Positions 1 through 64,000 of a DNA stretch of 64,000 nt are shown here, piece by piece. The position numbers were made by a program, and so were the translations under genes. The notes beneath the pieces were generated by a model. That model was given only the letters and a program-made list of their open reading frames with translations. It made no database searches and had not been told where the DNA came from. Position 1 is the first letter of the stretch. The number at the start of each line of letters is the position of its first letter. Origin of the DNA: Mumia sp. ZJ1417 (GTDB lineage: Bacteria; Actinomycetota; Actinomycetes; Propionibacteriales; Nocardioidaceae); NCBI RefSeq assembly GCF_014127285.1, contig NZ_CP059901.1:2232001-2296000 (forward strand). Direction: 5' to 3'.

Positions 1-263
1 GCGTCGAAGACGCAGTTGAGGACGTTCGCCGATCCGGCGGAGAGCGCCCCGCCGACGAAGGTGGCGACCACGATCCAGAGGCCGGGGACGCCTTCGGCGG
101 CGAGGAACATCATCGGCACGGTCGTCAGGAGCAGCAGCTCGATGATCCGCGGCTTCGTCAGGCCCACGTAGGCGCTGACGACGTCGGAGACACGGGGACG
201 ACCGCTCGACGGGTCCGAGGGGAGCTGGTGCCCAGCACTCAGCTCCGGGTCGATTGCGGTCAC
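1..263 (-). CDS. ctaB: Protoheme IX farnesyltransferase (heme O synthase), 5' part
   Basis: This is the N-terminal 87 residues of CtaB, which attaches a farnesyl group to heme b to make heme O for cytochrome c oxidase in the membrane. The gene runs off the left edge of the window. Visible are the family opening [16 protein letters not shown] (residues 35-50), a first membrane helix at about 41-56, a second at about 60-80, and then NCVFD, the beginning of the first Asp-rich prenyl diphosphate motif, where the window ends. The GTG start at 263 has no Shine-Dalgarno but has TAGACT six bases upstream, so the mRNA is probably leaderless. ctaB divergent from tkt is also the M. tuberculosis arrangement. 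Confidence 0.93.
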
Positions 264-269
264 GCCGCG

Positions 270-298
270 AGTCTAGTCAACCGTTTCCCCGATGCACC
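270..298 (-). promoter_or_regulatory. Leaderless promoter of ctaB
   Basis: On the minus strand TAGACT (275-270) fits the actinobacterial -10 pattern TANNNT and is followed by exactly six bases and then the GTG start at 263, so transcription should begin at or next to the start codon. With a 17-nt spacer the -35 region would be 298-293, inside the palindrome at 286-315. Seen: the boxes and spacing. Inferred: promoter activity. Confidence 0.6.
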
Positions 299-315
299 CC
301 CGGGTGCATCGGGGA
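286..315. promoter_or_regulatory. 14-bp perfect inverted repeat, probable operator
   Basis: The arms are 286-299 (TCCCCGATGCACCC) and 302-315 (its exact reverse complement), with a 2-nt centre. It lies between the divergent ctaB and tkt genes and covers the predicted -35 region of ctaB, so a dimeric regulator bound here could block that promoter. It is not followed by a T-run and sits at 5' ends rather than 3' ends, which argues against a terminator. I do not recognise the regulator. Confidence 0.55.
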
Positions 316-488
316 GCAACCCGACGTGACTGCCGCCACGCCCGTGCAAGCCCGCTGTCCACCGGCAGGGAGCCGATCCCCACGCCATCACCGGCGCGAG
401 TAGGCTCGACACGAGACCTGAACGTGATCCGGCGTTCGAGCATGCGCCGCGCCGGCAACCCGCGCAACCGTACGAGGAGCATCCCGAC

Positions 489-2639
489 GTGAGCACCCAG
501 CTGGAGTGGACCGACCTCGATCGCAAGGCGGTCGACACCGTCCGCGTCCTGGCGATGGACGCCGTCCAGAAGGTCGGTAACGGCCACCCCGGCACCGCCA
601 TGAGCCTCGCCCCTGCGGCGTACCTCCTCTACAACAAGGTGATGAAGCACAACCCCGCCGACCCGCACTGGATCGCGCGCGACCGCTTCGTCCTGTCGTG
701 CGGCCACTCGAGCCTCACCCAGTACATCCAGCTCTACCTCACCGGCTTCGGCCTGGAGCTCGCCGATATCGAGGCCCTGCGCACCTGGGGCAGCAAGACC
801 CCCGGGCACCCCGAGTTCCGCCACACCGCCGGCGTCGAGGTGACCACCGGCCCGCTCGGCCAGGGCGTCGGCAACGCCGTCGGCATGGCGATGGCCGCAC
901 GCCGACGCCACGGCCTCCTCGAGCCCGACGTGCCGATCGGCGAGGGGCTGTTCGACCACCACGTGTATGCGATCGCCTCCGACGGCGACATGCAGGAGGG
1001 CGTGACGTCCGAGGCCAGCTCGATCGCCGGCACCCAGCAGCTCGGCAATCTCACGGTGATCTGGGACGACAACCACATCTCCATCGAGGACAACACATCC
1101 GTCGCGTTCAACGAGGACGTGCTGCGCCGCTACGAGGGCTACGGCTGGCACGTCCAGCTCGTCGACTGGACCCACGGCGGCGAGAACTACGAGGAGGACG
1201 TCCAGGGCCTGTACGACGCGCTCGAGGCCGCGAAGCAGGCCCAGGACAAGCCGAGCCTCATCGCGCTGCGGACGATCATCGCCTGGCCTGCGCCCGACAA
1301 GCAGAACACCGGCGCCTCCCACGGTTCCGCTCTCGGCGTCGACGAGGTCGCAGCGACAAAGAAGGTCCTCGGCTTCGACCCTGACAAGACCTTCGACGTC
1401 GCGCCGGAGGTCATCGCGCACACCCGCGAGACCCGCACGCGCGGCGAGAAGCTGCAGGCCGAGTGGGACGAGCGGTACGACGCCTGGCGCGCCACGCACG
1501 CCGAAGGCGCCGCCCTGATCGATCGCCTCCAGGCCCGTGGCCTGCCCGACGGTTGGGACGACGGGCTCCCGACGTACGAGCCCGACGAGAAGGGCGTCGC
1601 GACCCGTGTCGCCTCGGGCGCGTTCCTCACCGCCGCCGCACCGAAGCTCCCCGAGCTGTGGGGCGGCTCGGCCGACCTCGCCGGCTCCAACAACACCACG
1701 CCCAAGGGCGAGCCATCGTTCCTGCCGCCCGAGCACGCGTCGAAGATGTTCTCCGGCGACTGGTACGGCCGGGTGCTCCACTTCGGCATCCGCGAGCACG
1801 GCATGGGCGCGATCCTCAACGGCATCGCGCTGCACTCCCCCACGCGCCCGTACGGCGGCACCTTCCTCGTTTTCTCCGACTACATGCGCCCGTCGGTCCG
1901 CCTGGCGGCGCTCATGCAGATCCCGGTCACCTACGTCTGGACGCACGACTCCATCGGGCTCGGCGAGGACGGCCCGACCCACCAGCCGGTCGAGCACCTC
2001 GCCGCGCTGCGCGCGATCCCGGGCCTCGACGTGATCCGCCCGGCCGACGCGAACGAGACGATCGCCGTCTGGAAGAAGGTCCTCGAGTCTGCGACCCACC
2101 CGGCGGCGCTCGCCCTGAGCCGCCAGAACCTGCCGGTCTTCCCGCGTGGCACCGACGGCTACGCCCCGGCTGAGGACGCCGCCAAGGGCGGCTACGTCCT
2201 CCTCGACACCGACGGCGATCCCGACGTCGTGCTGATCGGCACCGGCTCCGAGGTCCAGCTGGCGGTCGCCGCCCGCGAGCAGCTCGCCGCCGAGGGCATC
2301 CAGGCGCGTGTCGTCTCGATGCCGTGCCGCGAGTGGTTCGACGGCCAGACCGAGGCCTACCGTGACTCGGTGGTCCCGCCGCACGTGCGGGCACGTGTCA
2401 GCGTCGAGGCCGGCATCGCCCAGGGCTGGCGCGACGTGGTCGGCGATGCCGGCCGCACCGTCAGCCTCGAGCACTACGGCGCCTCGGCGGCGTACCAGAC
2501 GTTGTACGACCAGTTCGGCATCACCGCCGACGCGGTCGTGAGCGCGGCCAAGGAGAGCATCGCGGCTGCGGGGCACACTGGAGGTGTCGGCGTCTTCGCG
2601 AAGCCGGTGGACACCGTCCTCCCGCAGACCGACCACTGA
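489..2639 (+). CDS. tkt: Transketolase
   Basis: Thiamine-diphosphate enzyme that moves two-carbon units between ketose and aldose phosphates in the non-oxidative pentose phosphate pathway. At 716 residues it has the normal length. The N-terminal cofactor domain carries SDGDMQEG (residues 164-171), the middle domain carries GIREHGMG with E436 as the expected cofactor-activating glutamate, and a C-terminal transketolase domain follows. The GTG start has AGGAG at 475-479, nine bases upstream. A TAGGCT box at 401-406 is a possible -10 element. It heads the run tkt-tal-pgi-zwf-opcA-pgl, as in mycobacteria, with the addition of pgi. Confidence 0.97.
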
Positions 2640-2683
2640 GCGACGCCGCGCGACGGCGTCCACCCAAGACGGAGGAGACAGCG

Positions 2684-3808
2684 ATGACCGACCGACTGCA
2701 GGCACTCAGCGAGGCGGGTGTGTCCATCTGGCTCGACGACCTCTCGCGTGAGCTCACCGAGACCGGCGCGCTCGCGTCCCTGGTAGTGGACGACCACGTC
2801 GTGGGCGTCACCAGCAACCCGACGATCTTCGCCTCGGCGATGAAGGAGGGCGAACGCTACGAGGGGCAGCTCGACGAGCTGCTCGCGTCCTCCGACCAGA
2901 CGACGGTCGCCGACGCGATCTTCGAGGTGACCACCACCGACGTCCGTGAGGCGGCCCGCATCCTGCGCGGTGTCTGGGGCGAGACCCTCGGCACGGACGG
3001 ACGGGTGTCCCTCGAGGTCGACCCCACGCTCGCGTACGACACGGACGAGACGATCGCCGCCGCCAAGAAGCTCTGGGACAAGGTCGGCGAGCCGAACGTC
3101 TTCATCAAGATTCCCGCGACCCGCGAGGGTCTGCCGGCGATCGCAGCGACCATTGCCGAGGGGATCAGCGTCAACGTCACTCTGCTGTTCTCGATCGAGC
3201 GCTACCGCGCGGTGATGGACGCCTACGCGTACGGTCTCGAGCAGGCCGCGGCCAACGGCGTCGACCTGTCGACGATCCAGTCGGTCGCGTCGGTGTTCGT
3301 CAGCCGCATCGACAGCGAGGTCGACAAGCGCCTCGACGCGACCGGCACATCCGAGGCCGTCGCGCTCATGGGCAAGGCCGGCATCGCCAACTCGCGCCTC
3401 GCCTATGCCGCGTACGAGGAGTTCTTCAGCTCCGAGCGCTGGGCGGCGCTCGAGGCCAAGGGCGCCAACCGCCAGCGTCCGCTGTGGGCGTCGACCGGCG
3501 TGAAGAACCCGGAGTACCCCGACACGATGTACGTGACGGAGCTCGTCGCGCCCGGCGTCGTCAACACGATGCCCAACGCGACTCTCGCTGCGTTCAAGGA
3601 CCACGGCGAGGTCCACGGCGACACCCTCACGGGCACCGCCGACGAGGCGCAGGAGGTGCTCAGGTCACTTGCCGAGATCGGCGTCGACTACGACGATGTG
3701 ATGGCGACCCTCGAGTCCGAGGGTGTCGAGAAGTTCGAGTCCTCGTGGGCGGATCTCGTCCGCACCATGCAGGACCAGCTCACGGCCGCGCGCACCCGCC
3801 GCGGCTGA
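2684..3808 (+). CDS. tal: Transaldolase
   Basis: Transfers a dihydroxyacetone unit between sugar phosphates through a Schiff base. The 374-residue protein has the actinobacterial transaldolase length. The N-terminus contains VTSNPTIF, typical of the family, and NVFIKIPAT supplies the Schiff-base lysine (K142). The ATG start follows a strong GGAGGAG. It lies 44 bp after tkt in the same operon and would work directly with transketolase to link pentose phosphates and glycolysis. Confidence 0.96.
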
Positions 3809-3829
3809 GGCCACGCACAAGGGGGATCC

Positions 3830-5464
3830 GTGGAGGACGAGAGCGCGCCGGCAGGTTTCGAGTTGGGACTTGCCTATCCCGACGAGCACGAGCTCACAGA
3901 AGCGATCGAGCGGCTCGTCGCCGACCAGGTCGCCAGCCGCATCGCTGCGCACGACGCGACGCTGTGGGGCCCCGAAGCCGAGGAGGAGGCGGGCAAGCGA
4001 CTCGGATGGGTCGACCTGCACGTCACCTCGGTCCCGCTCGTCAGCCAGGTCACCGCGCTGCGCGACGACCTGCGCGGGCGCGGTCTCGACCGCATCGTGC
4101 TGTGCGGCATGGGCGGGTCGTCGCTGGCGCCGGAGGTGATCTGCGCGACAGCGGGGGTCCCGCTGACGGTGCTCGACTCCTCTGACCCGGACATGGTCCG
4201 CGAGGCGATCGATGTCGATCTCGCTCGCACCGTCGTGGTGGTCTCGAGCAAGTCCGGCGGCACCGTGGAGACCGACAGCCAGCGCCGCGCGTACGAGCAC
4301 GCCTTCGAGATCGCGGGCATCGACCCCGCCGAGCGCATCGTCGTCGTCACCGATCCGGGTTCGCCGTTGGACCAGGAGGCGACGGACAAGGGCTACCGCG
4401 TCTTCCACGCCGACCCGCAGGTGGGCGGCCGCTACTCGGCACTGACCGCGTTCGGGCTCGTCCCCAGCGGCCTCGCCGGCGCCGACATCGGTGCGTTGCT
4501 GGAGCAGGCCGACGAGATCGCCGAGGACGTCGCTGCCGACGACGAGACCAACCCGGCTCTGGTCCTGGCCGCGCTGCTGGGTGTCGCGAACGCGCACGGC
4601 GTCGACAAGCTCGTGCTCGCCGATGCGGGGTCGCGCAACATCGGGTTCGGCGACTGGGCCGAGCAGCTCGTCGCGGAGTCCACCGGCAAGCAGGGCAAGG
4701 GCGTGCTGCCCGTCGTCGTCGCGAGCCCCGGCGCACCGAACGCGACGCCGAACACCGCGGACGAGGTCGTCGGCGTGATCGGTCCGATGCGCGACGACGA
4801 CCCCGAGGCCACCTCCGGCTACGGCTTCGCGGTCGATGCGCCGCTCGGTGCGCTGTTCCTGCTCTGGGAGTACGCGACCGCGATCGTCGGTCGGATGATC
4901 GGCATCGACCCGTTCGACCAGCCCGACGTCGAGAGCGCCAAGCAGGCGGCTCGCGAGATGCTCGACGGCGGGTCGTCCGCGCCGGTCGCGGCCTTCACCG
5001 ACGGCGGGGTCACGGTATACGACACCAGCGGCTGGCTGCCGGAGGACGTGACGACCGTCCGTGAGGCCGTCGCTGCCCTGCTCGACGAGCTGGACCCCGA
5101 GCGCGGCTACCTCGCCGTGCAGGCCTACCTCGACCGGTACGGCGACCCCGGCCTCGCCGCGGTGCGCGACGTGCTCGCCACGCGTACGGGCCGGCCGACG
5201 ACGTTCGGATGGGGGCCCCGCTTCCTCCACTCCACCGGCCAGTACCACAAGGGTGGCCCCGCGACCGGTGTCTACCTCCAGGTCACGACCGAGCCTGACC
5301 AGGACCTGGCCGTCCCCGGCCGGCCGTTCACGTTCGGCGAGTTCCTGCGCGCGCAGGCTGTCGGAGACGCGACGGTGCTCAGCAAGCGCGGGCGCCCGGT
5401 GCTCCGTCTGCACCTCGACGGGTCCGAGGCCGCACGCACCACGCTGCGGGAGGCGCTCGGGTGA
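3830..5464 (+). CDS. pgi: Glucose-6-phosphate isomerase
   Basis: Interconverts glucose 6-phosphate and fructose 6-phosphate. The 544-residue protein has two SIS-type sugar isomerase domains: [14 protein letters not shown] is the phosphate-binding loop of the first, and [12 protein letters not shown] is the signature region. The GTG start follows AAGGGGGAT. The stop overlaps the zwf start by 4 bp (GTGA), which implies translational coupling. Having pgi inside the tkt-zwf operon places the branch point between glycolysis and the oxidative pentose pathway in one transcript. Confidence 0.95.
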
Positions 5465-7026
5465 GCCGGGCTTCGCAGGGCGGGCCGATCCCGTATGTCA
5501 ACCCGCTGCGTCAGCCGGAGGACCGGCGACTCCCCCGCATCGCCGGGCCGAGCTGTCTGGTGATCTTCGGCGTCACCGGTGACCTGTCGCGCAAGAAGCT
5601 GATGCCTGCGGTGTACGACCTCGCGAACCGTGGTCTGCTTCCGCCCGGCTTCTCGCTCGTCGGCTTCGCCCGGCGCGAGTGGGAGGACCAGGACTTCGCC
5701 CACGTCGTCTACGAGTCGGTCAAGAGGTACGCCCGTACGGAGTTTCACGAGGAGGTCTGGAAGCAGCTCGCCGAGGGCTTCAGGTTCGTCCCTGGTGCGT
5801 TCGACGACGATGAGGCGTTCGAGCACCTCGCCAAGACGGTGACCGAGCTCGACCTCGAACGCGGCACGGGCGGCAACTACGCGTTCTATCTGTCGATCCC
5901 GCCCGGCTATTTCTCCACGGTGGTCGGCCAGATCAAGAAGCACGGGCTCGCCACGCCGCGTAGTGACTCGTGGCGCCGGGTCGTCATCGAGAAGCCGTTC
6001 GGCCACGACCTCGAGAGCGCGATTGAGCTCGACGACGTCGTGTCAGAGGTGTTCCCGCCGGAGTCGGTCTTTCGGATCGACCACTACCTCGGCAAGGAGA
6101 CCGTCCAGAACATCCTCGCCTTCCGCTTCGCCAACGAGCTCTTCGAGCCGGTCTGGAACTCCCACTACGTCGACCACGTGCAGATCACGATGGCCGAGGA
6201 CGTCGGCATCGGCGGTCGTGCGGGCTACTACGACGGCATCGGCGCCGCACGGGACGTCATCCAGAACCACCTCCTCCAGCTCATGGCGCTGGTCGCGATG
6301 GAGCCGCCGGTCTCCTTCAGCGCCAGGAGCCTGCGCCTGGAGAAGCAGAAGGTCCTCGCGCAGGCGCGGACACCGGAACGGATGGACCTGCACACCGCGC
6401 GCGGCCAGTACACCGCCGGCTGGGCCGGAGGCATCAAGGTCAAGGGCTACCTCGACGAGGAAGACATCCCGCCGACCTCAGCCACGGAGACGTACGCGGC
6501 GATCCGACTCGACATCGAGACACGGCGCTGGGCGGGTGTGCCGTTCTACCTGCGCACCGGCAAGCGGCTCGCTCGGCGCGTGACCGAGATCGCCGTCGTG
6601 TTCAAGCGGGCCCCGCACCAGCCGTTCGCGAAGTACGACACCACCGAGCTCACCCAGAACGCGATCGTCATGCGGATCCAGCCCGACGAGGGCGTCACCG
6701 TACGGTTCGGCTCCAAGGTGCCCGGCACCGCGATGGAGCTGCGCGACGTCAACATGGACTTCGCGTACGGCGGCACGTTCGTCGAGTCGAGTCCCGAGGC
6801 GTACGAGCGCCTGATCCTCGACGTGCTGCTCGGTGACCCGCCGCTGTTCCCCCAGCAGGAGGAGGTCGAGCTGTCGTGGAAGATCCTCGATCCGATCATC
6901 GACTACTGGGCCGAGCAGTCGAAGCGGGGCATCAGCATGCCGGAGCCGTACGTCTCCGGAGGCTGGGGGCCGAAGTCCGCGGACGAGATGCTGGCGAGGG
7001 ACGGACGGGCGTGGCGGCGGCCGTGA
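5461..7026 (+). CDS. zwf: Glucose-6-phosphate 1-dehydrogenase
   Basis: First oxidative step of the pentose phosphate pathway, making 6-phosphogluconolactone and NAD(P)H. It has 521 residues. The nucleotide-binding fingerprint [11 protein letters not shown] begins at residue 37. The active-site signature RIDHYLGKE is at 205-213, with the His and Lys that contact the substrate. The start overlaps the pgi stop by 4 bp. The following opcA and pgl genes encode its activator and the enzyme that uses its product. Confidence 0.97.
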
Positions 7027-7075
7027 GCAGGTCACCGCGAGCACGTGAGACGAGTGCTGACGAGCGAGGAGTGCG

Positions 7076-8176
7076 ATGAAGGTCGACCTGAACGACACCA
7101 GCTCCAGTGCGGTCGCTGCTGCCCTCGTCCGTGCGCGGATCGCCGCAGGCAGCCCGGCGATGGGCATGGTCCTCACCTTGATCGTGGTCACCGACGAGGC
7201 TCGCTACTACGACGCGATGCGCGCCTCCAGGGTCATCTCCCGCGAGCACCCGGCCCGAGTCCTCGGCGTGATCCTGCGTTCCAGGCGCGGGCCGTCGAGC
7301 CTCGACGCGCAGGTGCGGATCGGCAACGACAGCGCCGGCGAGTCGGTGATCTTGCGGATGAGCGGCGAGCTCACCCAGCACGCCGAGTCCGTCGTCCTCC
7401 CGCTGCTGCTCCCCGACTCCCCCGTGGTCGCGTGGTGGCCCGGCTCCGCCCCGAAGGTTCCCGCGCTGGACCCGCTCGGCTCGCTGGCCGCCCGCAGGAT
7501 CACCGATGCCGCTGCCGCGCGGACGCGCCACGCCGCTCTTCTCCGGGTCGCGCGCTCGTACCACCCCGGCGACACCGACCTCGCCTGGACACGTCTCACG
7601 CCGTGGCGCGCCCTTCTCGCCGCCGCGCTCGACCAGGTCGAGCTGATCGTCAGCGGCGCGACCGTCGTCGCCGAGCGCGGCAACCCGAGCGCCGACCTGC
7701 TCGTCGCGTGGATCGAGGCGCGCCTGAAGGTGCCGGTTCACCACGCCGTCTCCCGCGGGCCCGGCCTCACCGAGGTCCGGCTGCACTCGACGATCGGGGA
7801 TGTCGCGGTGATCCGCCACGACGGACGCAACGGTCGGTTCCTCGTCCCGGGCGAGGCTGAGCGCTCGGTCGCCCTCAAGCGCCGTACGACCGCCGAGCTC
7901 CTCGCTGAGGACCTCCGGCGGCTCGACGAGGACGACGTGTACGCCGAGACGGTCCAGCGTCTTCTGCGCCGCGAGGACCGCAGCTCGTCCGGCCGGTCCA
8001 AGACCTCGGGACGGACCAAGCCGACCCTCGACGGCGGGCCCGCGAAGGATGTGAAGAGGACCCCGAAGCGCGTCCCCGCCAAGAAGGCGGCGCCCAAGAC
8101 CGCTGCGGCGGCGAAGAGCACCGCGGCCGCCAAGAAGCCAGCCGCGAAGCGCACAACCAAGAAGGCAGAGGCCTGA
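7076..8176 (+). CDS. opcA: Glucose-6-phosphate dehydrogenase assembly protein OpcA with Lys/Ala-rich tail
   Basis: OpcA is required for assembly or activation of G6PD in actinobacteria and cyanobacteria and is normally encoded next to zwf, as here. The ATG start follows GAGGAG. Residues 1 to about 295 form the usual OpcA domain, with SPVVAWWPG and a conserved C-terminal half. The last 70 or so residues are unusual: a basic, low-complexity tail rich in Lys, Ala, Pro and Thr (for example VPAKKAAPKTAAAAK) that resembles the tail of mycobacterial HupB. A similar tail is present on UvrA in this window. The tail makes the protein longer than the roughly 300-residue norm. Confidence 0.93.
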   Translation: MKVDLNDTSSSAVAAALVRARIAAGSPAMGMVLTLIVVTDEARYYDAMRASRVISREHPARVLGVILRSRRGPSSLDAQVRIGNDSAGESVILRMSGELTQHAESVVLPLLLPDSPVVAWWPGSAPKVPALDPLGSLAARRITDAAAARTRHAALLRVARSYHPGDTDLAWTRLTPWRALLAAALDQVELIVSGATVVAERGNPSADLLVAWIEARLKVPVHHAVSRGPGLTEVRLHSTIGDVAVIRHDGRNGRFLVPGEAERSVALKRRTTAELLAEDLRRLDEDDVYAETVQRLLRREDRSSSGRSKTSGRTKPTLDGGPAKDVKRTPKRVPAKKAAPKTAAAAKSTAAAKKPAAKRTTKKAEA

Positions 8177-8177
8177 C

Positions 8178-8912
8178 GTGGACGACGACCCTGAGGTCAT
8201 AGTCGATCGCGACCCCGACCAGCTCGCACGCAGCGTCGCCGACCAGCTCGTCTCCACGCTTGCCGCCCTGCAGGCCCAGGGGCGCGTCCCCAGCGTCGTG
8301 CTCACCGGTGGCACGATCGCCGACAAGATCCACCGTACGGTCGCGGCGCGTGCCGAGGACGGACGAGTCGACTGGTCGCGAGTCGAGTTCTTTTGGGGAG
8401 ACGAGCGCTTCGTGGCTCCAGGCAGCGACGACCGCAACGAGCGGCAGGTGCGGCGCGCGCTCCTCGACCATCTCGATGTCGACGAGTCGCGCGTCCACGC
8501 GATGCCCGCCGACGACGGAACTCTGACTCTCGACGAGGCGGCCGACTCCTACGCCGATGTCGTCCGGGGTCGGGTCTTCGACGTGGTCATGCTCGGCGTC
8601 GGCCCGGACGGCCACGTCGCCTCGCTGTTCCCGGGCAAGCCCACACTCACCGTCAACGACCGCGACACCATCGCCGAGCCCTCTTCACCGAAGCCTCCGC
8701 CGGCGCGGGTGAGCCTCACCTTCGCCGCCCTCAACCGGGGCCGCGAGGTGTGGTTCCTGGTGTCGGGCGCCGGCAAGGCCGACGCGGTCGCCCGAGCCCT
8801 CGCAGGCGATCCGGTCGAGACCACCCCCGCCGCCGGCGTACGGGGCACCGAGCAGACGATGTGGATGCTCGACGAAGGCGCAGCGTCAGCCGTTCCCGAC
8901 GCGCTGCGCTGA
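8178..8912 (+). CDS. pgl: 6-phosphogluconolactonase
   Basis: Hydrolyses 6-phosphogluconolactone to 6-phosphogluconate. The 244-residue protein shows the family signatures LTGGTIADKIH near residue 40 and VMLGVGPDGHVASLFPG near residues 137-153. The GTG start lies one base after the opcA stop, so it is the last gene of the pentose phosphate operon. It converges on rbpA, with a GC-rich hairpin between them at 8945-8973. No gnd follows, so the next enzyme is encoded elsewhere. Confidence 0.95.
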   Translation: MDDDPEVIVDRDPDQLARSVADQLVSTLAALQAQGRVPSVVLTGGTIADKIHRTVAARAEDGRVDWSRVEFFWGDERFVAPGSDDRNERQVRRALLDHLDVDESRVHAMPADDGTLTLDEAADSYADVVRGRVFDVVMLGVGPDGHVASLFPGKPTLTVNDRDTIAEPSSPKPPPARVSLTFAALNRGREVWFLVSGAGKADAVARALAGDPVETTPAAGVRGTEQTMWMLDEGAASAVPDALR

Positions 8913-8944
8913 CCGCTCGGTTCTTCGCGGGAGTGAAAGCACTG

Positions 8945-8973
8945 ACCCGCGGCCCCACCTCGGGACCGCGGGT
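8945..8973. terminator. Hairpin between convergent pgl and rbpA
   Basis: Arms 8945-8952 (ACCCGCGG) and 8966-8973 (CCGCGGGT) are perfectly complementary and a further CCC/GGG pair extends the stem across a single bulged base. Its place between two 3' ends suggests a bidirectional terminator. There is no T-run, which is common for actinobacterial terminators. Confidence 0.5.
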
Positions 8974-8987
8974 GCAGGAGGCGCGTG

Positions 8988-9341
8988 TCAGTAGATGACG
9001 TCGCCGCGGGCTCGTCGCGCCCGCAAGGTCTCGAGCGCCTCAGAGAGGATCTGCTCGGCCTCGTCGTCGCTGCGACGCTCTTTCACATAAGCGAGGTGCG
9101 TCTTGTACGGCTCGATCTTGGGAGCCGTCGGCGGATTCTCGTGGTCCTGGCTCGCTGGGAGCCCGCAGCGCGGGCAGTCCCACGACTCGGGCACATCGGC
9201 CTCGAGCGCGAAGCTGAGCACGGTCGTGTGTGCGTTGGAGCAGAAGTAGGAGATGGCTCGCCGTGGAGCAGCATCACCCCGCTCGGCCTCGCCCATCGGG
9301 CCCGACCCGACCCGGCTTCCTCGAATGGCACCACCTGACAC
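8988..9341 (-). CDS. rbpA: RNA polymerase-binding protein RbpA
   Basis: Actinobacterial transcription factor that binds the principal sigma factor and stabilises open promoter complexes. The 117-residue protein begins with the family-defining GGAIRGSRVGSGPMGEAERG. Zinc ligands C34, H38, C56 and C59 are all present, and the C-terminal sigma-interaction helix contains LETLRARRARGDVIY. The GTG start has AGGAG about eight bases upstream. It stands alone between the secG terminator and pgl. Confidence 0.97.
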   Translation of the reverse strand: MSGGAIRGSRVGSGPMGEAERGDAAPRRAISYFCSNAHTTVLSFALEADVPESWDCPRCGLPASQDHENPPTAPKIEPYKTHLAYVKERRSDDEAEQILSEALETLRARRARGDVIY

Positions 9342-9410
9342 CTGTGGACTCCTCGCCCCTCGTCACAAGTCATCGCCACCGGCTGACGCCGGGTCGATAG
9401 TGAGTGTAAA

Positions 9411-9442
9411 CGGCGCTGCACCTCGGGTCGAGGTGCAGCGCT
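9411..9442 (-). terminator. Strong hairpin terminator downstream of secG
   Basis: A near-perfect stem, GCGCTGCACCTC paired with GAGGTGCAGCGC (arms 9413-9424 and 9430-9441) with a 5-nt loop, lies 17 bp past the secG stop on the minus strand. It should end the gap-pgk-tpiA-secG transcript before rbpA. There is no downstream T-run. Confidence 0.65.
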
Positions 9443-9458
9443 AAAGAAAATGAACCGG

Positions 9459-9692
9459 CTAGCTGAACCGGTAGAGCAAGCCGAGCGCGACGACGCTGAT
9501 CGCCCACACGACGGCCGTGCCGACCGTGATGCGATCGAGGTTGCGCTCTGCGACGGACGAGCCACCAAGGCTGCTCGATACACCGCCGCCGAACATGTCG
9601 GAGAGACCGCCACCACGGCCCTTGTGCATCAGCACGAGAACGATGAGCAGCACGCTCGACAAGACGAGCAGGATCGAGAAGGTGAGGATCAC
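9459..9692 (-). CDS. secG: Preprotein translocase subunit SecG
   Basis: Small subunit of the SecYEG export channel. The 77-residue protein has two membrane helices (about residues 3-22 and 56-74) joined by the conserved cytoplasmic loop KGRGGGLSDMFGGG. GTG start. It follows tpiA by 40 bp on the same strand, the usual actinobacterial gap-pgk-tpi-secG order. Confidence 0.94.
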   Translation of the reverse strand: MILTFSILLVLSSVLLIVLVLMHKGRGGGLSDMFGGGVSSSLGGSSVAERNLDRITVGTAVVWAISVVALGLLYRFS

Positions 9693-9732
9693 GACGGATC
9701 GTCCTTACGAGTCGTACGGGATCGGTCGTGGC

Positions 9733-10539
9733 TCATGCCACGCCCGACAGGTCGGGGAGAGCATAGAACCGGCAGATGGCGGCAAACTCGTCCGCCTGGA
9801 GGCTCGCGCCTCCCACCAGGGCACCGTCCACGTCGGACTGCGCCATGATCGCGGGAGCATTCGCTGCCTTGACCGATCCTCCGTACAGGATACGCACCCG
9901 GTCCGCAGCCTGGGAGGACCACGTCTTGGCAACCTGCTCGCGCAGCGCCAGACACACCTCCTGGGCGTCGTCGGGGGTCGCCACCTCGCCGGTGCCGATG
10001 GCCCAGACGGGCTCGTACGCGATGACCGACTCCGCCACCTGGTCGGGCGACAGACCCGCGAGTGAGCCCTCGAGCTGCTGGGTGCAGTAGTCGACCTGCG
10101 TGCCCTCCTTGCGGACCTCCAGGCCCTCACCGACGCACACGATCGGCGTCATGCCGGCCTGCAGCGTCTTGAGCGCCTTCGTCGCGACCAGCGTGTCGGT
10201 CTCACCGTGATACTCGCGGCGCTCGGAGTGGCCGACGACCACGTACGAGCAGCCGAGCTTGGCCAGCATCGCCGCCGAGATCTCGCCCGTGTAGGCGCCG
10301 GCGTCGTGGACCGAGACGTCCTGGGCGCCGTAGCGGATCTTCATCCGGTCGCCGTCCACGATCGTCTGGACGCTCCGCAGGTCGGTGAACGGCGGAACCA
10401 CCGTCACCTCGGCCTTGTCGAAGTCGTGCTTCTTGTCCTGGAGAACCCAGGCAAGCTTCTGCACCAGGACAACGGCCTCCTGGTGGTTGAGGTTCATCTT
10501 CCAGTTGCCCGCGATCAGCGGGGTGCGCGTCTGCGCCAT
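9733..10539 (-). CDS. tpiA: Triosephosphate isomerase
   Basis: Interconverts dihydroxyacetone phosphate and glyceraldehyde 3-phosphate. It has 268 residues with a TIM barrel opening NWKMNLN (catalytic Lys), the catalytic His in VVGHSERR, the catalytic Glu in [11 protein letters not shown], and the phosphate loop YGGSVKAAN. It begins 5 bp after the pgk stop, so the two are co-translated or tightly linked. Confidence 0.97.
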
Positions 10540-10544
10540 TGTTG

Positions 10545-11735
10545 TCAGCCCTCCAGGACCTGCAGGCCGGGGAGCGTCTTGCCCTCGAGGAACTCGAGAG
10601 AGGCGCCGCCGCCGGTCGAGATGTGCCCGAACTGTGAATCGTCGAAACCGAGCCGGCGCACTGCCGCCGCCGAGTCGCCGCCGCCGACGACCGACAGGCC
10701 GTCGACCGCGGTGAGCGCTTGCGCGACAGCCTTGGTGCCAGCCGCGTACGCGGGGAACTCGAACACGCCCATCGGACCGTTCCAGAAGACGGTGCGCGAA
10801 CCCTCGATCAGCCGCGCGAACGCCTCCGCCGACTCGGGGCCGATGTCGAGCCCCATCTGGTCGGCCGGGATCCCGTCCGCGGCGACGATCGTCGGCGGGG
10901 CGTCGGCGGAGAACTCCGGCGCGACGACCACGTCAGTCGGAAGGAGGATCTCGACACCCTTCTCGGCGGCGCGGGCGAGGTAGCCCTGGACCCTGTCGAT
11001 CTGATCCGCCTCGAGCAGCGACGTGCCGACCTCGTCCCCCTTCGCGGCGAGGAAGGTGAACACCATCCCGCCGCCGATGAGCAGCGCGTCGGCCTTCTCG
11101 AGGAGGTTGTCGATGACGCCGAGCTTGTCGGAGACCTTCGACCCGCCGAGCACGACCGCGTACGGGCGTGCGGGATCCTCGGTGAGCTGACGGAGCACCT
11201 CGACCTCGGTCAGCACTAGCCCGCCGGCTGCCGCGGGCAGCCGCGTCGCGATGTCGTACACGCTCGCCTGCTTGCGGTGGACGACGCCGAAGCCGTCGGA
11301 GACGAACGCGTCGCCCAGCTCGGCGAGCTGATCAGCGAACGTGCCACGCTCGGCGTCATCCTTGCTCGTCTCGCCCGGGTTGAAGCGGACGTTCTCGAGG
11401 ACGGCGACCTGCCCGTCAGCGAGACCGGAGACGACCTCGTGGGCGGACGGGCCGACGGTGCCGGTCGCGAACGCCACGTCCTGGCCGAGGAGCTCGGCCA
11501 GCCGGGCAGCCACCGGCCCCAGCGAGTAGGCGGGATCGGGCGAGCCCTTGGGACGGCCGAGGTGAGCTAAGACGACGACCTTGGCACCGGCGTCGGCAAG
11601 CCGCAGGATCGTCGGCACGCTGGCGCGGACGCGCCCGTCATCGGTGATGGTGGTGCCGTCGAGCGGCACATTGAGGTCGCTGCGGACGAGCACGCGCTTG
11701 CCGCGCAGGTCGCCGAGGTCGTCGATGGTCTTCAC
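10545..11735 (-). CDS. pgk: Phosphoglycerate kinase
   Basis: Makes ATP from 1,3-bisphosphoglycerate. At 396 residues it has the standard length. The N-terminal signature [14 protein letters not shown] lies near residues 14-27, the hinge contains [10 protein letters not shown], and the nucleotide-binding loop near the C-terminus contains [13 protein letters not shown] start. It sits between gap (46 bp upstream) and tpiA. Confidence 0.97.
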
Positions 11736-11781
11736 GTGGCTCCCAGACTCCGTACGGGGTGGGTCGGTTCGGCCGGTCGCG

Positions 11782-12804
<1,023 letters not shown>

Positions 12805-12882
12805 TCACTCATCGGTCTTGACGATCACCACGAGCCTATCGCGGTGCCCCGACGTCCCCTCACACGGACTCCGGGCCCGAGA

Positions 12883-13869
12883 TCAGGCTCCGTCGGCCAG
12901 CATCTCGTCGGTCAGGCTGGCCTCCGTGTCGGGGATCCCCAGGTCGCTCGCGCGCTTGTCGGCCATGGCCAGCAGGCGGCGGATGCGGCCCGCGATCGCG
13001 TCCTTCGTCAAGGCCGGGTCATGGAGCTGGCCCAGCTCCTCCAGGCTCGCCTGCTTGTGCTCGACGCGCAACCGGCCGGCCGTCTGGAGGTGCTCCGGGA
13101 CCTCGTCGGCGAGGATCTCCAGGGCCCTCTGCACGCGTGCGCCCGCAGCCACTGCGGCACGCGCCGAGCGCCGGAGGTTGGCGTCGTCGAAGTTGGCGAG
13201 GCGGTTGGCCGTCGCCCGGACCTCGCGACGCATGCGCCGCTCCTCCCACGCGAGCAGCGACTCGTGGGCGCCAAGGCGGGTGAGCAGCGCGCCGATGGCC
13301 TCGCCGTCGCGGATGACCACGCGGTCGACCCCCCGCACCTCGCGGGCCTTGCCCTGGATGCCGAGCCGGCGCGCGGCTCCGACCAGCGCCAGCGCCGCCT
13401 CCGGCCCGGGACACGTCACCTCGAGCGCGGACGAGCGACCCGGCTCTGTCAGGGACCCCCGCGCCAGGAACGCCCCGCGCCAGGCCGCGACCGCGTCGCA
13501 GGTCGCCCCGGAGACAACCTGCGGCGGCAGTCCGCGGATCGGTCGGTTGGCGCCGTCGAGGAGTCCTGTCTGGCGTGCCAGCGCGGCACCCTCGCGGACG
13601 ACGCGCACCACCCAGCGGGTTCCCTTGCGGATGCCGTTGCCCTGCAGGACCTGCACCTCGCTCGCGTGGCCGTACACGTCGGCGATGTCGTTGCGCAGCC
13701 TCCGCGCGGCGGCGCCGGTGTCGACCTCCGCTTCGACGACGATCGCGCCGCCGACGAGGTGCAGACCACCGCCGAACCTCAGCAGCGACGACACCTCCGC
13801 CTTGCGGCAGCACGCTTTGGTGACCGCCGTGCTCGACAGCTCCGACTTCACCTGCGCGGTCATCGCCAT
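12883..13869 (-). CDS. whiA: DNA-binding protein WhiA
   Basis: Conserved Gram-positive regulator of cell division and, in Streptomyces, of sporulation. I place the start at the ATG at 13869 because GAGGAG lies seven bases upstream and the product (328 residues) then has the normal length; the reading frame stays open further upstream. The N-terminal half is the LAGLIDADG-like fold ([16 protein letters not shown]) and the C-terminal half carries the helix-turn-helix. In M. tuberculosis it is Rv1423 with the same neighbours. A CTACGTAG palindrome at 13907-13914 lies in its upstream region. Confidence 0.95.
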
Positions 13870-13981
13870 GCGCCCACTCCTCGTGTCTTCCTCGCCGGCC
13901 CCCCGGCTACGTAGATACCCCTGCGCCACTGTACGCGCGCCCCCGACGTGGCGTGGCTCTCGTACGGACCCTCCGCCCGCG

Positions 13982-14959
13982 TCACGGACACGCATGCATG
14001 ACGCGCTCGTAGGCGGCTGCGAGGCGCAGCGGATCGTGACGCGGGCTGCCGTCGCCAAGCGCGAGGTTGTCGAGCACGAGCTCGCCACCGAGTTCGGCCG
14101 CCGCCGCACGCAGATGGTCCTCGTCGGTGACCGCGGCCCGGTCGGCGAGGACCACGTCGATGGTCAGGTCGGGCGCGTGCTCGCCCAGCACCTCGAGGTG
14201 GCGCTCGGGCGAGAAGCCCTCGGTCTCGCCAGGCTGCGGCGCGAGGTTGAGGACGACCATCCGGCGGGCCGAGGTCTCATGCAGCGCGAGGGAGAGCTCG
14301 GGGACGAGGAGGTTGGGGATCACGCTCGTGAACCACGACCCTGGCCCGACGACAACCCACTCGGCCTCTCGTACGGCGGTCAGCGCCGGCGGCGAGGCGG
14401 GCGGGTCGGAGGGGTCGAGCCAGACGCTGAGGACCTCACCGGCGGTCGTCGCGACCGCTGCCTGCCCGCGGACCTCCCCGACCGAGCCGTCGGGCTGGCG
14501 GACCGACGCCGCGATGTCGAGCGGCAACGAGCTCATCGGGAGCACGCGTCCGCGTGCACCGAGCAGCTGCCCGATCAGGTCGAGCCCGTGGACGTGATCA
14601 CCGAGCAGCTCCCACAGGCCCACGATGAGGAGGTTGCCGAGTGCGTGGCCGTCGAGCTCCCCTGGCGACTCGAAGCGGTGCTGGAGGACCTGTGCCCACG
14701 TCCGTCCCCACTCGTCCTCGCCGCACAGGGCGGCCAGCGCCTGCCTTAGATCGCCCGGCGGCAGGACGCCGAGCTCCTCGCGAAGGCGCCCGGAGGACCC
14801 GCCGTTGTCGGCGACCGTCACGATCGCGGTGATCGCCGCCGGAAGATAGCGCAGTGCCGACAGGCTCGCCGCCAGTCCGTGCCCGCCACCCATCGCGACG
14901 ACCTTGCGCTGGGCGACCGGTGAGTGCGCGGGACCACGGCGTCGGGTCGCGGCGGTCAC
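13982..14959 (-). CDS. yvcK: Gluconeogenesis factor YvcK/CofD-like protein
   Basis: YvcK (CuvA in mycobacteria) binds UDP-sugars and is needed for cell-wall synthesis under gluconeogenic growth. I start it at the GTG at 14959, which overlaps the rapZ stop by 4 bp. The 325-residue product opens with the family motif [14 protein letters not shown], followed by [14 protein letters not shown] and [10 protein letters not shown], all typical of the CofD/YvcK fold. The longer open frame upstream (to 15067) lies inside rapZ and is not needed. It lies between rapZ and whiA, a set conserved together in actinobacteria. Confidence 0.94.
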
Positions 14960-15825
14960 TCGCGCCCCAGGTCGCGGTGGATCACGAGGGTACGGACGTC
15001 GTGGGCGCGAAGCCGCTCCCCCAGCGCCTCGGCCATCGCGACACTGCGGTGCCGACCACCGGTGCACCCGATCGCGAGCGACAGAAAGCGCTTGTTCTCG
15101 CGGACGAACCCGTCCGTCAGCGTCGTCAGGAGCGCCTCGTACTGGTCGAGGAACGGGAGTGCGTCGGGCTGGCTGAGGACGAACTCGCTCACCTCGGTGT
15201 CGAGCCCGCTCAGCAGACGAAGCTCCTCGTCCCAGTACGGGTTGGGCAAGAAGCGCATGTCGGCGACCATGTCGGAGTCGACGGGGATGCCGTACTTGAA
15301 CCCGAACGAGACGATCGTCGCGCGCAGCGGGTGCTCGTCGGGGCTCTCGAACGCCGTAGAGACTCGCGCCGACAGCTGGTGGACGTTGAGGCGGGTCGTG
15401 TCGATGACGAGGTCGGCCTCCGCACGCAGCTCGCGGAGCATCTCGCGCTCGACCCGGAACCCGTCGAGGAGCCGGCCCTCCGTACGGAGCGGGTGGGGCC
15501 TGCGGGCGGCCTCCTGACGGCGTACGAGCACCTCGTCGGACGCCTCCACGAAGATCACCGTCGAGCGCAGACCCTCCTTGCGCATGCGCTCAAGAGCACC
15601 CGACAGTGCGGAGAAGAACTGGCGCGAGCGCGCATCGACCACGACGCCGAGCTTGGTGGCGACGTGGTTCTGGCCGAAGAGCTCGACCGTGTCACCCAGG
15701 AGCTGGGGTGGCAGGTTGTCGACGACGAAGAACCCGAGGTCCTCCAGAACTTTGGCGACGGTGCTGCGGCCGGCACCAGTCATGCCCGTCACGAGGACGA
15801 GCTCTTCTACACCCGAGCTGCTCAC
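14956..15825 (-). CDS. rapZ: RNase adapter protein RapZ (YvcJ family)
   Basis: Nucleotide-binding protein of the RapZ/YvcJ family. The E. coli member controls amino-sugar synthesis through small RNAs, and the actinobacterial role is less defined. The 289-residue protein has Walker [10 protein letters not shown] near residues 14-22, FFVVDNLPP, and the C-terminal signature [18 protein letters not shown] that marks the RapZ domain. GTG start overlapping the uvrC stop by 4 bp, and stop overlapping yvcK by 4 bp, so uvrC-rapZ-yvcK form one coupled block. Confidence 0.95.
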
Positions 15826-17816
15826 GATCCCTCCTCGAGGATCTCGCCGGTCGTCATGTTGATCGAGGGAGCCGACGGCGTCGACCTGTCTCCCGCGAGA
15901 GCCTCAGCGACCGCGGTCGCCGTACGTGGTCCGAAGCCCGGCACGGCAGCGATCTCGTCCACTGTCGCGGCCCGCAGCTTCTTGAGCGAGCCGAACCTGC
16001 GGAGCAACGCCTTGCGGCGCACCTCCCCCAGCCCAGGCACGTCGTCCAGAGCGCTCTCGACCATGGTGCGGGATCGGCGACCGCGGTGGTGGGAGATCGC
16101 GAAACGGTGGGCTTCGTCTCGTACGCGCTGGAGGAGGTAGAGGCCCTCGCTCGTGCGCGGGAGGATCACCGGATCCTCCTCGTCAGGGATCCAGACCTCC
16201 TCGAGGCGCTTGGCCAGGCCGCACAGCGGGATGTCGTCGACACCGAGCGCGCGCATCGCGTCGTGCGCGGCCGCGACCTGCGGCGGGCCGCCGTCGACGA
16301 CCACCAGACCGGGGGCGTACGCGAACTTGCGCGGCTTGCCGGTGTCCGGGTCGACCAGCTGCGGGCCCTCGGCCTCGGCCGGGTCCTCGACGCCGATCTC
16401 GGGCGCGGCGAGCGCGGCCCGCTCGTCGAGGTAGCGGCGGAAGCGGCGCGTGATCGTTTCGTGCATGGACGCGACGTCGTTCTGGCCCTCGACGCCGCGG
16501 ATGACGAAGCGCCTGTACTCGGACTTGCGCGGGAGGCCGTCCTCGAACACGACCATCGACGCGACGACCTCGGTGCCCTGGAGGTTGGAGACGTCGTAGC
16601 ACTCGATGCGCAGCGGCGCCTCCGGCAGCCCGAGCGCCACCTGGAGCTCCTCGAGCGCGCGGGTGCGGGTCGTCAGGTCGCTCGCACGCTTGGTCTTGTG
16701 GAGGACGAGCGCCTGCTTGGCGTTGCGCTCGACGGTCTCCATGAGGGCACGCTTGTCGCCGCGCTGCGGGACGCGGATCGCCACCTTGCTCCCCCGCTGC
16801 TGGGTGAGCCAGTCGGCAACCGCGTCGGCGTCGTCGGGGAGCGCCGGCACGAGGACCTCGCGCGGGATCGCGTCGGCGGGCTCGCCGTCATACAGCTTCA
16901 TCATGGCCCGCTCGACCATCTCGCCCGTCCCGGCGTCGTCGGTCTTGTCGGCGACCCAGCCGCGCTGACCGCGGATACGGCCGCCTCGTACGGAGAAGAT
17001 CTGGACGCCGACCTCGAGCGGGTCGTCAGCGAGCGCGATGACATCGGCGTCGGTGCCGTCGCCGAGAACGACCGCGTTCTTGTCGAGGGCCTTGCGCAGC
17101 GCGTCGATGTCGTCGCGCAGGCGTGCCGCGCGCTCGTACTCCTGCTCGCTGGCCGCCGCCTTCATGTCGCGCTCGAGGCGCCTGATGTAGGTCGAGGTGT
17201 TGCCGGCGAGGAACGAGCAGAAGTCGTCGACGATCTCGCGGTGCTCCTCGGGGCTGACCCGACCCACGCAAGGGGCGGCGCACTTGCCGATGTAGCCGAG
17301 CAGGCACGGCCGCCCGATCTGCGCCGAGCGCTTGAAGACGCCGTTGCTGCACGAGCGCATCGGGAACACCCGGAGCAGGAGGTCGACGGTCTCGCGGATC
17401 GCCCAGGCGTGGCTGTAGGGGCCGAAGTAGCGGACGCCCTTGCGCTTGGGTCCACGGCCGACAGTCACCCGCGGGAACTCCTCGTTGAGGGTCACCGCGA
17501 GCCACGGGTAGGACTTGTCGTCGCGGTACTTCACGTTGAACCGCGGGTCGTACTCCTTGATCCAGGTGTACTCCAGCTGGAGCGCCTCGACCTCGTTGGA
17601 GACGACCGTCCACTCGACGCTCGCAGCGGTCGTCACCATCTGCTGGGTGCGAGGGTGGAGTCCGGCGATGTCCTGGAAGTAGGACGAGAGCCGCGAACGC
17701 AGTGACTTGGCCTTGCCGACGTAGATCACCTGACGCTGTACGTCGCGGAACCGGTAGACGCCTGGAGCATCAGGGATGGAGCCCGGCGCCGGGCGGTATG
17801 TCGCTGGATCTGCCAC
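15822..17816 (-). CDS. uvrC: Excinuclease ABC subunit C
   Basis: Dual-incision nuclease of UvrABC excision repair. The 664-residue protein has the N-terminal GIY-YIG domain ([19 protein letters not shown]), a UVR motif, the central RNase H-like nuclease region ([20 protein letters not shown]), and a C-terminal HhH pair ([23 protein letters not shown]). The GTG start lacks a Shine-Dalgarno but has TAGGCT (17829-17824) seven bases upstream, so it is probably leaderless. It overlaps rapZ by 4 bp. No SOS box is visible upstream. Confidence 0.96.
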
Positions 17817-17904
17817 GTGACCCAGCCTACGAGGGGACGCTGACAGCGGCGCCGACCGGCACGCGGGGCATTGCCGTGACGACCGCCCGCGTGCCGCTGA
17901 CGCC

Positions 17905-18411
17905 TCAGACGAGGAAGATCGCGTCGCCCTCGACGCGGACCTCGCGCCCGGGCAGCGCCTTGGTCGCCGGTCCCTGCAGGACCTTGCCGCCGTCGGTCGA
18001 GAACTCGCTGCCGTGGCACGGGCAGGTCATCGTCGTGCCCTCGATCATGCTCACGGCACACCCCTGGTGGGTGCAGACCGACGAGAACGCCTTGAACTCG
18101 CCCTCGGTCGGCTGCGCGACGAGGACCTTCTCGCTCTCGTACACGCGTCCGCCGCCGACGGGGACGTCGGAGGTCGAGCCGAGCTCGGTGCCGGTCGCGG
18201 GCGCACCGCCGTCGGTCGTCGCTTCTGCGCTCGGAGTGATCGCGTCGCTCTGCGGCGGGGCGCTCGTCGCTGTGTCGGAGCCCCCTCCGTCTCCCCCGCC
18301 ACCGCATGCGGCGAGGAGCCCACCGGCGGCGACGGTGCCGCCCACAAGTCCTACTCCTTGGATGACGGTACGGCGCTTCACGGTGCTGGCCCTGTCCGGA
18401 GCGTCGGTCAT
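17905..18411 (-). CDS. Rieske (2Fe-2S) lipoprotein, Tat-exported
   Basis: A 168-residue exported Rieske protein, starting at the ATG at 18411 behind GAGAGG. Residues 12-14 are a twin-arginine motif (KRRTVIQG), and a lipobox LLAAC gives the predicted lipidated C36. A Gly/Ser/Thr-rich linker follows. The cluster ligands C113, H115, C130 and H133 lie in CTHQGC and CPCHGS. Such stand-alone Rieske lipoproteins are common in actinobacteria; the electron partner is unknown. It lies alone between uvrC and uvrA. It is not the bc1-complex QcrA, which carries additional membrane helices. Confidence 0.9.
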
Positions 18412-18534
18412 GCCTGGCCTCTCGTTGGCGTGCAGTGTGGTGGTGCAGTCGGTGGAACGTTCAACGATCCCCACAGGCGAGAGGTGCCCGCAACTTCGCG
18501 TGACGGGTCCGACGGGCGCACCCCCGCCGACGCG

Positions 18535-21633
<3,099 letters not shown>

Positions 21634-21771
21634 GTGTTCAGCCTTCCTGGGGGTCGCGCCGGTGGGGACATCAGGGCGCGGATCGCTGCCCGAGCAGGGC
21701 TCGACCCACCTTCTCCATCGTAGCGAGGGGTCCTGACAGGAACGCAGGTCAAGACCTGGCAAGGTGGGACC

Positions 21772-22470
21772 ATGGCGACCCCGAACGACGTGATCGACCT
21801 GGTCGACTCCCGTACGCGCGAGCTCCTTGTCGACCTCGACGGGCTCGACGACGCCGACATGCGGGCGCCGAGCCTGCTGCCCGGCTGGAGCCGCGGGCAC
21901 GTGGTCACCCACCTCGCCCGCAACGCCGACGCCCTCGTACGGCTGCTGACGTCGGCACGGACGGGTGAGGCGATCCCGATGTACGCCTCGGCCGAGCAGC
22001 GCGCCGACGACATCGAGGCAGGCGCGGGCCGCAGCGCCGACGTACTGCTCGACGACCTCACAGAGACGTCCATCGGCTGGATCGTCGAGGCACGCGCGCT
22101 CCCGGAGGCAGCATGGTCGGCGACCGTCACCGCCCGAGGTGGCCGACAGGTCGCCGGGTCGTGGGTGCCGATGATGCGCGCGACCGAGGTCGTCCTGCAC
22201 CACTACGACCTCGACCTCGGCTACACGCCCGACCGGTGGCCGCCGGGCTGGGTCTCGCTCGCGATGCACGACGCCGCCCGCGACCTGTCTGAGCGTGCCG
22301 GAGAGCCCCTCGCGCTGCGCGCCGTCGACTCCGGGCTCGGCGTCGGCGACGGCGGCGGCCGTACGGTGTCGGGGACGCAGGCCGACCTGCTGGCCTGGGT
22401 GACCCGAAGCGTCACCGGGCCCTCGCTGGCCACCACCGGCGACCTGCCCGACCTCGACGCCTGGCGCTGA
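21772..22470 (+). CDS. Maleylpyruvate isomerase family mycothiol-dependent enzyme
   Basis: DinB-fold protein of 232 residues, in the family of mycothiol-dependent maleylpyruvate isomerase. The N-terminal helix bundle has [21 protein letters not shown] near residues 39-60, where the metal-binding His of this fold lie, and [12 protein letters not shown] near residues 142-153. A C-terminal SCP2-like domain follows. The exact substrate cannot be told from sequence. It precedes the MBL hydrolase by 23 bp, so they likely form a two-gene operon divergent from uvrA. Confidence 0.88.
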
Positions 22471-22493
22471 GACCGTACGAACAGGAGCTCACG

Positions 22494-23147
22494 ATGACGT
22501 ACACCGGCAAGGTCACCGTCGGAGGGACGCCCGACGTCCGCGAGCTCGCGGACCTCATCGTCACCAAGGTGGCGGTCGGGCCGATGAGCAACAACGCGTA
22601 CGTCCTGCGCTGCCGGCACACCGACGATCAGGTGCTCATCGACGCGGCGAACGACGCCGGCACGCTCATCGAGGTCGTCGGAGAGTCCGGCCTCACCTCC
22701 GTCGTGACCACCCACCGTCATGGCGACCACTGGCAGGCACTCGCCGCCGTGGTCGAGGCGACGGGGGCGCGGACGATCGCGGGAGCCGAGGACGCCGAGG
22801 CGATCGGGGTGCCGATCGACGCCGTGGTGACCGACGGCGAGGAGATCACCGTCGGACGCTCCCGCCTGCGCGTCATCCGTCTCGTCGGCCACACGCCGGG
22901 GTCGATCGCGCTGCTGTACGACGACCCGGAGGGCATGCCGCACCTGTTCACCGGAGACTCGCTGTTCCCCGGCGGGGTCGGCAAGACCTGGTCGCGCGAC
23001 GACTTCGCCTCGCTGATCGACGACGTGGAGCGCAAGATCTTCGACCGGCTGCCCGACGAGACGTGGTTCTATCCCGGCCACGGCGACGACTCCACGCTCG
23101 GCCAGGAGCGCCCTCACCTCGCGCAGTGGCGCGAGCGCGGCTGGTAA
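22494..23147 (+). CDS. MBL-fold metallo-hydrolase (glyoxalase II-like)
   Basis: 217-residue metallo-beta-lactamase-fold hydrolase with the metal motif THRHGDH near residues 73-79, further ligands in VGHTPGSIALL, FTGDSLFPGG and FYPGHGDDST. This pattern resembles glyoxalase II and thiol-ester hydrolases. Start ATG behind AGGAGCT. An MBL gene divergent from uvrA is also found in M. tuberculosis (Rv1637c/Rv1638). Pairing with a mycothiol-type DinB enzyme suggests thiol-adduct metabolism; that is an inference. Confidence 0.9.
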   Translation: MTYTGKVTVGGTPDVRELADLIVTKVAVGPMSNNAYVLRCRHTDDQVLIDAANDAGTLIEVVGESGLTSVVTTHRHGDHWQALAAVVEATGARTIAGAEDAEAIGVPIDAVVTDGEEITVGRSRLRVIRLVGHTPGSIALLYDDPEGMPHLFTGDSLFPGGVGKTWSRDDFASLIDDVERKIFDRLPDETWFYPGHGDDSTLGQERPHLAQWRERGW

Positions 23148-23218
23148 GTGGCAGCCGTCACCTCCGCACCGGTGAACTCCGGTCAGGTCGACCGTGCCAC
23201 GCCAGCCGAGTCCGTCCG

Positions 23219-24043
23219 TCAGGCGGCCGCCTGGTCGCCGGCGAGCGCGTGGGCGACAAGGTGAGCGTCGTCGCCCACGCCCCACAGCAGGGACGAGCGG
23301 CGGTTGCGCAGGAAGTGCACCCCGCAGAAGAAGAGGCCGGGAACCCCGGTCGTGAGGTCGTCTGCGGTCACAGGGAACCCGTACGGGTCGAACACCGGGA
23401 AGTGCACCCAGCGCGCGGTCCGGCCGGAAGCCGGTCGTGACGAGGACGGCGTCGATCGCCGAGACCGGCATCTCGAGCAGCGGTTCCGTGACGAAAGGCG
23501 CCGGCTCAGGGAGGTCCGGCGCGTCGGCGCCGAGCCGCTCGTGCAGGACACGTCGGGCGTCGGCGAGGTGCGCATCGCCGAATGCGACCGACGCCGCGAG
23601 GTCGTCGGCGAAGCTGACCGTCCCGTCGATGACGCCGAGCAGGTGTCCGGTGAGCGTGACACCTCGCTCCTGGAGCACGCGGTAGTGCAGGTCGTGGCCG
23701 CCACCGGCGCCGGTCGCCTGCACGTTGGCGAGCAGGACCAGCCGCGGGGGACGTACGGGCGCGGGTAGGCGCCCGTACAGAGGACGACCGAGTCCACGTC
23801 GAGGTCGGCGTAGTCCTGGAGGAAGGCCACGATCTCGTCCCGCCCTCGGGCTCGTCGCCGTCGTACCGGCCCCCGGGGAGGCGGAGCGTCCAGTTCGGGG
23901 TGACGAGGGTGAAGCTGTCCCACCGGTTGCGCCAGGCGCGCGCCACCTGGTCACGCTCGAGGACGACATAGTCGACGCCCGCCGCACAGCTCGTGGCTGA
24001 CAGCGAGCCCGGCCTGTCCCGCACCGACGACGATCGTGGTCAT
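23219..24043 (-). pseudogene. Decayed FAD/NAD(P)-dependent oxidoreductase
   Basis: The remains of a flavin oxidoreductase. The start is intact (ATG 24043 behind GAGGAGGG; MTTIVVGAGQAGLAVSHEL is a dinucleotide-binding fingerprint), but the frame then changes at least four times: near 23985 (into AAGVDYVVLERDQ), near 23855 (into RDEIVAFLQDYA), near 23750 (into LVLLANVQATGAGG) and near 23415 (into WVHFPVFDPYGF), ending at a normal stop after HALAGDQAAA. The total is about 275 codons against about 400 for intact relatives; the second GxGxxG segment is missing, so there are internal deletions as well as frameshifts. It is not expected to give an active enzyme. Confidence 0.85.
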
Positions 24044-24075
24044 CGCACCCTCCTCGTACGCCCCGTGATCGACGA

Positions 24076-24107
24076 TGCCCCCTCCCGAAGCGATCCGGGA
24101 GGGGGCA
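24076..24107 (-). terminator. Perfect 12-bp hairpin downstream of the 24126-24566 gene
   Basis: Arms TGCCCCCTCCCG (24076-24087) and its exact complement (24096-24107) with an 8-nt loop lie 18 bp past the stop of the minus-strand membrane-protein gene and just upstream of the decayed oxidoreductase. Likely a transcription terminator. Confidence 0.65.
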
Positions 24108-24125
24108 CGCAATCTCGTACGGAGG

Positions 24126-24566
24126 TCAGGCGGCGGCAGCCACTCCGCGCTCGGTGAGCGCGGCGAGCTCGGCCGTGCCCATCCGCAGGGTGGGATCGCG
24201 CTCCTCCATGAAGACGTCGTACGAACGGTCCACGGCCAGCGCCATCGGCGGAGCGGCCGGCAGCGACGCGATCGCCGCCTCGGCCTCCGCACGCTGGGCC
24301 TCCTCGCGATCGGCACGCTTCTTGCCCGCGATCATCCAGAGCGCTTGGCCGCCGATGACGACCCAGATGAGGTTCGCCGCAGCCGAGGGCCACACGTGGT
24401 TGAACGCCGCAACACCCCCCATGAGGCCGGCGCCCAGGAGGTTCGCCGTCTGGTAGCGCGCCGAGGAGGCGCTCCACCGGCCACGGCTGACGAGTAGGTA
24501 CGCGGCAGCGCCCGCGACGGCGCCAAACCACCCGAGGGCGGTGACGAAGTCAGCGAACGAGAACAT
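24126..24566 (-). CDS. CBU_0592-type small membrane protein
   Basis: 146-residue protein starting at the ATG at 24566 behind CGGAG. Three hydrophobic helices fill residues 5-85 (FVTALGWFGAVAGAAAYLLVS; a second at about 40-55; AAANLIWVVIGGQALWMIAG), matching the uncharacterised CBU_0592-like membrane domain. After them come a charged stretch (KKRADREEAQRAEAEAA) and an Ala-rich tail. No function is known. It is divergent from the LysR gene across a 145-bp promoter region and could be its target. Confidence 0.7.
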   Translation of the reverse strand: MFSFADFVTALGWFGAVAGAAAYLLVSRGRWSASSARYQTANLLGAGLMGGVAAFNHVWPSAAANLIWVVIGGQALWMIAGKKRADREEAQRAEAEAAIASLPAAPPMALAVDRSYDVFMEERDPTLRMGTAELAALTERGVAAAA

Positions 24567-24676
24567 GTGCGGCTCCGAGAGGTCGTCCTGGGTGGGAAGG
24601 GGTGTCGCCTGCTGCCTCACCGCGAGGCCCCGGCGGCGACTCGTTCAGTCTGCGTGCGGATCGCATTTAGCACAAT

Positions 24677-24712
24677 CGACCCTTTCTTGATCCGGCGTTT
24701 AGTATTACTAAA
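24677..24712 (+). promoter_or_regulatory. Leaderless, palindromic promoter of the LysR gene
   Basis: A candidate -35 TCGACC (24677-24682), a 17-nt spacer and a -10 TAGTAT (24700-24705) lie exactly six bases before the ATG at 24712, with no Shine-Dalgarno. The -10 is embedded in TTTAGTATTACTAAA (24698-24712), a perfect palindrome with 7-bp arms that also fits the T-N11-A pattern of LysR-type operators. This suggests autoregulation. Confidence 0.55.
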
Positions 24713-25620
24713 TGCCTTCCCTCGACCCCCGCCGTCTCGCGTACTTGCTGGCCGTCTATCGGACGGGCGGCATCCTGGCGGCAGCAGATGAGTTGCATGT
24801 CACACCGTCAGCGGTCTCCCAGCAGATCGCACGACTGGAGTCGGAGGAGGGTCTCGACGTGCTCGTACGTGGTCCGCGCGGCGTCACCCTCACTCCCGCC
24901 GGTCGCGTTCTCGCCGAGACGGCCGAGCGGATCGAGTCCGAGCTCGTCGAGGCCCGCAAGACGCTCGCGACGATGGGCGAGGAAGTCTCGGGACGGGTCG
25001 CGGTCGGAGCGTTCCAGACGTCCATCCAGGCGATCGTGGGCCCGTCGCTGAGCAGGGTCCGCGAGGAGTTTCCGGGTATCGACGTCGTCGTCGCCGAGCA
25101 CGAGCCCGACGACGCGCTCCGCCTGCTGCGCGCCGGCGAGCTCGATCTCGCGCTCGTCGAGCAGGACGAGGACTCCCCCGTCGGCGCGCCTCGAGGGATG
25201 AACGACGTCATCCTCCTCGACGAGCCGTGGCGCGTCGTCATCCCTGCTGCCTTCCCGACCCCGACGCAGCTGGCCGATCTCGCCGACGCCACGTGGCTCG
25301 GCGCCGAGAAGCAGGTGGCGGCGGCGCGCGCGCTCGTACGGCTCGCGGGGACGTTCGGCGGTCGGCTCCGTACGGCGCACGAGTTCTCCAGCTTCGAGGC
25401 GGCGCACGCGCTCGTCGCTGCAGGCGAGGGCGTCGCGATGGTCCCCGCGCTCGCCCTCAAGCAGGACCTCGCGACCGGCGTCGAGGTCGTGTCACTTCCC
25501 GGCCTCGGGTCGCGCCGCGTCGTCGCCCGCCACCGCCAGACCCGGCGCGAGCCCGGCGCCGCCGTGTCGGCCGTCCTCGAGACGCTCCTCGTCACCGCAG
25601 CAGGCGTGGAGCTGACGTAG
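24712..25620 (+). CDS. LysR-family transcriptional regulator
   Basis: 302-residue regulator. The N-terminal winged helix-turn-helix (residues 6-64) contains TGGILAAADELHVTPSAVSQQIARLE, and the linker helix and a periplasmic-binding-type effector domain fill the rest. The ATG start is probably read from a leaderless mRNA. Genes of this type usually control a divergent neighbour, here the CBU_0592-type membrane protein. The effector is unknown. Confidence 0.92.
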   Translation: MPSLDPRRLAYLLAVYRTGGILAAADELHVTPSAVSQQIARLESEEGLDVLVRGPRGVTLTPAGRVLAETAERIESELVEARKTLATMGEEVSGRVAVGAFQTSIQAIVGPSLSRVREEFPGIDVVVAEHEPDDALRLLRAGELDLALVEQDEDSPVGAPRGMNDVILLDEPWRVVIPAAFPTPTQLADLADATWLGAEKQVAAARALVRLAGTFGGRLRTAHEFSSFEAAHALVAAGEGVAMVPALALKQDLATGVEVVSLPGLGSRRVVARHRQTRREPGAAVSAVLETLLVTAAGVELT

Positions 25621-25622
25621 GG

Positions 25623-25892
25623 CTACTCGACCAGCGGCGGGGGTGGCGGCCCCGCAGGGCGCAGGCGCTTCGCCTCGACCCACTGCTCGACCAGGGTCCC
25701 CTCCCCCTGCTTGCCGGGCACGAACGCAACGCGCGCGACCCAGCCCTGGGACTCGCGGCGCCACTCGATGACGAGACCGGGGTACGCGTCGGCCTCGTAC
25801 CGGCTCAACGACACCCACACGTGTCGGACCGCGCCGCCGTCGCGCGGCTCGACGGCACGCCCGTCGCTGCCGTACCGCCTGTTCGTTCCCAC
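25623..25892 (-). CDS. Small protein under a LexA/SOS box, function unknown
   Basis: 89-residue protein with no domain I recognise. It opens MGTNRRYGSDGRAVEPRDGG, has a central beta-rich segment (VRHVWVSLSRYEADAYPGL, VIEWRR, GWVARVAFVPG) and ends in a Pro-rich tail (RPAGPPPPPLVE). I choose the GTG at 25892 because TATCCT lies exactly six bases upstream (leaderless pattern) and a perfect SOS box lies just beyond; the frame is open to 25964 but that start would fall upstream of the promoter. The promoter architecture indicates induction after DNA damage. It converges on the LysR gene. Confidence 0.7.
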   Translation of the reverse strand: MGTNRRYGSDGRAVEPRDGGAVRHVWVSLSRYEADAYPGLVIEWRRESQGWVARVAFVPGKQGEGTLVEQWVEAKRLRPAGPPPPPLVE

Positions 25893-25898
25893 GGCCAC

Positions 25899-25929
25899 AG
25901 GATACGACGGGACTCGAACACATGTTCGA
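25899..25929 (-). promoter_or_regulatory. Perfect SOS (LexA) box and leaderless promoter
   Basis: TCGAACACATGTTCGA (25914-25929) is a perfect palindrome matching the actinobacterial LexA consensus, TCGAAC-N4-GTTCGA. On the minus strand it is followed by nine bases, then TATCCT (25904-25899), six bases and the GTG at 25892, so LexA would sit on the spacer and -35 region. It is also 83 bp upstream of the permease ATG at 26012, which could be affected too. Confidence 0.8.
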
Positions 25930-26011
25930 TGTCCTCCCCTATTGGCGAGCCGGATTGCACCCATACGCCACGAGCACGAGAGTGGGGCAGGACCGAACGA
26001 CGAGGAGCGTC

Positions 26012-27433
26012 ATGACCGATAGCAGGCCCGATGCCACTGCCACCGACGAGGGCCGCGCCCCGGAGCTCCGCCGGTTCCTCACCCCCAAGTTGCTCCTGCT
26101 CTTCATCGTCGGAGACATCCTCGGCACCGGCGTCTACGCCCTCACCGGCGACGTCGCGGCCGAGGTCGGCGGCGCGGCCTGGCTGCCGTTCATCCTGGCC
26201 TTCGTGATCGCGACGCTGACGGCCTTCTCCTACCTCGAGCTCGTCACGAAGTATCCCCAGGCCGCCGGTGCCGCGCTCTACACCCACAAGGCGTTCGGGA
26301 TCCACTTCCTGACCTTCCTCGTCGCCTTCACCGTGATGTCGTCGGGGATCACGTCCGCCTCGACCGCATCGCGGCTGGTCGCCCGCAGCGTCGACCAGGG
26401 GTTCAACCTGAGCTTGGACAAGACCGGCATCCTCCTCGTCGCGCTGGCGTTCATCGTCCTGCTGGCGCTGATCAACCTGCGCGGTGTCGCGCACGGCGTG
26501 CTCACCAACGTGGCGCTCACGTTCATCGAGCTCACCGGCCTGGCGCTCGTCATCCTCGTCGGGATCTGGGCGATGACGCAGGGGGACGCCGACTTCTCCC
26601 GAGTGGTCGCGTTCGACACGCCTGACGAGAAGAACGTCTTCCTCGCAGTGACGACGGCGACCTCGCTGGCGTTCTTCGCGATGGTGGGCTTCGAGGACGC
26701 GGTCAACATGGCCGAGGAGACGAAGGACCCCGTCCGCACGTTCCCTCGCATCATGCTGACGGGCCTTTCGATCACGGGCATCATCTATGTCCTCGTGTCC
26801 ATCACCGCCGTCGCGCTCGTCCCGATCGGCGAGCTCGCCGCCTCGGAGACGCCGCTGCTCACCGTCGTCGAACGCGGCGCCCCGGACGTCCCGATCGACG
26901 AGATCTATCCGTTCATCACGATGTTCGCCGTCGCCAACACTGCACTGATCAACATGTTGATGGCCAGTCGGCTCATCTACGGCATGGCCAAGCAGCGCGT
27001 GCTCCCGCCGGGACTCGCCCATGTAGGCGCGCGCCGCCAGACGCCATGGGTCGCGATCCTCTTCACGACCGTGATCGCGTGCGGCCTCATCACGTACGTG
27101 TTCAGCGCCAGCGACGACGCGATCGCCACGCTCGGCGGGACGACGGCCCTGCTCCTGCTGGGGGTGTTCACCATCGTGAACGTCACGGTGCTGGTCCTGC
27201 GACGCGACCCGGTCGACGACGACCACTTCGTGACCCCCACCGTGCTCCCGGTCATCGCCGGCGTGACGTCGCTCTACCTCGTGACGCCACTGTCCGGGCG
27301 TCCTGCCGAGCAGTACGAGGTCGCCGGACTGCTCCTCGGCATCGGCGTCGTGCTCTGGGCGATCACGTGGGTCGTCAACCGCGCGGCGTACGGGGCCAAG
27401 ACCTACGTGAAGGACCCCAGCGAGCTCGAATGA
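26012..27433 (+). CDS. APC-family amino acid permease
   Basis: 473-residue transporter with about 12 membrane helices. The start at the ATG at 26012 is supported by GAGGAG and begins the first hydrophobic segment at about residue 20 (TPKLLLLFIVGDILGTGVYAL, with the GxG turn of the APC fold in helix 1). SLAFFAMVGFEDAVNMAEETKDP is the conserved helix 6-loop motif of amino acid permeases. The substrate cannot be predicted. The nearest upstream element is the SOS box of the divergent small gene. Confidence 0.9.
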   Translation: MTDSRPDATATDEGRAPELRRFLTPKLLLLFIVGDILGTGVYALTGDVAAEVGGAAWLPFILAFVIATLTAFSYLELVTKYPQAAGAALYTHKAFGIHFLTFLVAFTVMSSGITSASTASRLVARSVDQGFNLSLDKTGILLVALAFIVLLALINLRGVAHGVLTNVALTFIELTGLALVILVGIWAMTQGDADFSRVVAFDTPDEKNVFLAVTTATSLAFFAMVGFEDAVNMAEETKDPVRTFPRIMLTGLSITGIIYVLVSITAVALVPIGELAASETPLLTVVERGAPDVPIDEIYPFITMFAVANTALINMLMASRLIYGMAKQRVLPPGLAHVGARRQTPWVAILFTTVIACGLITYVFSASDDAIATLGGTTALLLLGVFTIVNVTVLVLRRDPVDDDHFVTPTVLPVIAGVTSLYLVTPLSGRPAEQYEVAGLLLGIGVVLWAITWVVNRAAYGAKTYVKDPSELE

Positions 27434-27471
27434 GAGCCCACCGGGGTCCGGGTGTCACGTCAGGCGACGCG

Positions 27472-27933
27472 TCACCAGAACTTCTTGCGCCACCACCGCG
27501 GGAAGTGCCCGATGGCACCCTTCCTGGCGTACCGGTCGCTCCTGGCGAACCCCTGCCACTTCTCGCGCTTGAGCTTGTTGTTCAGACCGAGCTTGCGGGA
27601 GCAGCCGGGCCATGCGCCCCAGCCCTGCCCCTTGAGGACCTTCTCGGCGACCGCGATCTGCTCGCGCCGCTTGGCCTTGTGGGCGTACGAGGCGTACTTC
27701 TTGCCGCCGTACGCACGCCAGGTGCCCGCGCTGAACTGGAGGCCACCGTGGTAGCCGTTGCCGGTGTTGATGCGCCAGCGCTTGCCTGACTCGCACTTGG
27801 CGAGGCGCTCCCAGGTCTTGTCCTTGGCTGCGTTGGCGGGCGTGCTGGTGAAGACCAGCATCCCCAGAACCATGCCGGCGAGCGCCAGCGTGAGAGCGAC
27901 GCCACGACGGGCGACGCGGAGGGCGTTGAACAT
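27472..27933 (-). CDS. Resuscitation-promoting factor-like transglycosylase
   Basis: Secreted cell-wall-cleaving protein of the Rpf family. The 153-residue product has a signal peptide (residues 1-36, basic start, hydrophobic core, cut after PANAA) and an Rpf domain at about 38-112: WERLAKCESGKRW with the catalytic Glu, NTGNGYHGGLQFSAGTW, and EKVLKGQGWGAWPGCS. A basic C-terminal extension rich in Arg, Lys and Trp (HFPRWWRKKFW) follows. ATG start behind AAGGGA. It is preceded directly by a c-di-AMP riboswitch, the known control of actinobacterial rpf genes. Confidence 0.93.
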   Translation of the reverse strand: MFNALRVARRGVALTLALAGMVLGMLVFTSTPANAAKDKTWERLAKCESGKRWRINTGNGYHGGLQFSAGTWRAYGGKKYASYAHKAKRREQIAVAEKVLKGQGWGAWPGCSRKLGLNNKLKREKWQGFARSDRYARKGAIGHFPRWWRKKFW

Positions 27934-27944
27934 GTTGTCCCTTC

Positions 27945-28100
27945 ACAACGCCTGTGGGGTTAGCTGTCGGGTTCGGGCCGAAGGTGCCCGGCCTGCCGCG
28001 TTGTTCGTGCGGCAAGGCTTCACCCCAAGGAGCCAAGGCTCCAGAGATGGGTTCCCCACTCCCGCCCGTTCAGATCAAGGTTCGCCGGCCCCCGTGACCG
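27945..28100 (-). promoter_or_regulatory. Cyclic di-AMP riboswitch (ydaO-yuaA class) of the rpf gene
   Basis: Reading the minus strand, the leader holds the conserved blocks of the RF00379 aptamer in order: GGGGAACCCA (28057-28048), TTGGGGTGAAGCC (28028-28016), GGCCCGAACCCGACAGC and GCTAACCCCACAGGCG (ending near 27949). The aptamer ends about a dozen bases before the ATG at 27933, so ligand binding can act on the ribosome site or on nascent transcription. The class is known to switch genes off when c-di-AMP is high. Limits are approximate, as I could not fold it. Confidence 0.88.
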
Positions 28101-28112
28101 GCCATCCGGGGT

Positions 28113-28187
28113 AGGCCTCGCCCTTGGGCGGGACTCGGCGTACGAGCGAGGCCTCCGTCAGGCTAACCCACACAAACAAGACATCAA
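28113..28187 (-). promoter_or_regulatory. Promoter and 5' leader hairpin of the rpf transcript
   Basis: On the minus strand TTGATG (28187-28182), a 16-nt spacer and TAGCCT (28165-28160) form a good housekeeping-type promoter about 230 nt before the rpf start. The transcript would begin near 28153 and contain a 9-bp hairpin, AGGCCTCGC/GCGAGGCCT (arms 28154-28146 and 28121-28113), before the riboswitch. The stretch 27934-28383 holds no gene; it contains this promoter, the riboswitch and the repeat at 28236-28288. Confidence 0.6.
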
Positions 28188-28235
28188 GCCCAAGCGTGGC
28201 GGTGTGACCACATTCAGGGCGGCCGGGCGGCGGAG

Positions 28236-28288
28236 CGGCGGTGAGTCCGGTCCCACCGAGGCCCGCACAGTGGGACCTGAGTCACCGC
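28236..28288. repeat. REP-like palindrome, copy A
   Basis: Left arm 28238-28256 and right arm 28270-28288 pair over 19 bp with two mismatches around a 13-nt loop. It lies between the divergent rpf and nuclease genes, so it is not simply a terminator. Same family as the copies at 29320-29374 and 51773-51827; shared core GGTGAG-YCYGGTCC. Confidence 0.75.
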
Positions 28289-28383
28289 GCCCGCATTCTC
28301 CACACACGCCTTCGGCTCCGCGGCATCCACAGGTGCGCGCGCAGGCGATGTACGGAGCCCGCGAGGACGCGTGAGATGACGGG

Positions 28384-29328
28384 ATGCCCGCACCGACACC
28401 GCTTCCAGTTCAGCTGACCAACCGCCCGTTCTCGCGCGACGAGCTGGTCGCGCTCGGACTCTCGCCGAAGCTGCTCCTCGGCAAGCGTTTTCGCCGCCTT
28501 CATCCCGAGACCTGGGTGCACACGGATCACGCGATGACCGACAGCGACCAGATTGCGGCCGCGGCGCTCGCGGTGCCTTCGTACGCTCAGCCCACCGACG
28601 GCACGCGCCTCCGGATGCTCGGGTACGACGACCTCCCTCTGGAGCCGATCTGCTTCGTGGTGCCGGACGACCATCACGTCGCACTCGACGGCATCATGGT
28701 GCACCGGACGAAGGAGATGCCGCCTCTCGACGCAAGCGGGGTGACACCCGCCGCGGCATTCCTCGGATGCTGTGCCGAGGAGCCCCTCATCGACCTCGTC
28801 GCCGCCGGCGACTGGCTCCTCCGCCACGGTCACGCCACACATGAGGAGCTCGCCGAGCTCGCGATCCGCGACTCCTGGCGCCCCGGCGCAGACCGCGCAC
28901 TCGAGGTCCTACCGATGCTGAACCCGCGCTCGCGCTCGCCTCGCGAGTCGAAGGTCCGTGCGATGCTCGTCATGGCCGGACTTCCCACGCCTGAGGTCAA
29001 CGTGGACCTCTTCGTGGAGGGGACGTTCCTCGGCTGCGCCGACCTGCTCTACCATCGATGGCTGCTCGTTCTCGAGTACGAAGGGCGCCAGCACGCCGAG
29101 GACGTCCACCAGTTCAATGTTGACATCGGACGGTACGAGGGGTTTCGCGACCACGGCGTCACGTACGTCCAGATCACGAGCGCACGTTTCGCCCGTCCAC
29201 GTGCCTTCGTCATCCTCGTGCACCGCAAGCTCGTCTCGCTCGGCTATGACGGGCCTGCACCCTCGTTCGGACCACGATGGCGCGCCCTCTTCGCCCCCGT
29301 ACCCGGCCCTCACGCACGACGGCGGTGA
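28384..29328 (+). CDS. DUF559/Vsr-like endonuclease-fold protein with AbiEi-type N-terminus
   Basis: 314-residue protein. Residues 12-50 resemble the winged-helix start of AbiEi-type proteins (FSRDELVALGLSPKLL, then RRLHPETWVHT). The C-terminal half has a PD-(D/E)XK/Vsr-like arrangement: E188 in RESKVRAML, D220 in GCADLLYH, and E231-Y-E233-G-x2-H237, as in DUF559 nucleases. The activity is inferred. No partner toxin gene lies beside it. The stop codon lies within the right-hand repeat. No clear Shine-Dalgarno; TGAGAT lies six bases before the ATG, a weak version of the leaderless pattern seen elsewhere here. Confidence 0.75.
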   Translation: MPAPTPLPVQLTNRPFSRDELVALGLSPKLLLGKRFRRLHPETWVHTDHAMTDSDQIAAAALAVPSYAQPTDGTRLRMLGYDDLPLEPICFVVPDDHHVALDGIMVHRTKEMPPLDASGVTPAAAFLGCCAEEPLIDLVAAGDWLLRHGHATHEELAELAIRDSWRPGADRALEVLPMLNPRSRSPRESKVRAMLVMAGLPTPEVNVDLFVEGTFLGCADLLYHRWLLVLEYEGRQHAEDVHQFNVDIGRYEGFRDHGVTYVQITSARFARPRAFVILVHRKLVSLGYDGPAPSFGPRWRALFAPVPGPHARRR

Positions 29329-29374
29329 GCCTGGTCCCACCCGATGCTTCTGGGTGGGACCGGACTCACCGCCG
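29320..29374. repeat. REP-like palindrome, copy B
   Basis: Arms 29320-29342 and 29352-29374 pair over 23 bp with two mismatches around a 9-nt loop. It contains the stop codon of the nuclease gene (29326-29328) and lies between that gene and the convergent terC, so it may also act as a terminator. Its right arm is identical, in inverse orientation, to the left arm of copy A. Confidence 0.8.
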
Positions 29375-29401
29375 AGGCGAGGGACGCGCAGCGCGGCCGC
29401 G

Positions 29402-30415
29402 TCAGGCCTGAGGAATGTCCTCGTGCTCGTCAGGACGCTGCGGAGGCGGCTGGTTGCGCGTCTTCCAGAGGCTTGCAGCCGCGGTGATGCCGAGGACGAC
29501 GACGATCACGCCCAGGCTGGCCAGCGTCGGCACCTCCGGCACGTCGATGTGCTCACCACCGTTGATGAACGACAGCTCGTTGGTGTGCAGCGCGTGGAGC
29601 ACCAGCTTGACGCCGATGAACGCGAGGATCACCGAGAGGCCCAGCGACAGGTAGACCAGGCGCTGCAGCAGCCCGCCGAGCAGGAAGTAGAGCTGACGCA
29701 GGCCCATCAGCGCGAAGATGTTCGCGGTGAGGACCAGGTAGGCCTCCTGCGTGATGCCGTAGATCGCCGGGATCGAGTCGAGCGCGAACAGCAGGTCGGT
29801 GCTGCCCAGCGCCAGGATCACCAAGAACATCGGCGTCAGCAAGCGCTTGCCGTCGACGCGGATCGCCATCTTCATGCCGTGGAACTCGTCCGTGATGCTG
29901 AAGTGGCGCTCGGCGAAGCGGACGACCGCGTTGTCGCCAGCCTCTTCGTCATCGTGGTTGCGATAGCTCTTGACGAGCCCGTACGCGGTCCACACGAGGA
30001 ACAGGCCGAAGATGTAGAAGACCCAGCTGAAGTTGTTGATCGCGGCCGCACCCAGCACGATGAAGACCGCGCGGAAGATCAGCGCGAGGATGATGCCGAT
30101 CATCAGGGCCTCTTGCTGGTACACCCGAGGCACCTTGAAGCTCGCCATGATGATGATGAAGATGAACAGGTTGTCGACCGACAGGCTGTACTCGGTGAGC
30201 CAGCCCGTGAAGAACTCGAGGCCGTACTGGCCGCCGTGGAAGCTCGACACCCAGATACCGAAGGCGATGGCGAGACCGACGTATACCGTCAGCGCCAGCC
30301 CGGCCTCCTTCATCGACGGCTCGTGCGGGCGACGGGCGATCACGATGACGTCGAACAGCAGCACAGCGACGGTGACGCCGATCGTGATCCACCATTCGAG
30401 CGGTGTGACGTTCAT
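29402..30415 (-). CDS. TerC-family manganese/metal exporter
   Basis: Integral membrane protein of the TerC family, whose characterised members export manganese during exoenzyme loading or metal stress. The 337-residue protein has about nine helices and the family motifs GWLTEYSLSVDNLFIF near residues 70-86 and DLLFALDSIPAIYGIT near residues 205-220, with the paired Asp residues of the transport site. A charged C-terminal tail (PPPQRPDEHEDIPQA) follows. The ATG start has GGAGGAA, which is controlled by the upstream Mn2+ riboswitch. Confidence 0.93.
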   Translation of the reverse strand: MNVTPLEWWITIGVTVAVLLFDVIVIARRPHEPSMKEAGLALTVYVGLAIAFGIWVSSFHGGQYGLEFFTGWLTEYSLSVDNLFIFIIIMASFKVPRVYQQEALMIGIILALIFRAVFIVLGAAAINNFSWVFYIFGLFLVWTAYGLVKSYRNHDDEEAGDNAVVRFAERHFSITDEFHGMKMAIRVDGKRLLTPMFLVILALGSTDLLFALDSIPAIYGITQEAYLVLTANIFALMGLRQLYFLLGGLLQRLVYLSLGLSVILAFIGVKLVLHALHTNELSFINGGEHIDVPEVPTLASLGVIVVVLGITAAASLWKTRNQPPPQRPDEHEDIPQA

Positions 30416-30426
30416 ACGGGCAGGTT

Positions 30427-30569
30427 CCTCCGGTCGGATCGTTCGTCAGGCCGGAGGTCTCTTCCGCCGCGACGGCGTAGAGCGCGCCTGGCACGACTCG
30501 ACCCGCCGGGCTGCACCTGGTGCTGCCGTGATGACGACGGGTCGACGAAGGAATACTCCCCTCCCTGCG
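30427..30569 (-). promoter_or_regulatory. Manganese riboswitch (yybP-ykoY class) of terC
   Basis: The terC leader shows the RF00080 hallmarks in order on the minus strand: GGAGGGGAGTA (30564-30554), GTCGTCA (30538-30532) and AGAGACCTCC (30462-30453), with GGAGG/CCTCC closing the first stem. Directly downstream, CCTCCGG (30457-30451) is perfectly complementary to CCGGAGG (30433-30427), which is the ribosome-binding site of terC. Metal binding would hold CCTCC in the aptamer stem and free the site, an ON switch. Aptamer class: strong; mechanism: inferred from pairing. Confidence 0.88.
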
Positions 30570-30608
30570 CCATTGTGCCAGAGGGTGCGCGCGGACCCGC
30601 AACGCGAG

Positions 30609-31682
30609 ATGCTCAGCCCCGTGACGGTGAGACACGTAGGCCTGCGCGGAGCGCTCACACGACCGGCCGCCCGGGACGCTCTGCTGCGCGCGGGAGAGCC
30701 GCTCGACGTGCCCTCGCTCCTCGACGGAGCGGTGCTGCGGCTGCGCGAGGCCGACGTCCCCGGGAGCGCGGTGACGAAGGGCTTCGCCTGGGAGCCGACG
30801 GACGCCGAGACGGAGCACTGGTATCCCCAGGGCGTCACGACCTCCGCCGACGCCCAGGAGGGGGCGACGGACCGGGACGTCCTCGTCGCCACCTGGTATG
30901 CCCACCACCGCCCGCGTCGTACGGGCTCACGGCTCACGTTCGTCGATCTCGCGGCACGGCGATATCGGCACGTCCTGCTCGTCCGCGCGGTGAGGACGCC
31001 GTGGGGGGTGCGGGCCCGCCCGGTCCCGATCCACGCCGGCGGGATCGCCTGGTACGGCCCGTACCTATACGTGGCGGCGACGCGGGCCGGGATCGTGCTG
31101 TTCCGAATCTCCGACCTGCTCCGCCTCGACCTGAGCGGGCGCGGCCGCGGGGTGGCCGGACGGCTCGGGTACGAGGTCGTGCTGCCGGAGTACGCGCGCC
31201 TGTCTGCCTGGAGCCGCGACGAGGGCAGTCGCCTGCGGTACTCGTTCCTCTCCGTCGCGTACGGGGCCCCAGGCGAGCCGCCCGCGCTGGTGGCCGGCGA
31301 GTACGGCGGCGTCGGACGCAGCCAGCGGCTCTGGCGCTTCACGCTCGACCCGACGACGCACCTGCCCGTACGAGACGGGTCCGGGCGCGCGGTCCCGACC
31401 GAGCTGCACGCCGCACAGTCGGCGCGGATGCAGGGCGTGACTGCTCTCGACGGCCGGTGGTACGTGACGACGAGCCAGGGGCGCGGCAACGCGGGCGACC
31501 TCCTCGTCGGAGCGCCCGGCGACTTCCGGCGGCACAAGGGCGTGCTGCCGACGGGGTGCGAGGACATCGCCGCGTGGCCCGAGCGGCGCGAGCTCTGGTC
31601 GGTGACCGAGTGGCCCGGGATGCGATGGGTGTACGCGATGGATCCCGACGCGTGGCCAGGCCGACCCTCGGTGGTCGAGTAG
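30609..31682 (+). CDS. Conserved hypothetical protein, possibly beta-propeller
   Basis: 357-residue protein I cannot assign to a named family. It has repeated aromatic-rich segments that look like propeller blades (HWYPQGVTTSADA, DVLVATWYAHHRP, GGIAWYGPYLYVAATRAGIVLFRISDLL, MQGVTALDGRWYVTTSQGR), similar in layout to actinobacterial proteins annotated as secreted. No signal peptide is evident at this start. The start is uncertain: ATG 30609 or GTG 30621, both with weak ribosome sites. Its stop lies inside the palindrome at 31673-31712. Divergent from terC. Confidence 0.6.
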   Translation: MLSPVTVRHVGLRGALTRPAARDALLRAGEPLDVPSLLDGAVLRLREADVPGSAVTKGFAWEPTDAETEHWYPQGVTTSADAQEGATDRDVLVATWYAHHRPRRTGSRLTFVDLAARRYRHVLLVRAVRTPWGVRARPVPIHAGGIAWYGPYLYVAATRAGIVLFRISDLLRLDLSGRGRGVAGRLGYEVVLPEYARLSAWSRDEGSRLRYSFLSVAYGAPGEPPALVAGEYGGVGRSQRLWRFTLDPTTHLPVRDGSGRAVPTELHAAQSARMQGVTALDGRWYVTTSQGRGNAGDLLVGAPGDFRRHKGVLPTGCEDIAAWPERRELWSVTEWPGMRWVYAMDPDAWPGRPSVVE

Positions 31683-31712
31683 CCGGCGAGAACGAGCCGG
31701 CGTATCGAGACC
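31673..31712. repeat. Palindromic repeat GGTCGAGTAG...ATCGAGACC between convergent genes
   Basis: Arms starting GGTCGAGTAGCCGGC (31673-31687) and ending GCCGGCGTATCGAGACC (31696-31712) form an imperfect hairpin. Palindromes with GGTCGAG/CTCGACC ends recur in actinomycete intergenic regions. This copy includes the stop codon of the preceding gene and lies before the uvrB 3' end, so it may terminate both. The copy at 34687-34746 has related ends. Confidence 0.6.
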
Positions 31713-31720
31713 CCGAGTCC

Positions 31721-33829
31721 TCACCCCGCGCCGGCGGCCTGCATCTGACGGAGCTCCTTCTTGAGGTCACCGATCTCGTCACGCAGACGCGCTGCGACCT
31801 CGAACTGCAGCTCCTCGGCGGCCGCGTGCATCTGCGTGTTGAGCTCCTGGATCAGCTCCGCGAGCTCGGACGCGGCCATCGTGGATGGGTCGACGTGGCT
31901 CCCGTCGCCCGACGAGCCCACCAGCGGCACCGGAGACTTGCCGCGCGACTGCGCCCGACCTGAGCCGACGAGCTGCTCGATGTCGGCGTCCTCGCGCGCC
32001 AGCATGTCGGTGATGTCGGCGATCTTCTTGCGCAGCGGGGTGGGGTTGATGCCGTGCTCGGTGTTGTAGGCGACCTGGATCGCGCGGCGTCGGTTGGTCT
32101 CGTCGATCGCCTGCTCCATCGACGGCGTGATCGTGTCGGCGTACATGAGCACCTGACCGGACACATTGCGCGCCGCGCGTCCGATCGTCTGGATCAGCGA
32201 CCGCCCCGAGCGCAGGAAGCCCTCCTTGTCGGCGTCGAGGATCGCCACCAGGCTCACCTCGGGCAGGTCAAGACCCTCGCGCAGGAGGTTGATGCCAACG
32301 AGGACGTCGTACTCCCCCATCCGCAGCTCGCTCAGCAGCTCGACGCGTCGCAGGGTGTCGACCTCCGAGTGGAGGTAGCGGGTGCGGATGCCGGCCTCGA
32401 GGAGGTAATCGGTGAGGTCCTCGGCCATCTTCTTGGTGAGCGTCGTGACGAGCACCCGCTCGTTGCGCTCCACCCGGCCGCGGATCTGCTCGATGAGGTC
32501 GTCGATCTGGCCCTTGGTCGGCTTGACGATGACCTCGGGGTCGACCAGGCCGGTCGGGCGGATGATCTGCTCGACGACGTCGTGCTCGTCCTTGACCTTG
32601 GACATCTCGTACGGGCCGGGAGTCGCCGAGAGGTAGACCGTCTGGCCGATGCGGTCGAGGAACTCCTCCCACTTGAGAGGACGGTTGTCCATCGCGCTCG
32701 GCAGGCGGAATCCGTGCTCGACCAGCGTGCGCTTGCGGGACATGTCGCCCTCGTACATGGCGCCGATCTGCGGGATCGTCACGTGCGACTCGTCGACGAC
32801 CAGCAGGAAGTCCTCGGGGAAGTAGTCGAGGAGGCAGTTCGGTGCGGAGCCGGGCGGGCGGCCGTCCATGTGAAGCGAGTAGTTCTCGATGCCCGAGCAC
32901 GTGCCGACCTGCCGGATCATCTCCATGTCGTACGTGGTGCGCATGCGCAGGCGCTGCGCCTCGAGGAGCTTGCCCTGGCTCTCGAGCTCGGCGAGGCGCT
33001 GCTCGAGCTCGTTCTCGATGCCGCGGACCGCCGTCTCGAGCCGCTCCGGGCCGACCGTGTAGTGGGTCGCCGCGCCCACGTACAGCTCGCGCTCGTCACT
33101 CAGCACCTCTCCGGTCAACGGGTGCAGCGTCATCAGCCGCTCGATCTCGTCGCCGAAGAACTCCACGCGGACCGCGAGCTCCTGGTAGACGGGGAAGATC
33201 TCGAGCGTGTCGCCGCGCACCCGGAACGTCCCCCGCGTCGCGGCCAGGTCGTTGCGGGAGTACTGGGCGGTGACGAGCGTCCGGAGGAGCTTGTCGCGAT
33301 CCATCTCCGCGCCGACCTGGAGGTGGATCATGCGGTTCATGTATTCCTCGGCCGACCCCAGGCCGTAGATGCACGAGACCGTTGCCACGACGATCACGTC
33401 GCGCCTGGTCAGGAGGTTCCAGGTGGCAGAGTGGCGCAGCCGCTCGACCTCCTCGTTGATCGAGGAGTCCTTCTCGATGTAGGTGTCGGTCTGCGGGACG
33501 TACGCCTCGGGCTGGTAGTAGTCGTAGTAGGAGACGAAGTATTCGATGGCGTTGTCGGGGAACAGGTGACGCAGCTCGTTGGCGAACTGTGCCGCCAGCG
33601 TCTTGTTGGGCTGCATCACGAGGACCGGCCGTTGGAGGTTCTCGGCGAGCCAGGACACCGTGGCAGTCTTGCCGGTGCCGGTGGCGCCGAGGAGGACCGT
33701 GTCGGTTTCGCCGCGCTGCACGCGCTCGGTGAGCTGGGCGATGGCGCGGGGCTGGTCGCCGCTCGGCTCGAAGTCGGAGACCACGTGCAAGGGCGCGACC
33801 TGGCGCTGCAGGTCCTTCACGGAACGCAT
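31721..33829 (-). CDS. uvrB: Excinuclease ABC subunit B
   Basis: Helicase-like subunit that verifies damage and hands it to UvrC. The 702-residue protein has Walker [14 protein letters not shown] near residues 44-56, the beta-hairpin region with [16 protein letters not shown], helicase motifs through [11 protein letters not shown] and QTIGRAARN, and a C-terminal UVR motif ([24 protein letters not shown]) that contacts UvrC. The ATG has no Shine-Dalgarno; TACGCT (33841-33836) lies exactly six bases upstream, so it is probably leaderless. No SOS box is visible. Confidence 0.97.
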
Positions 33830-33880
33830 GTGTCGAGCGTACGTCGTACCACTGACACTTCGACGCGGTCACGGCACCCC

Positions 33881-33922
33881 GGACACTCGACACACCCACT
33901 GTGGTGTCTTGTGTCGATGTCC
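33881..33922. promoter_or_regulatory. Candidate operator between uvrB and the TetR gene
   Basis: GGACACTCGACACA (33881-33894) is mirrored by TGTGTCGATGTCC (33910-33922), an inverted repeat with a single-base offset around a 15-nt centre. It lies 33 bp before the TetR start and 50 bp before uvrB. A site for TetR autoregulation is the simplest reading, but nothing links it to that protein directly. Confidence 0.35.
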
Positions 33923-33954
33923 CGCCCGGCACGCGATCCCTCTAGACTTCGGAT

Positions 33955-34668
33955 GTGGGAGAAGCCAAGACCGACGAGAGCGAGCCGAGGGCCCTGCGTG
34001 GCGCCCGCGCGACCGCCGCACGCCGCCGTGCCCGTGAGGACGACATCATCCGCGCTACGCGGAACCTCTTCGACACGGTCGGAGTGCGCGACGCCCAGAT
34101 CGAGGACATCGCCCAGGCCGTCGGCATCAACCGCGCGATCATCTACCGCCACTTCTCCGGCAAGGAGGAGCTGTTCGCGCTCACGCTGATCGGCTACCTC
34201 GACGAGATCGCGGAGGTCATGCGTGAGGCCGACGACCCCCGTGCCGCGCCTGCCGAGCGTCTCGAGCGGGTCGCGAGCGCGTTCCTCGACCGCGGCCACG
34301 AATACCCGGCGTTCGTCGACTGCGCGCTCGATCTCCTCAGCAAGCCGGGCAACGAGCTGCTCGACAGCGTCTCCGAGGGCGCGATGATGCGCCTCGGACG
34401 CGGCATGCTCGGCCCTCTCGGTGTGCTCGCGCACGTGCTCGAGGCCGGCAACAAGTCGGGCGACTTCCACGCCGAAGACCCGTACATGCTCGCCAACATG
34501 CTCTACACCCAGTCGCTCGGCGCGCTGCGGTTCGCACGCAACCAGCTGCTCGTCAGCGAGGCCTCCCCGGGCGTCCCCACCGTGCGCAGGGTCCCGTGGG
34601 AGGCCGTGAAGCGCCAGACGATCCGCGCGGCCCAGGCGATGGCTGTCGCCGACGACCCGCAGGACTGA
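33955..34668 (+). CDS. TetR-family transcriptional regulator
   Basis: 237-residue repressor-type regulator. The N-terminal helix-turn-helix (residues 25-70) contains TRNLFDTVGVRDAQIEDIAQAVGINRAIIYRHFSGKEEL, split here by the recognition helix GINRAIIYRHF. The ligand domain is all-helical. The GTG start has TAGACT (33943-33948) exactly six bases upstream and no Shine-Dalgarno, so it is likely leaderless. It converges on the thiolase gene of the fatty-acid cluster, which it may regulate. Confidence 0.92.
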   Translation: MGEAKTDESEPRALRGARATAARRRAREDDIIRATRNLFDTVGVRDAQIEDIAQAVGINRAIIYRHFSGKEELFALTLIGYLDEIAEVMREADDPRAAPAERLERVASAFLDRGHEYPAFVDCALDLLSKPGNELLDSVSEGAMMRLGRGMLGPLGVLAHVLEAGNKSGDFHAEDPYMLANMLYTQSLGALRFARNQLLVSEASPGVPTVRRVPWEAVKRQTIRAAQAMAVADDPQD

Positions 34669-34686
34669 CGGCGCGGACGGCGCGGA

Positions 34687-34746
34687 GGTCTCGACAGGCT
34701 CGACCGGCGGAGCGCCGGCCGTCCGCTGGTCGAGCCTGTCGAGACC
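34687..34746. repeat. Perfect 19-bp palindrome between convergent TetR and thiolase genes
   Basis: GGTCTCGACAGGCTCGACC (34687-34705) is exactly complementary to 34728-34746, with a GC-rich 22-nt centre that can form its own small stem. It ends one base before the thiolase stop. The sequence is typical of dispersed palindromes in actinomycete genomes and may double as a bidirectional terminator. Confidence 0.75.
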
Positions 34747-34747
34747 C

Positions 34748-36052
34748 TCAGCGCTCGAGGATCGCGGTGACGCCCTGGCCGCCTGCGGCGCAGATCGAGA
34801 TCACGCCGCGCCCCTTGCCCTTCTCGGCGAGGAGCTTGGCCAGCGTGGCGACGATGCGGCCACCGGTCGCGGCGAACGGGTGCCCGGCGGCCAGCGACGA
34901 GCCCGCGACGTTGAGCTTGGCGCGGTCGATCGCGCCGAGCGGCGCGTCGAGGCCGAGGCGCTCCTTGCAGAAGATCGGGTCCTCCCACGCCTTGAGAGTG
35001 CTGAGCACCTGCGACGCGAACGCCTCGTGGATCTCGTAGAAGTCGAAGTCCTGCAGCGTCAGGCCCGCACGGGCGAGCATCCGTGGCATCGCGTACGCCG
35101 GAGCCATCAGCAGCCCCTCGCTGCCGTTCACGTAGTCGACGGCGGCGGTCTCGTACTCGGTGAGGTAGGCCAGCGGCTCCCACCCCTTCTTCTTCGCGTA
35201 GTCCTCCGAGGCGAGCAGCACCGTGGACGCACCGTCGGTCAGCGGGGTCGAGTTGGCCGCCGTCATCGTTGCCGACTCGCCCTTGCCGAAGACCGGCTTC
35301 AGCGTCGCGAGCTTCTCCACAGACGAGTCGGCGCGGAGGTTCTGGTCACGCTCGAGGCCGAGGTACGGCGTGAGCAGGTCGTCGAGGAAGCCTCGGTCGT
35401 ATGCAGCGGCGAGCTTGTGGTGCGACTCGACGGCGAGCTGGTCCTGGTCCTCGCGGGCGATGCCCCACTCGAGGGTGGTGAGCGCCTGACTCTCACCCAT
35501 CGACAGCCCCGTACGAGGCTCGGAGTTCTGCGGGATCGACGGCGCGAGGTCGCCCGGGCGGATCCGGGCCAGAGCGGCGAGGCGACCCTTGAGGTCCTTG
35601 GCGCGGTTGGCATCGAGGAGGATCTTGCGCAGCCGCTCCCCCACCGCGATCGGTGCGTCGGAGGTGGTGTCGGAGCCGCCGGCCACGCCGACGTCGATCT
35701 TGCCGAGGGCGATCTTGTTGGCGACCTGGATCGTTGCCTGGATGCCTGTGTCGCAGGCCTGCTGGACGTCGTACGCGGGAGTCGTCGGGTCGAGCTTCGA
35801 GCCCAGCACCGTCTCGCGCGCGAGGTTGAAGTCGCGGCTGTGCTTGAGGACCGCGCCCGCGGCGAACTCACCGAGACGCTCGCCCTCGAGGTCGTACCGG
35901 GCGACCAGCCCGTCGAGCGCCGCGGTCAGCATGTCCTGGTTGGAGGCGTGCGAGTAGATCGTGTTGGAGCGCGCGAAGGGGATCCGGTTGCCCCCGATCA
36001 CTGCGACCCGGCGAGGCGCCGAGGCGGAGCGCTTGGCGGAGGTCGATGCCAT
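34748..36052 (-). CDS. fadA2: Acetyl-CoA C-acyltransferase (FadA2-type thiolase)
   Basis: Thiolase of 434 residues, starting at the ATG at 36052; the frame is open further upstream without family similarity. The nucleophile lies in QQACDTGIQATIQ, the catalytic His in YEIHEAFASQVL and NVAGSSLAAGHPFAATGG, and the second Cys in ICAAGGQGV. It is divergent from fabG4-htdX exactly as Rv0243 (fadA2) is from Rv0242c-Rv0241c, which supports the name. It would cleave or form beta-ketoacyl-CoA in lipid metabolism. Confidence 0.92.
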   Translation of the reverse strand: MASTSAKRSASAPRRVAVIGGNRIPFARSNTIYSHASNQDMLTAALDGLVARYDLEGERLGEFAAGAVLKHSRDFNLARETVLGSKLDPTTPAYDVQQACDTGIQATIQVANKIALGKIDVGVAGGSDTTSDAPIAVGERLRKILLDANRAKDLKGRLAALARIRPGDLAPSIPQNSEPRTGLSMGESQALTTLEWGIAREDQDQLAVESHHKLAAAYDRGFLDDLLTPYLGLERDQNLRADSSVEKLATLKPVFGKGESATMTAANSTPLTDGASTVLLASEDYAKKKGWEPLAYLTEYETAAVDYVNGSEGLLMAPAYAMPRMLARAGLTLQDFDFYEIHEAFASQVLSTLKAWEDPIFCKERLGLDAPLGAIDRAKLNVAGSSLAAGHPFAATGGRIVATLAKLLAEKGKGRGVISICAAGGQGVTAILER

Positions 36053-36123
36053 GGGTTCTCCTCGAAGAAGGCGTTGCGTTGACCACATTGTGACGGGCGG
36101 GGCACCTGTCCTGCCCTGACTCT

Positions 36124-36138
36124 GTAACTCTAGGTTAC
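36124..36138. promoter_or_regulatory. Candidate operator GTAAC-N5-GTTAC between thiolase and fabG4
   Basis: GTAACTCTAGGTTAC is a palindrome with 5-bp arms, placed in the 139-bp region between the divergent thiolase and fabG4 genes. It lies upstream of a TAGATA-type box before fabG4. Its position and size fit a TetR-family operator; the TetR gene 1.4 kb away is a candidate regulator. Inference only. Confidence 0.4.
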
Positions 36139-36191
36139 GGTAGGCCTGACGTTCTAGATACTGTGGGTATTCGAGAGGCAGGACACACGAC

Positions 36192-37535
36192 ATGACCGAC
36201 CGCTACCAAGACCTCGTCCACACGCCGGTCGGGAAGTTCTTGGTGAAGAACCTCGGCCTCCCCAACCCGCCCCAGCTCGAGCGCTACCGCGCGGGTGCGC
36301 CGCTGGTCGACGGGACGGTGCTGGTCGGTGCCGCGCCCGGGTCGACCCTCGGATCGGCGGTCGCGGACTCCCTCGCGGACCTCGCGGTGACCACCACCTC
36401 GAGGCTCGACGAAGGCACCCGGGTCAAGGGCATCGTGTTCGACGCCACCGGCATCGACACGGCGGCCGGGCTCGACGTGGTCCAGGAGTTCCTGACCCCG
36501 GTGCTGCGCAGCCTGTCGGGCTGTGGCCGCGTCGTGCTCCTCGGCACGCCGCCCGAGCAGGCTGGCACGCCCGGCCGCGCGATCGCGCAGCGTGCGCTCG
36601 AAGGCATCACGCGCTCGCTCGGCAAGGAGCTCGGCAAGGGCTCGACCGCGCAGACCGTGTACGTCGCGGCCGGCGCGGAGGGGGCGATCTCGTCGACGCT
36701 CGGCTTCCTGCTGTCGCCGAAGTCGGCGTACGTGTGCGGCCAGGTCATCCGCATCGGCACCACCGGTCTCGCCGACGCTCCCTCGTACGACCCCGCGTCG
36801 CCGCTCGCGGGCAAGGTCGCCCTCGTAACGGGCGCGTCGCGTGGGCTCGGGCTCGCGATGGCGCAGACGCTGCACCGCGACGGCGCGACCGTCGTCGGTC
36901 TCGACGTCGCGCCGCTGGCCGACGACCTCCAGCGCGAGATGGCCGCGCTCGGCGGGGAGTCGATCATCCTCGACATCACCGCGCCCGACGCGCCGCAGCG
37001 GATCGCCGCCTACCTCGCCGAGCACCACGGTGGCGTCGACGTCGTCGTCCACAACGCCGGCATCACGCGCGACAAGCGGCTGCGCAACATGAAGACCGAG
37101 AACTGGCACAAGGTCCTCGAGATCAACGTCGACGCTCCGCAGCGGATCACCGCCGAGCTCCTCGACCAGAAGCTGATCCGCAGCGGCGGCACGATCCTCG
37201 GTGTCTCGTCGATCGCCGGCATCGCGGGCAACAACGGGCAGACCAACTACGCGGCGTCCAAGGCCGGTGTCATCGGCTGGGTCCACGAGCTCGCGCCGCG
37301 CATCGCTGCCGACGGCCTGACCATCAACGCCGTCGCGCCGGGCTTCATCGAGACCGACATGGTCAAGACGATCCCGCTGGCGATCCGCGAGGCCGGCCGC
37401 CGGATGAACTCCATGTCGCAGGGTGGGCAGCCGATCGATGTCGCCGAGGCGGTCGCGTGGTACGCCAGCCCGGGCTCGGGTGCGGTCTCCGGCAACGTCG
37501 TACGCGTCTGCGGCCAGAGCCTGCTGGGAGCGTGA
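36192..37535 (+). CDS. fabG4: High-molecular-weight 3-oxoacyl-ACP/CoA reductase (FabG4-type)
   Basis: 447-residue short-chain dehydrogenase of the long FabG4 type. The N-terminal third (residues 1-205) is a degenerate flavodoxin-like domain, and the C-terminal domain has the NAD(H) fingerprint VTGASRGLGLA near residue 212, the NAG motif VVHNAGITRDK, and the catalytic Ser and Tyr in GVSSIAGIAG and NYAASKAGV. It reduces beta-ketoacyl thioesters. The htdX-type dehydratase begins one base after its stop. Confidence 0.93.
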   Translation: MTDRYQDLVHTPVGKFLVKNLGLPNPPQLERYRAGAPLVDGTVLVGAAPGSTLGSAVADSLADLAVTTTSRLDEGTRVKGIVFDATGIDTAAGLDVVQEFLTPVLRSLSGCGRVVLLGTPPEQAGTPGRAIAQRALEGITRSLGKELGKGSTAQTVYVAAGAEGAISSTLGFLLSPKSAYVCGQVIRIGTTGLADAPSYDPASPLAGKVALVTGASRGLGLAMAQTLHRDGATVVGLDVAPLADDLQREMAALGGESIILDITAPDAPQRIAAYLAEHHGGVDVVVHNAGITRDKRLRNMKTENWHKVLEINVDAPQRITAELLDQKLIRSGGTILGVSSIAGIAGNNGQTNYAASKAGVIGWVHELAPRIAADGLTINAVAPGFIETDMVKTIPLAIREAGRRMNSMSQGGQPIDVAEAVAWYASPGSGAVSGNVVRVCGQSLLGA

Positions 37536-37536
37536 G

Positions 37537-38430
37537 GTGATCCTCCGCGAGTACGCCGAGGCGCCGTCGATCCTCCCGCTCTACCTGCGTGCTGCGCTCC
37601 CCGCAGTGCCGGTGGTCGGTGGGCTCCCCGGCGTACGGCACGCCTCGGGCGCCGTCCCGGACCTCACGCTGGAGCGGCCCCGCGTGACGACCGACCTCGA
37701 CCACCTGGCGTCGTACGCGGACGTCTGCGGGTTCGCGCTGCGCGAGACGCTGCCGGTCACATACCCGCACATGGCGGCCTTCGGGCTGCAGATGGCGCTG
37801 ATGGTCGACACGGCGTTCCCGTTCGCGCCGATGGGGTTGGTCCACCTACGCAACACGATCACGCAGCACCGTCCGATCGCAGTGACGGAGACGTACGACG
37901 TGTCGGTGCGGGCCGCGGATCTGCGCCCGCACCCGAAGGGCACCCTCGTCGACGTCCTCAGCACCGTATGGGTCGACGACGAGGTCGTGTGGGAGGAGAC
38001 CATGACGCTGCTGCGGCGAGGGGGTGGTGGCGCGGAGGCGGAGGCGGCGCGGGCGCCGCTCGACGGGGTCGAGCCGCCGGCCGGTTCGGCGACGTGGCGG
38101 CTCGACGCGGGGCTCGGCCGGCGGTACGGGGCGGTGTCGGGCGACCGCAACCCGATCCACCTCTCGAAGCTGTCGGCGAAGGCCTTCGGATTTCCCCGTC
38201 AGATCGCGCACGGCATGTGGAGCAAGGCGCGGGCGCTGGCGGCCGTCGAGAACCGCCTCGCCGACGCGTACACGGTCGTCGCGGAGTTCCGGCGTCCGAT
38301 CCTGCTCCCGGCGACGGTCACCTTCGGGTCGAGCACGGAGGGCGAGGAGCTGCTCTTCGGGATCACGGGTCGCCCGCGCGGCGACAAGCCTGCGCCGACG
38401 CACCTTGTCGCCCGCGTCACGCCTGCCTGA
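37537..38430 (+). CDS. htdX: MaoC-family 3-hydroxyacyl thioester dehydratase (HtdX-type)
   Basis: 297-residue double hot-dog dehydratase. The GTG start lies one base after the fabG4 stop. The C-terminal hot-dog domain carries the hydratase motif RYGAVSGDRNPIHLSKLSAK with the catalytic Asp and His, followed by IAHGMWSKARAL. It matches Rv0241c (HtdX) in position. Together with FabG4 and the thiolase it would run reduction, dehydration and chain cleavage or elongation of acyl thioesters. Confidence 0.9.
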   Translation: MILREYAEAPSILPLYLRAALPAVPVVGGLPGVRHASGAVPDLTLERPRVTTDLDHLASYADVCGFALRETLPVTYPHMAAFGLQMALMVDTAFPFAPMGLVHLRNTITQHRPIAVTETYDVSVRAADLRPHPKGTLVDVLSTVWVDDEVVWEETMTLLRRGGGGAEAEAARAPLDGVEPPAGSATWRLDAGLGRRYGAVSGDRNPIHLSKLSAKAFGFPRQIAHGMWSKARALAAVENRLADAYTVVAEFRRPILLPATVTFGSSTEGEELLFGITGRPRGDKPAPTHLVARVTPA

Positions 38431-38485
38431 GGTCGTACGGCGGGCGGCCCGCACGAGTCTGGTCCGCCGCGCACGTCAGTCCGCC

Positions 38486-38517
38486 GGTGGTCACCCGCAG
38501 CGGGCCCAGTGACCACC
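38486..38517. terminator. Hairpin between convergent htdX and tesB
   Basis: GGTGGTCAC (38486-38494) pairs perfectly with GTGACCACC (38509-38517) around a 14-nt loop. Position between two 3' ends suggests a bidirectional terminator; no T-run. Confidence 0.5.
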
Positions 38518-38552
38518 CAGCGACCAACGCAACACCTGCACCGACCGGGGCG

Positions 38553-39440
38553 TCAGGCCTTCGGCTGGCGCGTGACGGGGCGGATCAGCCCCTCCTGCGC
38601 GACGGAGGCCAGCAGTGCGCCGTCCTCCGCGAAGATGTTGGCCGTGGCGAACCCGCGAGCGCCGATCGCGGACGGTGAGCGCTGGTCGTACAGCATCCAG
38701 TGGTCCGCGCGGATCGGCCGGTGGAACCACACGGCGTGGTCCAGCGAGGCCGGCTGGATGGTGGGTGACCCGATGGTCAGCCCGTGCGGGACGAGCGACG
38801 AGCCGAGCAGGCTCAGGTCACTGATGTACGTGAGCACGCACGCGTTGAGGACAGGATCGTCGCCGAGCTCGCCCAGCGCCCGCAGCCACAGCCGCTGGAC
38901 GGCCGGCACCAGCTGCCTGGTTGGATCGTCAGCAGCGCGGTTGTCACCGATGTAGCGGACGTCGAGCGCCGACCACTCGTGGCGCCAGTGCTCAGCAGCC
39001 TGGGCGTCGACGTACGCCAGCACCTCGGCCAGCTCGGGCGACGCCGAGACGGCGGGCACCTCGGGCATCGCGTCCTGGTGCGCGTATCCGTCCTCGTGGC
39101 GGTGGAACGACGCCGTCATGTAGAAGATGACCTTGCCGTGCTGGCGCGCCGAGACCCGCCGCGTCGAGAACGAGCCGCCGTCACGGATCCGCTCCACGTC
39201 GTAGATGATCGGCACGCTCGGATCGCCACCGAGCAAGAAGTAGACGTGCAGGGAGTGCACCGCCCGGTCGGTGTCGACGCTGCGGGCGGCAGCCATCAAC
39301 GCCTGCGCGGCGACCTGCCCCCCGAAGACCCGCGTGAGCTCGCTCCCCTTCGGGTGTCCGCCGCGGAGGAGATCCTCCTCGAGACGCTCGAGGTCGAGAA
39401 GGTCGACGAGTTCTTCGATCGTTGCAGGCACGCGCCACAT
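38553..39440 (-). CDS. tesB: Acyl-CoA thioesterase II
   Basis: Hydrolyses acyl-CoA to free fatty acid and CoA. With the start at the ATG at 39440 the protein has 295 residues, close to the family norm. Two tandem hot-dog domains are visible: FGGQVAAQALMAAARSV with VHSLHVYFLLGGDPSVPIIY in the first, and LDHAVWFHRPIRADHWMLYD with the catalytic Asp region in the second. The ribosome site is weak; the open frame extends to 39485. Convergent with the htdX cluster. Confidence 0.92.
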   Translation of the reverse strand: MWRVPATIEELVDLLDLERLEEDLLRGGHPKGSELTRVFGGQVAAQALMAAARSVDTDRAVHSLHVYFLLGGDPSVPIIYDVERIRDGGSFSTRRVSARQHGKVIFYMTASFHRHEDGYAHQDAMPEVPAVSASPELAEVLAYVDAQAAEHWRHEWSALDVRYIGDNRAADDPTRQLVPAVQRLWLRALGELGDDPVLNACVLTYISDLSLLGSSLVPHGLTIGSPTIQPASLDHAVWFHRPIRADHWMLYDQRSPSAIGARGFATANIFAEDGALLASVAQEGLIRPVTRQPKA

Positions 39441-39521
39441 CGTCTCACGAGCCGACAGCCTCGTACGCGGATCAGCGGCGACCACGCCGCAGCTGTGAGC
39501 GGCGCCTCACCAGCGCCGACG

Positions 39522-40454
39522 TCAGTCGGACGGGCCGGACTCGCGCTCGTCGAGCTGGGCAAGGAACTGCTCGAACTGCTGGCCGATCTCGTCGGGCGTC
39601 GGCAGCTCTGACTCGTCCGTGACCAGCGGCTCCGTGGCGGAGCGGTTCATCTGGTCGTACTGGCGCTCGAGGCCGGCGAGGACCTCGCCGCCGTCCTGCT
39701 CCTCGACCTGCTTGTGGATGTCTGCGACCGTCTCGGCCTGCTGGAGGCGCAGCTCTTCGAGGTCGAACTGCAGCCCCGTACGGGTCGCGACCGCCTCCAG
39801 GAGGGCGACGGACGCCGAGGGGTACTCGACCTGGGCGACGTACTGCGGGACGTGGGCGACGTAGCCGAGCGCGTCGTGCCCCCACTCCCCCAGCCTCAGC
39901 TCGAGGACCGACTGGATGCTCGCGGGCAGGACGACCTGCGCGCGGAAGAGGTTCTTGCGGTCGAGCAGGTCGCGGCGCACCGCGTGGTTGGTGACGACCG
40001 ACGGCCGCGTGTGCGGGACGCCCATCGGCACTGCACCGAGCCCGACGACGAGCTCCACCCCGTGGGCCTCGACGAGGTCGTGGACCTCCTCGGCGAACTG
40101 CTCCCAGCGGAAGTCGGGCTCCGGCCCGGTCAGCACGAGGTAAGGGACGCCGTGGTCATCACTGTGCCGGCGCAGCTCGAGCGACGGGCGCTCGTAGTCG
40201 GCGTAGCGGTCACGGTCGAAGACGACCGGAGGCCGGCGCGCGCGGTAGTCGTAGTAGTCGTCGAGATCGAACTCGTGGACGACCTCGCCCTCGTCGCGCG
40301 ACTCGAGGTGCTCCAGCGCGAGCCGCGGGGCGGAGCCGGCGTTGAGGAAGCCGTCGAAGGCATAGATCATTGTCGGTCTCACCCCCTCGGGAAGACCGTC
40401 GAACACTCCGCTGTCACGAGACCCTGGCCTCAGCCGGGCGATCCACTTGCGCAC
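39522..40454 (-). CDS. PAC2-family protein (proteasome assembly chaperone-like)
   Basis: PAC2-fold protein, common in actinobacteria that carry proteasomes or related systems; the exact role is unknown. The core begins MIYAFDGFLNAGSAP and includes YLVLTGPEPDFRWEQFAEEV and VVGLGAVPMGVPHTRP, the typical PAC2 motif. I choose the GTG at 40454 because a perfect GGAGGT lies six bases upstream, giving 310 residues; the ATG at 40370 (282 residues) is an alternative. The acidic C-terminal tail contains QQFEQFLAQLDERE. Confidence 0.85.
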   Translation of the reverse strand: MRKWIARLRPGSRDSGVFDGLPEGVRPTMIYAFDGFLNAGSAPRLALEHLESRDEGEVVHEFDLDDYYDYRARRPPVVFDRDRYADYERPSLELRRHSDDHGVPYLVLTGPEPDFRWEQFAEEVHDLVEAHGVELVVGLGAVPMGVPHTRPSVVTNHAVRRDLLDRKNLFRAQVVLPASIQSVLELRLGEWGHDALGYVAHVPQYVAQVEYPSASVALLEAVATRTGLQFDLEELRLQQAETVADIHKQVEEQDGGEVLAGLERQYDQMNRSATEPLVTDESELPTPDEIGQQFEQFLAQLDERESGPSD

Positions 40455-40528
40455 CACGACACCTCCCAACGTCCGCCGACCGCACGGGATTCCCGCTTGT
40501 ACGGATCGGCGGGCGCGCGCCTTCCAGA

Positions 40529-42055
40529 CTACGCGGCGGGTGGGGACGGCTGATCGGCGGCTCGGGCAGCCTCGGCCCCTCGCCCCAACCTGCTGTGCCG
40601 ACGTCCGTACGCGAAGTAGACGACGAACCCGAGCGCCATCCACAGGAAGAAGCGCACCCATGTCTCGCCCACGAGGTTGAGCATGAGGTACACGCACGCG
40701 AGGACGGCCACGACGGCCACAGCCGTGGCCCCTGGAACCGTGAACCCGCGTGGAAGGTCCGGCCGCGTCTTCCGCAGGATCACGACACCGATACTGACAA
40801 GGACGAACGCGAAGAGCGTGCCGATGTTCACGAGGTCCGCGAGGGTGGAGAGGTCGACGAAGCCAGAGATCGCGGCCACCGCGAACCCCGTCACGTACGT
40901 GATCCGGTGCGGGGTGCGGTGCTTCGCATGCGTCCCTGCCAGCCAGCGCGGGAGGAGCCCGTCGCGCGCCATCGCGAACGCGACGCGCGTCTGGCCGAGC
41001 ATGAGGATCATCACCACGACGACGAGCCCGATGCAGGCGCCCACCGAGATGACGTCGCCCATCCACGTCACGCCGACGGCGTCGAACGCGGTCGCGAGCG
41101 GAGCGCCGTCGAGCGGGTCGATGTCCTGGTAGTTCTGCATGCCCGTGATGACCACGCTCACCGCCATGTAGAGCACGGTGACGATGGCGAGCGAGCCGAA
41201 GATGCCGATCGGGACGTTACGCTGCGGGTCCTTTGTCTCCTCCGCGGTGGTCGCCACGACGTCGAACCCGATGAACGCGAAGAACACGATCGCCGCCCCG
41301 GCGAAGATCCCCGCCACGCCGTACACCGCGGGCTCGAGACCCAGGATCGTCTGGATCAGCGGGACCTTGAGCCAGCCGCCCTCACCGCTCTCGGGCGAGG
41401 CCGACGGCGGGACGAACGGGGACCAGTTCTGTGTGTCGATGTACTTGATGCCCGCAATGACCACGAGCAGCACGACGACGATCTTGATGGCGACGACGAG
41501 CTGGTTGATCCGGCTGGAGAACTTGATGCCGGTGATGAGGATCCACATCACGATCAGCGAGATCGCGATGGCAGGGATGTCCACGACGCCGGTGCCCGCC
41601 GCGGTGTTCAAATGTGCGGGTAGCTCGAGGAACGTCCCGTCGACGAGATTGTTCCAGTACGACGAGAAGCCCGACGCCAGCGCGGCAGCCCCCACGGTGA
41701 ACTCCAGGACGAGGTCCCAGCCGATCGTCCACGCGACCAGCTCGCCGAACGTGGCGTACGAGAACGTGTACGCGCTGCCCGCGACCGGCACCGTCGACGC
41801 GAACTCCGCGTAGCAGAGCGCCGCGAGCCCGCAGGCGAGGGCGGCGACGAGGAACGAGATCGCGATCGCCGGACCGGCGTTCGTCGCCGCGGCACGGCCG
41901 GTCAGAACGAAGATGCCAGCGCCGATGATGACGCCGACGCCGAACACCACCAGGTCGATCGCCCCGAGGTTGCGGTTGAGCCTGGTCTCGGGGTCGTCGG
42001 TGTCGCGGATCGACTGCTCGACGGACTTCGTACGGAAGAGCTCGCTCTTGGCCAT
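40529..42055 (-). CDS. APC-family amino acid permease (cationic amino acid type)
   Basis: 508-residue transporter with about 12 membrane helices. The first helix has FGVGVIIGAGIFVLTG, the conserved APC turn. FAFIGFDVVATTAEETKDPQRN is the helix 6 region typical of the YhdG/CAT branch, and MLGQTRVAFAMARDGLLPRW follows. Such proteins import cationic or small amino acids; the substrate is not determined. ATG start behind AAGGGGGAT. Stands between PAC2 and dxs on the same strand with its own 67-bp leader region. Confidence 0.9.
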   Translation of the reverse strand: MAKSELFRTKSVEQSIRDTDDPETRLNRNLGAIDLVVFGVGVIIGAGIFVLTGRAAATNAGPAIAISFLVAALACGLAALCYAEFASTVPVAGSAYTFSYATFGELVAWTIGWDLVLEFTVGAAALASGFSSYWNNLVDGTFLELPAHLNTAAGTGVVDIPAIAISLIVMWILITGIKFSSRINQLVVAIKIVVVLLVVIAGIKYIDTQNWSPFVPPSASPESGEGGWLKVPLIQTILGLEPAVYGVAGIFAGAAIVFFAFIGFDVVATTAEETKDPQRNVPIGIFGSLAIVTVLYMAVSVVITGMQNYQDIDPLDGAPLATAFDAVGVTWMGDVISVGACIGLVVVVMILMLGQTRVAFAMARDGLLPRWLAGTHAKHRTPHRITYVTGFAVAAISGFVDLSTLADLVNIGTLFAFVLVSIGVVILRKTRPDLPRGFTVPGATAVAVVAVLACVYLMLNLVGETWVRFFLWMALGFVVYFAYGRRHSRLGRGAEAARAADQPSPPAA

Positions 42056-42123
42056 CGTGATCCCCCTTCTGGGGTCACTATGCCCGCAACGGGCCGCGCA
42101 GGCGCGTCAGCGAGGAGCGTGTG

Positions 42124-43983
42124 TCACAGGCGCGCGAGGGTGTCCGCGGCGATCGCCTCGCCCGTCAGCCCCATCCGCTCGAGCAGCACGTCGCGCTTGG
42201 CGTGGTCGAAGAACTCCTGCGTGACGCCGTGAATGCGGACGGGCGTACGAACGTCGGCGTCGGCGAGCATCTGGGTGAGGACCGACCCCATGCCGCCCAC
42301 GCGGCCGCCGTCCTCGACGGTGACCAGAAGGCGGTGACGGGCGGCGATCTCGACGAGCGCCGGGTCGAGCGGCTTGACCCACCGCGGGTCGACCACCGTG
42401 ACTCCGACGCCCTCGGCGCGCAGCCGCGCGGCCGCGTCGAGCGCCTGGCGGACCATCGGGCCCGCCGCGACGATCAGGACGTCGTCGTCGCCCTCGCGGA
42501 AGAGGACGTCGCTCCGGCCGACGGTGCCGATGGCCTCGATGTCGCCGGGCACGCCACCCTTGGGGAACCGGACGACAGTCGGCGCGTCGTCGACCGTGAC
42601 CGCCTCGCGCAGCAGCTCACGCAGGCGGGCGCCGTCGCGGGGTGCGGCCAGGCTCAGGGTTGGCACGACCTGCAGGATCGACATGTCCCACATGCCGTTG
42701 TGGCTCGGGCCGTCGTCGCCGGTGACGCCCGCGCGGTCGAGCACGAACGTGACGCCGCACTTGTGCAGCGCCACGTCGAGGAGCACCTGGTCGAACGCCC
42801 GGTTGAGGAAGGTCGCGTACACCGCGACGACGGGGTGCAGCCCGCCCATCGCAAGCCCAGCGGCGCTGGTCACGGCATGCTGCTCGGCGATGCCGACGTC
42901 GTACGTGCGCTCGGGGAACTTGTCGGCGAACGCGTCGAGACCCGTCGGGGACAGCATCGCGGCGGTGATCGCGACGACGTCCGGCCGCTCGTCACCGATG
43001 CGGACCAGCTCGTCGCGGAACACCGACGTCCAGGAGGTCGGCTCGACCGCGAGCGCCTCGCCGGTCAGGCGGTCGAACGCCTTGGCCTGGTGCATCTGGT
43101 CTTCTTCGTTGGCGACCGCGATCTGGTAGCCCTGGCCCTTGGTCGTGATGACGTGGACGATGGCGGGTCCGCCGTACGTCTTTGCCTGCGCGAGCGCCTT
43201 CTCGACGGCAGGGCGGTCGTGGCCGTCGATCGGCCCGACGTACTTGAGACCGAGGTCTTCGAACATCCCCTGCGGGTAGAGCGCGTCCTTGAGGCCCTTC
43301 TTGATCGCGTGCAGCGCCTCGTATGCGGTCTGGCCGACGATGTTGGAGTTGGAGAGCCGCTCGCGTACGGCCTTGAGCGCGGGCTCGTAGCGCGGATTGG
43401 TGCGCAGCCGTCCGAGGTGGTTGGCGAGCCCGCCGACGGTGGGTCGGTAGGAGCGCCCGTTGTCGTTGACGACCACCACGAGGCGCCGGTCGGCGTCGGC
43501 GGCGATGTTGTTGAGCGCCTCCCAGGCCATGCCTCCGGTGAGCGCGCCGTCGCCGATCACCGCGACCACGTGGTCGGGACGACCCTGGACGGTGTTGGCC
43601 TTGGCGAGGCCGTCGGCGTACGACAGGCTCGTCGAGGCGTGGGAGTTCTCGACGACGTCGTGCGGGGACTCGGCCTGGCTCGGGTAGCCCGACAGGCCGC
43701 CCTCCATCCGCAGCCGCTCGAACTGGGCGGCACGACCGGTGAGCATCTTGTGGACGTACGCCTGGTGGCCGGTGTCGAAGATGACCCGGTCACGCGGCGA
43801 GTCGAACACGCGGTGGATCGCCATCGTCAGCTCGACGACCCCCAGGTTGGGGCCGAGGTGGCCCCCGTGGGTGGCGACCGCGACGATCAGGCGCTCGCGG
43901 ATCTCCTCGGCGAGCGCATCCAGCTCGGCATCGGTGAGATCCCTCAGATCGCTCGGCTGGCTGATCTGATCGAGCGTGCTCAT
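42124..43983 (-). CDS. dxs: 1-deoxy-D-xylulose-5-phosphate synthase
   Basis: First enzyme of the MEP isoprenoid pathway, thiamine diphosphate dependent. The ATG at 43983 follows GGAGGACC and gives 619 residues, the family length; the longer open frame upstream is not used. Seen: [16 protein letters not shown], the cofactor motif [18 protein letters not shown], and [15 protein letters not shown] with the catalytic Glu. A TAAGAT box (44021-44016, minus strand) is a plausible -10, giving a leader of about 25 nt. Confidence 0.96.
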
Positions 43984-44050
43984 GGTCCTCCGCGGGTGTG
44001 GGTGGGCGTCATTCGATCTTAGGCCATGGCACCTACCCGCCCGCCGACCG

Positions 44051-45208
44051 TCAGTCTGCGGTGGCGCCCCGAGCGACCGTGCGAAGGTCGGCGACCTCCG
44101 TCTCGAGCACCGCCTCGACCGCCGGCAGGGCATCGGCGACCGCGTCCTCGGACGGCGCCCGCTCCCCCGGCAGCGGCACGATCTCCACGTCGACACGGCT
44201 GCCGCGCGGGATGAGCCGCCACTGGGCGACCAGCCGCGTCCCGTCGAGCACGACCGGGGTCGTGGTGCCGTTGACGCGGTTGAAGACGTGCCGCTGGTTG
44301 TCGAGGGCGGTGAACCGTGCGCGCTCCGGGCCCGTCCCCTCGTAGCCGAGCATCACGCCGTCGAACTCCGGGAGCAGCCGCAGCCCGCCGGCATAGTCGC
44401 TGCCGTCGGGGGCGCCGGCCAGATCGAGATAGGTGCGCCCCTCGGGCCCTTCGTAGGTGACGACCTCGTCGCCGAGCGCGGCGATCGCCGCGTCGACCGG
44501 GCGCAGCTTGTCACCCAGCCACCACGCGACGTCGCGCCGGGTCGCGGGACCGTACGCGCCGAGGTGGACGCGGACGAGCTCGCGGCGCGCGACCTCAGGG
44601 GCGAGCGACGGGTCGATGCCGGTCAGCGCCGCGGACGAGCGGTAGAGCGTGTCGGTGCGGGTGTGCCACCGCCGGTCGGGCGGGCGACGGACGAGCCACG
44701 GCGCACCGCGCAGCAGGTTGCGGGCGTACGAGTCGGCGACCGTGCCATGCCCCTCCGACTCCTGGGACGCGAGCCAGTCGGCGACGTGGGCGATGAGGTC
44801 GTCGCGCTCGCGCCACTCGTCGCTCGCGTAGTCCCGGGTGCGGGCGCGGACCTCGTCGGGGCCGATCTGGTCGAGCGCGAGACCCTTGGCCAACGCCTTG
44901 TCGAGCCACACCGACGTCACCGCGGACGACCACGCGTGGTGCTGCGGCGTCGAGGAGTGGACCGTGCCGCGCAGGGTCGTCCCCTTGACCAGCGCGTACG
45001 AGTCGAACGCCTCGACCACCGTCTCGTGAGTGACGCCGGGCAGCCGCGAGGCCGCGAAGAGGAACGCGGCCCGCGGGACCTGGGTCTGGACCGGCCCCAG
45101 CGCGTCGTACAGAGCGACCAGGTCGGTGACCGCGGTGCCGGTCGGGGCCGGGAACTGGCGCGCGAGGGTGCGGAGCGCCAGGTCGTCCGGTGCGAGACGG
45201 GCGGTCAT
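44051..45208 (-). CDS. AlkZ-like winged-helix DNA glycosylase-family protein (QxQ type)
   Basis: 385-residue member of the winged-helix DNA-binding family (HTH_42) that includes AlkZ and YcaQ glycosylases, which remove bulky alkyl or crosslinked bases. The diagnostic QxQ pair appears as [14 protein letters not shown] near residues 39-52. RRLVRPPDRRW-type basic loops follow, and the C-terminal part has [14 protein letters not shown] and [11 protein letters not shown]. Activity is inferred from the motif. GGAGG lies nine bases before the ATG; its complement overlaps the start of the divergent HIT gene. Confidence 0.8.
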
Positions 45209-45222
45209 GGTGTGATGCCTCC

Positions 45223-45651
45223 ATGTCTGGGACGTACGACGCGTCGTGCACGTTCTGCCGCGTCGTCACGGGAGAGCTCGACGCCCCCATCGTGTACGAG
45301 GACACCGACACGATCGGCTTCCTGGACCATCGTCCCGTCTTCAAGGGTCACGTCCTCGTCGCTCCGCGCGACCACGTCGTGACGCTCCCCGACCTCCCGG
45401 CGGAGCGGCTCGGCCCGTACTTCGGCGTCGTGCAGCACGTCGCGCGCAACCTGCCCGAGGTCGTCGGGGCGCAGGGGACGTGGGTCGCCGAGAACAACGT
45501 CGTGTCGCAGTCCGTCCCGCACCTGCACGTCCACGTCGTTCCGCGGACCAAGGGCGACGGGCTGCGCGGGTTCTTCTGGCCGCGCACGAAGTACGCCGCG
45601 GGCGAGGCCGACGACTACGCCGCCCGCATCCGCGCCGCGCTCGCTCGTTGA
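45223..45651 (+). CDS. HIT-family nucleotide hydrolase/transferase
   Basis: 142-residue histidine triad protein. The catalytic motif is VPHLHVHVVPR (HxHxH) near residues 101-111, with the zinc-type N-terminal CTFCRVVTGE. HIT proteins cleave nucleotide phosphoramidates or AMP adducts. Only 14 bp separate its ATG from the divergent glycosylase ATG, and there is no Shine-Dalgarno; TGTGAT six bases upstream is a weak leaderless pattern. Confidence 0.92.
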   Translation: MSGTYDASCTFCRVVTGELDAPIVYEDTDTIGFLDHRPVFKGHVLVAPRDHVVTLPDLPAERLGPYFGVVQHVARNLPEVVGAQGTWVAENNVVSQSVPHLHVHVVPRTKGDGLRGFFWPRTKYAAGEADDYAARIRAALAR

Positions 45652-45676
45652 CGAACGTAAGTCGGCAAAGGTTCGG

Positions 45677-45691
45677 TACGGTGAAGCGGTG
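45677..45691 (+). promoter_or_regulatory. Leaderless -10 of the fic gene
   Basis: TACGGT (45677-45682) is followed by six bases and the GTG start (45689) with no Shine-Dalgarno. I see no good -35 at normal spacing. Confidence 0.45.
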
Positions 45692-46915
45692 GGCAAGGAT
45701 TGGCCAGCGGTGTCGTACGAGGCGCACCCCTGGACGCGCCTGCCGGCGTACGGGGTCTCACGCGCGCGGCTGCGACGTCACTCCCAGCCGTACCAGGCGG
45801 CCGTCCTCTCCCCGATCGCCACGCTCCCCGTACGCCTCGACGCCGCTGTCCTCGCGGAGGCCGAGGAGGCCACCACGGCCATCGCCCGCTTCGACGCCGG
45901 GCTCTCGCACGCCTTCGGCGACGGCGACCACGCCAACACCCTCGGCGAGATCGGCCCCCTCTCCGCCCTGCTCCTGCGGACGGAGTCGGCGTCGTCGTCG
46001 CGGATCGAGCACGTCGACGCCGACGCCCGCCAGCTCGCGCTCGCCGAGATCGGCGCCGCTTCCTCGCCCGACGCCCGACTGGTGGTCCGCAACGTGGAGG
46101 CGATGCGCGCCGCGCTCGCGCTCGCCGACTCCCTCGACGCCGATGCGCTCCTCACCCTCCACCGCACGCTGCTCGGCGACACCGACCCGCGCGGCGCCGG
46201 CCGCTGGCGGAGCGAGCAGGTCTGGGTCGGCGGTTCCTCGTACGGCCCCCACGACGCCGAGTTCGTTCCGCCGCACCACACGCGCGTCGAGGCCTCGATC
46301 GACGACCTCGTGCGCTTCGTCCGCCGCGACGACGTCCCGGTGATGGCGCAGGTCGCGATCGCGCACGCACAGTTCGAGACGATCCACCCCTTCACCGACG
46401 GCAACGGCCGTACGGGGCGCGCACTGATCCACGCGATGCTGCGGAGCAAAGCCGTCACCGAACGCGTCTCCGTCCCGATCTCGAGCGGACTGGTGGGCGA
46501 GCCCCGCCGCTACTTCGCGGCACTCGGGTCCTATCGCGACGGCGACCCCGCGCCGGTCGTCGCCGAGCTCGCCGCCGCGACGCTGCGCGCGGTCGACAAC
46601 GGACGCAGGTTGGTCGCCGACCTCGTAGGCCTGCGCGCCCGCTGGGCCGAGCGGGTGGTCGCGCGGCGGCACGCGGCCGTGCACCGGATGCCTGCCGTGC
46701 TCGTCCGCCACCCCGCGCTCGACAACGCGCTGGTCGCGCGCGAGCTCGGGGTCAGCGACGTCGCCGCGCAGGGGGCGATCGACCGCCTGGTCGAGGCGAG
46801 TGTCCTCGTCCAGGTCGGCAGCGGCGCCCGCAACCGCGTCTGGCAGTGCCCGGAGGTCATCGACGCGCTCGACGCCTTCGCGACACGGGCCGCTCGGCGC
46901 CCGACGCGCGACTGA
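45689..46915 (+). CDS. Fic-family protein (AMP transferase type)
   Basis: 408-residue Fic protein, a family that usually attaches AMP to target side chains. The core motif HPFTDGNGRTGR begins at H233, with all catalytic residues. Upstream, SSSRIEH near residue 108-114 corresponds to the inhibitory helix motif (S/T)xxxE(G/N), but with His in the last position. A C-terminal winged-helix domain follows (NALVARELGVSDVAAQGAIDRLV), which suggests DNA binding or autoregulation. Its 3' end overlaps the convergent MFS gene by 59 bp. Confidence 0.9.
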   Translation: MGKDWPAVSYEAHPWTRLPAYGVSRARLRRHSQPYQAAVLSPIATLPVRLDAAVLAEAEEATTAIARFDAGLSHAFGDGDHANTLGEIGPLSALLLRTESASSSRIEHVDADARQLALAEIGAASSPDARLVVRNVEAMRAALALADSLDADALLTLHRTLLGDTDPRGAGRWRSEQVWVGGSSYGPHDAEFVPPHHTRVEASIDDLVRFVRRDDVPVMAQVAIAHAQFETIHPFTDGNGRTGRALIHAMLRSKAVTERVSVPISSGLVGEPRRYFAALGSYRDGDPAPVVAELAAATLRAVDNGRRLVADLVGLRARWAERVVARRHAAVHRMPAVLVRHPALDNALVARELGVSDVAAQGAIDRLVEASVLVQVGSGARNRVWQCPEVIDALDAFATRAARRPTRD

Positions 46916-48128
46916 ACCCCCGTACGGCGGGGTGGGTGACCGACACCGCGATCACGCCGGCCGCGCCGAGCAGACCCCCGGACACGAGGGCGACCTCGGG
47001 CGACGAGAACCCGGCGACCACTCCCCCTCGGGCGTTGCCGAGGTCGGGTCCTGCGACGCCGACGACGTGCTCGACCGACGACACCCGTCCGCGCTGCTCG
47101 TCGGTGGTCGCGACCTGGGTGACGACGCCGCGGGCGATCACCGCGAAGGTGTCGGCCGCACCCGCCACGGCCAGTGCCGCCAACGCGGGCAGCAGCCACA
47201 GGGACGCGCCAAACGCCGCGACGCCGAGGCACCAGACGGTCGCCGCCACGACCATCGTGCGTCCCGGACGCGCACCGCGCGTGACGACCCCGGAAGCGAG
47301 TCCGCCGACGATGCCGCCGGCCCCGACGGCCGAGAGCATGAGCCCCGTGATCGCCGGGTCGCCGTCGAACCGGGCGTCGACGACCACCGGGAACAGCGCC
47401 ACTGGCATCACGAGGACCGTCGCGAGCACGTCGGTGAGGACGGCTCCCCGCAGGAGCGCCGAACGCGCGACGTACTGCAGCCCGGCGAGGACCGCGGCAC
47501 GCTCTCCACGCTCGGCCACCCCCCTCGGCGAGACCGCCGGCAGACCTCGCGTCACCAGCCACGCGACGACCATCAGGACGGCCTGGACGGCGAAGGCCAC
47601 CTCCGCTCCGCCGTACGCGACGAGCACGCCACCGACCGCCGGGCCGACGAGCATCGCGACCTGGAAACCCACGTGGGTGAGCGCGACTCCGGCGGCGACC
47701 TCGCCAGGCGGGAGCAGCCTGGCGATCAGGGCGCGTCGCGCCGGCGCACCGAGGGCGCCGAGGCCCGCCTGCAGCGCGACGAGCGCCAGGACGAGCAGGA
47801 GCGAGCGCATCCCGTACGCCGCCTGCGCGGCGAGAGCCACCGCGAACGCCGCGCCACCCGCCGTCGTCGCGAGCACGACGCTCCGCCGGTCGTACGAGTC
47901 GGCGAGGGCGCCGCCGTACAGCCCGAGGACCACCATCGGGACCGCGTGCGCGAGGCCGAGCGTCCCCATCATCGCGGCGCTGCCCGTGAGGTCCCAGACC
48001 AGCTGGAGCAGGGCGACCAGACCGAGCTGACCTCCGAAGGCGCTCAGGAGCCCACCTGCCCACAGGCGCCGGAACGCCGGTCCTCGTCTGAGCGGGGCGA
48101 GGTCGAGCAGCCCCGCCCGGGCGCTCAT
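46857..48128 (-). CDS. MFS transporter (EntS/multidrug type)
   Basis: 423-residue major facilitator with about 12 helices. The loop 2-3 motif appears as GLYGGALADSYDRRSVVL. The layout resembles EntS/YbdA-like exporters (FRRLWAGGLLSAFGGQL at the N-terminus). The ATG overlaps the stop of the MarR gene by 4 bp, so it is translated with its likely repressor. Its last 59 bp run antisense to the end of fic. Confidence 0.9.
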   Translation of the reverse strand: MSARAGLLDLAPLRRGPAFRRLWAGGLLSAFGGQLGLVALLQLVWDLTGSAAMMGTLGLAHAVPMVVLGLYGGALADSYDRRSVVLATTAGGAAFAVALAAQAAYGMRSLLLVLALVALQAGLGALGAPARRALIARLLPPGEVAAGVALTHVGFQVAMLVGPAVGGVLVAYGGAEVAFAVQAVLMVVAWLVTRGLPAVSPRGVAERGERAAVLAGLQYVARSALLRGAVLTDVLATVLVMPVALFPVVVDARFDGDPAITGLMLSAVGAGGIVGGLASGVVTRGARPGRTMVVAATVWCLGVAAFGASLWLLPALAALAVAGAADTFAVIARGVVTQVATTDEQRGRVSSVEHVVGVAGPDLGNARGGVVAGFSSPEVALVSGGLLGAAGVIAVSVTHPAVRGFSRASGAERPVSRRRRARR

Positions 48129-48601
48129 CGCGCGAGCTCGTCGGGCAGGTGCGCCGCGACCCGGTCACGGAACGGCCGATGCCTCAGCGCCGCCTCGAGG
48201 TCGGCGACGACCCCGATGAGCGAGTACGGGACCTCGGCGTCGAGCTCGGCGAGGGCTCGCTCGGTCGCGCGCCACTCCGCCTCGAGCAGCGGCACGAGCG
48301 CGCGTCCGTGCGCGGTGAGGCTGACGAGCCTCGTACGGGCGTCCGGTCCGGGCGAGGTCTCAACGAGGCCGTCGGCGCGCAGGATCGCGACCGTCTGGCT
48401 GGCCGCGGAGTGGGTGACACCGACGGCCTCCGCGAGTGCGCGGATCGACATCGGACCAGCGTGCGCAAGCTTGATGACCGGCTTCGTCAGCCGGGGGCGT
48501 ACGGCAAGGCCTCGCTCACGGTAGAGCGCGGTCAGCTCGGCGTCCATCGCGTCCTGCAGCGCGCGCAGCGGTTGCCAGAAGTTCTCGTCGGTGGGGTCCA
48601 C
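48125..48601 (-). CDS. MarR-family transcriptional regulator
   Basis: 158-residue winged-helix regulator starting at the GTG at 48601, which has TACGGT (48613-48608) exactly six bases upstream. A TTG at 48628 is in frame but lies inside the operator. The wing-helix contains PMSIRALAEAVGVTHSAASQTVAILRADGLV near residues 47-76, with the DARTRLVSLTAHG wing. It forms an operon with the MFS exporter and most likely represses it and itself. Confidence 0.92.
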   Translation of the reverse strand: MDPTDENFWQPLRALQDAMDAELTALYRERGLAVRPRLTKPVIKLAHAGPMSIRALAEAVGVTHSAASQTVAILRADGLVETSPGPDARTRLVSLTAHGRALVPLLEAEWRATERALAELDAEVPYSLIGVVADLEAALRHRPFRDRVAAHLPDELAR

Positions 48602-48613
48602 AAGACAACCGTA

Positions 48614-48635
48614 ACAGCACTTATACAAGTGCTGT
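48614..48635. promoter_or_regulatory. Operator of the marR-MFS operon
   Basis: ACAGCACTT (48614-48622) and AAGTGCTGT (48627-48635) form a perfect 9-bp palindrome with a 4-nt centre, size and symmetry typical of MarR sites. It abuts the -10 (48613-48608), so bound repressor would cover the promoter. This also lies at the far end of the flavin reductase gene (stop at 48643), between the two genes. Confidence 0.75.
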
Positions 48636-48642
48636 CACGTCG

Positions 48643-49158
48643 TCAGCCGAGGTCGAGATAGCGCCCACGCACATGGGTGAGCGCGGGCCCGTCCTCCCCG
48701 ATCTCGACATGCTCCACGACACCCTCGACGAGCAGCGGCCACCCGACCTGACGCGGCTCCACGGCGACCCGCGCCCCGAGCCACGCAACCGCCGACTCCA
48801 GCACGGGCCCGAACAGGGTCTGCCGCCACACACCCAGCGTGAACACGCCACCCGGCGCCGGCGCCGTCCCGGCGAACGGGTCGGCGAGCGCGCGGTCACG
48901 GGCGCCGAGCACGTTGACGACGAACGGTCCGCCCACCTCGAGCGTGTCGGCAAGGTCGCTGTCCTCGTCGACGAGCAGCAGGACGCGTGCCGGTGCACCG
49001 TCGGCCACCACCACCGACGAGACGGTCAGGCCGACACGAGTACGGCCCTCTCCGGCGGTGCAGAGCGTGACCGCCTGCGGGAGCCGGCCGCGCAGCCGCC
49101 TGAGCGGGTCGCGCTCGCCCTCCGGCGGGAGGAACGGGTGGTCGGAATGGATGGTCAC
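48643..49158 (-). CDS. Flavin reductase-like (FMN-binding) protein
   Basis: 171-residue split-barrel flavin reductase domain protein. LPQAVTLCTAGEGRTRVGLTVSSVVVADGAP matches the FMN-binding start of the family in two halves around GLTVSSV, and FVVNVLGARDRALADPFAG is the conserved second block. Such proteins supply reduced flavin to monooxygenases; no partner gene is adjacent. The GTG start has TACGCT (49170-49165) exactly six bases upstream and no Shine-Dalgarno, so it is probably leaderless. Confidence 0.88.
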   Translation of the reverse strand: MTIHSDHPFLPPEGERDPLRRLRGRLPQAVTLCTAGEGRTRVGLTVSSVVVADGAPARVLLLVDEDSDLADTLEVGGPFVVNVLGARDRALADPFAGTAPAPGGVFTLGVWRQTLFGPVLESAVAWLGARVAVEPRQVGWPLLVEGVVEHVEIGEDGPALTHVRGRYLDLG

Positions 49159-49223
49159 GCCGTCAGCGTACGATCCGTCGACGTTCCGCGTGATCTGTCA
49201 CCGAGGTCGGCCAGGATGGGCTG

Positions 49224-50423
49224 GTGCACCTCACGGATGAGCAACGCCGTCGACGACTGGTCGTCCAGCATCGGGTCGGTCACACCATGGCCCCTCGATC
49301 CCCGCGCGTCGAGGACGTCGTCTCCGACCTTCTCGTCCTGCACGCGACGGACCCCGCCACGGTCTACCTCTCCGTGCTCGCCCGCGCACCCGGACTCACC
49401 CGCGACGACATCCGCACGGCGATGTACGAACGCCGCGACCTCGTGCGCGTCCTCGCGATGCGCCGCACACTGTTCGTCGCCGGTCGTGACGACGTGCCGG
49501 CGATCCACGCCGGCGCGAGCCTCGGGGTCGCCCGCATGCTGCGCACGCGACTCCTCAAGGAGCTCGTCAAGACCCCGACCGACCCTGAGGTGCCCGACCC
49601 GCAGGCGTGGCTCGCCGGGGTCGAACGCGGGGTCGACGCCGTGCTCCGTACGGCCGCGCGCGACGGCAGAACCCTGTCCGGCGCCGAGATCAGCACAGCC
49701 GTCCCCGCGCTACGCACCGCCCTGCTCCCGACGACCGACAAGGCGTGGGACGTCCGCCGTACGGTCACGTCCCAGACGCTCGCCCTGCTGTCCGCTGAGG
49801 GCCGGATCGTCCGCACCGAGCCGCGCGGCAGTTGGACGTCGCGCCACCACGCCTGGGCCCCGATCGAGTCGTGGTTCCCCGACGGCATTCCCGAGCTCCC
49901 CGAGGCCGACGCCCGTACGCTCCTCGCGCGGCGCTGGCTCGAGGCCTTCGGCCCCGCGACGCCCGACGACCTCCAGTGGTGGACCGGCTGGAACAAGACG
50001 CACACCCGTGCCGCGCTCGCCAGGCTCGATCTCGTCGAGGTGACGCTCGCCGAGGGGCCCGGCATCATGCTCCCCGGCATCGAGATCCCCGATGCCGCGG
50101 CAGCGCCCGGCGCCGCGCTGCTCCCCGCGCTCGACCCGACGCCGATGGGCTGGAAGCACCGCACCTGGTATCTCGGCGAGCACCGCGAGCGCCTGTTCGA
50201 CCGCATGGGCAACATCGGTCCCACCGTCTGGTGGGACGGTCGCGTCGTCGGCGGATGGGCCGTACGTGCCGGCGGCGAGGTCGTGCACCGGCTCCTCGAG
50301 GACGTCGGCACCGACGCAGCCGCCGCCGTCGCCGCGGAGGCCGAGCGCCTGCAGGTGCTGCTCGATGCCGCGACCTTCACACCGAGCTTCCCGACGCCGC
50401 TCGACAAGGAGCTGCGGGCGTGA
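49224..50423 (+). CDS. AlkZ-like winged-helix DNA-binding protein (HxT/D type)
   Basis: 399-residue second member of the HTH_42/AlkZ-like family in this window. Where the QxQ pair of AlkZ would be it has LLVLHATDPATVYLS, the variant found in another branch of the family. Later parts show LLSAEGRIVRTEPRGSWTSRHH and the C-terminal WDGRVVGGWAVRAGGEVV. Glycosylase activity is less certain than for the 44051-45208 protein. GTG start; weak CAGGAT box six bases upstream. It converges on the ROK gene with a 1-bp gap. Confidence 0.8.
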   Translation: MHLTDEQRRRRLVVQHRVGHTMAPRSPRVEDVVSDLLVLHATDPATVYLSVLARAPGLTRDDIRTAMYERRDLVRVLAMRRTLFVAGRDDVPAIHAGASLGVARMLRTRLLKELVKTPTDPEVPDPQAWLAGVERGVDAVLRTAARDGRTLSGAEISTAVPALRTALLPTTDKAWDVRRTVTSQTLALLSAEGRIVRTEPRGSWTSRHHAWAPIESWFPDGIPELPEADARTLLARRWLEAFGPATPDDLQWWTGWNKTHTRAALARLDLVEVTLAEGPGIMLPGIEIPDAAAAPGAALLPALDPTPMGWKHRTWYLGEHRERLFDRMGNIGPTVWWDGRVVGGWAVRAGGEVVHRLLEDVGTDAAAAVAAEAERLQVLLDAATFTPSFPTPLDKELRA

Positions 50424-50424
50424 C

Positions 50425-51663
50425 TCAGGCGGACGCGACGCGCACCCGGTGGACGGCCTGCTCCGCCGAGGCGACGACCAGCAACGGGTCGCTCATCATG
50501 GCCCCGAACGCGAGCTCGCCCGCCCCGACCAGCACCGAGTCGCGCCCGAGCCCTGGCAGAAGCACCTCCGTACGCCGGTCGGCGGCATCGAGGGTCCCGT
50601 GCCGCACCTCGGCGTCGACGTCGGCACCCACCGCCGGATAGAGCGCGCTCAGCAGGCCGCCGAGGATGACGACCTGTGGGTCGAAGATGTTGATCAGGTT
50701 CGTGATGCCGACACCCAGCATCCGGCCGACCTCGCGCAGCGGGTCCGAGGGCGTACGAACGTCCTCCAGCAGGGCGACGAGGTGCGCGATGTCGTGCGAG
50801 GGGGTCCCGAGCGCGTCGGCGACGGCGACCGCGCCGATCTCGGTCTCCCAGCAGCCGAGGTTGCCGCAGCGGCAGCGTCGGCCACCGGCCGAGACCCGCA
50901 TGTGCCCGACCTCGCCGGCGTAGCCGACGGTGCCCAGCAGGCTCCGACCACGCGTGATCAGCCCACCGCCGACTCCCACGTCGCCGCTGAGGTAGACGAC
51001 GTCCGACATCCCGCGAGCGACACCGCGGGCATGCTCGGCCAGGACTCCGAGGTTGGCGTCGTTGCCGATGACCACCGGGATCTCGCCTCCGATGCGCTCC
51101 TGCACGAGCTCGCTGAAGGCGACGTCCGACCACCCGAGGTTGGGCGCGTAGTGGATGCGCCCGTCCTCGGTGGAGACGATGCCCGGCATGCCTACGCCGA
51201 CCCCGACGAGCAGAGTGTCGGCAGGGACGTCGACGAGGAGGTCGGCCGCCGTACGGACGACCTGGTCGGCAACCTGGGCGGGCGACGCACCGATCTCCAC
51301 GGACACGGACCGGCGTCCGTGGACGGTGCCGCCGAGGCCGATCCGGGCCACCTCGATGCTCTCGACCCGCAGCTCGACGGCGACCACGCACACGTGCCGC
51401 TCACCGGGGCGTACGTGCAGCGAGGGGCGTCCTGCTCCCTGACGGTCGCCGCGAGGCGACGCCTGAGCGACGACGCCGAGTCGCTCGAGCTCACCGACCA
51501 ACGCCGCGATCGTGGACCGGTTGAGGCCCATCCGGATCGTCAGGTCGGCGCGTGACACGTCGGCGTCGCGATGCACGTGACCGAGCAAGGTGCCGAGGTT
51601 GTGGCGGCGTACCGCCTCCTGGTTGGCACCCTTGCCGATCGGTCGCTGCTGCTGCAGTGGCAC
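50425..51663 (-). CDS. ROK-family transcriptional regulator
   Basis: 412-residue ROK repressor. The N-terminal winged helix (about residues 18-75) contains LTIRMGLNRSTIAALVGELERLG, and the ROK domain has a DxGxT-like start, EVGHMRVSAGGRRCRCGNLGCWE with the zinc-binding CxCGxxGCxE, and GGLLSALYPAVG. The GTG at 51663 follows GAGGAGGGG. Such proteins sense sugars and control their uptake genes, but no sugar transporter is near. A palindrome at 51722-51747 is its likely operator. Confidence 0.92.
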   Translation of the reverse strand: MPLQQQRPIGKGANQEAVRRHNLGTLLGHVHRDADVSRADLTIRMGLNRSTIAALVGELERLGVVAQASPRGDRQGAGRPSLHVRPGERHVCVVAVELRVESIEVARIGLGGTVHGRRSVSVEIGASPAQVADQVVRTAADLLVDVPADTLLVGVGVGMPGIVSTEDGRIHYAPNLGWSDVAFSELVQERIGGEIPVVIGNDANLGVLAEHARGVARGMSDVVYLSGDVGVGGGLITRGRSLLGTVGYAGEVGHMRVSAGGRRCRCGNLGCWETEIGAVAVADALGTPSHDIAHLVALLEDVRTPSDPLREVGRMLGVGITNLINIFDPQVVILGGLLSALYPAVGADVDAEVRHGTLDAADRRTEVLLPGLGRDSVLVGAGELAFGAMMSDPLLVVASAEQAVHRVRVASA

Positions 51664-51721
51664 CGCGCCGCCCCTCCTCGCTGTGGTCGTAGGGCGAGGC
51701 GAAACTAGCACGCCCGGACCT

Positions 51722-51747
51722 GATTTTGTCACCGCCGCAACAAAATC
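51722..51747. promoter_or_regulatory. Candidate ROK operator
   Basis: GATTTTGT (51722-51729) and ACAAAATC (51740-51747) form a perfect 8-bp inverted repeat with a 10-nt spacer, an AT-rich island in GC-rich DNA, 59 bp upstream of the ROK start. Sites of this form are typical for ROK/XylR-type repressors. Predicts autoregulation. Confidence 0.6.
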
Positions 51748-51772
51748 GAGACCAACTCCGCCCCAACGACGT

Positions 51773-51827
51773 CGGCGGTGAGCCTGGTCCGACCGGTCGG
51801 CACCGGGTCGGACCAGGCTCACCGCCG
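51773..51827. repeat. REP-like palindrome, copy C (perfect 22-bp arms)
   Basis: Arms 51773-51794 (CGGCGGTGAGCCTGGTCCGA then CC) and 51806-51827 are exact complements around an 11-nt loop. Its arms differ from the ends of the 28236-29374 unit at three positions only, so it is the same repeat family, here without a nuclease gene. It lies 41 bp past the acnA stop and may also terminate acnA. Confidence 0.85.
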
Positions 51828-51867
51828 GACGTGACGGGGTGAGCCGTGAGGATCAGTCGAGCAGCAC

Positions 51868-54696
<2,829 letters not shown>

Positions 54697-54830
54697 GCCT
54701 CTCCTCGTTCCGTCCTGCCGGAGCCCGCGATCGCCGTGCGCGCTCCGCGCGGCATCCGCCCTCTATCGTCGCGCGGTCGAATGGGGCCCGCGCGATCAGG
54801 CTCGCCTTACTCAGCCGCTCTCGCAGCATG

Positions 54831-54857
54831 TATCTCGATGTCAAGATAAACGTTATC
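54831..54857. promoter_or_regulatory. Overlapping palindromes in the acnA promoter region
   Basis: TATCTCGATGTCAAGATA (54831-54848) is an 8-bp-arm palindrome with one mismatch; GATAAACGTTATC (54845-54857) is a second with 5-bp arms, sharing four bases with the first. Read on the minus strand the block includes TTGACA. The overlap suggests two regulators competing, or one that binds cooperatively, about 140 bp before the acnA ATG. Confidence 0.5.
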
Positions 54858-54901
54858 AAACTTCTCGCTCCGGTCCGAGCCCTCCCAGCGCGCGCCACCA
54901 T

Positions 54902-54983
54902 TTTCCGTGGGGGCCAACGCAGACGTCTGGCCCCACCTCGATGTTCCGGTGGGGGCGCAACTCTGCGTTGGCCCCCACGGAAA
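54902..54983. repeat. Large nested inverted repeat with perfect 22-bp arms
   Basis: Arms 54902-54923 and 54962-54983 (TTTCCGTGGGGGCCAACGCA plus two bases) are exact complements; inside, GCCCCACC (54930-54937) pairs with GGTGGGGGC (54948-54956) to form a second stem. It begins 18 bp past the GNAT stop and may end that transcript before acnA. Its sequence is unrelated to the 28/29/51 kb palindrome family. Confidence 0.75.
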
Positions 54984-55001
54984 GTGCGGGCCGCGGGGAG
55001 G

Positions 55002-55460
55002 TCAGGCGTCGCGGACGAGGACCACGTACCGGCGACCGTCTGCGGGCGACTCGAACTTGTCGACGGCGGCGAACCCGAGGGTGTCGACGACCTTGAGGGC
55101 GCGGACGTTGAACTCCGCGACCGTCACGCGGAACCGCTGCGGAGCGAACCGCTCGGCCCCGAAGGCGAGCCCCGTCGCGATCGCCGAGTGGCCGAGACCC
55201 TGCCCGGTCAGCTCGGGGCGCAGCCCGCCGGCGATGTCGAGCGCCTCGTCGTCGTAGTCGAACCCGAGCACCCGCGCCGTCGGCCCGTAGCAGCGATAGC
55301 CGATCAGCCGCTCCCCCTCGATCAGCGCCCAGAATCCGTGCGAGAGGTCGGTGAAATGGCGCGGGTCCATCCCGGTGAGGTCGTAGCAGCCGTTGGGCTC
55401 CGGATAGCTCCAGGTGACGATGTCGCCAGCATGGTCGTGCGTGAGCTCGATGATCTGCAT
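55002..55460 (-). CDS. GNAT-family N-acetyltransferase
   Basis: 152-residue acetyltransferase. The acetyl-CoA loop appears as LRPELTGQGLGHSAIATGL near residues 83-101 (the Q/RxxGxG/A motif), followed by FRVTVAEFNVRALKVVDTLGF, the typical C-terminal beta strand and helix. Starts at the ATG at 55460 behind GAGGGAGCAGGA. Substrate unknown. Upstream on the same strand is the giant membrane protein gene, 74 bp away. Confidence 0.88.
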   Translation of the reverse strand: MQIIELTHDHAGDIVTWSYPEPNGCYDLTGMDPRHFTDLSHGFWALIEGERLIGYRCYGPTARVLGFDYDDEALDIAGGLRPELTGQGLGHSAIATGLAFGAERFAPQRFRVTVAEFNVRALKVVDTLGFAAVDKFESPADGRRYVVLVRDA

Positions 55461-55534
55461 TCCTGCTCCCTCACCCGCTGACGGTGCCGACATCCAAGCA
55501 CGCGCGCAGTGCTCGCGGCAATGGCCCGTCCGCC

Positions 55535-58117
55535 TCAGCGCAGCGTACGGACGTATGCGACGACGGCGCGCGCGTCGCGCACGCGTGCCTCCCACGTGGC
55601 CCCCGCCAGCACCAGCGCGAGACCGACGGCCCCGAGCGGGATCCACCGGGGCAGGTCGCCGACGAACGGCCCTGCCCAACGCACCACCAGCAGGGTCGTC
55701 AGGGTGGCGCCGACGACGAACGGCGCCTTCTGGCGGACGACGGTGCCGACCGCGAGGAGACCGATCCCCGCAGCGGCCAGCAGCAGGCCACGGACGGAGG
55801 CCGGGTCGTCGAGCGTCGCCGGCAGGCTCGGGAGGAGGGCGAGGCCGAGTCCGGGCAGCAGCGCCGCAGAGCTCTGACCGCGCTGGTGCCGCATGCGCAG
55901 CAGCCCTGCAGCGAGGAGCAGCAGCCCGAACGGCAGCGTGTACGCCTCGACGATGTCCACGTCCGAGGCAGCCAGGCGCGTCACGTACGCCGTGCCGAGG
56001 AGGACCGTGCCGAGCACCATGTATGGCCTGCGGTCGTACCGCAGGATGCCGGCGACGGTCACCGCGACGCCGAGGACGGTCAGGCACAGGCTGAACCATC
56101 CGAGGCTCGCATCGAGTGCCTCGACCAGCGCGAGGCAGGCGGTTCCGCCGGCGACGATCTCCCACGGCACCCGCAACGAACGCGGCAGGGTGGGCACCGA
56201 CGCTGACGCGAGGAGCGCGACGACCAGCCCGCTGGCGACCAGCGCGCCTGTGCGGAGCCCGGCGCCGGAGACGTCGACCCAGGCGAGCACCCCCGCGACG
56301 CCGAGGGCGGCGGCCGAACCCGCGGCGACGGCTGCGGCATCGCGGCGCCCGTCGGACAGCGCGGCGACCGTCACCAGCGCGGCCACCATCGCGACCGCGC
56401 ACCACACCGTCGCCGCCGCCGGCGCGGAACCGATCGGGAGGAGCACGGCGACGACCGCGGCCGGCGGTGCGGTGCAGGCCGCGGCCACCGCGAGGTCACC
56501 GGAGCCTCGGACCAGCCACGTCGCCCCCGCCGCTCCCGCGACCCCGAGCGCACTCAACGCCACCACCAGGACCGGCGCCTCGAGGAGCACCCCGACCACG
56601 ACGACCCCTCCGGCGCTCAGCAGCGCGACCACGACCCACGAGGTCGTACGGATCGCCGGCGCGCGCGCCGCTGCCCTCCAGCACGCGACGACCGCCACGA
56701 CGGCCGCCGCCCCGAGCCATGTGCAGGCGACCAGCCACACCGGATCGCCCCATTCCGTGGTGAACCGGAGAGCGACGTCGTCGTCCCAGCCCGGCAGCCA
56801 CGACTCCGCCACCGCCAGACCGGCCGCACCCCCGGTGGCGAGCAGCGCACCCACGAGAGGAAGCGCGGCAGGGACGAGCGTGGCGCGGACGCCGGTCGCC
56901 CACCCGGGCGGCGACAGGCGCGCACCGACCCCAGCGGTCGCGAGAGGGACGAGGACCCACGTCAGCGTGGCCACCTCCACCGGCACGCCACGTCCGAGGA
57001 GCGCGACCACGACCAGGCACAGCGCGGCGCCGAACCCGCCGAAAGCACGGGCAAGCGTGGCAGGTGCAGTCAGCGCCCGCGCCTCGAGCGTCCGGGCCAC
57101 GAGCGCGGCCAGGCCCGCCGTCACCGCACCGAGGAGCAGCAGCGCGGGCGCGTCGCCGCGGGTCCAGCGGGTTGCGGCCCCGTCGGAGATCGCGACGGCG
57201 GTGACGAGGACGGCGGCACTGCCCGGAACCGCGCCCGCGGCGCACAGCCCGACGGCCCACGCCGCGACCGTCAGCCGGAGGCGTACGAGGCCGAGGGTCG
57301 CGAGCACGAGGCCCGCCGACGCCGCCGTGAGGGTCCACCGCAGGTCGACGGGAAGGACGACCAGCGCGGCGACCGTGCCCGTGACCAGCCCGATCACCAA
57401 CCCGACCTCGGCCGCCACGACGCGTCGGAGCCACTGTCGTGCCCAGAGCGCGACGCCGAGGCTGGCCACGGCGAGCACGGCGGAGAAGCCGAGGATCAGC
57501 AGGTCCGCGTCGAGGGTGTCCAGGCCGAGGACGCCGGCACGCACCCCGGCACCGACGTCGACGGCGGCGAGGAGCCCGCAGACCGTCCACAGCGCCTCGG
57601 CGGACGCCCGCAGACGTCGCGTGGTGACCCACGCAGCGGCACCGGCCACGGCCGTCGTGAGGGCGACGAGGACGAGGGTCCGGCCGGTCAGGCCGAGGCT
57701 CCCCCACCCCACCGCGACGAACACGAACCCTGCGACCACCAGGCACAGCGAGCCGAGGGCGAGGAGGGTGCCGCCCACCGACCAGGTGTGGCGCGGCGAC
57801 GACGCTCTGTACGCCGGGTGGCGCGGCGACCACGGCGGCGGCTGCTGGGCCCCGTACGACGACGGCTGCTGCGGCGCCTCCGCGGCCGGGCCCGCGGCCG
57901 ATGGCGACCACGAGGGCACGCTCGGACCCGCCGGCCGCGCCGCCGTGGCGGCCGCCTCCGCCCGCATCTCCGCCAGCACGCGGTCGGCCTCCGCGAGAAG
58001 GCCGAGCAGGCGCAGCGGGCGCTCTCCTCGCAGCTGGACACCGCACCTCGGGCAGCGTTCCACCCCGGCCGCAGGTGCGCCACAGCTCGGGCAGTGCAGG
58101 GGATCGGCGTACGTCAC
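55535..58117 (-). CDS. Large Ala-rich multi-pass membrane protein with N-terminal zinc ribbon
   Basis: 860-residue protein of unknown function. Residues 9-25 form a zinc ribbon (C9, C12, C22, C25 in CPSCG and CPRCG), then a Pro/Ala/Ser-rich linker to about residue 115, then more than 20 hydrophobic segments to the end, extremely rich in Ala, Val, Leu and Gly. This matches the SCO7629-type actinobacterial membrane proteins. GTG start with GACACT six bases upstream. The bias makes the opposite strand appear open as well, but that is an artefact. Confidence 0.8.
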   Translation of the reverse strand: MTYADPLHCPSCGAPAAGVERCPRCGVQLRGERPLRLLGLLAEADRVLAEMRAEAAATAARPAGPSVPSWSPSAAGPAAEAPQQPSSYGAQQPPPWSPRHPAYRASSPRHTWSVGGTLLALGSLCLVVAGFVFVAVGWGSLGLTGRTLVLVALTTAVAGAAAWVTTRRLRASAEALWTVCGLLAAVDVGAGVRAGVLGLDTLDADLLILGFSAVLAVASLGVALWARQWLRRVVAAEVGLVIGLVTGTVAALVVLPVDLRWTLTAASAGLVLATLGLVRLRLTVAAWAVGLCAAGAVPGSAAVLVTAVAISDGAATRWTRGDAPALLLLGAVTAGLAALVARTLEARALTAPATLARAFGGFGAALCLVVVALLGRGVPVEVATLTWVLVPLATAGVGARLSPPGWATGVRATLVPAALPLVGALLATGGAAGLAVAESWLPGWDDDVALRFTTEWGDPVWLVACTWLGAAAVVAVVACWRAAARAPAIRTTSWVVVALLSAGGVVVVGVLLEAPVLVVALSALGVAGAAGATWLVRGSGDLAVAAACTAPPAAVVAVLLPIGSAPAAATVWCAVAMVAALVTVAALSDGRRDAAAVAAGSAAALGVAGVLAWVDVSGAGLRTGALVASGLVVALLASASVPTLPRSLRVPWEIVAGGTACLALVEALDASLGWFSLCLTVLGVAVTVAGILRYDRRPYMVLGTVLLGTAYVTRLAASDVDIVEAYTLPFGLLLLAAGLLRMRHQRGQSSAALLPGLGLALLPSLPATLDDPASVRGLLLAAAGIGLLAVGTVVRQKAPFVVGATLTTLLVVRWAGPFVGDLPRWIPLGAVGLALVLAGATWEARVRDARAVVAYVRTLR

Positions 58118-58153
58118 CGGTGAAGTGTCTCGCGAGGCGGAGTCACCTCAGGG

Positions 58154-59416
58154 TCAGGGCGCGAGGTCCAGCGTCGCCACGCACTCGACGTGGTGCGTCA
58201 TCGGGAACAGCGCGTACGCCTCGAGGTCGCCGAGGGTGTAGCCGAGCTCGACGAACGTCTTGACGTCGCGCGCCAGCGCCGCCGGGTCGCACGCGACGTA
58301 GACGACCCTGCGCGGGCGCAGCGCCGCGATCGCCCGCACGACCTTCGCACGCGCCCCCGTACGGGGCGGGTCGAGGACGACCACGTCGCACTGCTCCCCC
58401 GCCTCTCCGCGCGCCAGCACACGGGCCACGTCACCGGTGACGATCCTGGCCTGAGGGAGGTCGTGCAGGTTGCGGCGGGCGTCGCGCGAGGCCTGCGCGT
58501 CACCCTCGACGCTGACGACCACCCCGTCCGTCCCCACAGCCTCGCCGAGGAACGCGGAGAACAGTCCGACGCCGGCGTACAGGTCGGCGACCCGCTCCCC
58601 CGGCTTCGGCGCGGCCGCCCGCATCACGGCGTCGACGAGCGTGGTCGCGGCGTCGGGGTGGACCTGCCAGAAGCCGGCGCCCCCGACGCGGAAGCCGCGA
58701 TCGCCGACAACCTCACGCACCCAGCCGCGCCCGTGGACCGTGGCGCCGTCGGCGAGCACACCGGTGGCCTCCACCGCTGGAAGCCCCCCTGTCACGTCGT
58801 ACGCGGCTGCGAGCGCGTCGCCGTCGGAGCCGGCCACCGCCGTCACCCGCGAGGCGGGCCAGCGGACGGACAGGACGTTCGGGAGGTCGCGCGACGCGAT
58901 AGGGCAGTCGTCGAGCGGCACGATCGCGTGCGAGCGGTGGCGCCGCAGCCCGAGCGTGCCGTCCTCGGTCGCCGCAAAGGTCACCCGCGTGCGCCATCCG
59001 AGACCGTCGCGTGCCGCCTCGCCGAGCGGCGGGCGTACGGTCACCTCCCGGTCGATCCCGGCCAGCCGCGACAGCTGCTCGCGGACCACCGAGCCGAGGA
59101 GCTCGCGCTGCGTGGCCAGGGAGGCGTGCTGGAAGTCGCATCCCCCGCACCCTCCGGGACGGGCGACAGGGCAGCGCGGCTCGACCCGACCAGGCGCCGC
59201 GTCGAGGACCTCGACGGCATCGGCACGGAGGAAGCGGTCACCCTCGCGTCCCTCGGTGATCTCGGCGACCACCCGCTCGCCAGGGAGCGTGTGACGGACG
59301 AAGACGACCTGGCCGTCCCACCGCGCCACGCAGTGCCCCCCGTGAGCGACGGCACCCACCTCGAGCTCCATCCGGGTGCCAGCGAGGTCGCGACGTTCGT
59401 CCGTAGGTGACTGCAT
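58154..59416 (-). CDS. TRAM-domain [4Fe-4S] RNA (uracil-5) methyltransferase, RumA/TrmA family
   Basis: SAM-dependent RNA methyltransferase of 420 residues. An N-terminal TRAM domain (residues 16-70) precedes cluster cysteines C82, C90, C93 and C171, the RumA arrangement. The methyltransferase core has VADLYAGVGLFSAFLG (SAM loop), VVLDPPRTGAR, and the catalytic Cys in YVACDPAALARD. It is the homologue of Rv2689c, and like it sits before the KimA-like permease (Rv2690c) and ceoB. The target RNA is not known. Confidence 0.9.
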   Translation of the reverse strand: MQSPTDERRDLAGTRMELEVGAVAHGGHCVARWDGQVVFVRHTLPGERVVAEITEGREGDRFLRADAVEVLDAAPGRVEPRCPVARPGGCGGCDFQHASLATQRELLGSVVREQLSRLAGIDREVTVRPPLGEAARDGLGWRTRVTFAATEDGTLGLRRHRSHAIVPLDDCPIASRDLPNVLSVRWPASRVTAVAGSDGDALAAAYDVTGGLPAVEATGVLADGATVHGRGWVREVVGDRGFRVGGAGFWQVHPDAATTLVDAVMRAAAPKPGERVADLYAGVGLFSAFLGEAVGTDGVVVSVEGDAQASRDARRNLHDLPQARIVTGDVARVLARGEAGEQCDVVVLDPPRTGARAKVVRAIAALRPRRVVYVACDPAALARDVKTFVELGYTLGDLEAYALFPMTHHVECVATLDLAP

Positions 59417-59442
59417 CCCTCAAGGGTGCCGTACGGCCTCCG

Positions 59443-61461
59443 TCAGGAGTCGCGGCGGTCGCTGACGGTCCGCCCCTGCCGCACCTCGCCGGGGACCGGG
59501 CGTACCCGCTCGGGACCGCGACGCTTGGCCGACTGCAGCTGATACGGGACGCTCGTGACGAGCACGCCGGGCGTGAACAGCAGCCGCCCCTTCAGCCGCA
59601 GCGCCGTCTGGTTGTGCAGGACCTGCTCGTACCAGCGGCCGACGACGTACTCGGGGACGTAGACCATCACGATGTCGCGCGGACTCTGGCGCCGCAGCTC
59701 CTTGACGTACTTGATGACCGGCCGGACCAGCTCGCGGTATGGCGAGCCGACGACCACCAGCGGCACCGGGATGCCCAGGTCGTCCCACTGATTGGTCAGC
59801 TGAGCCGTGGACGCGCGGTCGAGGTCGACCGTGAGCGCCTCGAGCGTGTCGGGCCTCGAGACCCGCGCGTACGCGAGCGCCCGCATGACCGGCTTGTGGA
59901 GCCGCCCGACGAGCACGATCGCGTGCACCCGGGATGGGAGCGTCGTGTCGGAGTCGTCGACCGCCAGCTCGTCGGCCACCAGGTCGTAGTGCCGTCGGAT
60001 CGCACGCATGAGGAGATAGAGCACGACCATCGCGGTGATCGCGATCCAGGCACCGGCGAGGAACTTCGTGACGAAGACGATCACCAGGACCGTCGCGGTC
60101 ATCGCGAGACCGAACAGGTTGACCGCCCGGGAGCGCTTCATCCGTCCACGCTCGGCCGGGTCGGGCTCCGCGCGCAGCAGCCTTCCCCAGTGCCGGATCA
60201 TCCCGAGCTGGCTGAGCGTGAACGAGACGAACACGCCGACGATGTAGAGCTGGATGAGTCTGGTCACCTCGGCGTCGAACGCGAGGATCAGCACGACCGC
60301 CGCGAGACCGAGGAGGACGATGCCGTTGCTGAACGCGAGACGGTCGCCGCGGGTGTCGAGCTGGCGTGGCAGATGGCCGTCGCGCGCGAGCACCGATCCG
60401 AGCACGGGGAAGCCGTTGAACGCCGTGTTGGCCGCCAGGACGAGGATGATGCCGGTGGTCGCGACGGTGAGGTAGAAGAGCACGGGCACGTTGTCGTAGA
60501 CCGCAGCCGCGAGCTGCCCGATGACGGTGTCCTGCACGTAGTCGTCGCCGACCGGCACGCCGTCACGGGTCAGCTGCGTGGCCGGATCCTCCGCGAACCG
60601 CAGATGGGTGAGGTCGGCCAGAACGATGATGCTCGTGAGCATCGTCACCGAGATGATGCCTAGGAGGGCGAGCGTCGTGGCGGCGTTCTTGCTCTTGGGG
60701 CGCCGGAACGCCGGGACACCGTTGCTGATCGCCTCGACGCCGGTCAGCGCGGCGCAGCCCGACGAGAAGGCCCGCGCGACGAGGAACGTCATCGCGATCG
60801 CCGAGACGGCACCCGTGTACGGCTCCTCCGCGACGAGATCGAGGTCGCCGCTTGCCACCTTCGGGAGATCTCCCCACGCGTACCTCACGAAGCCCCACAC
60901 GGCCATGCCGAGGATGCAGAACATGAACAGGTATGACGGGATCGCGAACGCGGCACCGGACTCGCGAAGCCCCCGCAGGTTGGCCGCGATCAGCAGCAGC
61001 ACGAGCGCGGAAGCCGCCAGCGCCTCGTGCCCGTTGAGCCACGGCAGCGCGGCCGTCGCGTTCTGGACGCCCGACGAGATCGACACCGCGACCGTCAGCA
61101 CGTAGTCGACCATCAGCGCGGAGGCGACGGTCACGCCCGCGCGGGGCCCGAGGTTGACCGTGGCGACCTCGTAGTCGCCACCGCCGCTGGGGTAGGCGCG
61201 GACGTTCTGCCGGTATGACGCCACCACCGTCAACATCACGACCGCGACGGCGAGGCCGATCTTCCAGTTGAACGCGTACGCGGACAGGCCGCCCATCGAC
61301 AGCACGAGGAAGATCTCGTCGGGCGCGTACGCCACGGACGAGAGCGCATCGCTCGCGAAAACTGGAAGCGCGATGCGCTTCGGGAGCAACGTCTCGTCGA
61401 GCTGCGTGCTGCGCAGCTTGCGTCCGAGGAACACGCGCTTGCCCAGCTCGGCCATTCCCAC
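59443..61461 (-). CDS. KimA-like APC-family potassium transporter
   Basis: 672-residue membrane protein with 12 helices and a soluble C-terminal domain (about residues 480-672), the plan of KimA (YdaO) potassium/proton symporters. Seen: PVFASDALSSVAYAPDEI, SYRQNVRAYPSGGGDYEV, and a C-terminal USP-like fold with HAIVLVGRLHKPVMRALAYAR. KimA in Firmicutes is inhibited by c-di-AMP. I choose the GTG at 61461 because TACCAT (61473-61468) is exactly six bases upstream; an ATG at 61455 is the alternative. Divergent from ceoB-ceoC, as in M. tuberculosis (Rv2690c). Confidence 0.85.
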   Translation of the reverse strand: MGMAELGKRVFLGRKLRSTQLDETLLPKRIALPVFASDALSSVAYAPDEIFLVLSMGGLSAYAFNWKIGLAVAVVMLTVVASYRQNVRAYPSGGGDYEVATVNLGPRAGVTVASALMVDYVLTVAVSISSGVQNATAALPWLNGHEALAASALVLLLIAANLRGLRESGAAFAIPSYLFMFCILGMAVWGFVRYAWGDLPKVASGDLDLVAEEPYTGAVSAIAMTFLVARAFSSGCAALTGVEAISNGVPAFRRPKSKNAATTLALLGIISVTMLTSIIVLADLTHLRFAEDPATQLTRDGVPVGDDYVQDTVIGQLAAAVYDNVPVLFYLTVATTGIILVLAANTAFNGFPVLGSVLARDGHLPRQLDTRGDRLAFSNGIVLLGLAAVVLILAFDAEVTRLIQLYIVGVFVSFTLSQLGMIRHWGRLLRAEPDPAERGRMKRSRAVNLFGLAMTATVLVIVFVTKFLAGAWIAITAMVVLYLLMRAIRRHYDLVADELAVDDSDTTLPSRVHAIVLVGRLHKPVMRALAYARVSRPDTLEALTVDLDRASTAQLTNQWDDLGIPVPLVVVGSPYRELVRPVIKYVKELRRQSPRDIVMVYVPEYVVGRWYEQVLHNQTALRLKGRLLFTPGVLVTSVPYQLQSAKRRGPERVRPVPGEVRQGRTVSDRRDS

Positions 61462-61467
61462 CCGAGG

Positions 61468-61523
61468 ATGGTAGACCCGCCGCGTCCACTCCGCCCTCGC
61501 CACCACCGTCAGCGGTGTAGCGT
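61468..61523. promoter_or_regulatory. Back-to-back leaderless promoters, kimA-like and ceoB
   Basis: TACCAT (61473-61468, minus) and TAGCGT (61518-61523, plus) each lie exactly six bases before a GTG start (61461 and 61530). The two start codons are 68 bp apart and neither has a Shine-Dalgarno, so the two -35 regions must overlap or nearly so, allowing joint control of the potassium genes. Confidence 0.55.
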
Positions 61524-61529
61524 CATCGC

Positions 61530-62201
61530 GTGCATGTCGTGATCATGGGATGCGGACGGGTCGGATCGACCCTCGCGCACCGTCTCGAGTCGCGCGGTCA
61601 CTCCGTGGCCGTCATCGACAGCGACCCCGATGCCTTCCGCCGTCTCGGTCCCTCTTTCGCAGGGATGACGGTGACCGGTCTCGGGTTCGACCGGGACATC
61701 CAGCGCCGGGCGGGCATCGAGCGGGCTGGCGCCTTCGCCGCGGTCTCGTCGGGCGACAACTCCAACATCATCTCGGCGCGGGTCGCGCGCGAGCAGTTCG
61801 GCGTCGACACGGTCGTCGCACGCATCTACGACCCGGGCCGCGCCGAGGTGTTCGAGCGTCTCGGCGTCCCCACGGTCGCGACCGTGACGTGGGCCGCCGA
61901 CCAGGTGCTCCGCAAGCTCCTCCCCGCCGGACACAGCTCGGTGGTCTACACCGACCCGTCCGGCAAGGTCCGCGCCGACCAGGTCTCGGTCCCTGAGGCC
62001 TGGGTGGGGCGTACGGTCAGCGCCCTCGAAGCGGCCACACGAGGGCGGGTGGCGAGCATCTCCCGCTACGGCACCGCCGAGATCCCCGATGCGCAGATGG
62101 TGCTCCAGGACGGTGACGTGCTCCACCTCTTCTCGCTCATCAGCGACTCCGAGACCGTCTTCAGCACGCTGTCCGAAGGTCCCCGCGAGGAGGACGCATG
62201 A
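61530..62201 (+). CDS. ceoB: TrkA-family potassium uptake regulator (CeoB)
   Basis: 223-residue RCK protein: an N-terminal Rossmann domain (VIMGCGRVGSTLAHRLESRGH, residues 4-24, then VIDSDPDAF) and a C-terminal RCK_C domain (about residues 135-215). Such subunits bind NAD(H) and gate potassium transporters. Leaderless GTG start. Its stop overlaps ceoC by 4 bp. Equivalent to Rv2691. Confidence 0.93.
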   Translation: MHVVIMGCGRVGSTLAHRLESRGHSVAVIDSDPDAFRRLGPSFAGMTVTGLGFDRDIQRRAGIERAGAFAAVSSGDNSNIISARVAREQFGVDTVVARIYDPGRAEVFERLGVPTVATVTWAADQVLRKLLPAGHSSVVYTDPSGKVRADQVSVPEAWVGRTVSALEAATRGRVASISRYGTAEIPDAQMVLQDGDVLHLFSLISDSETVFSTLSEGPREEDA

Positions 62202-62893
62202 AGGTCGCCATCGCCGGTGCGGGCGCGGTCGGCCGCTCCATCGCCGCCGAGCTCCTGGAGAACGGCCACGGCGTGCTCCTCATCGACCGCAACCCGCGCG
62301 CGATCCGCTCCGACACCGTGCCCGGCGCTGACTGGCTCCTCGCCGATGCGTGCGAGCTCTCCGCGCTCGACGTCGCGCGCCTCGAACTCTTCGACGTCGT
62401 GATCGCCGCGACCGGCGACGACAAGGCCAACCTTGTCGTCTCGCTGCTGGCCAAGACCGAGTTCGGCGTCGGTCGTACGGTCGCCCGGGTGAACCACCCC
62501 GACAACGAGTGGCTGTTCAGCGACGCGTGGGGCGTCGACGTCTCGGTGTCGACGCCACGCATCATGTCGGCACTGGTCGAGGAGGCGGTGACGGTCGGCG
62601 ACCTCGTTCGCCTGTTCTCGCTGCGCGGCTCGCACGCCAACCTGGTCGAGCTCACGCTGCCGGCGGACTCACCCCTGGTGAGCGTCCGGGTCAGCGACGT
62701 CCGGTGGCCGCGCGACGTGGTCCTCGTGGCGATCCTGCGCCACAACGGCATCCAGGTGCCCGAGCCCGACCGTTCCCTCGAGGCCGGCGACGAGCTGCTG
62801 TTCGTGGCCCCGGAGGATTCCGAGGAGGCGCTCCAGCACCTGCTCGCGCCGGTCGAGCACCACGCTGACCCGGACTCGCCAGACGCTCTCTGA
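62198..62893 (+). CDS. ceoC: TrkA-family potassium uptake regulator (CeoC)
   Basis: 231-residue second RCK subunit: Rossmann domain (VAIAGAGAVGRSIAAELLENGH, then LIDRNP) and an RCK_C domain with LVELTLPADSPLVSVRVSDV. ATG overlaps the ceoB stop by 4 bp, and the paired RCK proteins presumably form a complex that regulates a potassium channel or the KimA-like protein next door. RCK_C domains of related proteins bind c-di-AMP. Equivalent to Rv2692. Confidence 0.93.
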   Translation: MKVAIAGAGAVGRSIAAELLENGHGVLLIDRNPRAIRSDTVPGADWLLADACELSALDVARLELFDVVIAATGDDKANLVVSLLAKTEFGVGRTVARVNHPDNEWLFSDAWGVDVSVSTPRIMSALVEEAVTVGDLVRLFSLRGSHANLVELTLPADSPLVSVRVSDVRWPRDVVLVAILRHNGIQVPEPDRSLEAGDELLFVAPEDSEEALQHLLAPVEHHADPDSPDAL

Positions 62894-62940
62894 CGTCATC
62901 CCGGACGAGGGCCCCGTACCTCCAGACGTATGACGTCCGC

Positions 62941-63684
62941 TCAGTCGCGCGGCTGCACCTTCGGCTGGATCTCAAGTGCCTCGCGCGAGAGCAGGCGGCC
63001 GGCGGCCTCCGGGTCGGAGACGGGCGTGTGGTTGCGACCGAGCAGGTACACCATGCCGGCGAGGGTCGCGATCTGCAGTGGCCACCCCATGACGACCTTT
63101 GCCGTGCCGAGCAGCCCGACCTCGTCCGCCGCCCACAGCGGGTACTGGACGAGGACACGCAGCACGCACGGCAGGGCGAGGATCAGCGTCAACCGCGAGC
63201 AGAGCCGTACGAGGGCCTTGTCGCGGTGCCACGCCGTGGGGTCGCCCGTGACGCTGCCGACGATGAAGCCGACGATCGGCCAGCCGATGAGCACCGTGAA
63301 CACGAGCAGCACGGCATAGCCGCCGTTGTAGATGAGGCCGGGCAGGAACGCGTCACGGGCCTCGCCCGAGCGCAGCGCGAAGACGGCGGCGATCGCGATC
63401 CCGAAGAGCGAGTTGAGGACGAACTGCGTCGTGCTGCGCTGGACGAGGCGGACGGCCAGCAGCGCGACGGCGAGGCTGCCGCTGATCCACAGCGCCAGCT
63501 TGAGGTCGCGCGTGACGATCCAGCTCACCGTGAAGCCGATCGTCGGGACCGCGGCCTCGAGCATCCCGCGGACGCCGCCGAGCGCCTTGGCGAGCTGGGA
63601 ACGGACGACCTGCTCGACGGTGACCGTCGTCGCGGGGCCCCCCTGCGGCGCGGGGTCTTGCGGGGAGGGGGTGCTCTCGCTCAT
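62941..63684 (-). CDS. DUF3159 membrane protein
   Basis: 247-residue membrane protein with about six helices (residues 45-210), homologue of Rv2693c. Ordered features include VRSQLAKALGGVRGMLEAAVPTIGFTV, split by the family motif GGVRGMLEAA, and a conserved GDPTAWHRDKALVRLCSRLT loop, in which WHRD is characteristic. Function unknown. The ATG overlaps the stop of the OB-fold gene by 4 bp, so they form an operon convergent with ceoC. Confidence 0.9.
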   Translation of the reverse strand: MSESTPSPQDPAPQGGPATTVTVEQVVRSQLAKALGGVRGMLEAAVPTIGFTVSWIVTRDLKLALWISGSLAVALLAVRLVQRSTTQFVLNSLFGIAIAAVFALRSGEARDAFLPGLIYNGGYAVLLVFTVLIGWPIVGFIVGSVTGDPTAWHRDKALVRLCSRLTLILALPCVLRVLVQYPLWAADEVGLLGTAKVVMGWPLQIATLAGMVYLLGRNHTPVSDPEAAGRLLSREALEIQPKVQPRD

Positions 63685-64000
63685 CGACTCAGCTCGTATC
63701 GGGGGTTGTAGATCACACGATCGCCGTCGCGAAGCCCGAGACGGCCCGTTGCGGTGAGGGCGCGGCCGGCCTCGATGCCGGCGATGCGGCTGCGCCCGAG
63801 CCAGATCAGCGTCAGCGCGCCGGTGCCGTCGTACAGCGTCGCCTCGAGCGCACGTGCGCCTGTCCGCGGGCGGAGGGTCACGGCGCGAAGCTCACCGTGC
63901 ACCGTGACGACGTCGCCGGCCCGCTGATCGCAGACCGGACGGCAGCCTGCCGTCAGCGCGCCACGCCGCAGCGCTTCGTCGTCCGCACGCTCGGTGAGGC
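63681..64000 (-). CDS. OB-fold nucleic acid binding domain protein, 3' part
   Basis: The last 105 or so residues of an OB-fold protein whose start lies beyond the right edge; homologue of Rv2694c. The fold is visible in VCDQRAGDVVTVHGELRAV, EATLYDGTGALTLIWLGR, RIAGIEAGRALTATGRLG and VIYNPRYEL. It shares a 4-bp overlap with DUF3159. An internal GTG at 63902 is in frame but the similarity continues upstream of it, so it is not the start. Confidence 0.88.
   Translation of the reverse strand, partial: LTERADDEALRRGALTAGCRPVCDQRAGDVVTVHGELRAVTLRPRTGARALEATLYDGTGALTLIWLGRSRIAGIEAGRALTATGRLGLRDGDRVIYNPRYELSR

Follow-up and report, generated by a model that had tools for sequence, protein, structure and literature searches.

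Can a nuclease do for its own palindromes what RAYT transposases do for REP elements? The question is raised by the window, the whole stretch of 64,000 nucleotides (64 kb) analysed here, in which a gene is enclosed by inverted repeats that form the arms of REP-like palindromes. In the accessible part of the literature, mobile REPs are explained by one enzyme class, RAYT (PMC3733652). An earlier note on this DNA had suggested that here a nuclease-palindrome pairing stands in the place of RAYT and REP. The genome holding the window (G000; 4.19 Mb, one contig) belongs to a set of six Mumia genomes that we compared (G000-G005). The gene names that follow (Rpf, TerC, meaB, pyc, upp, crp, ogt, rnh-pgm, ilvC) come from reading the translations.

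The palindrome-flanked unit and its predicted nuclease

The unit's neighbours are a TerC-like gene and an Rpf-like gene that has a c-di-AMP riboswitch. The features of the window are the following, the palindromes being without strand.

28236..28288: left-hand palindrome of the unit, its end 96 bases before the start codon
28236-28257: outer arm of the left palindrome, one of two 22-bp inverted repeats
28384..29328, plus strand: nuclease gene, 314 aa
29320..29374: right palindrome of the unit, including the stop codon of the gene
29353-29374: outer arm of the right palindrome, the other 22-bp inverted repeat
38462..38530: palindrome belonging to a third family, with similarity to repeats beside the homologues L047 and L051 and the remnant gene L038
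51773..51827: solitary palindrome of the window's family (family A), with a palindrome-bearing counterpart site in G005 (L127)
54899..54986: solitary palindrome of the family of paralogue L037, outside the unit, a further example of the system

The two outer arms are, as had been described, exact reverse complements over 22 bp, with the identity stopping there on both sides, and the stop codon TGA (29326-29328) falls within the right palindrome. We take the downstream neighbour of the nuclease gene to be a convergent, TerC-like gene. The riboswitch (RF00379, 27935-28097, minus strand, 61.5 bits) lies ahead of the Rpf-like gene (27472-27933). The unit's palindromes are 51-55 bp long, and the arms here are of about 22 bp and stand 9-13 bp apart; by inspection, family A carries GCGGTGAG ends and the GTAG tag is absent. 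The solitary copy at 51773-51827 pairs at 22 of 22 positions. All three palindromes named earlier thus stand, but the family is larger, and at least 8 copies pass a strict filter in G000.

In the window, the 21-bp arm with at most 3 mismatches gives 5 matches versus 0.02 expected from shuffles. A looser 17-bp pattern found 11 matches in the window versus 6.37 expected, a number reached by 6 of 100 shuffles, and with at most 2 mismatches it found 39 in the whole genome versus 19 for the reversed control. Because this genome-wide contrast is weak, copies were counted by a covariance model and strict filter instead. Eight hairpins score at least 13 in the 64 kb, three of them being the described palindromes; a strong hairpin with a 25-bp stem at 34687-34746 (GGTCTCGACAGGCTCGACC...) has no relation to the palindrome family. 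The nuclease gene is the one gene among 43 window genes tested whose flanks match each other at a score of at least 45.

The encoded protein is predicted to combine an AbiEi-like N-terminal part (about residues 3-180) with a Vsr/EDxHD-like nuclease domain (about 185-288), making it a putative AbiEi-Vsr fusion. The residues E188, D220, E231, E233 and H237 are present in the 314-residue protein as claimed, and E188, D220 and E231 are invariant in 22 of 22 homologues, a set that includes the window protein. The earlier assignment as DUF559/Vsr-like holds through homologues and predicted fold, because PF04480 is matched by 10 and PF18741 by 11 of the 22 at E<=0.1 and the fold is predicted so; it does not hold for the protein's own sequence, which has no match in Pfam, NCBIfam or PADLOC at E<=1. 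The modelled structure has the features expected of EDxHD/DUF559 nucleases, a Vsr-like fold with conserved E and D, as well as the probable AbiEi-like fold that characterizes AbiEi antitoxins (type IV TA). The orthologue in G001 is 65% identical. Among the fold neighbours of the window protein is NGO0050 of Neisseria gonorrhoeae; Foldseek by itself found nothing at E<=0.001. No convincing match came from sequence searches of the PDB, where NGO0050 at E 0.03 ranks behind IcmE, the best profile match (E 1.6e-6), which we read as a repeat artefact.

A nuclease of this kind could be thought to serve defence, attacking foreign DNA while the palindromes mark or sense self, an explanation that we find hardly probable at all. 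It would agree with weak matches of homologues to the anti-phage model Hhe (4 of 22, best E 5e-4) and to ProA (3 of 22), with the part of the predicted nuclease fold that is common to restriction enzymes, and with the earlier suggestion of a palindrome-'protecting' role. However, a PADLOC scan of the window protein alone gave no match, the at least 8-26 copies per genome are few for the marking of a chromosome, and the neighbours at the window locus are, in our reading, unlike defence genes.

Gene-specific flanks and solitary copies

Several paralogues in the same genome also lie between palindromes, and the sequence is different for each. To each gene we assigned its best left-right match, counted at a score of at least 45, with flanks of different genes serving as control. 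Flanks match at 20 of 22 loci of the genus Mumia versus 4 of 1608 mismatched pairings, a control that excludes within-genus pairs (flanks can be orthologous) and retains L170 and L177. The test covered the 22 genus loci and 24 of 30 further loci, L160, L163, L165, L171, L175 and L180 being omitted as known genus loci. In other genera of the family, 7 of 11 loci have matching flanks (9 of 13 with L170 and L177, removed afterwards for windows that overlap at contig ends), and in other families of the order 4 of 11 (1/4, 2/5 and 1/2 in three families). The two failures within the genus are L041, the left side of which is assembly junk, and L058. The genus loci L032 and L036-L040 stand outside the 22-locus count, L037 and L039 being judged by eye; flanks match at L040, and they do not match at the remnants L032 and L038.

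The repeats take several forms. In place of compact hairpins, some loci show arrays or inverted repeats with long spacing. At L039 (1380-2460, window's own genome) inspection by eye shows three short direct repeats (CGGGTCAC.GTCTGC-like) on one flank, a single inverted copy on the opposite flank and no palindromes. The flanks of L164 and L169, in genomes of another family (f3), are nearly identical blocks of about 95 bp with widely spaced inverted ends. L032 (1501-1950) and L038 (1520-1632), again in the window's own genome, are decayed remnants of related nuclease genes. C and G runs, apparently assembly junk, occupy the place of the left palindrome at L041 (1197-1377, G003), and similar junk adjoins the palindrome of L113.

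The same test on loci from named genomes (Mumia, Aeromicrobium, Nocardioides, Pseudactinotalea, Microbacterium, Geodermatophilus and others) gave matching flanks at 32 of 35 loci, or 28 of 30 without the repeats of genus loci (L195-L199), versus 24 of 1225 mismatched pairings; L220, cut by a contig end, was removed, and L195, L206 and L226 failed. The 36 named loci are biased to the window's subfamily because they were found with a 6-member alignment of that subfamily. By inspection, many repeats of this subfamily start with GCGGTG and continue with a gene-specific stretch. Protein and repeat similarity are modestly correlated (rho 0.35; 0 of 2000 permutations as high), a comparison limited to the repeat itself at 33 of 36 loci, with 15 of 528 pairs removed for shared flanks.

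On plasmids, where 8 loci were taken from 20 matches, the inverted flanks of a Tsukamurella gene match, and those of one Streptomyces locus and of all 6 proteobacterial DUF559 loci do not. Some other palindrome families start with CGTCC. A CGTC REP super-family is said, in the accessible part of the source, to be without a dedicated transposase, and Neisseria has CGTC-1/dRS3 repeats (PMC3733652). A link to the CGTC-tagged REPs of alphaproteobacteria is unsupported, with 0 of 6 proteobacterial loci matching, one alphaproteobacterial locus among them. Tabulated as the earlier note had proposed, the flanks of DUF559-type genes match gene by gene; neither this check nor that for empty sites, the two by which the note would have been refuted, went against it.

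Solitary copies were then counted per family. A covariance model of family A was run on the six Mumia genomes, with 150 candidates scored per genome; 94.4% of the cells of its alignment are paired, in copies that were hand-chosen, and this is hence no independent test. Model matches on both strands number at least 22, 37, 23, 30, 4 and 58 in G000 to G005. The strict filter, failed by L096, L097, L105 and L120, leaves at least 8 copies in G000, 14 in G001, 8 in G002, 15 in G003 and 26 in G005. G004, the sole genome of the six without an orthologue of the gene, has at least 1 strict copy, L105 being a second, weak model match there.

Three further families behave alike, in searches with patterns derived from units already seen and with two unit-flanking palindromes included in each site count. 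Family B has 13 sites in G002 and 14 in G004, both with B-flanked units, and 0, 0, 1 and 3 matches in G000, G001, G003 and G005, which are without its unit. Family C has 25 sites in G001, the home of its unit, 1 match in G004 and 0 in the other four genomes; family D has 10 sites in G000, the home of its unit, 3 matches in G003 and 0 in the other four. Reversed-pattern controls gave 0 (B), 1 (C) and 0 (D) matches in all genomes together. Overall, across four families and six genomes, there are at least 8-26 copies or sites where a family flanks a unit and at most 3 matches elsewhere.

The solitary copies have a characteristic setting. Of 56 solitary loci run through a crude gene caller, 5 remained unclassified and 4 fell within a called frame; the 47 classified ones, in which orthologous sites are counted more than once, comprise 28 tandem, 19 convergent and 0 divergent intergenic regions, compared with 24, 9 and 9 in the window. 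Copies of family A stand in tandem, 60-82 bp apart, in G001 and G005, and direct half-site arrays with a spacing of about 31-33 bp were seen by inspection to flank a gene in G001 and G002.

This setting bears on the idea that the palindromes are autoregulation sites of an AbiEi-like regulator together with downstream terminators, kept by ordinary recombination and selection and not spread by the nuclease. AbiEi-type proteins autoregulate via inverted repeats, according to the part of the source available (PMC7319586), the left palindrome is upstream of the gene, and all 47 classified solitary loci lie between tandem or convergent genes. Nevertheless, we give the idea little chance, since it leaves unexplained the matching palindrome downstream of the gene, the solitary copies at unrelated genes and their near absence where the unit is missing. 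Plain terminators were rejected as well: the hairpins do lie at gene ends, but the gene-specific pairs and the co-occurrence with the nuclease are unexplained. The palindrome hairpins may terminate transcription as a side effect.

Presence, absence and uniformity among genomes

At the window unit's place, a unit is present in 4 of 5 relatives, with assembly junk standing in for the left palindrome in G003. An empty site was sought there, and G004 has one, with about 63 bases joining the neighbours and with no gene and no palindromes, so the unit is not carried at the same locus by every relative. Six further unit loci of G000 were compared with the five relatives, and each gene is present in some and absent in others, 'no gene' meaning no tblastn match at E<=1e-4 within about 3 kb. 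The ogt-like locus lacks the gene in G001 alone, as judged from a weak flank match, and three of the genes at this locus are just 45-48% identical to a different paralogue. The gene at the meaB-like locus is reversed in orientation in G001. The pyc-like locus has a unit in five species and, in G002, a lone palindrome between the same gene ends. These presence and absence patterns fit gain or loss alike.

Turnover of the solitary sites appears slow, because all six such sites of G000 have a palindrome-bearing counterpart in at least one relative. Six G003 sites have no palindrome counterpart in G000 or G002; one of them (L115) corresponds to a clean empty site in G000, and for the rest the palindrome is missing from poorly aligned sequence. 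The single family A copy of G004 occupies a site that this genome has in common with four species, so the family may predate what the empty site suggests. The convergent intergenic site at 38.5 kb (38462-38530; L112) holds the third family in G000 and family A in G003, and could be either a hot spot or a case of one family replacing another.

A conventional explanation, which we consider unlikely, is a small transposon: the palindromes would be its terminal repeats, the nuclease would act as its transposase by cut-and-paste or nicking, and the solitary copies would be its miniature derivatives. Terminal inverted repeats, a feature of insertion sequences and MITEs, are present here, exact over 22 bp at the outer ends. 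By eye, no target-site duplication was recognised at the G004 empty site or on comparing the six G003 sites to G000 and G002, where flanks have diverged, and no recent jump was seen in the compared sites of the six Mumia genomes.

The palindromes of one genome resemble each other. Among the family A copies listed, all 14 of G001 have T-A at one inner pair of the arms; the 58 from the other five genomes have G-C (54), G.T (3) or C-G (1) there. One solitary site was found to be common to G001 and another species (L089/L125), and each copy has the type of its own genome. At the pyc-like locus, the proteins of the five species' units are 65-79% identical and the palindromes differ in their inner parts, least between G000 and G005; families B and C are two of the five palindrome types at this locus. 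These five units may be orthologues or separate insertions.

Taken together, matching flanks, co-occurrence in four families and the empty site strongly support the earlier proposal of a nuclease-palindrome pairing in place of RAYT and REP.

A proposed mechanism and its relation to known systems

The reading that we prefer, with a probability of roughly 0.65, is a REP-like selfish repeat system with the AbiEi-Vsr fusion nuclease as its dedicated enzyme, acting via its own palindromes; binding, cleavage and spread by repair are what we infer from the patterns above. The unit would consist of palindrome, nuclease gene and palindrome, with solitary copies of its own type elsewhere, mostly downstream of genes. 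Several observations weigh against this reading: neither a target-site duplication nor a recent jump was recognised at the sites compared, turnover is slow, G004 keeps a family A copy without the gene, L039 is free of palindromes, the flanks of the proteobacterial and Streptomyces loci do not match, those in other families of the order match in a minority of cases, copy numbers are low for REPs, and the correlation of protein and repeat similarity is modest. The AbiEi-like part would bind one half-site of about 22 bp as double-stranded DNA, a suggestion made because the arm geometry is like that of AbiEi-type sites. In the accessible part of the source, AbiEi binds a pair of 23-bp inverted repeats separated by 3 bp, and the 23-bp repeats bound by Rv2827c are 13 bp apart within a pair (PMC7319586). 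TnpA-REP uses a single-stranded hairpin, as far as the available text goes (PMC8266576). The present 22-bp arms, at a distance of 9-13 bp, are more like the AbiEi-type double-stranded sites than the TnpA-REP hairpin. Two inverted half-sites could bring two nuclease domains together on a palindrome, and the Vsr-like domains might nick or break the DNA there. If another copy served as template for the repair, the copies within a genome would become alike and new ones would be installed, at times the whole unit, and recombination between the flanking palindromes would leave a lone palindrome. The protein would in this way putatively mobilise the palindromes, and the empty site and the lone palindrome are compatible with a homing-type copying.

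The likeness to the REP/RAYT 'REPtrons' is close. In both cases, as far as the accessible part of the source describes them, an enzyme gene is flanked by palindromes of its own type with solitary copies elsewhere, and REPs as well as the present copies lie for the most part in spaces between tandem or convergent genes and are in part clustered in tandem (PMC3733652). Here, too, the repeats flanking the enzyme gene belong to a family spread through the genome. However, the REP/RAYT enzyme is a Y1 HUH transposase, whereas the gene here has a predicted Vsr/AbiEi fold; REP repeats are GTAG-tagged hairpins of 20-40 bp, whereas the sites here look like 22-bp double-stranded half-sites; and the copy numbers (at least 8-26) are low for REPs. 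A hidden RAYT was rejected as well: a Y1 HUH transposase (PF01797, Y1_Tnp) was found at E<=0.01 in none of the six Mumia genomes, and 6 of 14 control genomes were positive. Thus, the system works like REP/RAYT without being a member, given that no Y1 enzyme was found and that the repeats have no GTAG tag. Enzyme and likely recognition mode both differ from those of REP/RAYT.

Other relatives share single traits. Compared with EDxHD/Vsr-like homing endonucleases (I-Bth0305I; DUF559), the present nuclease is apparently fused to an AbiEi-like part and repeat-flanked, its gene lies outside any intron, intein or gene, and each genome has several gene-specific site families. In contrast to AbiEi-family antitoxins (AbiEi, Rv2827c), the protein carries a predicted nuclease domain and the palindromes flank the gene on either side and occur at other places too. 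The VsrA of Caulobacter, with a DUF559 domain, is similar in that a DUF559/Vsr-like gene is unlinked to a methyltransferase gene; it differs in being interpreted as a mismatch-repair enzyme, and palindromes are unmentioned in the accessible part of that report (PMC12907096). A literature search, with preprints and most subscription papers outside its range, found no paper in which palindromes are paired with nucleases of the DUF559, Vsr-like or AbiEi kind.

The units in Mumia and several related actinobacteria point to an undescribed selfish repeat system. We also tend, with somewhat less confidence than for the mechanism as a whole, to see here a second, independent route to genome colonisation of the REP type, an actinobacterial class of systems in which an AbiEi-Vsr nuclease, in place of a Y1 transposase, would recognise its own type of double-stranded palindrome, copy or home into such sites and evolve along with them. 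If this is true, a change of specificity in the nuclease would be followed by a turnover of the palindromes genome-wide. Should a nuclease indeed maintain a palindrome family of its own, repeat-plus-enzyme systems would have arisen more than once, and the abundant AbiEi/DUF559-type genes of actinobacteria would gain a role. The pyc-like locus, with its 65-79% identical proteins and different palindromes, offers a natural series of nucleases and sites that could teach how the choice of site is encoded.
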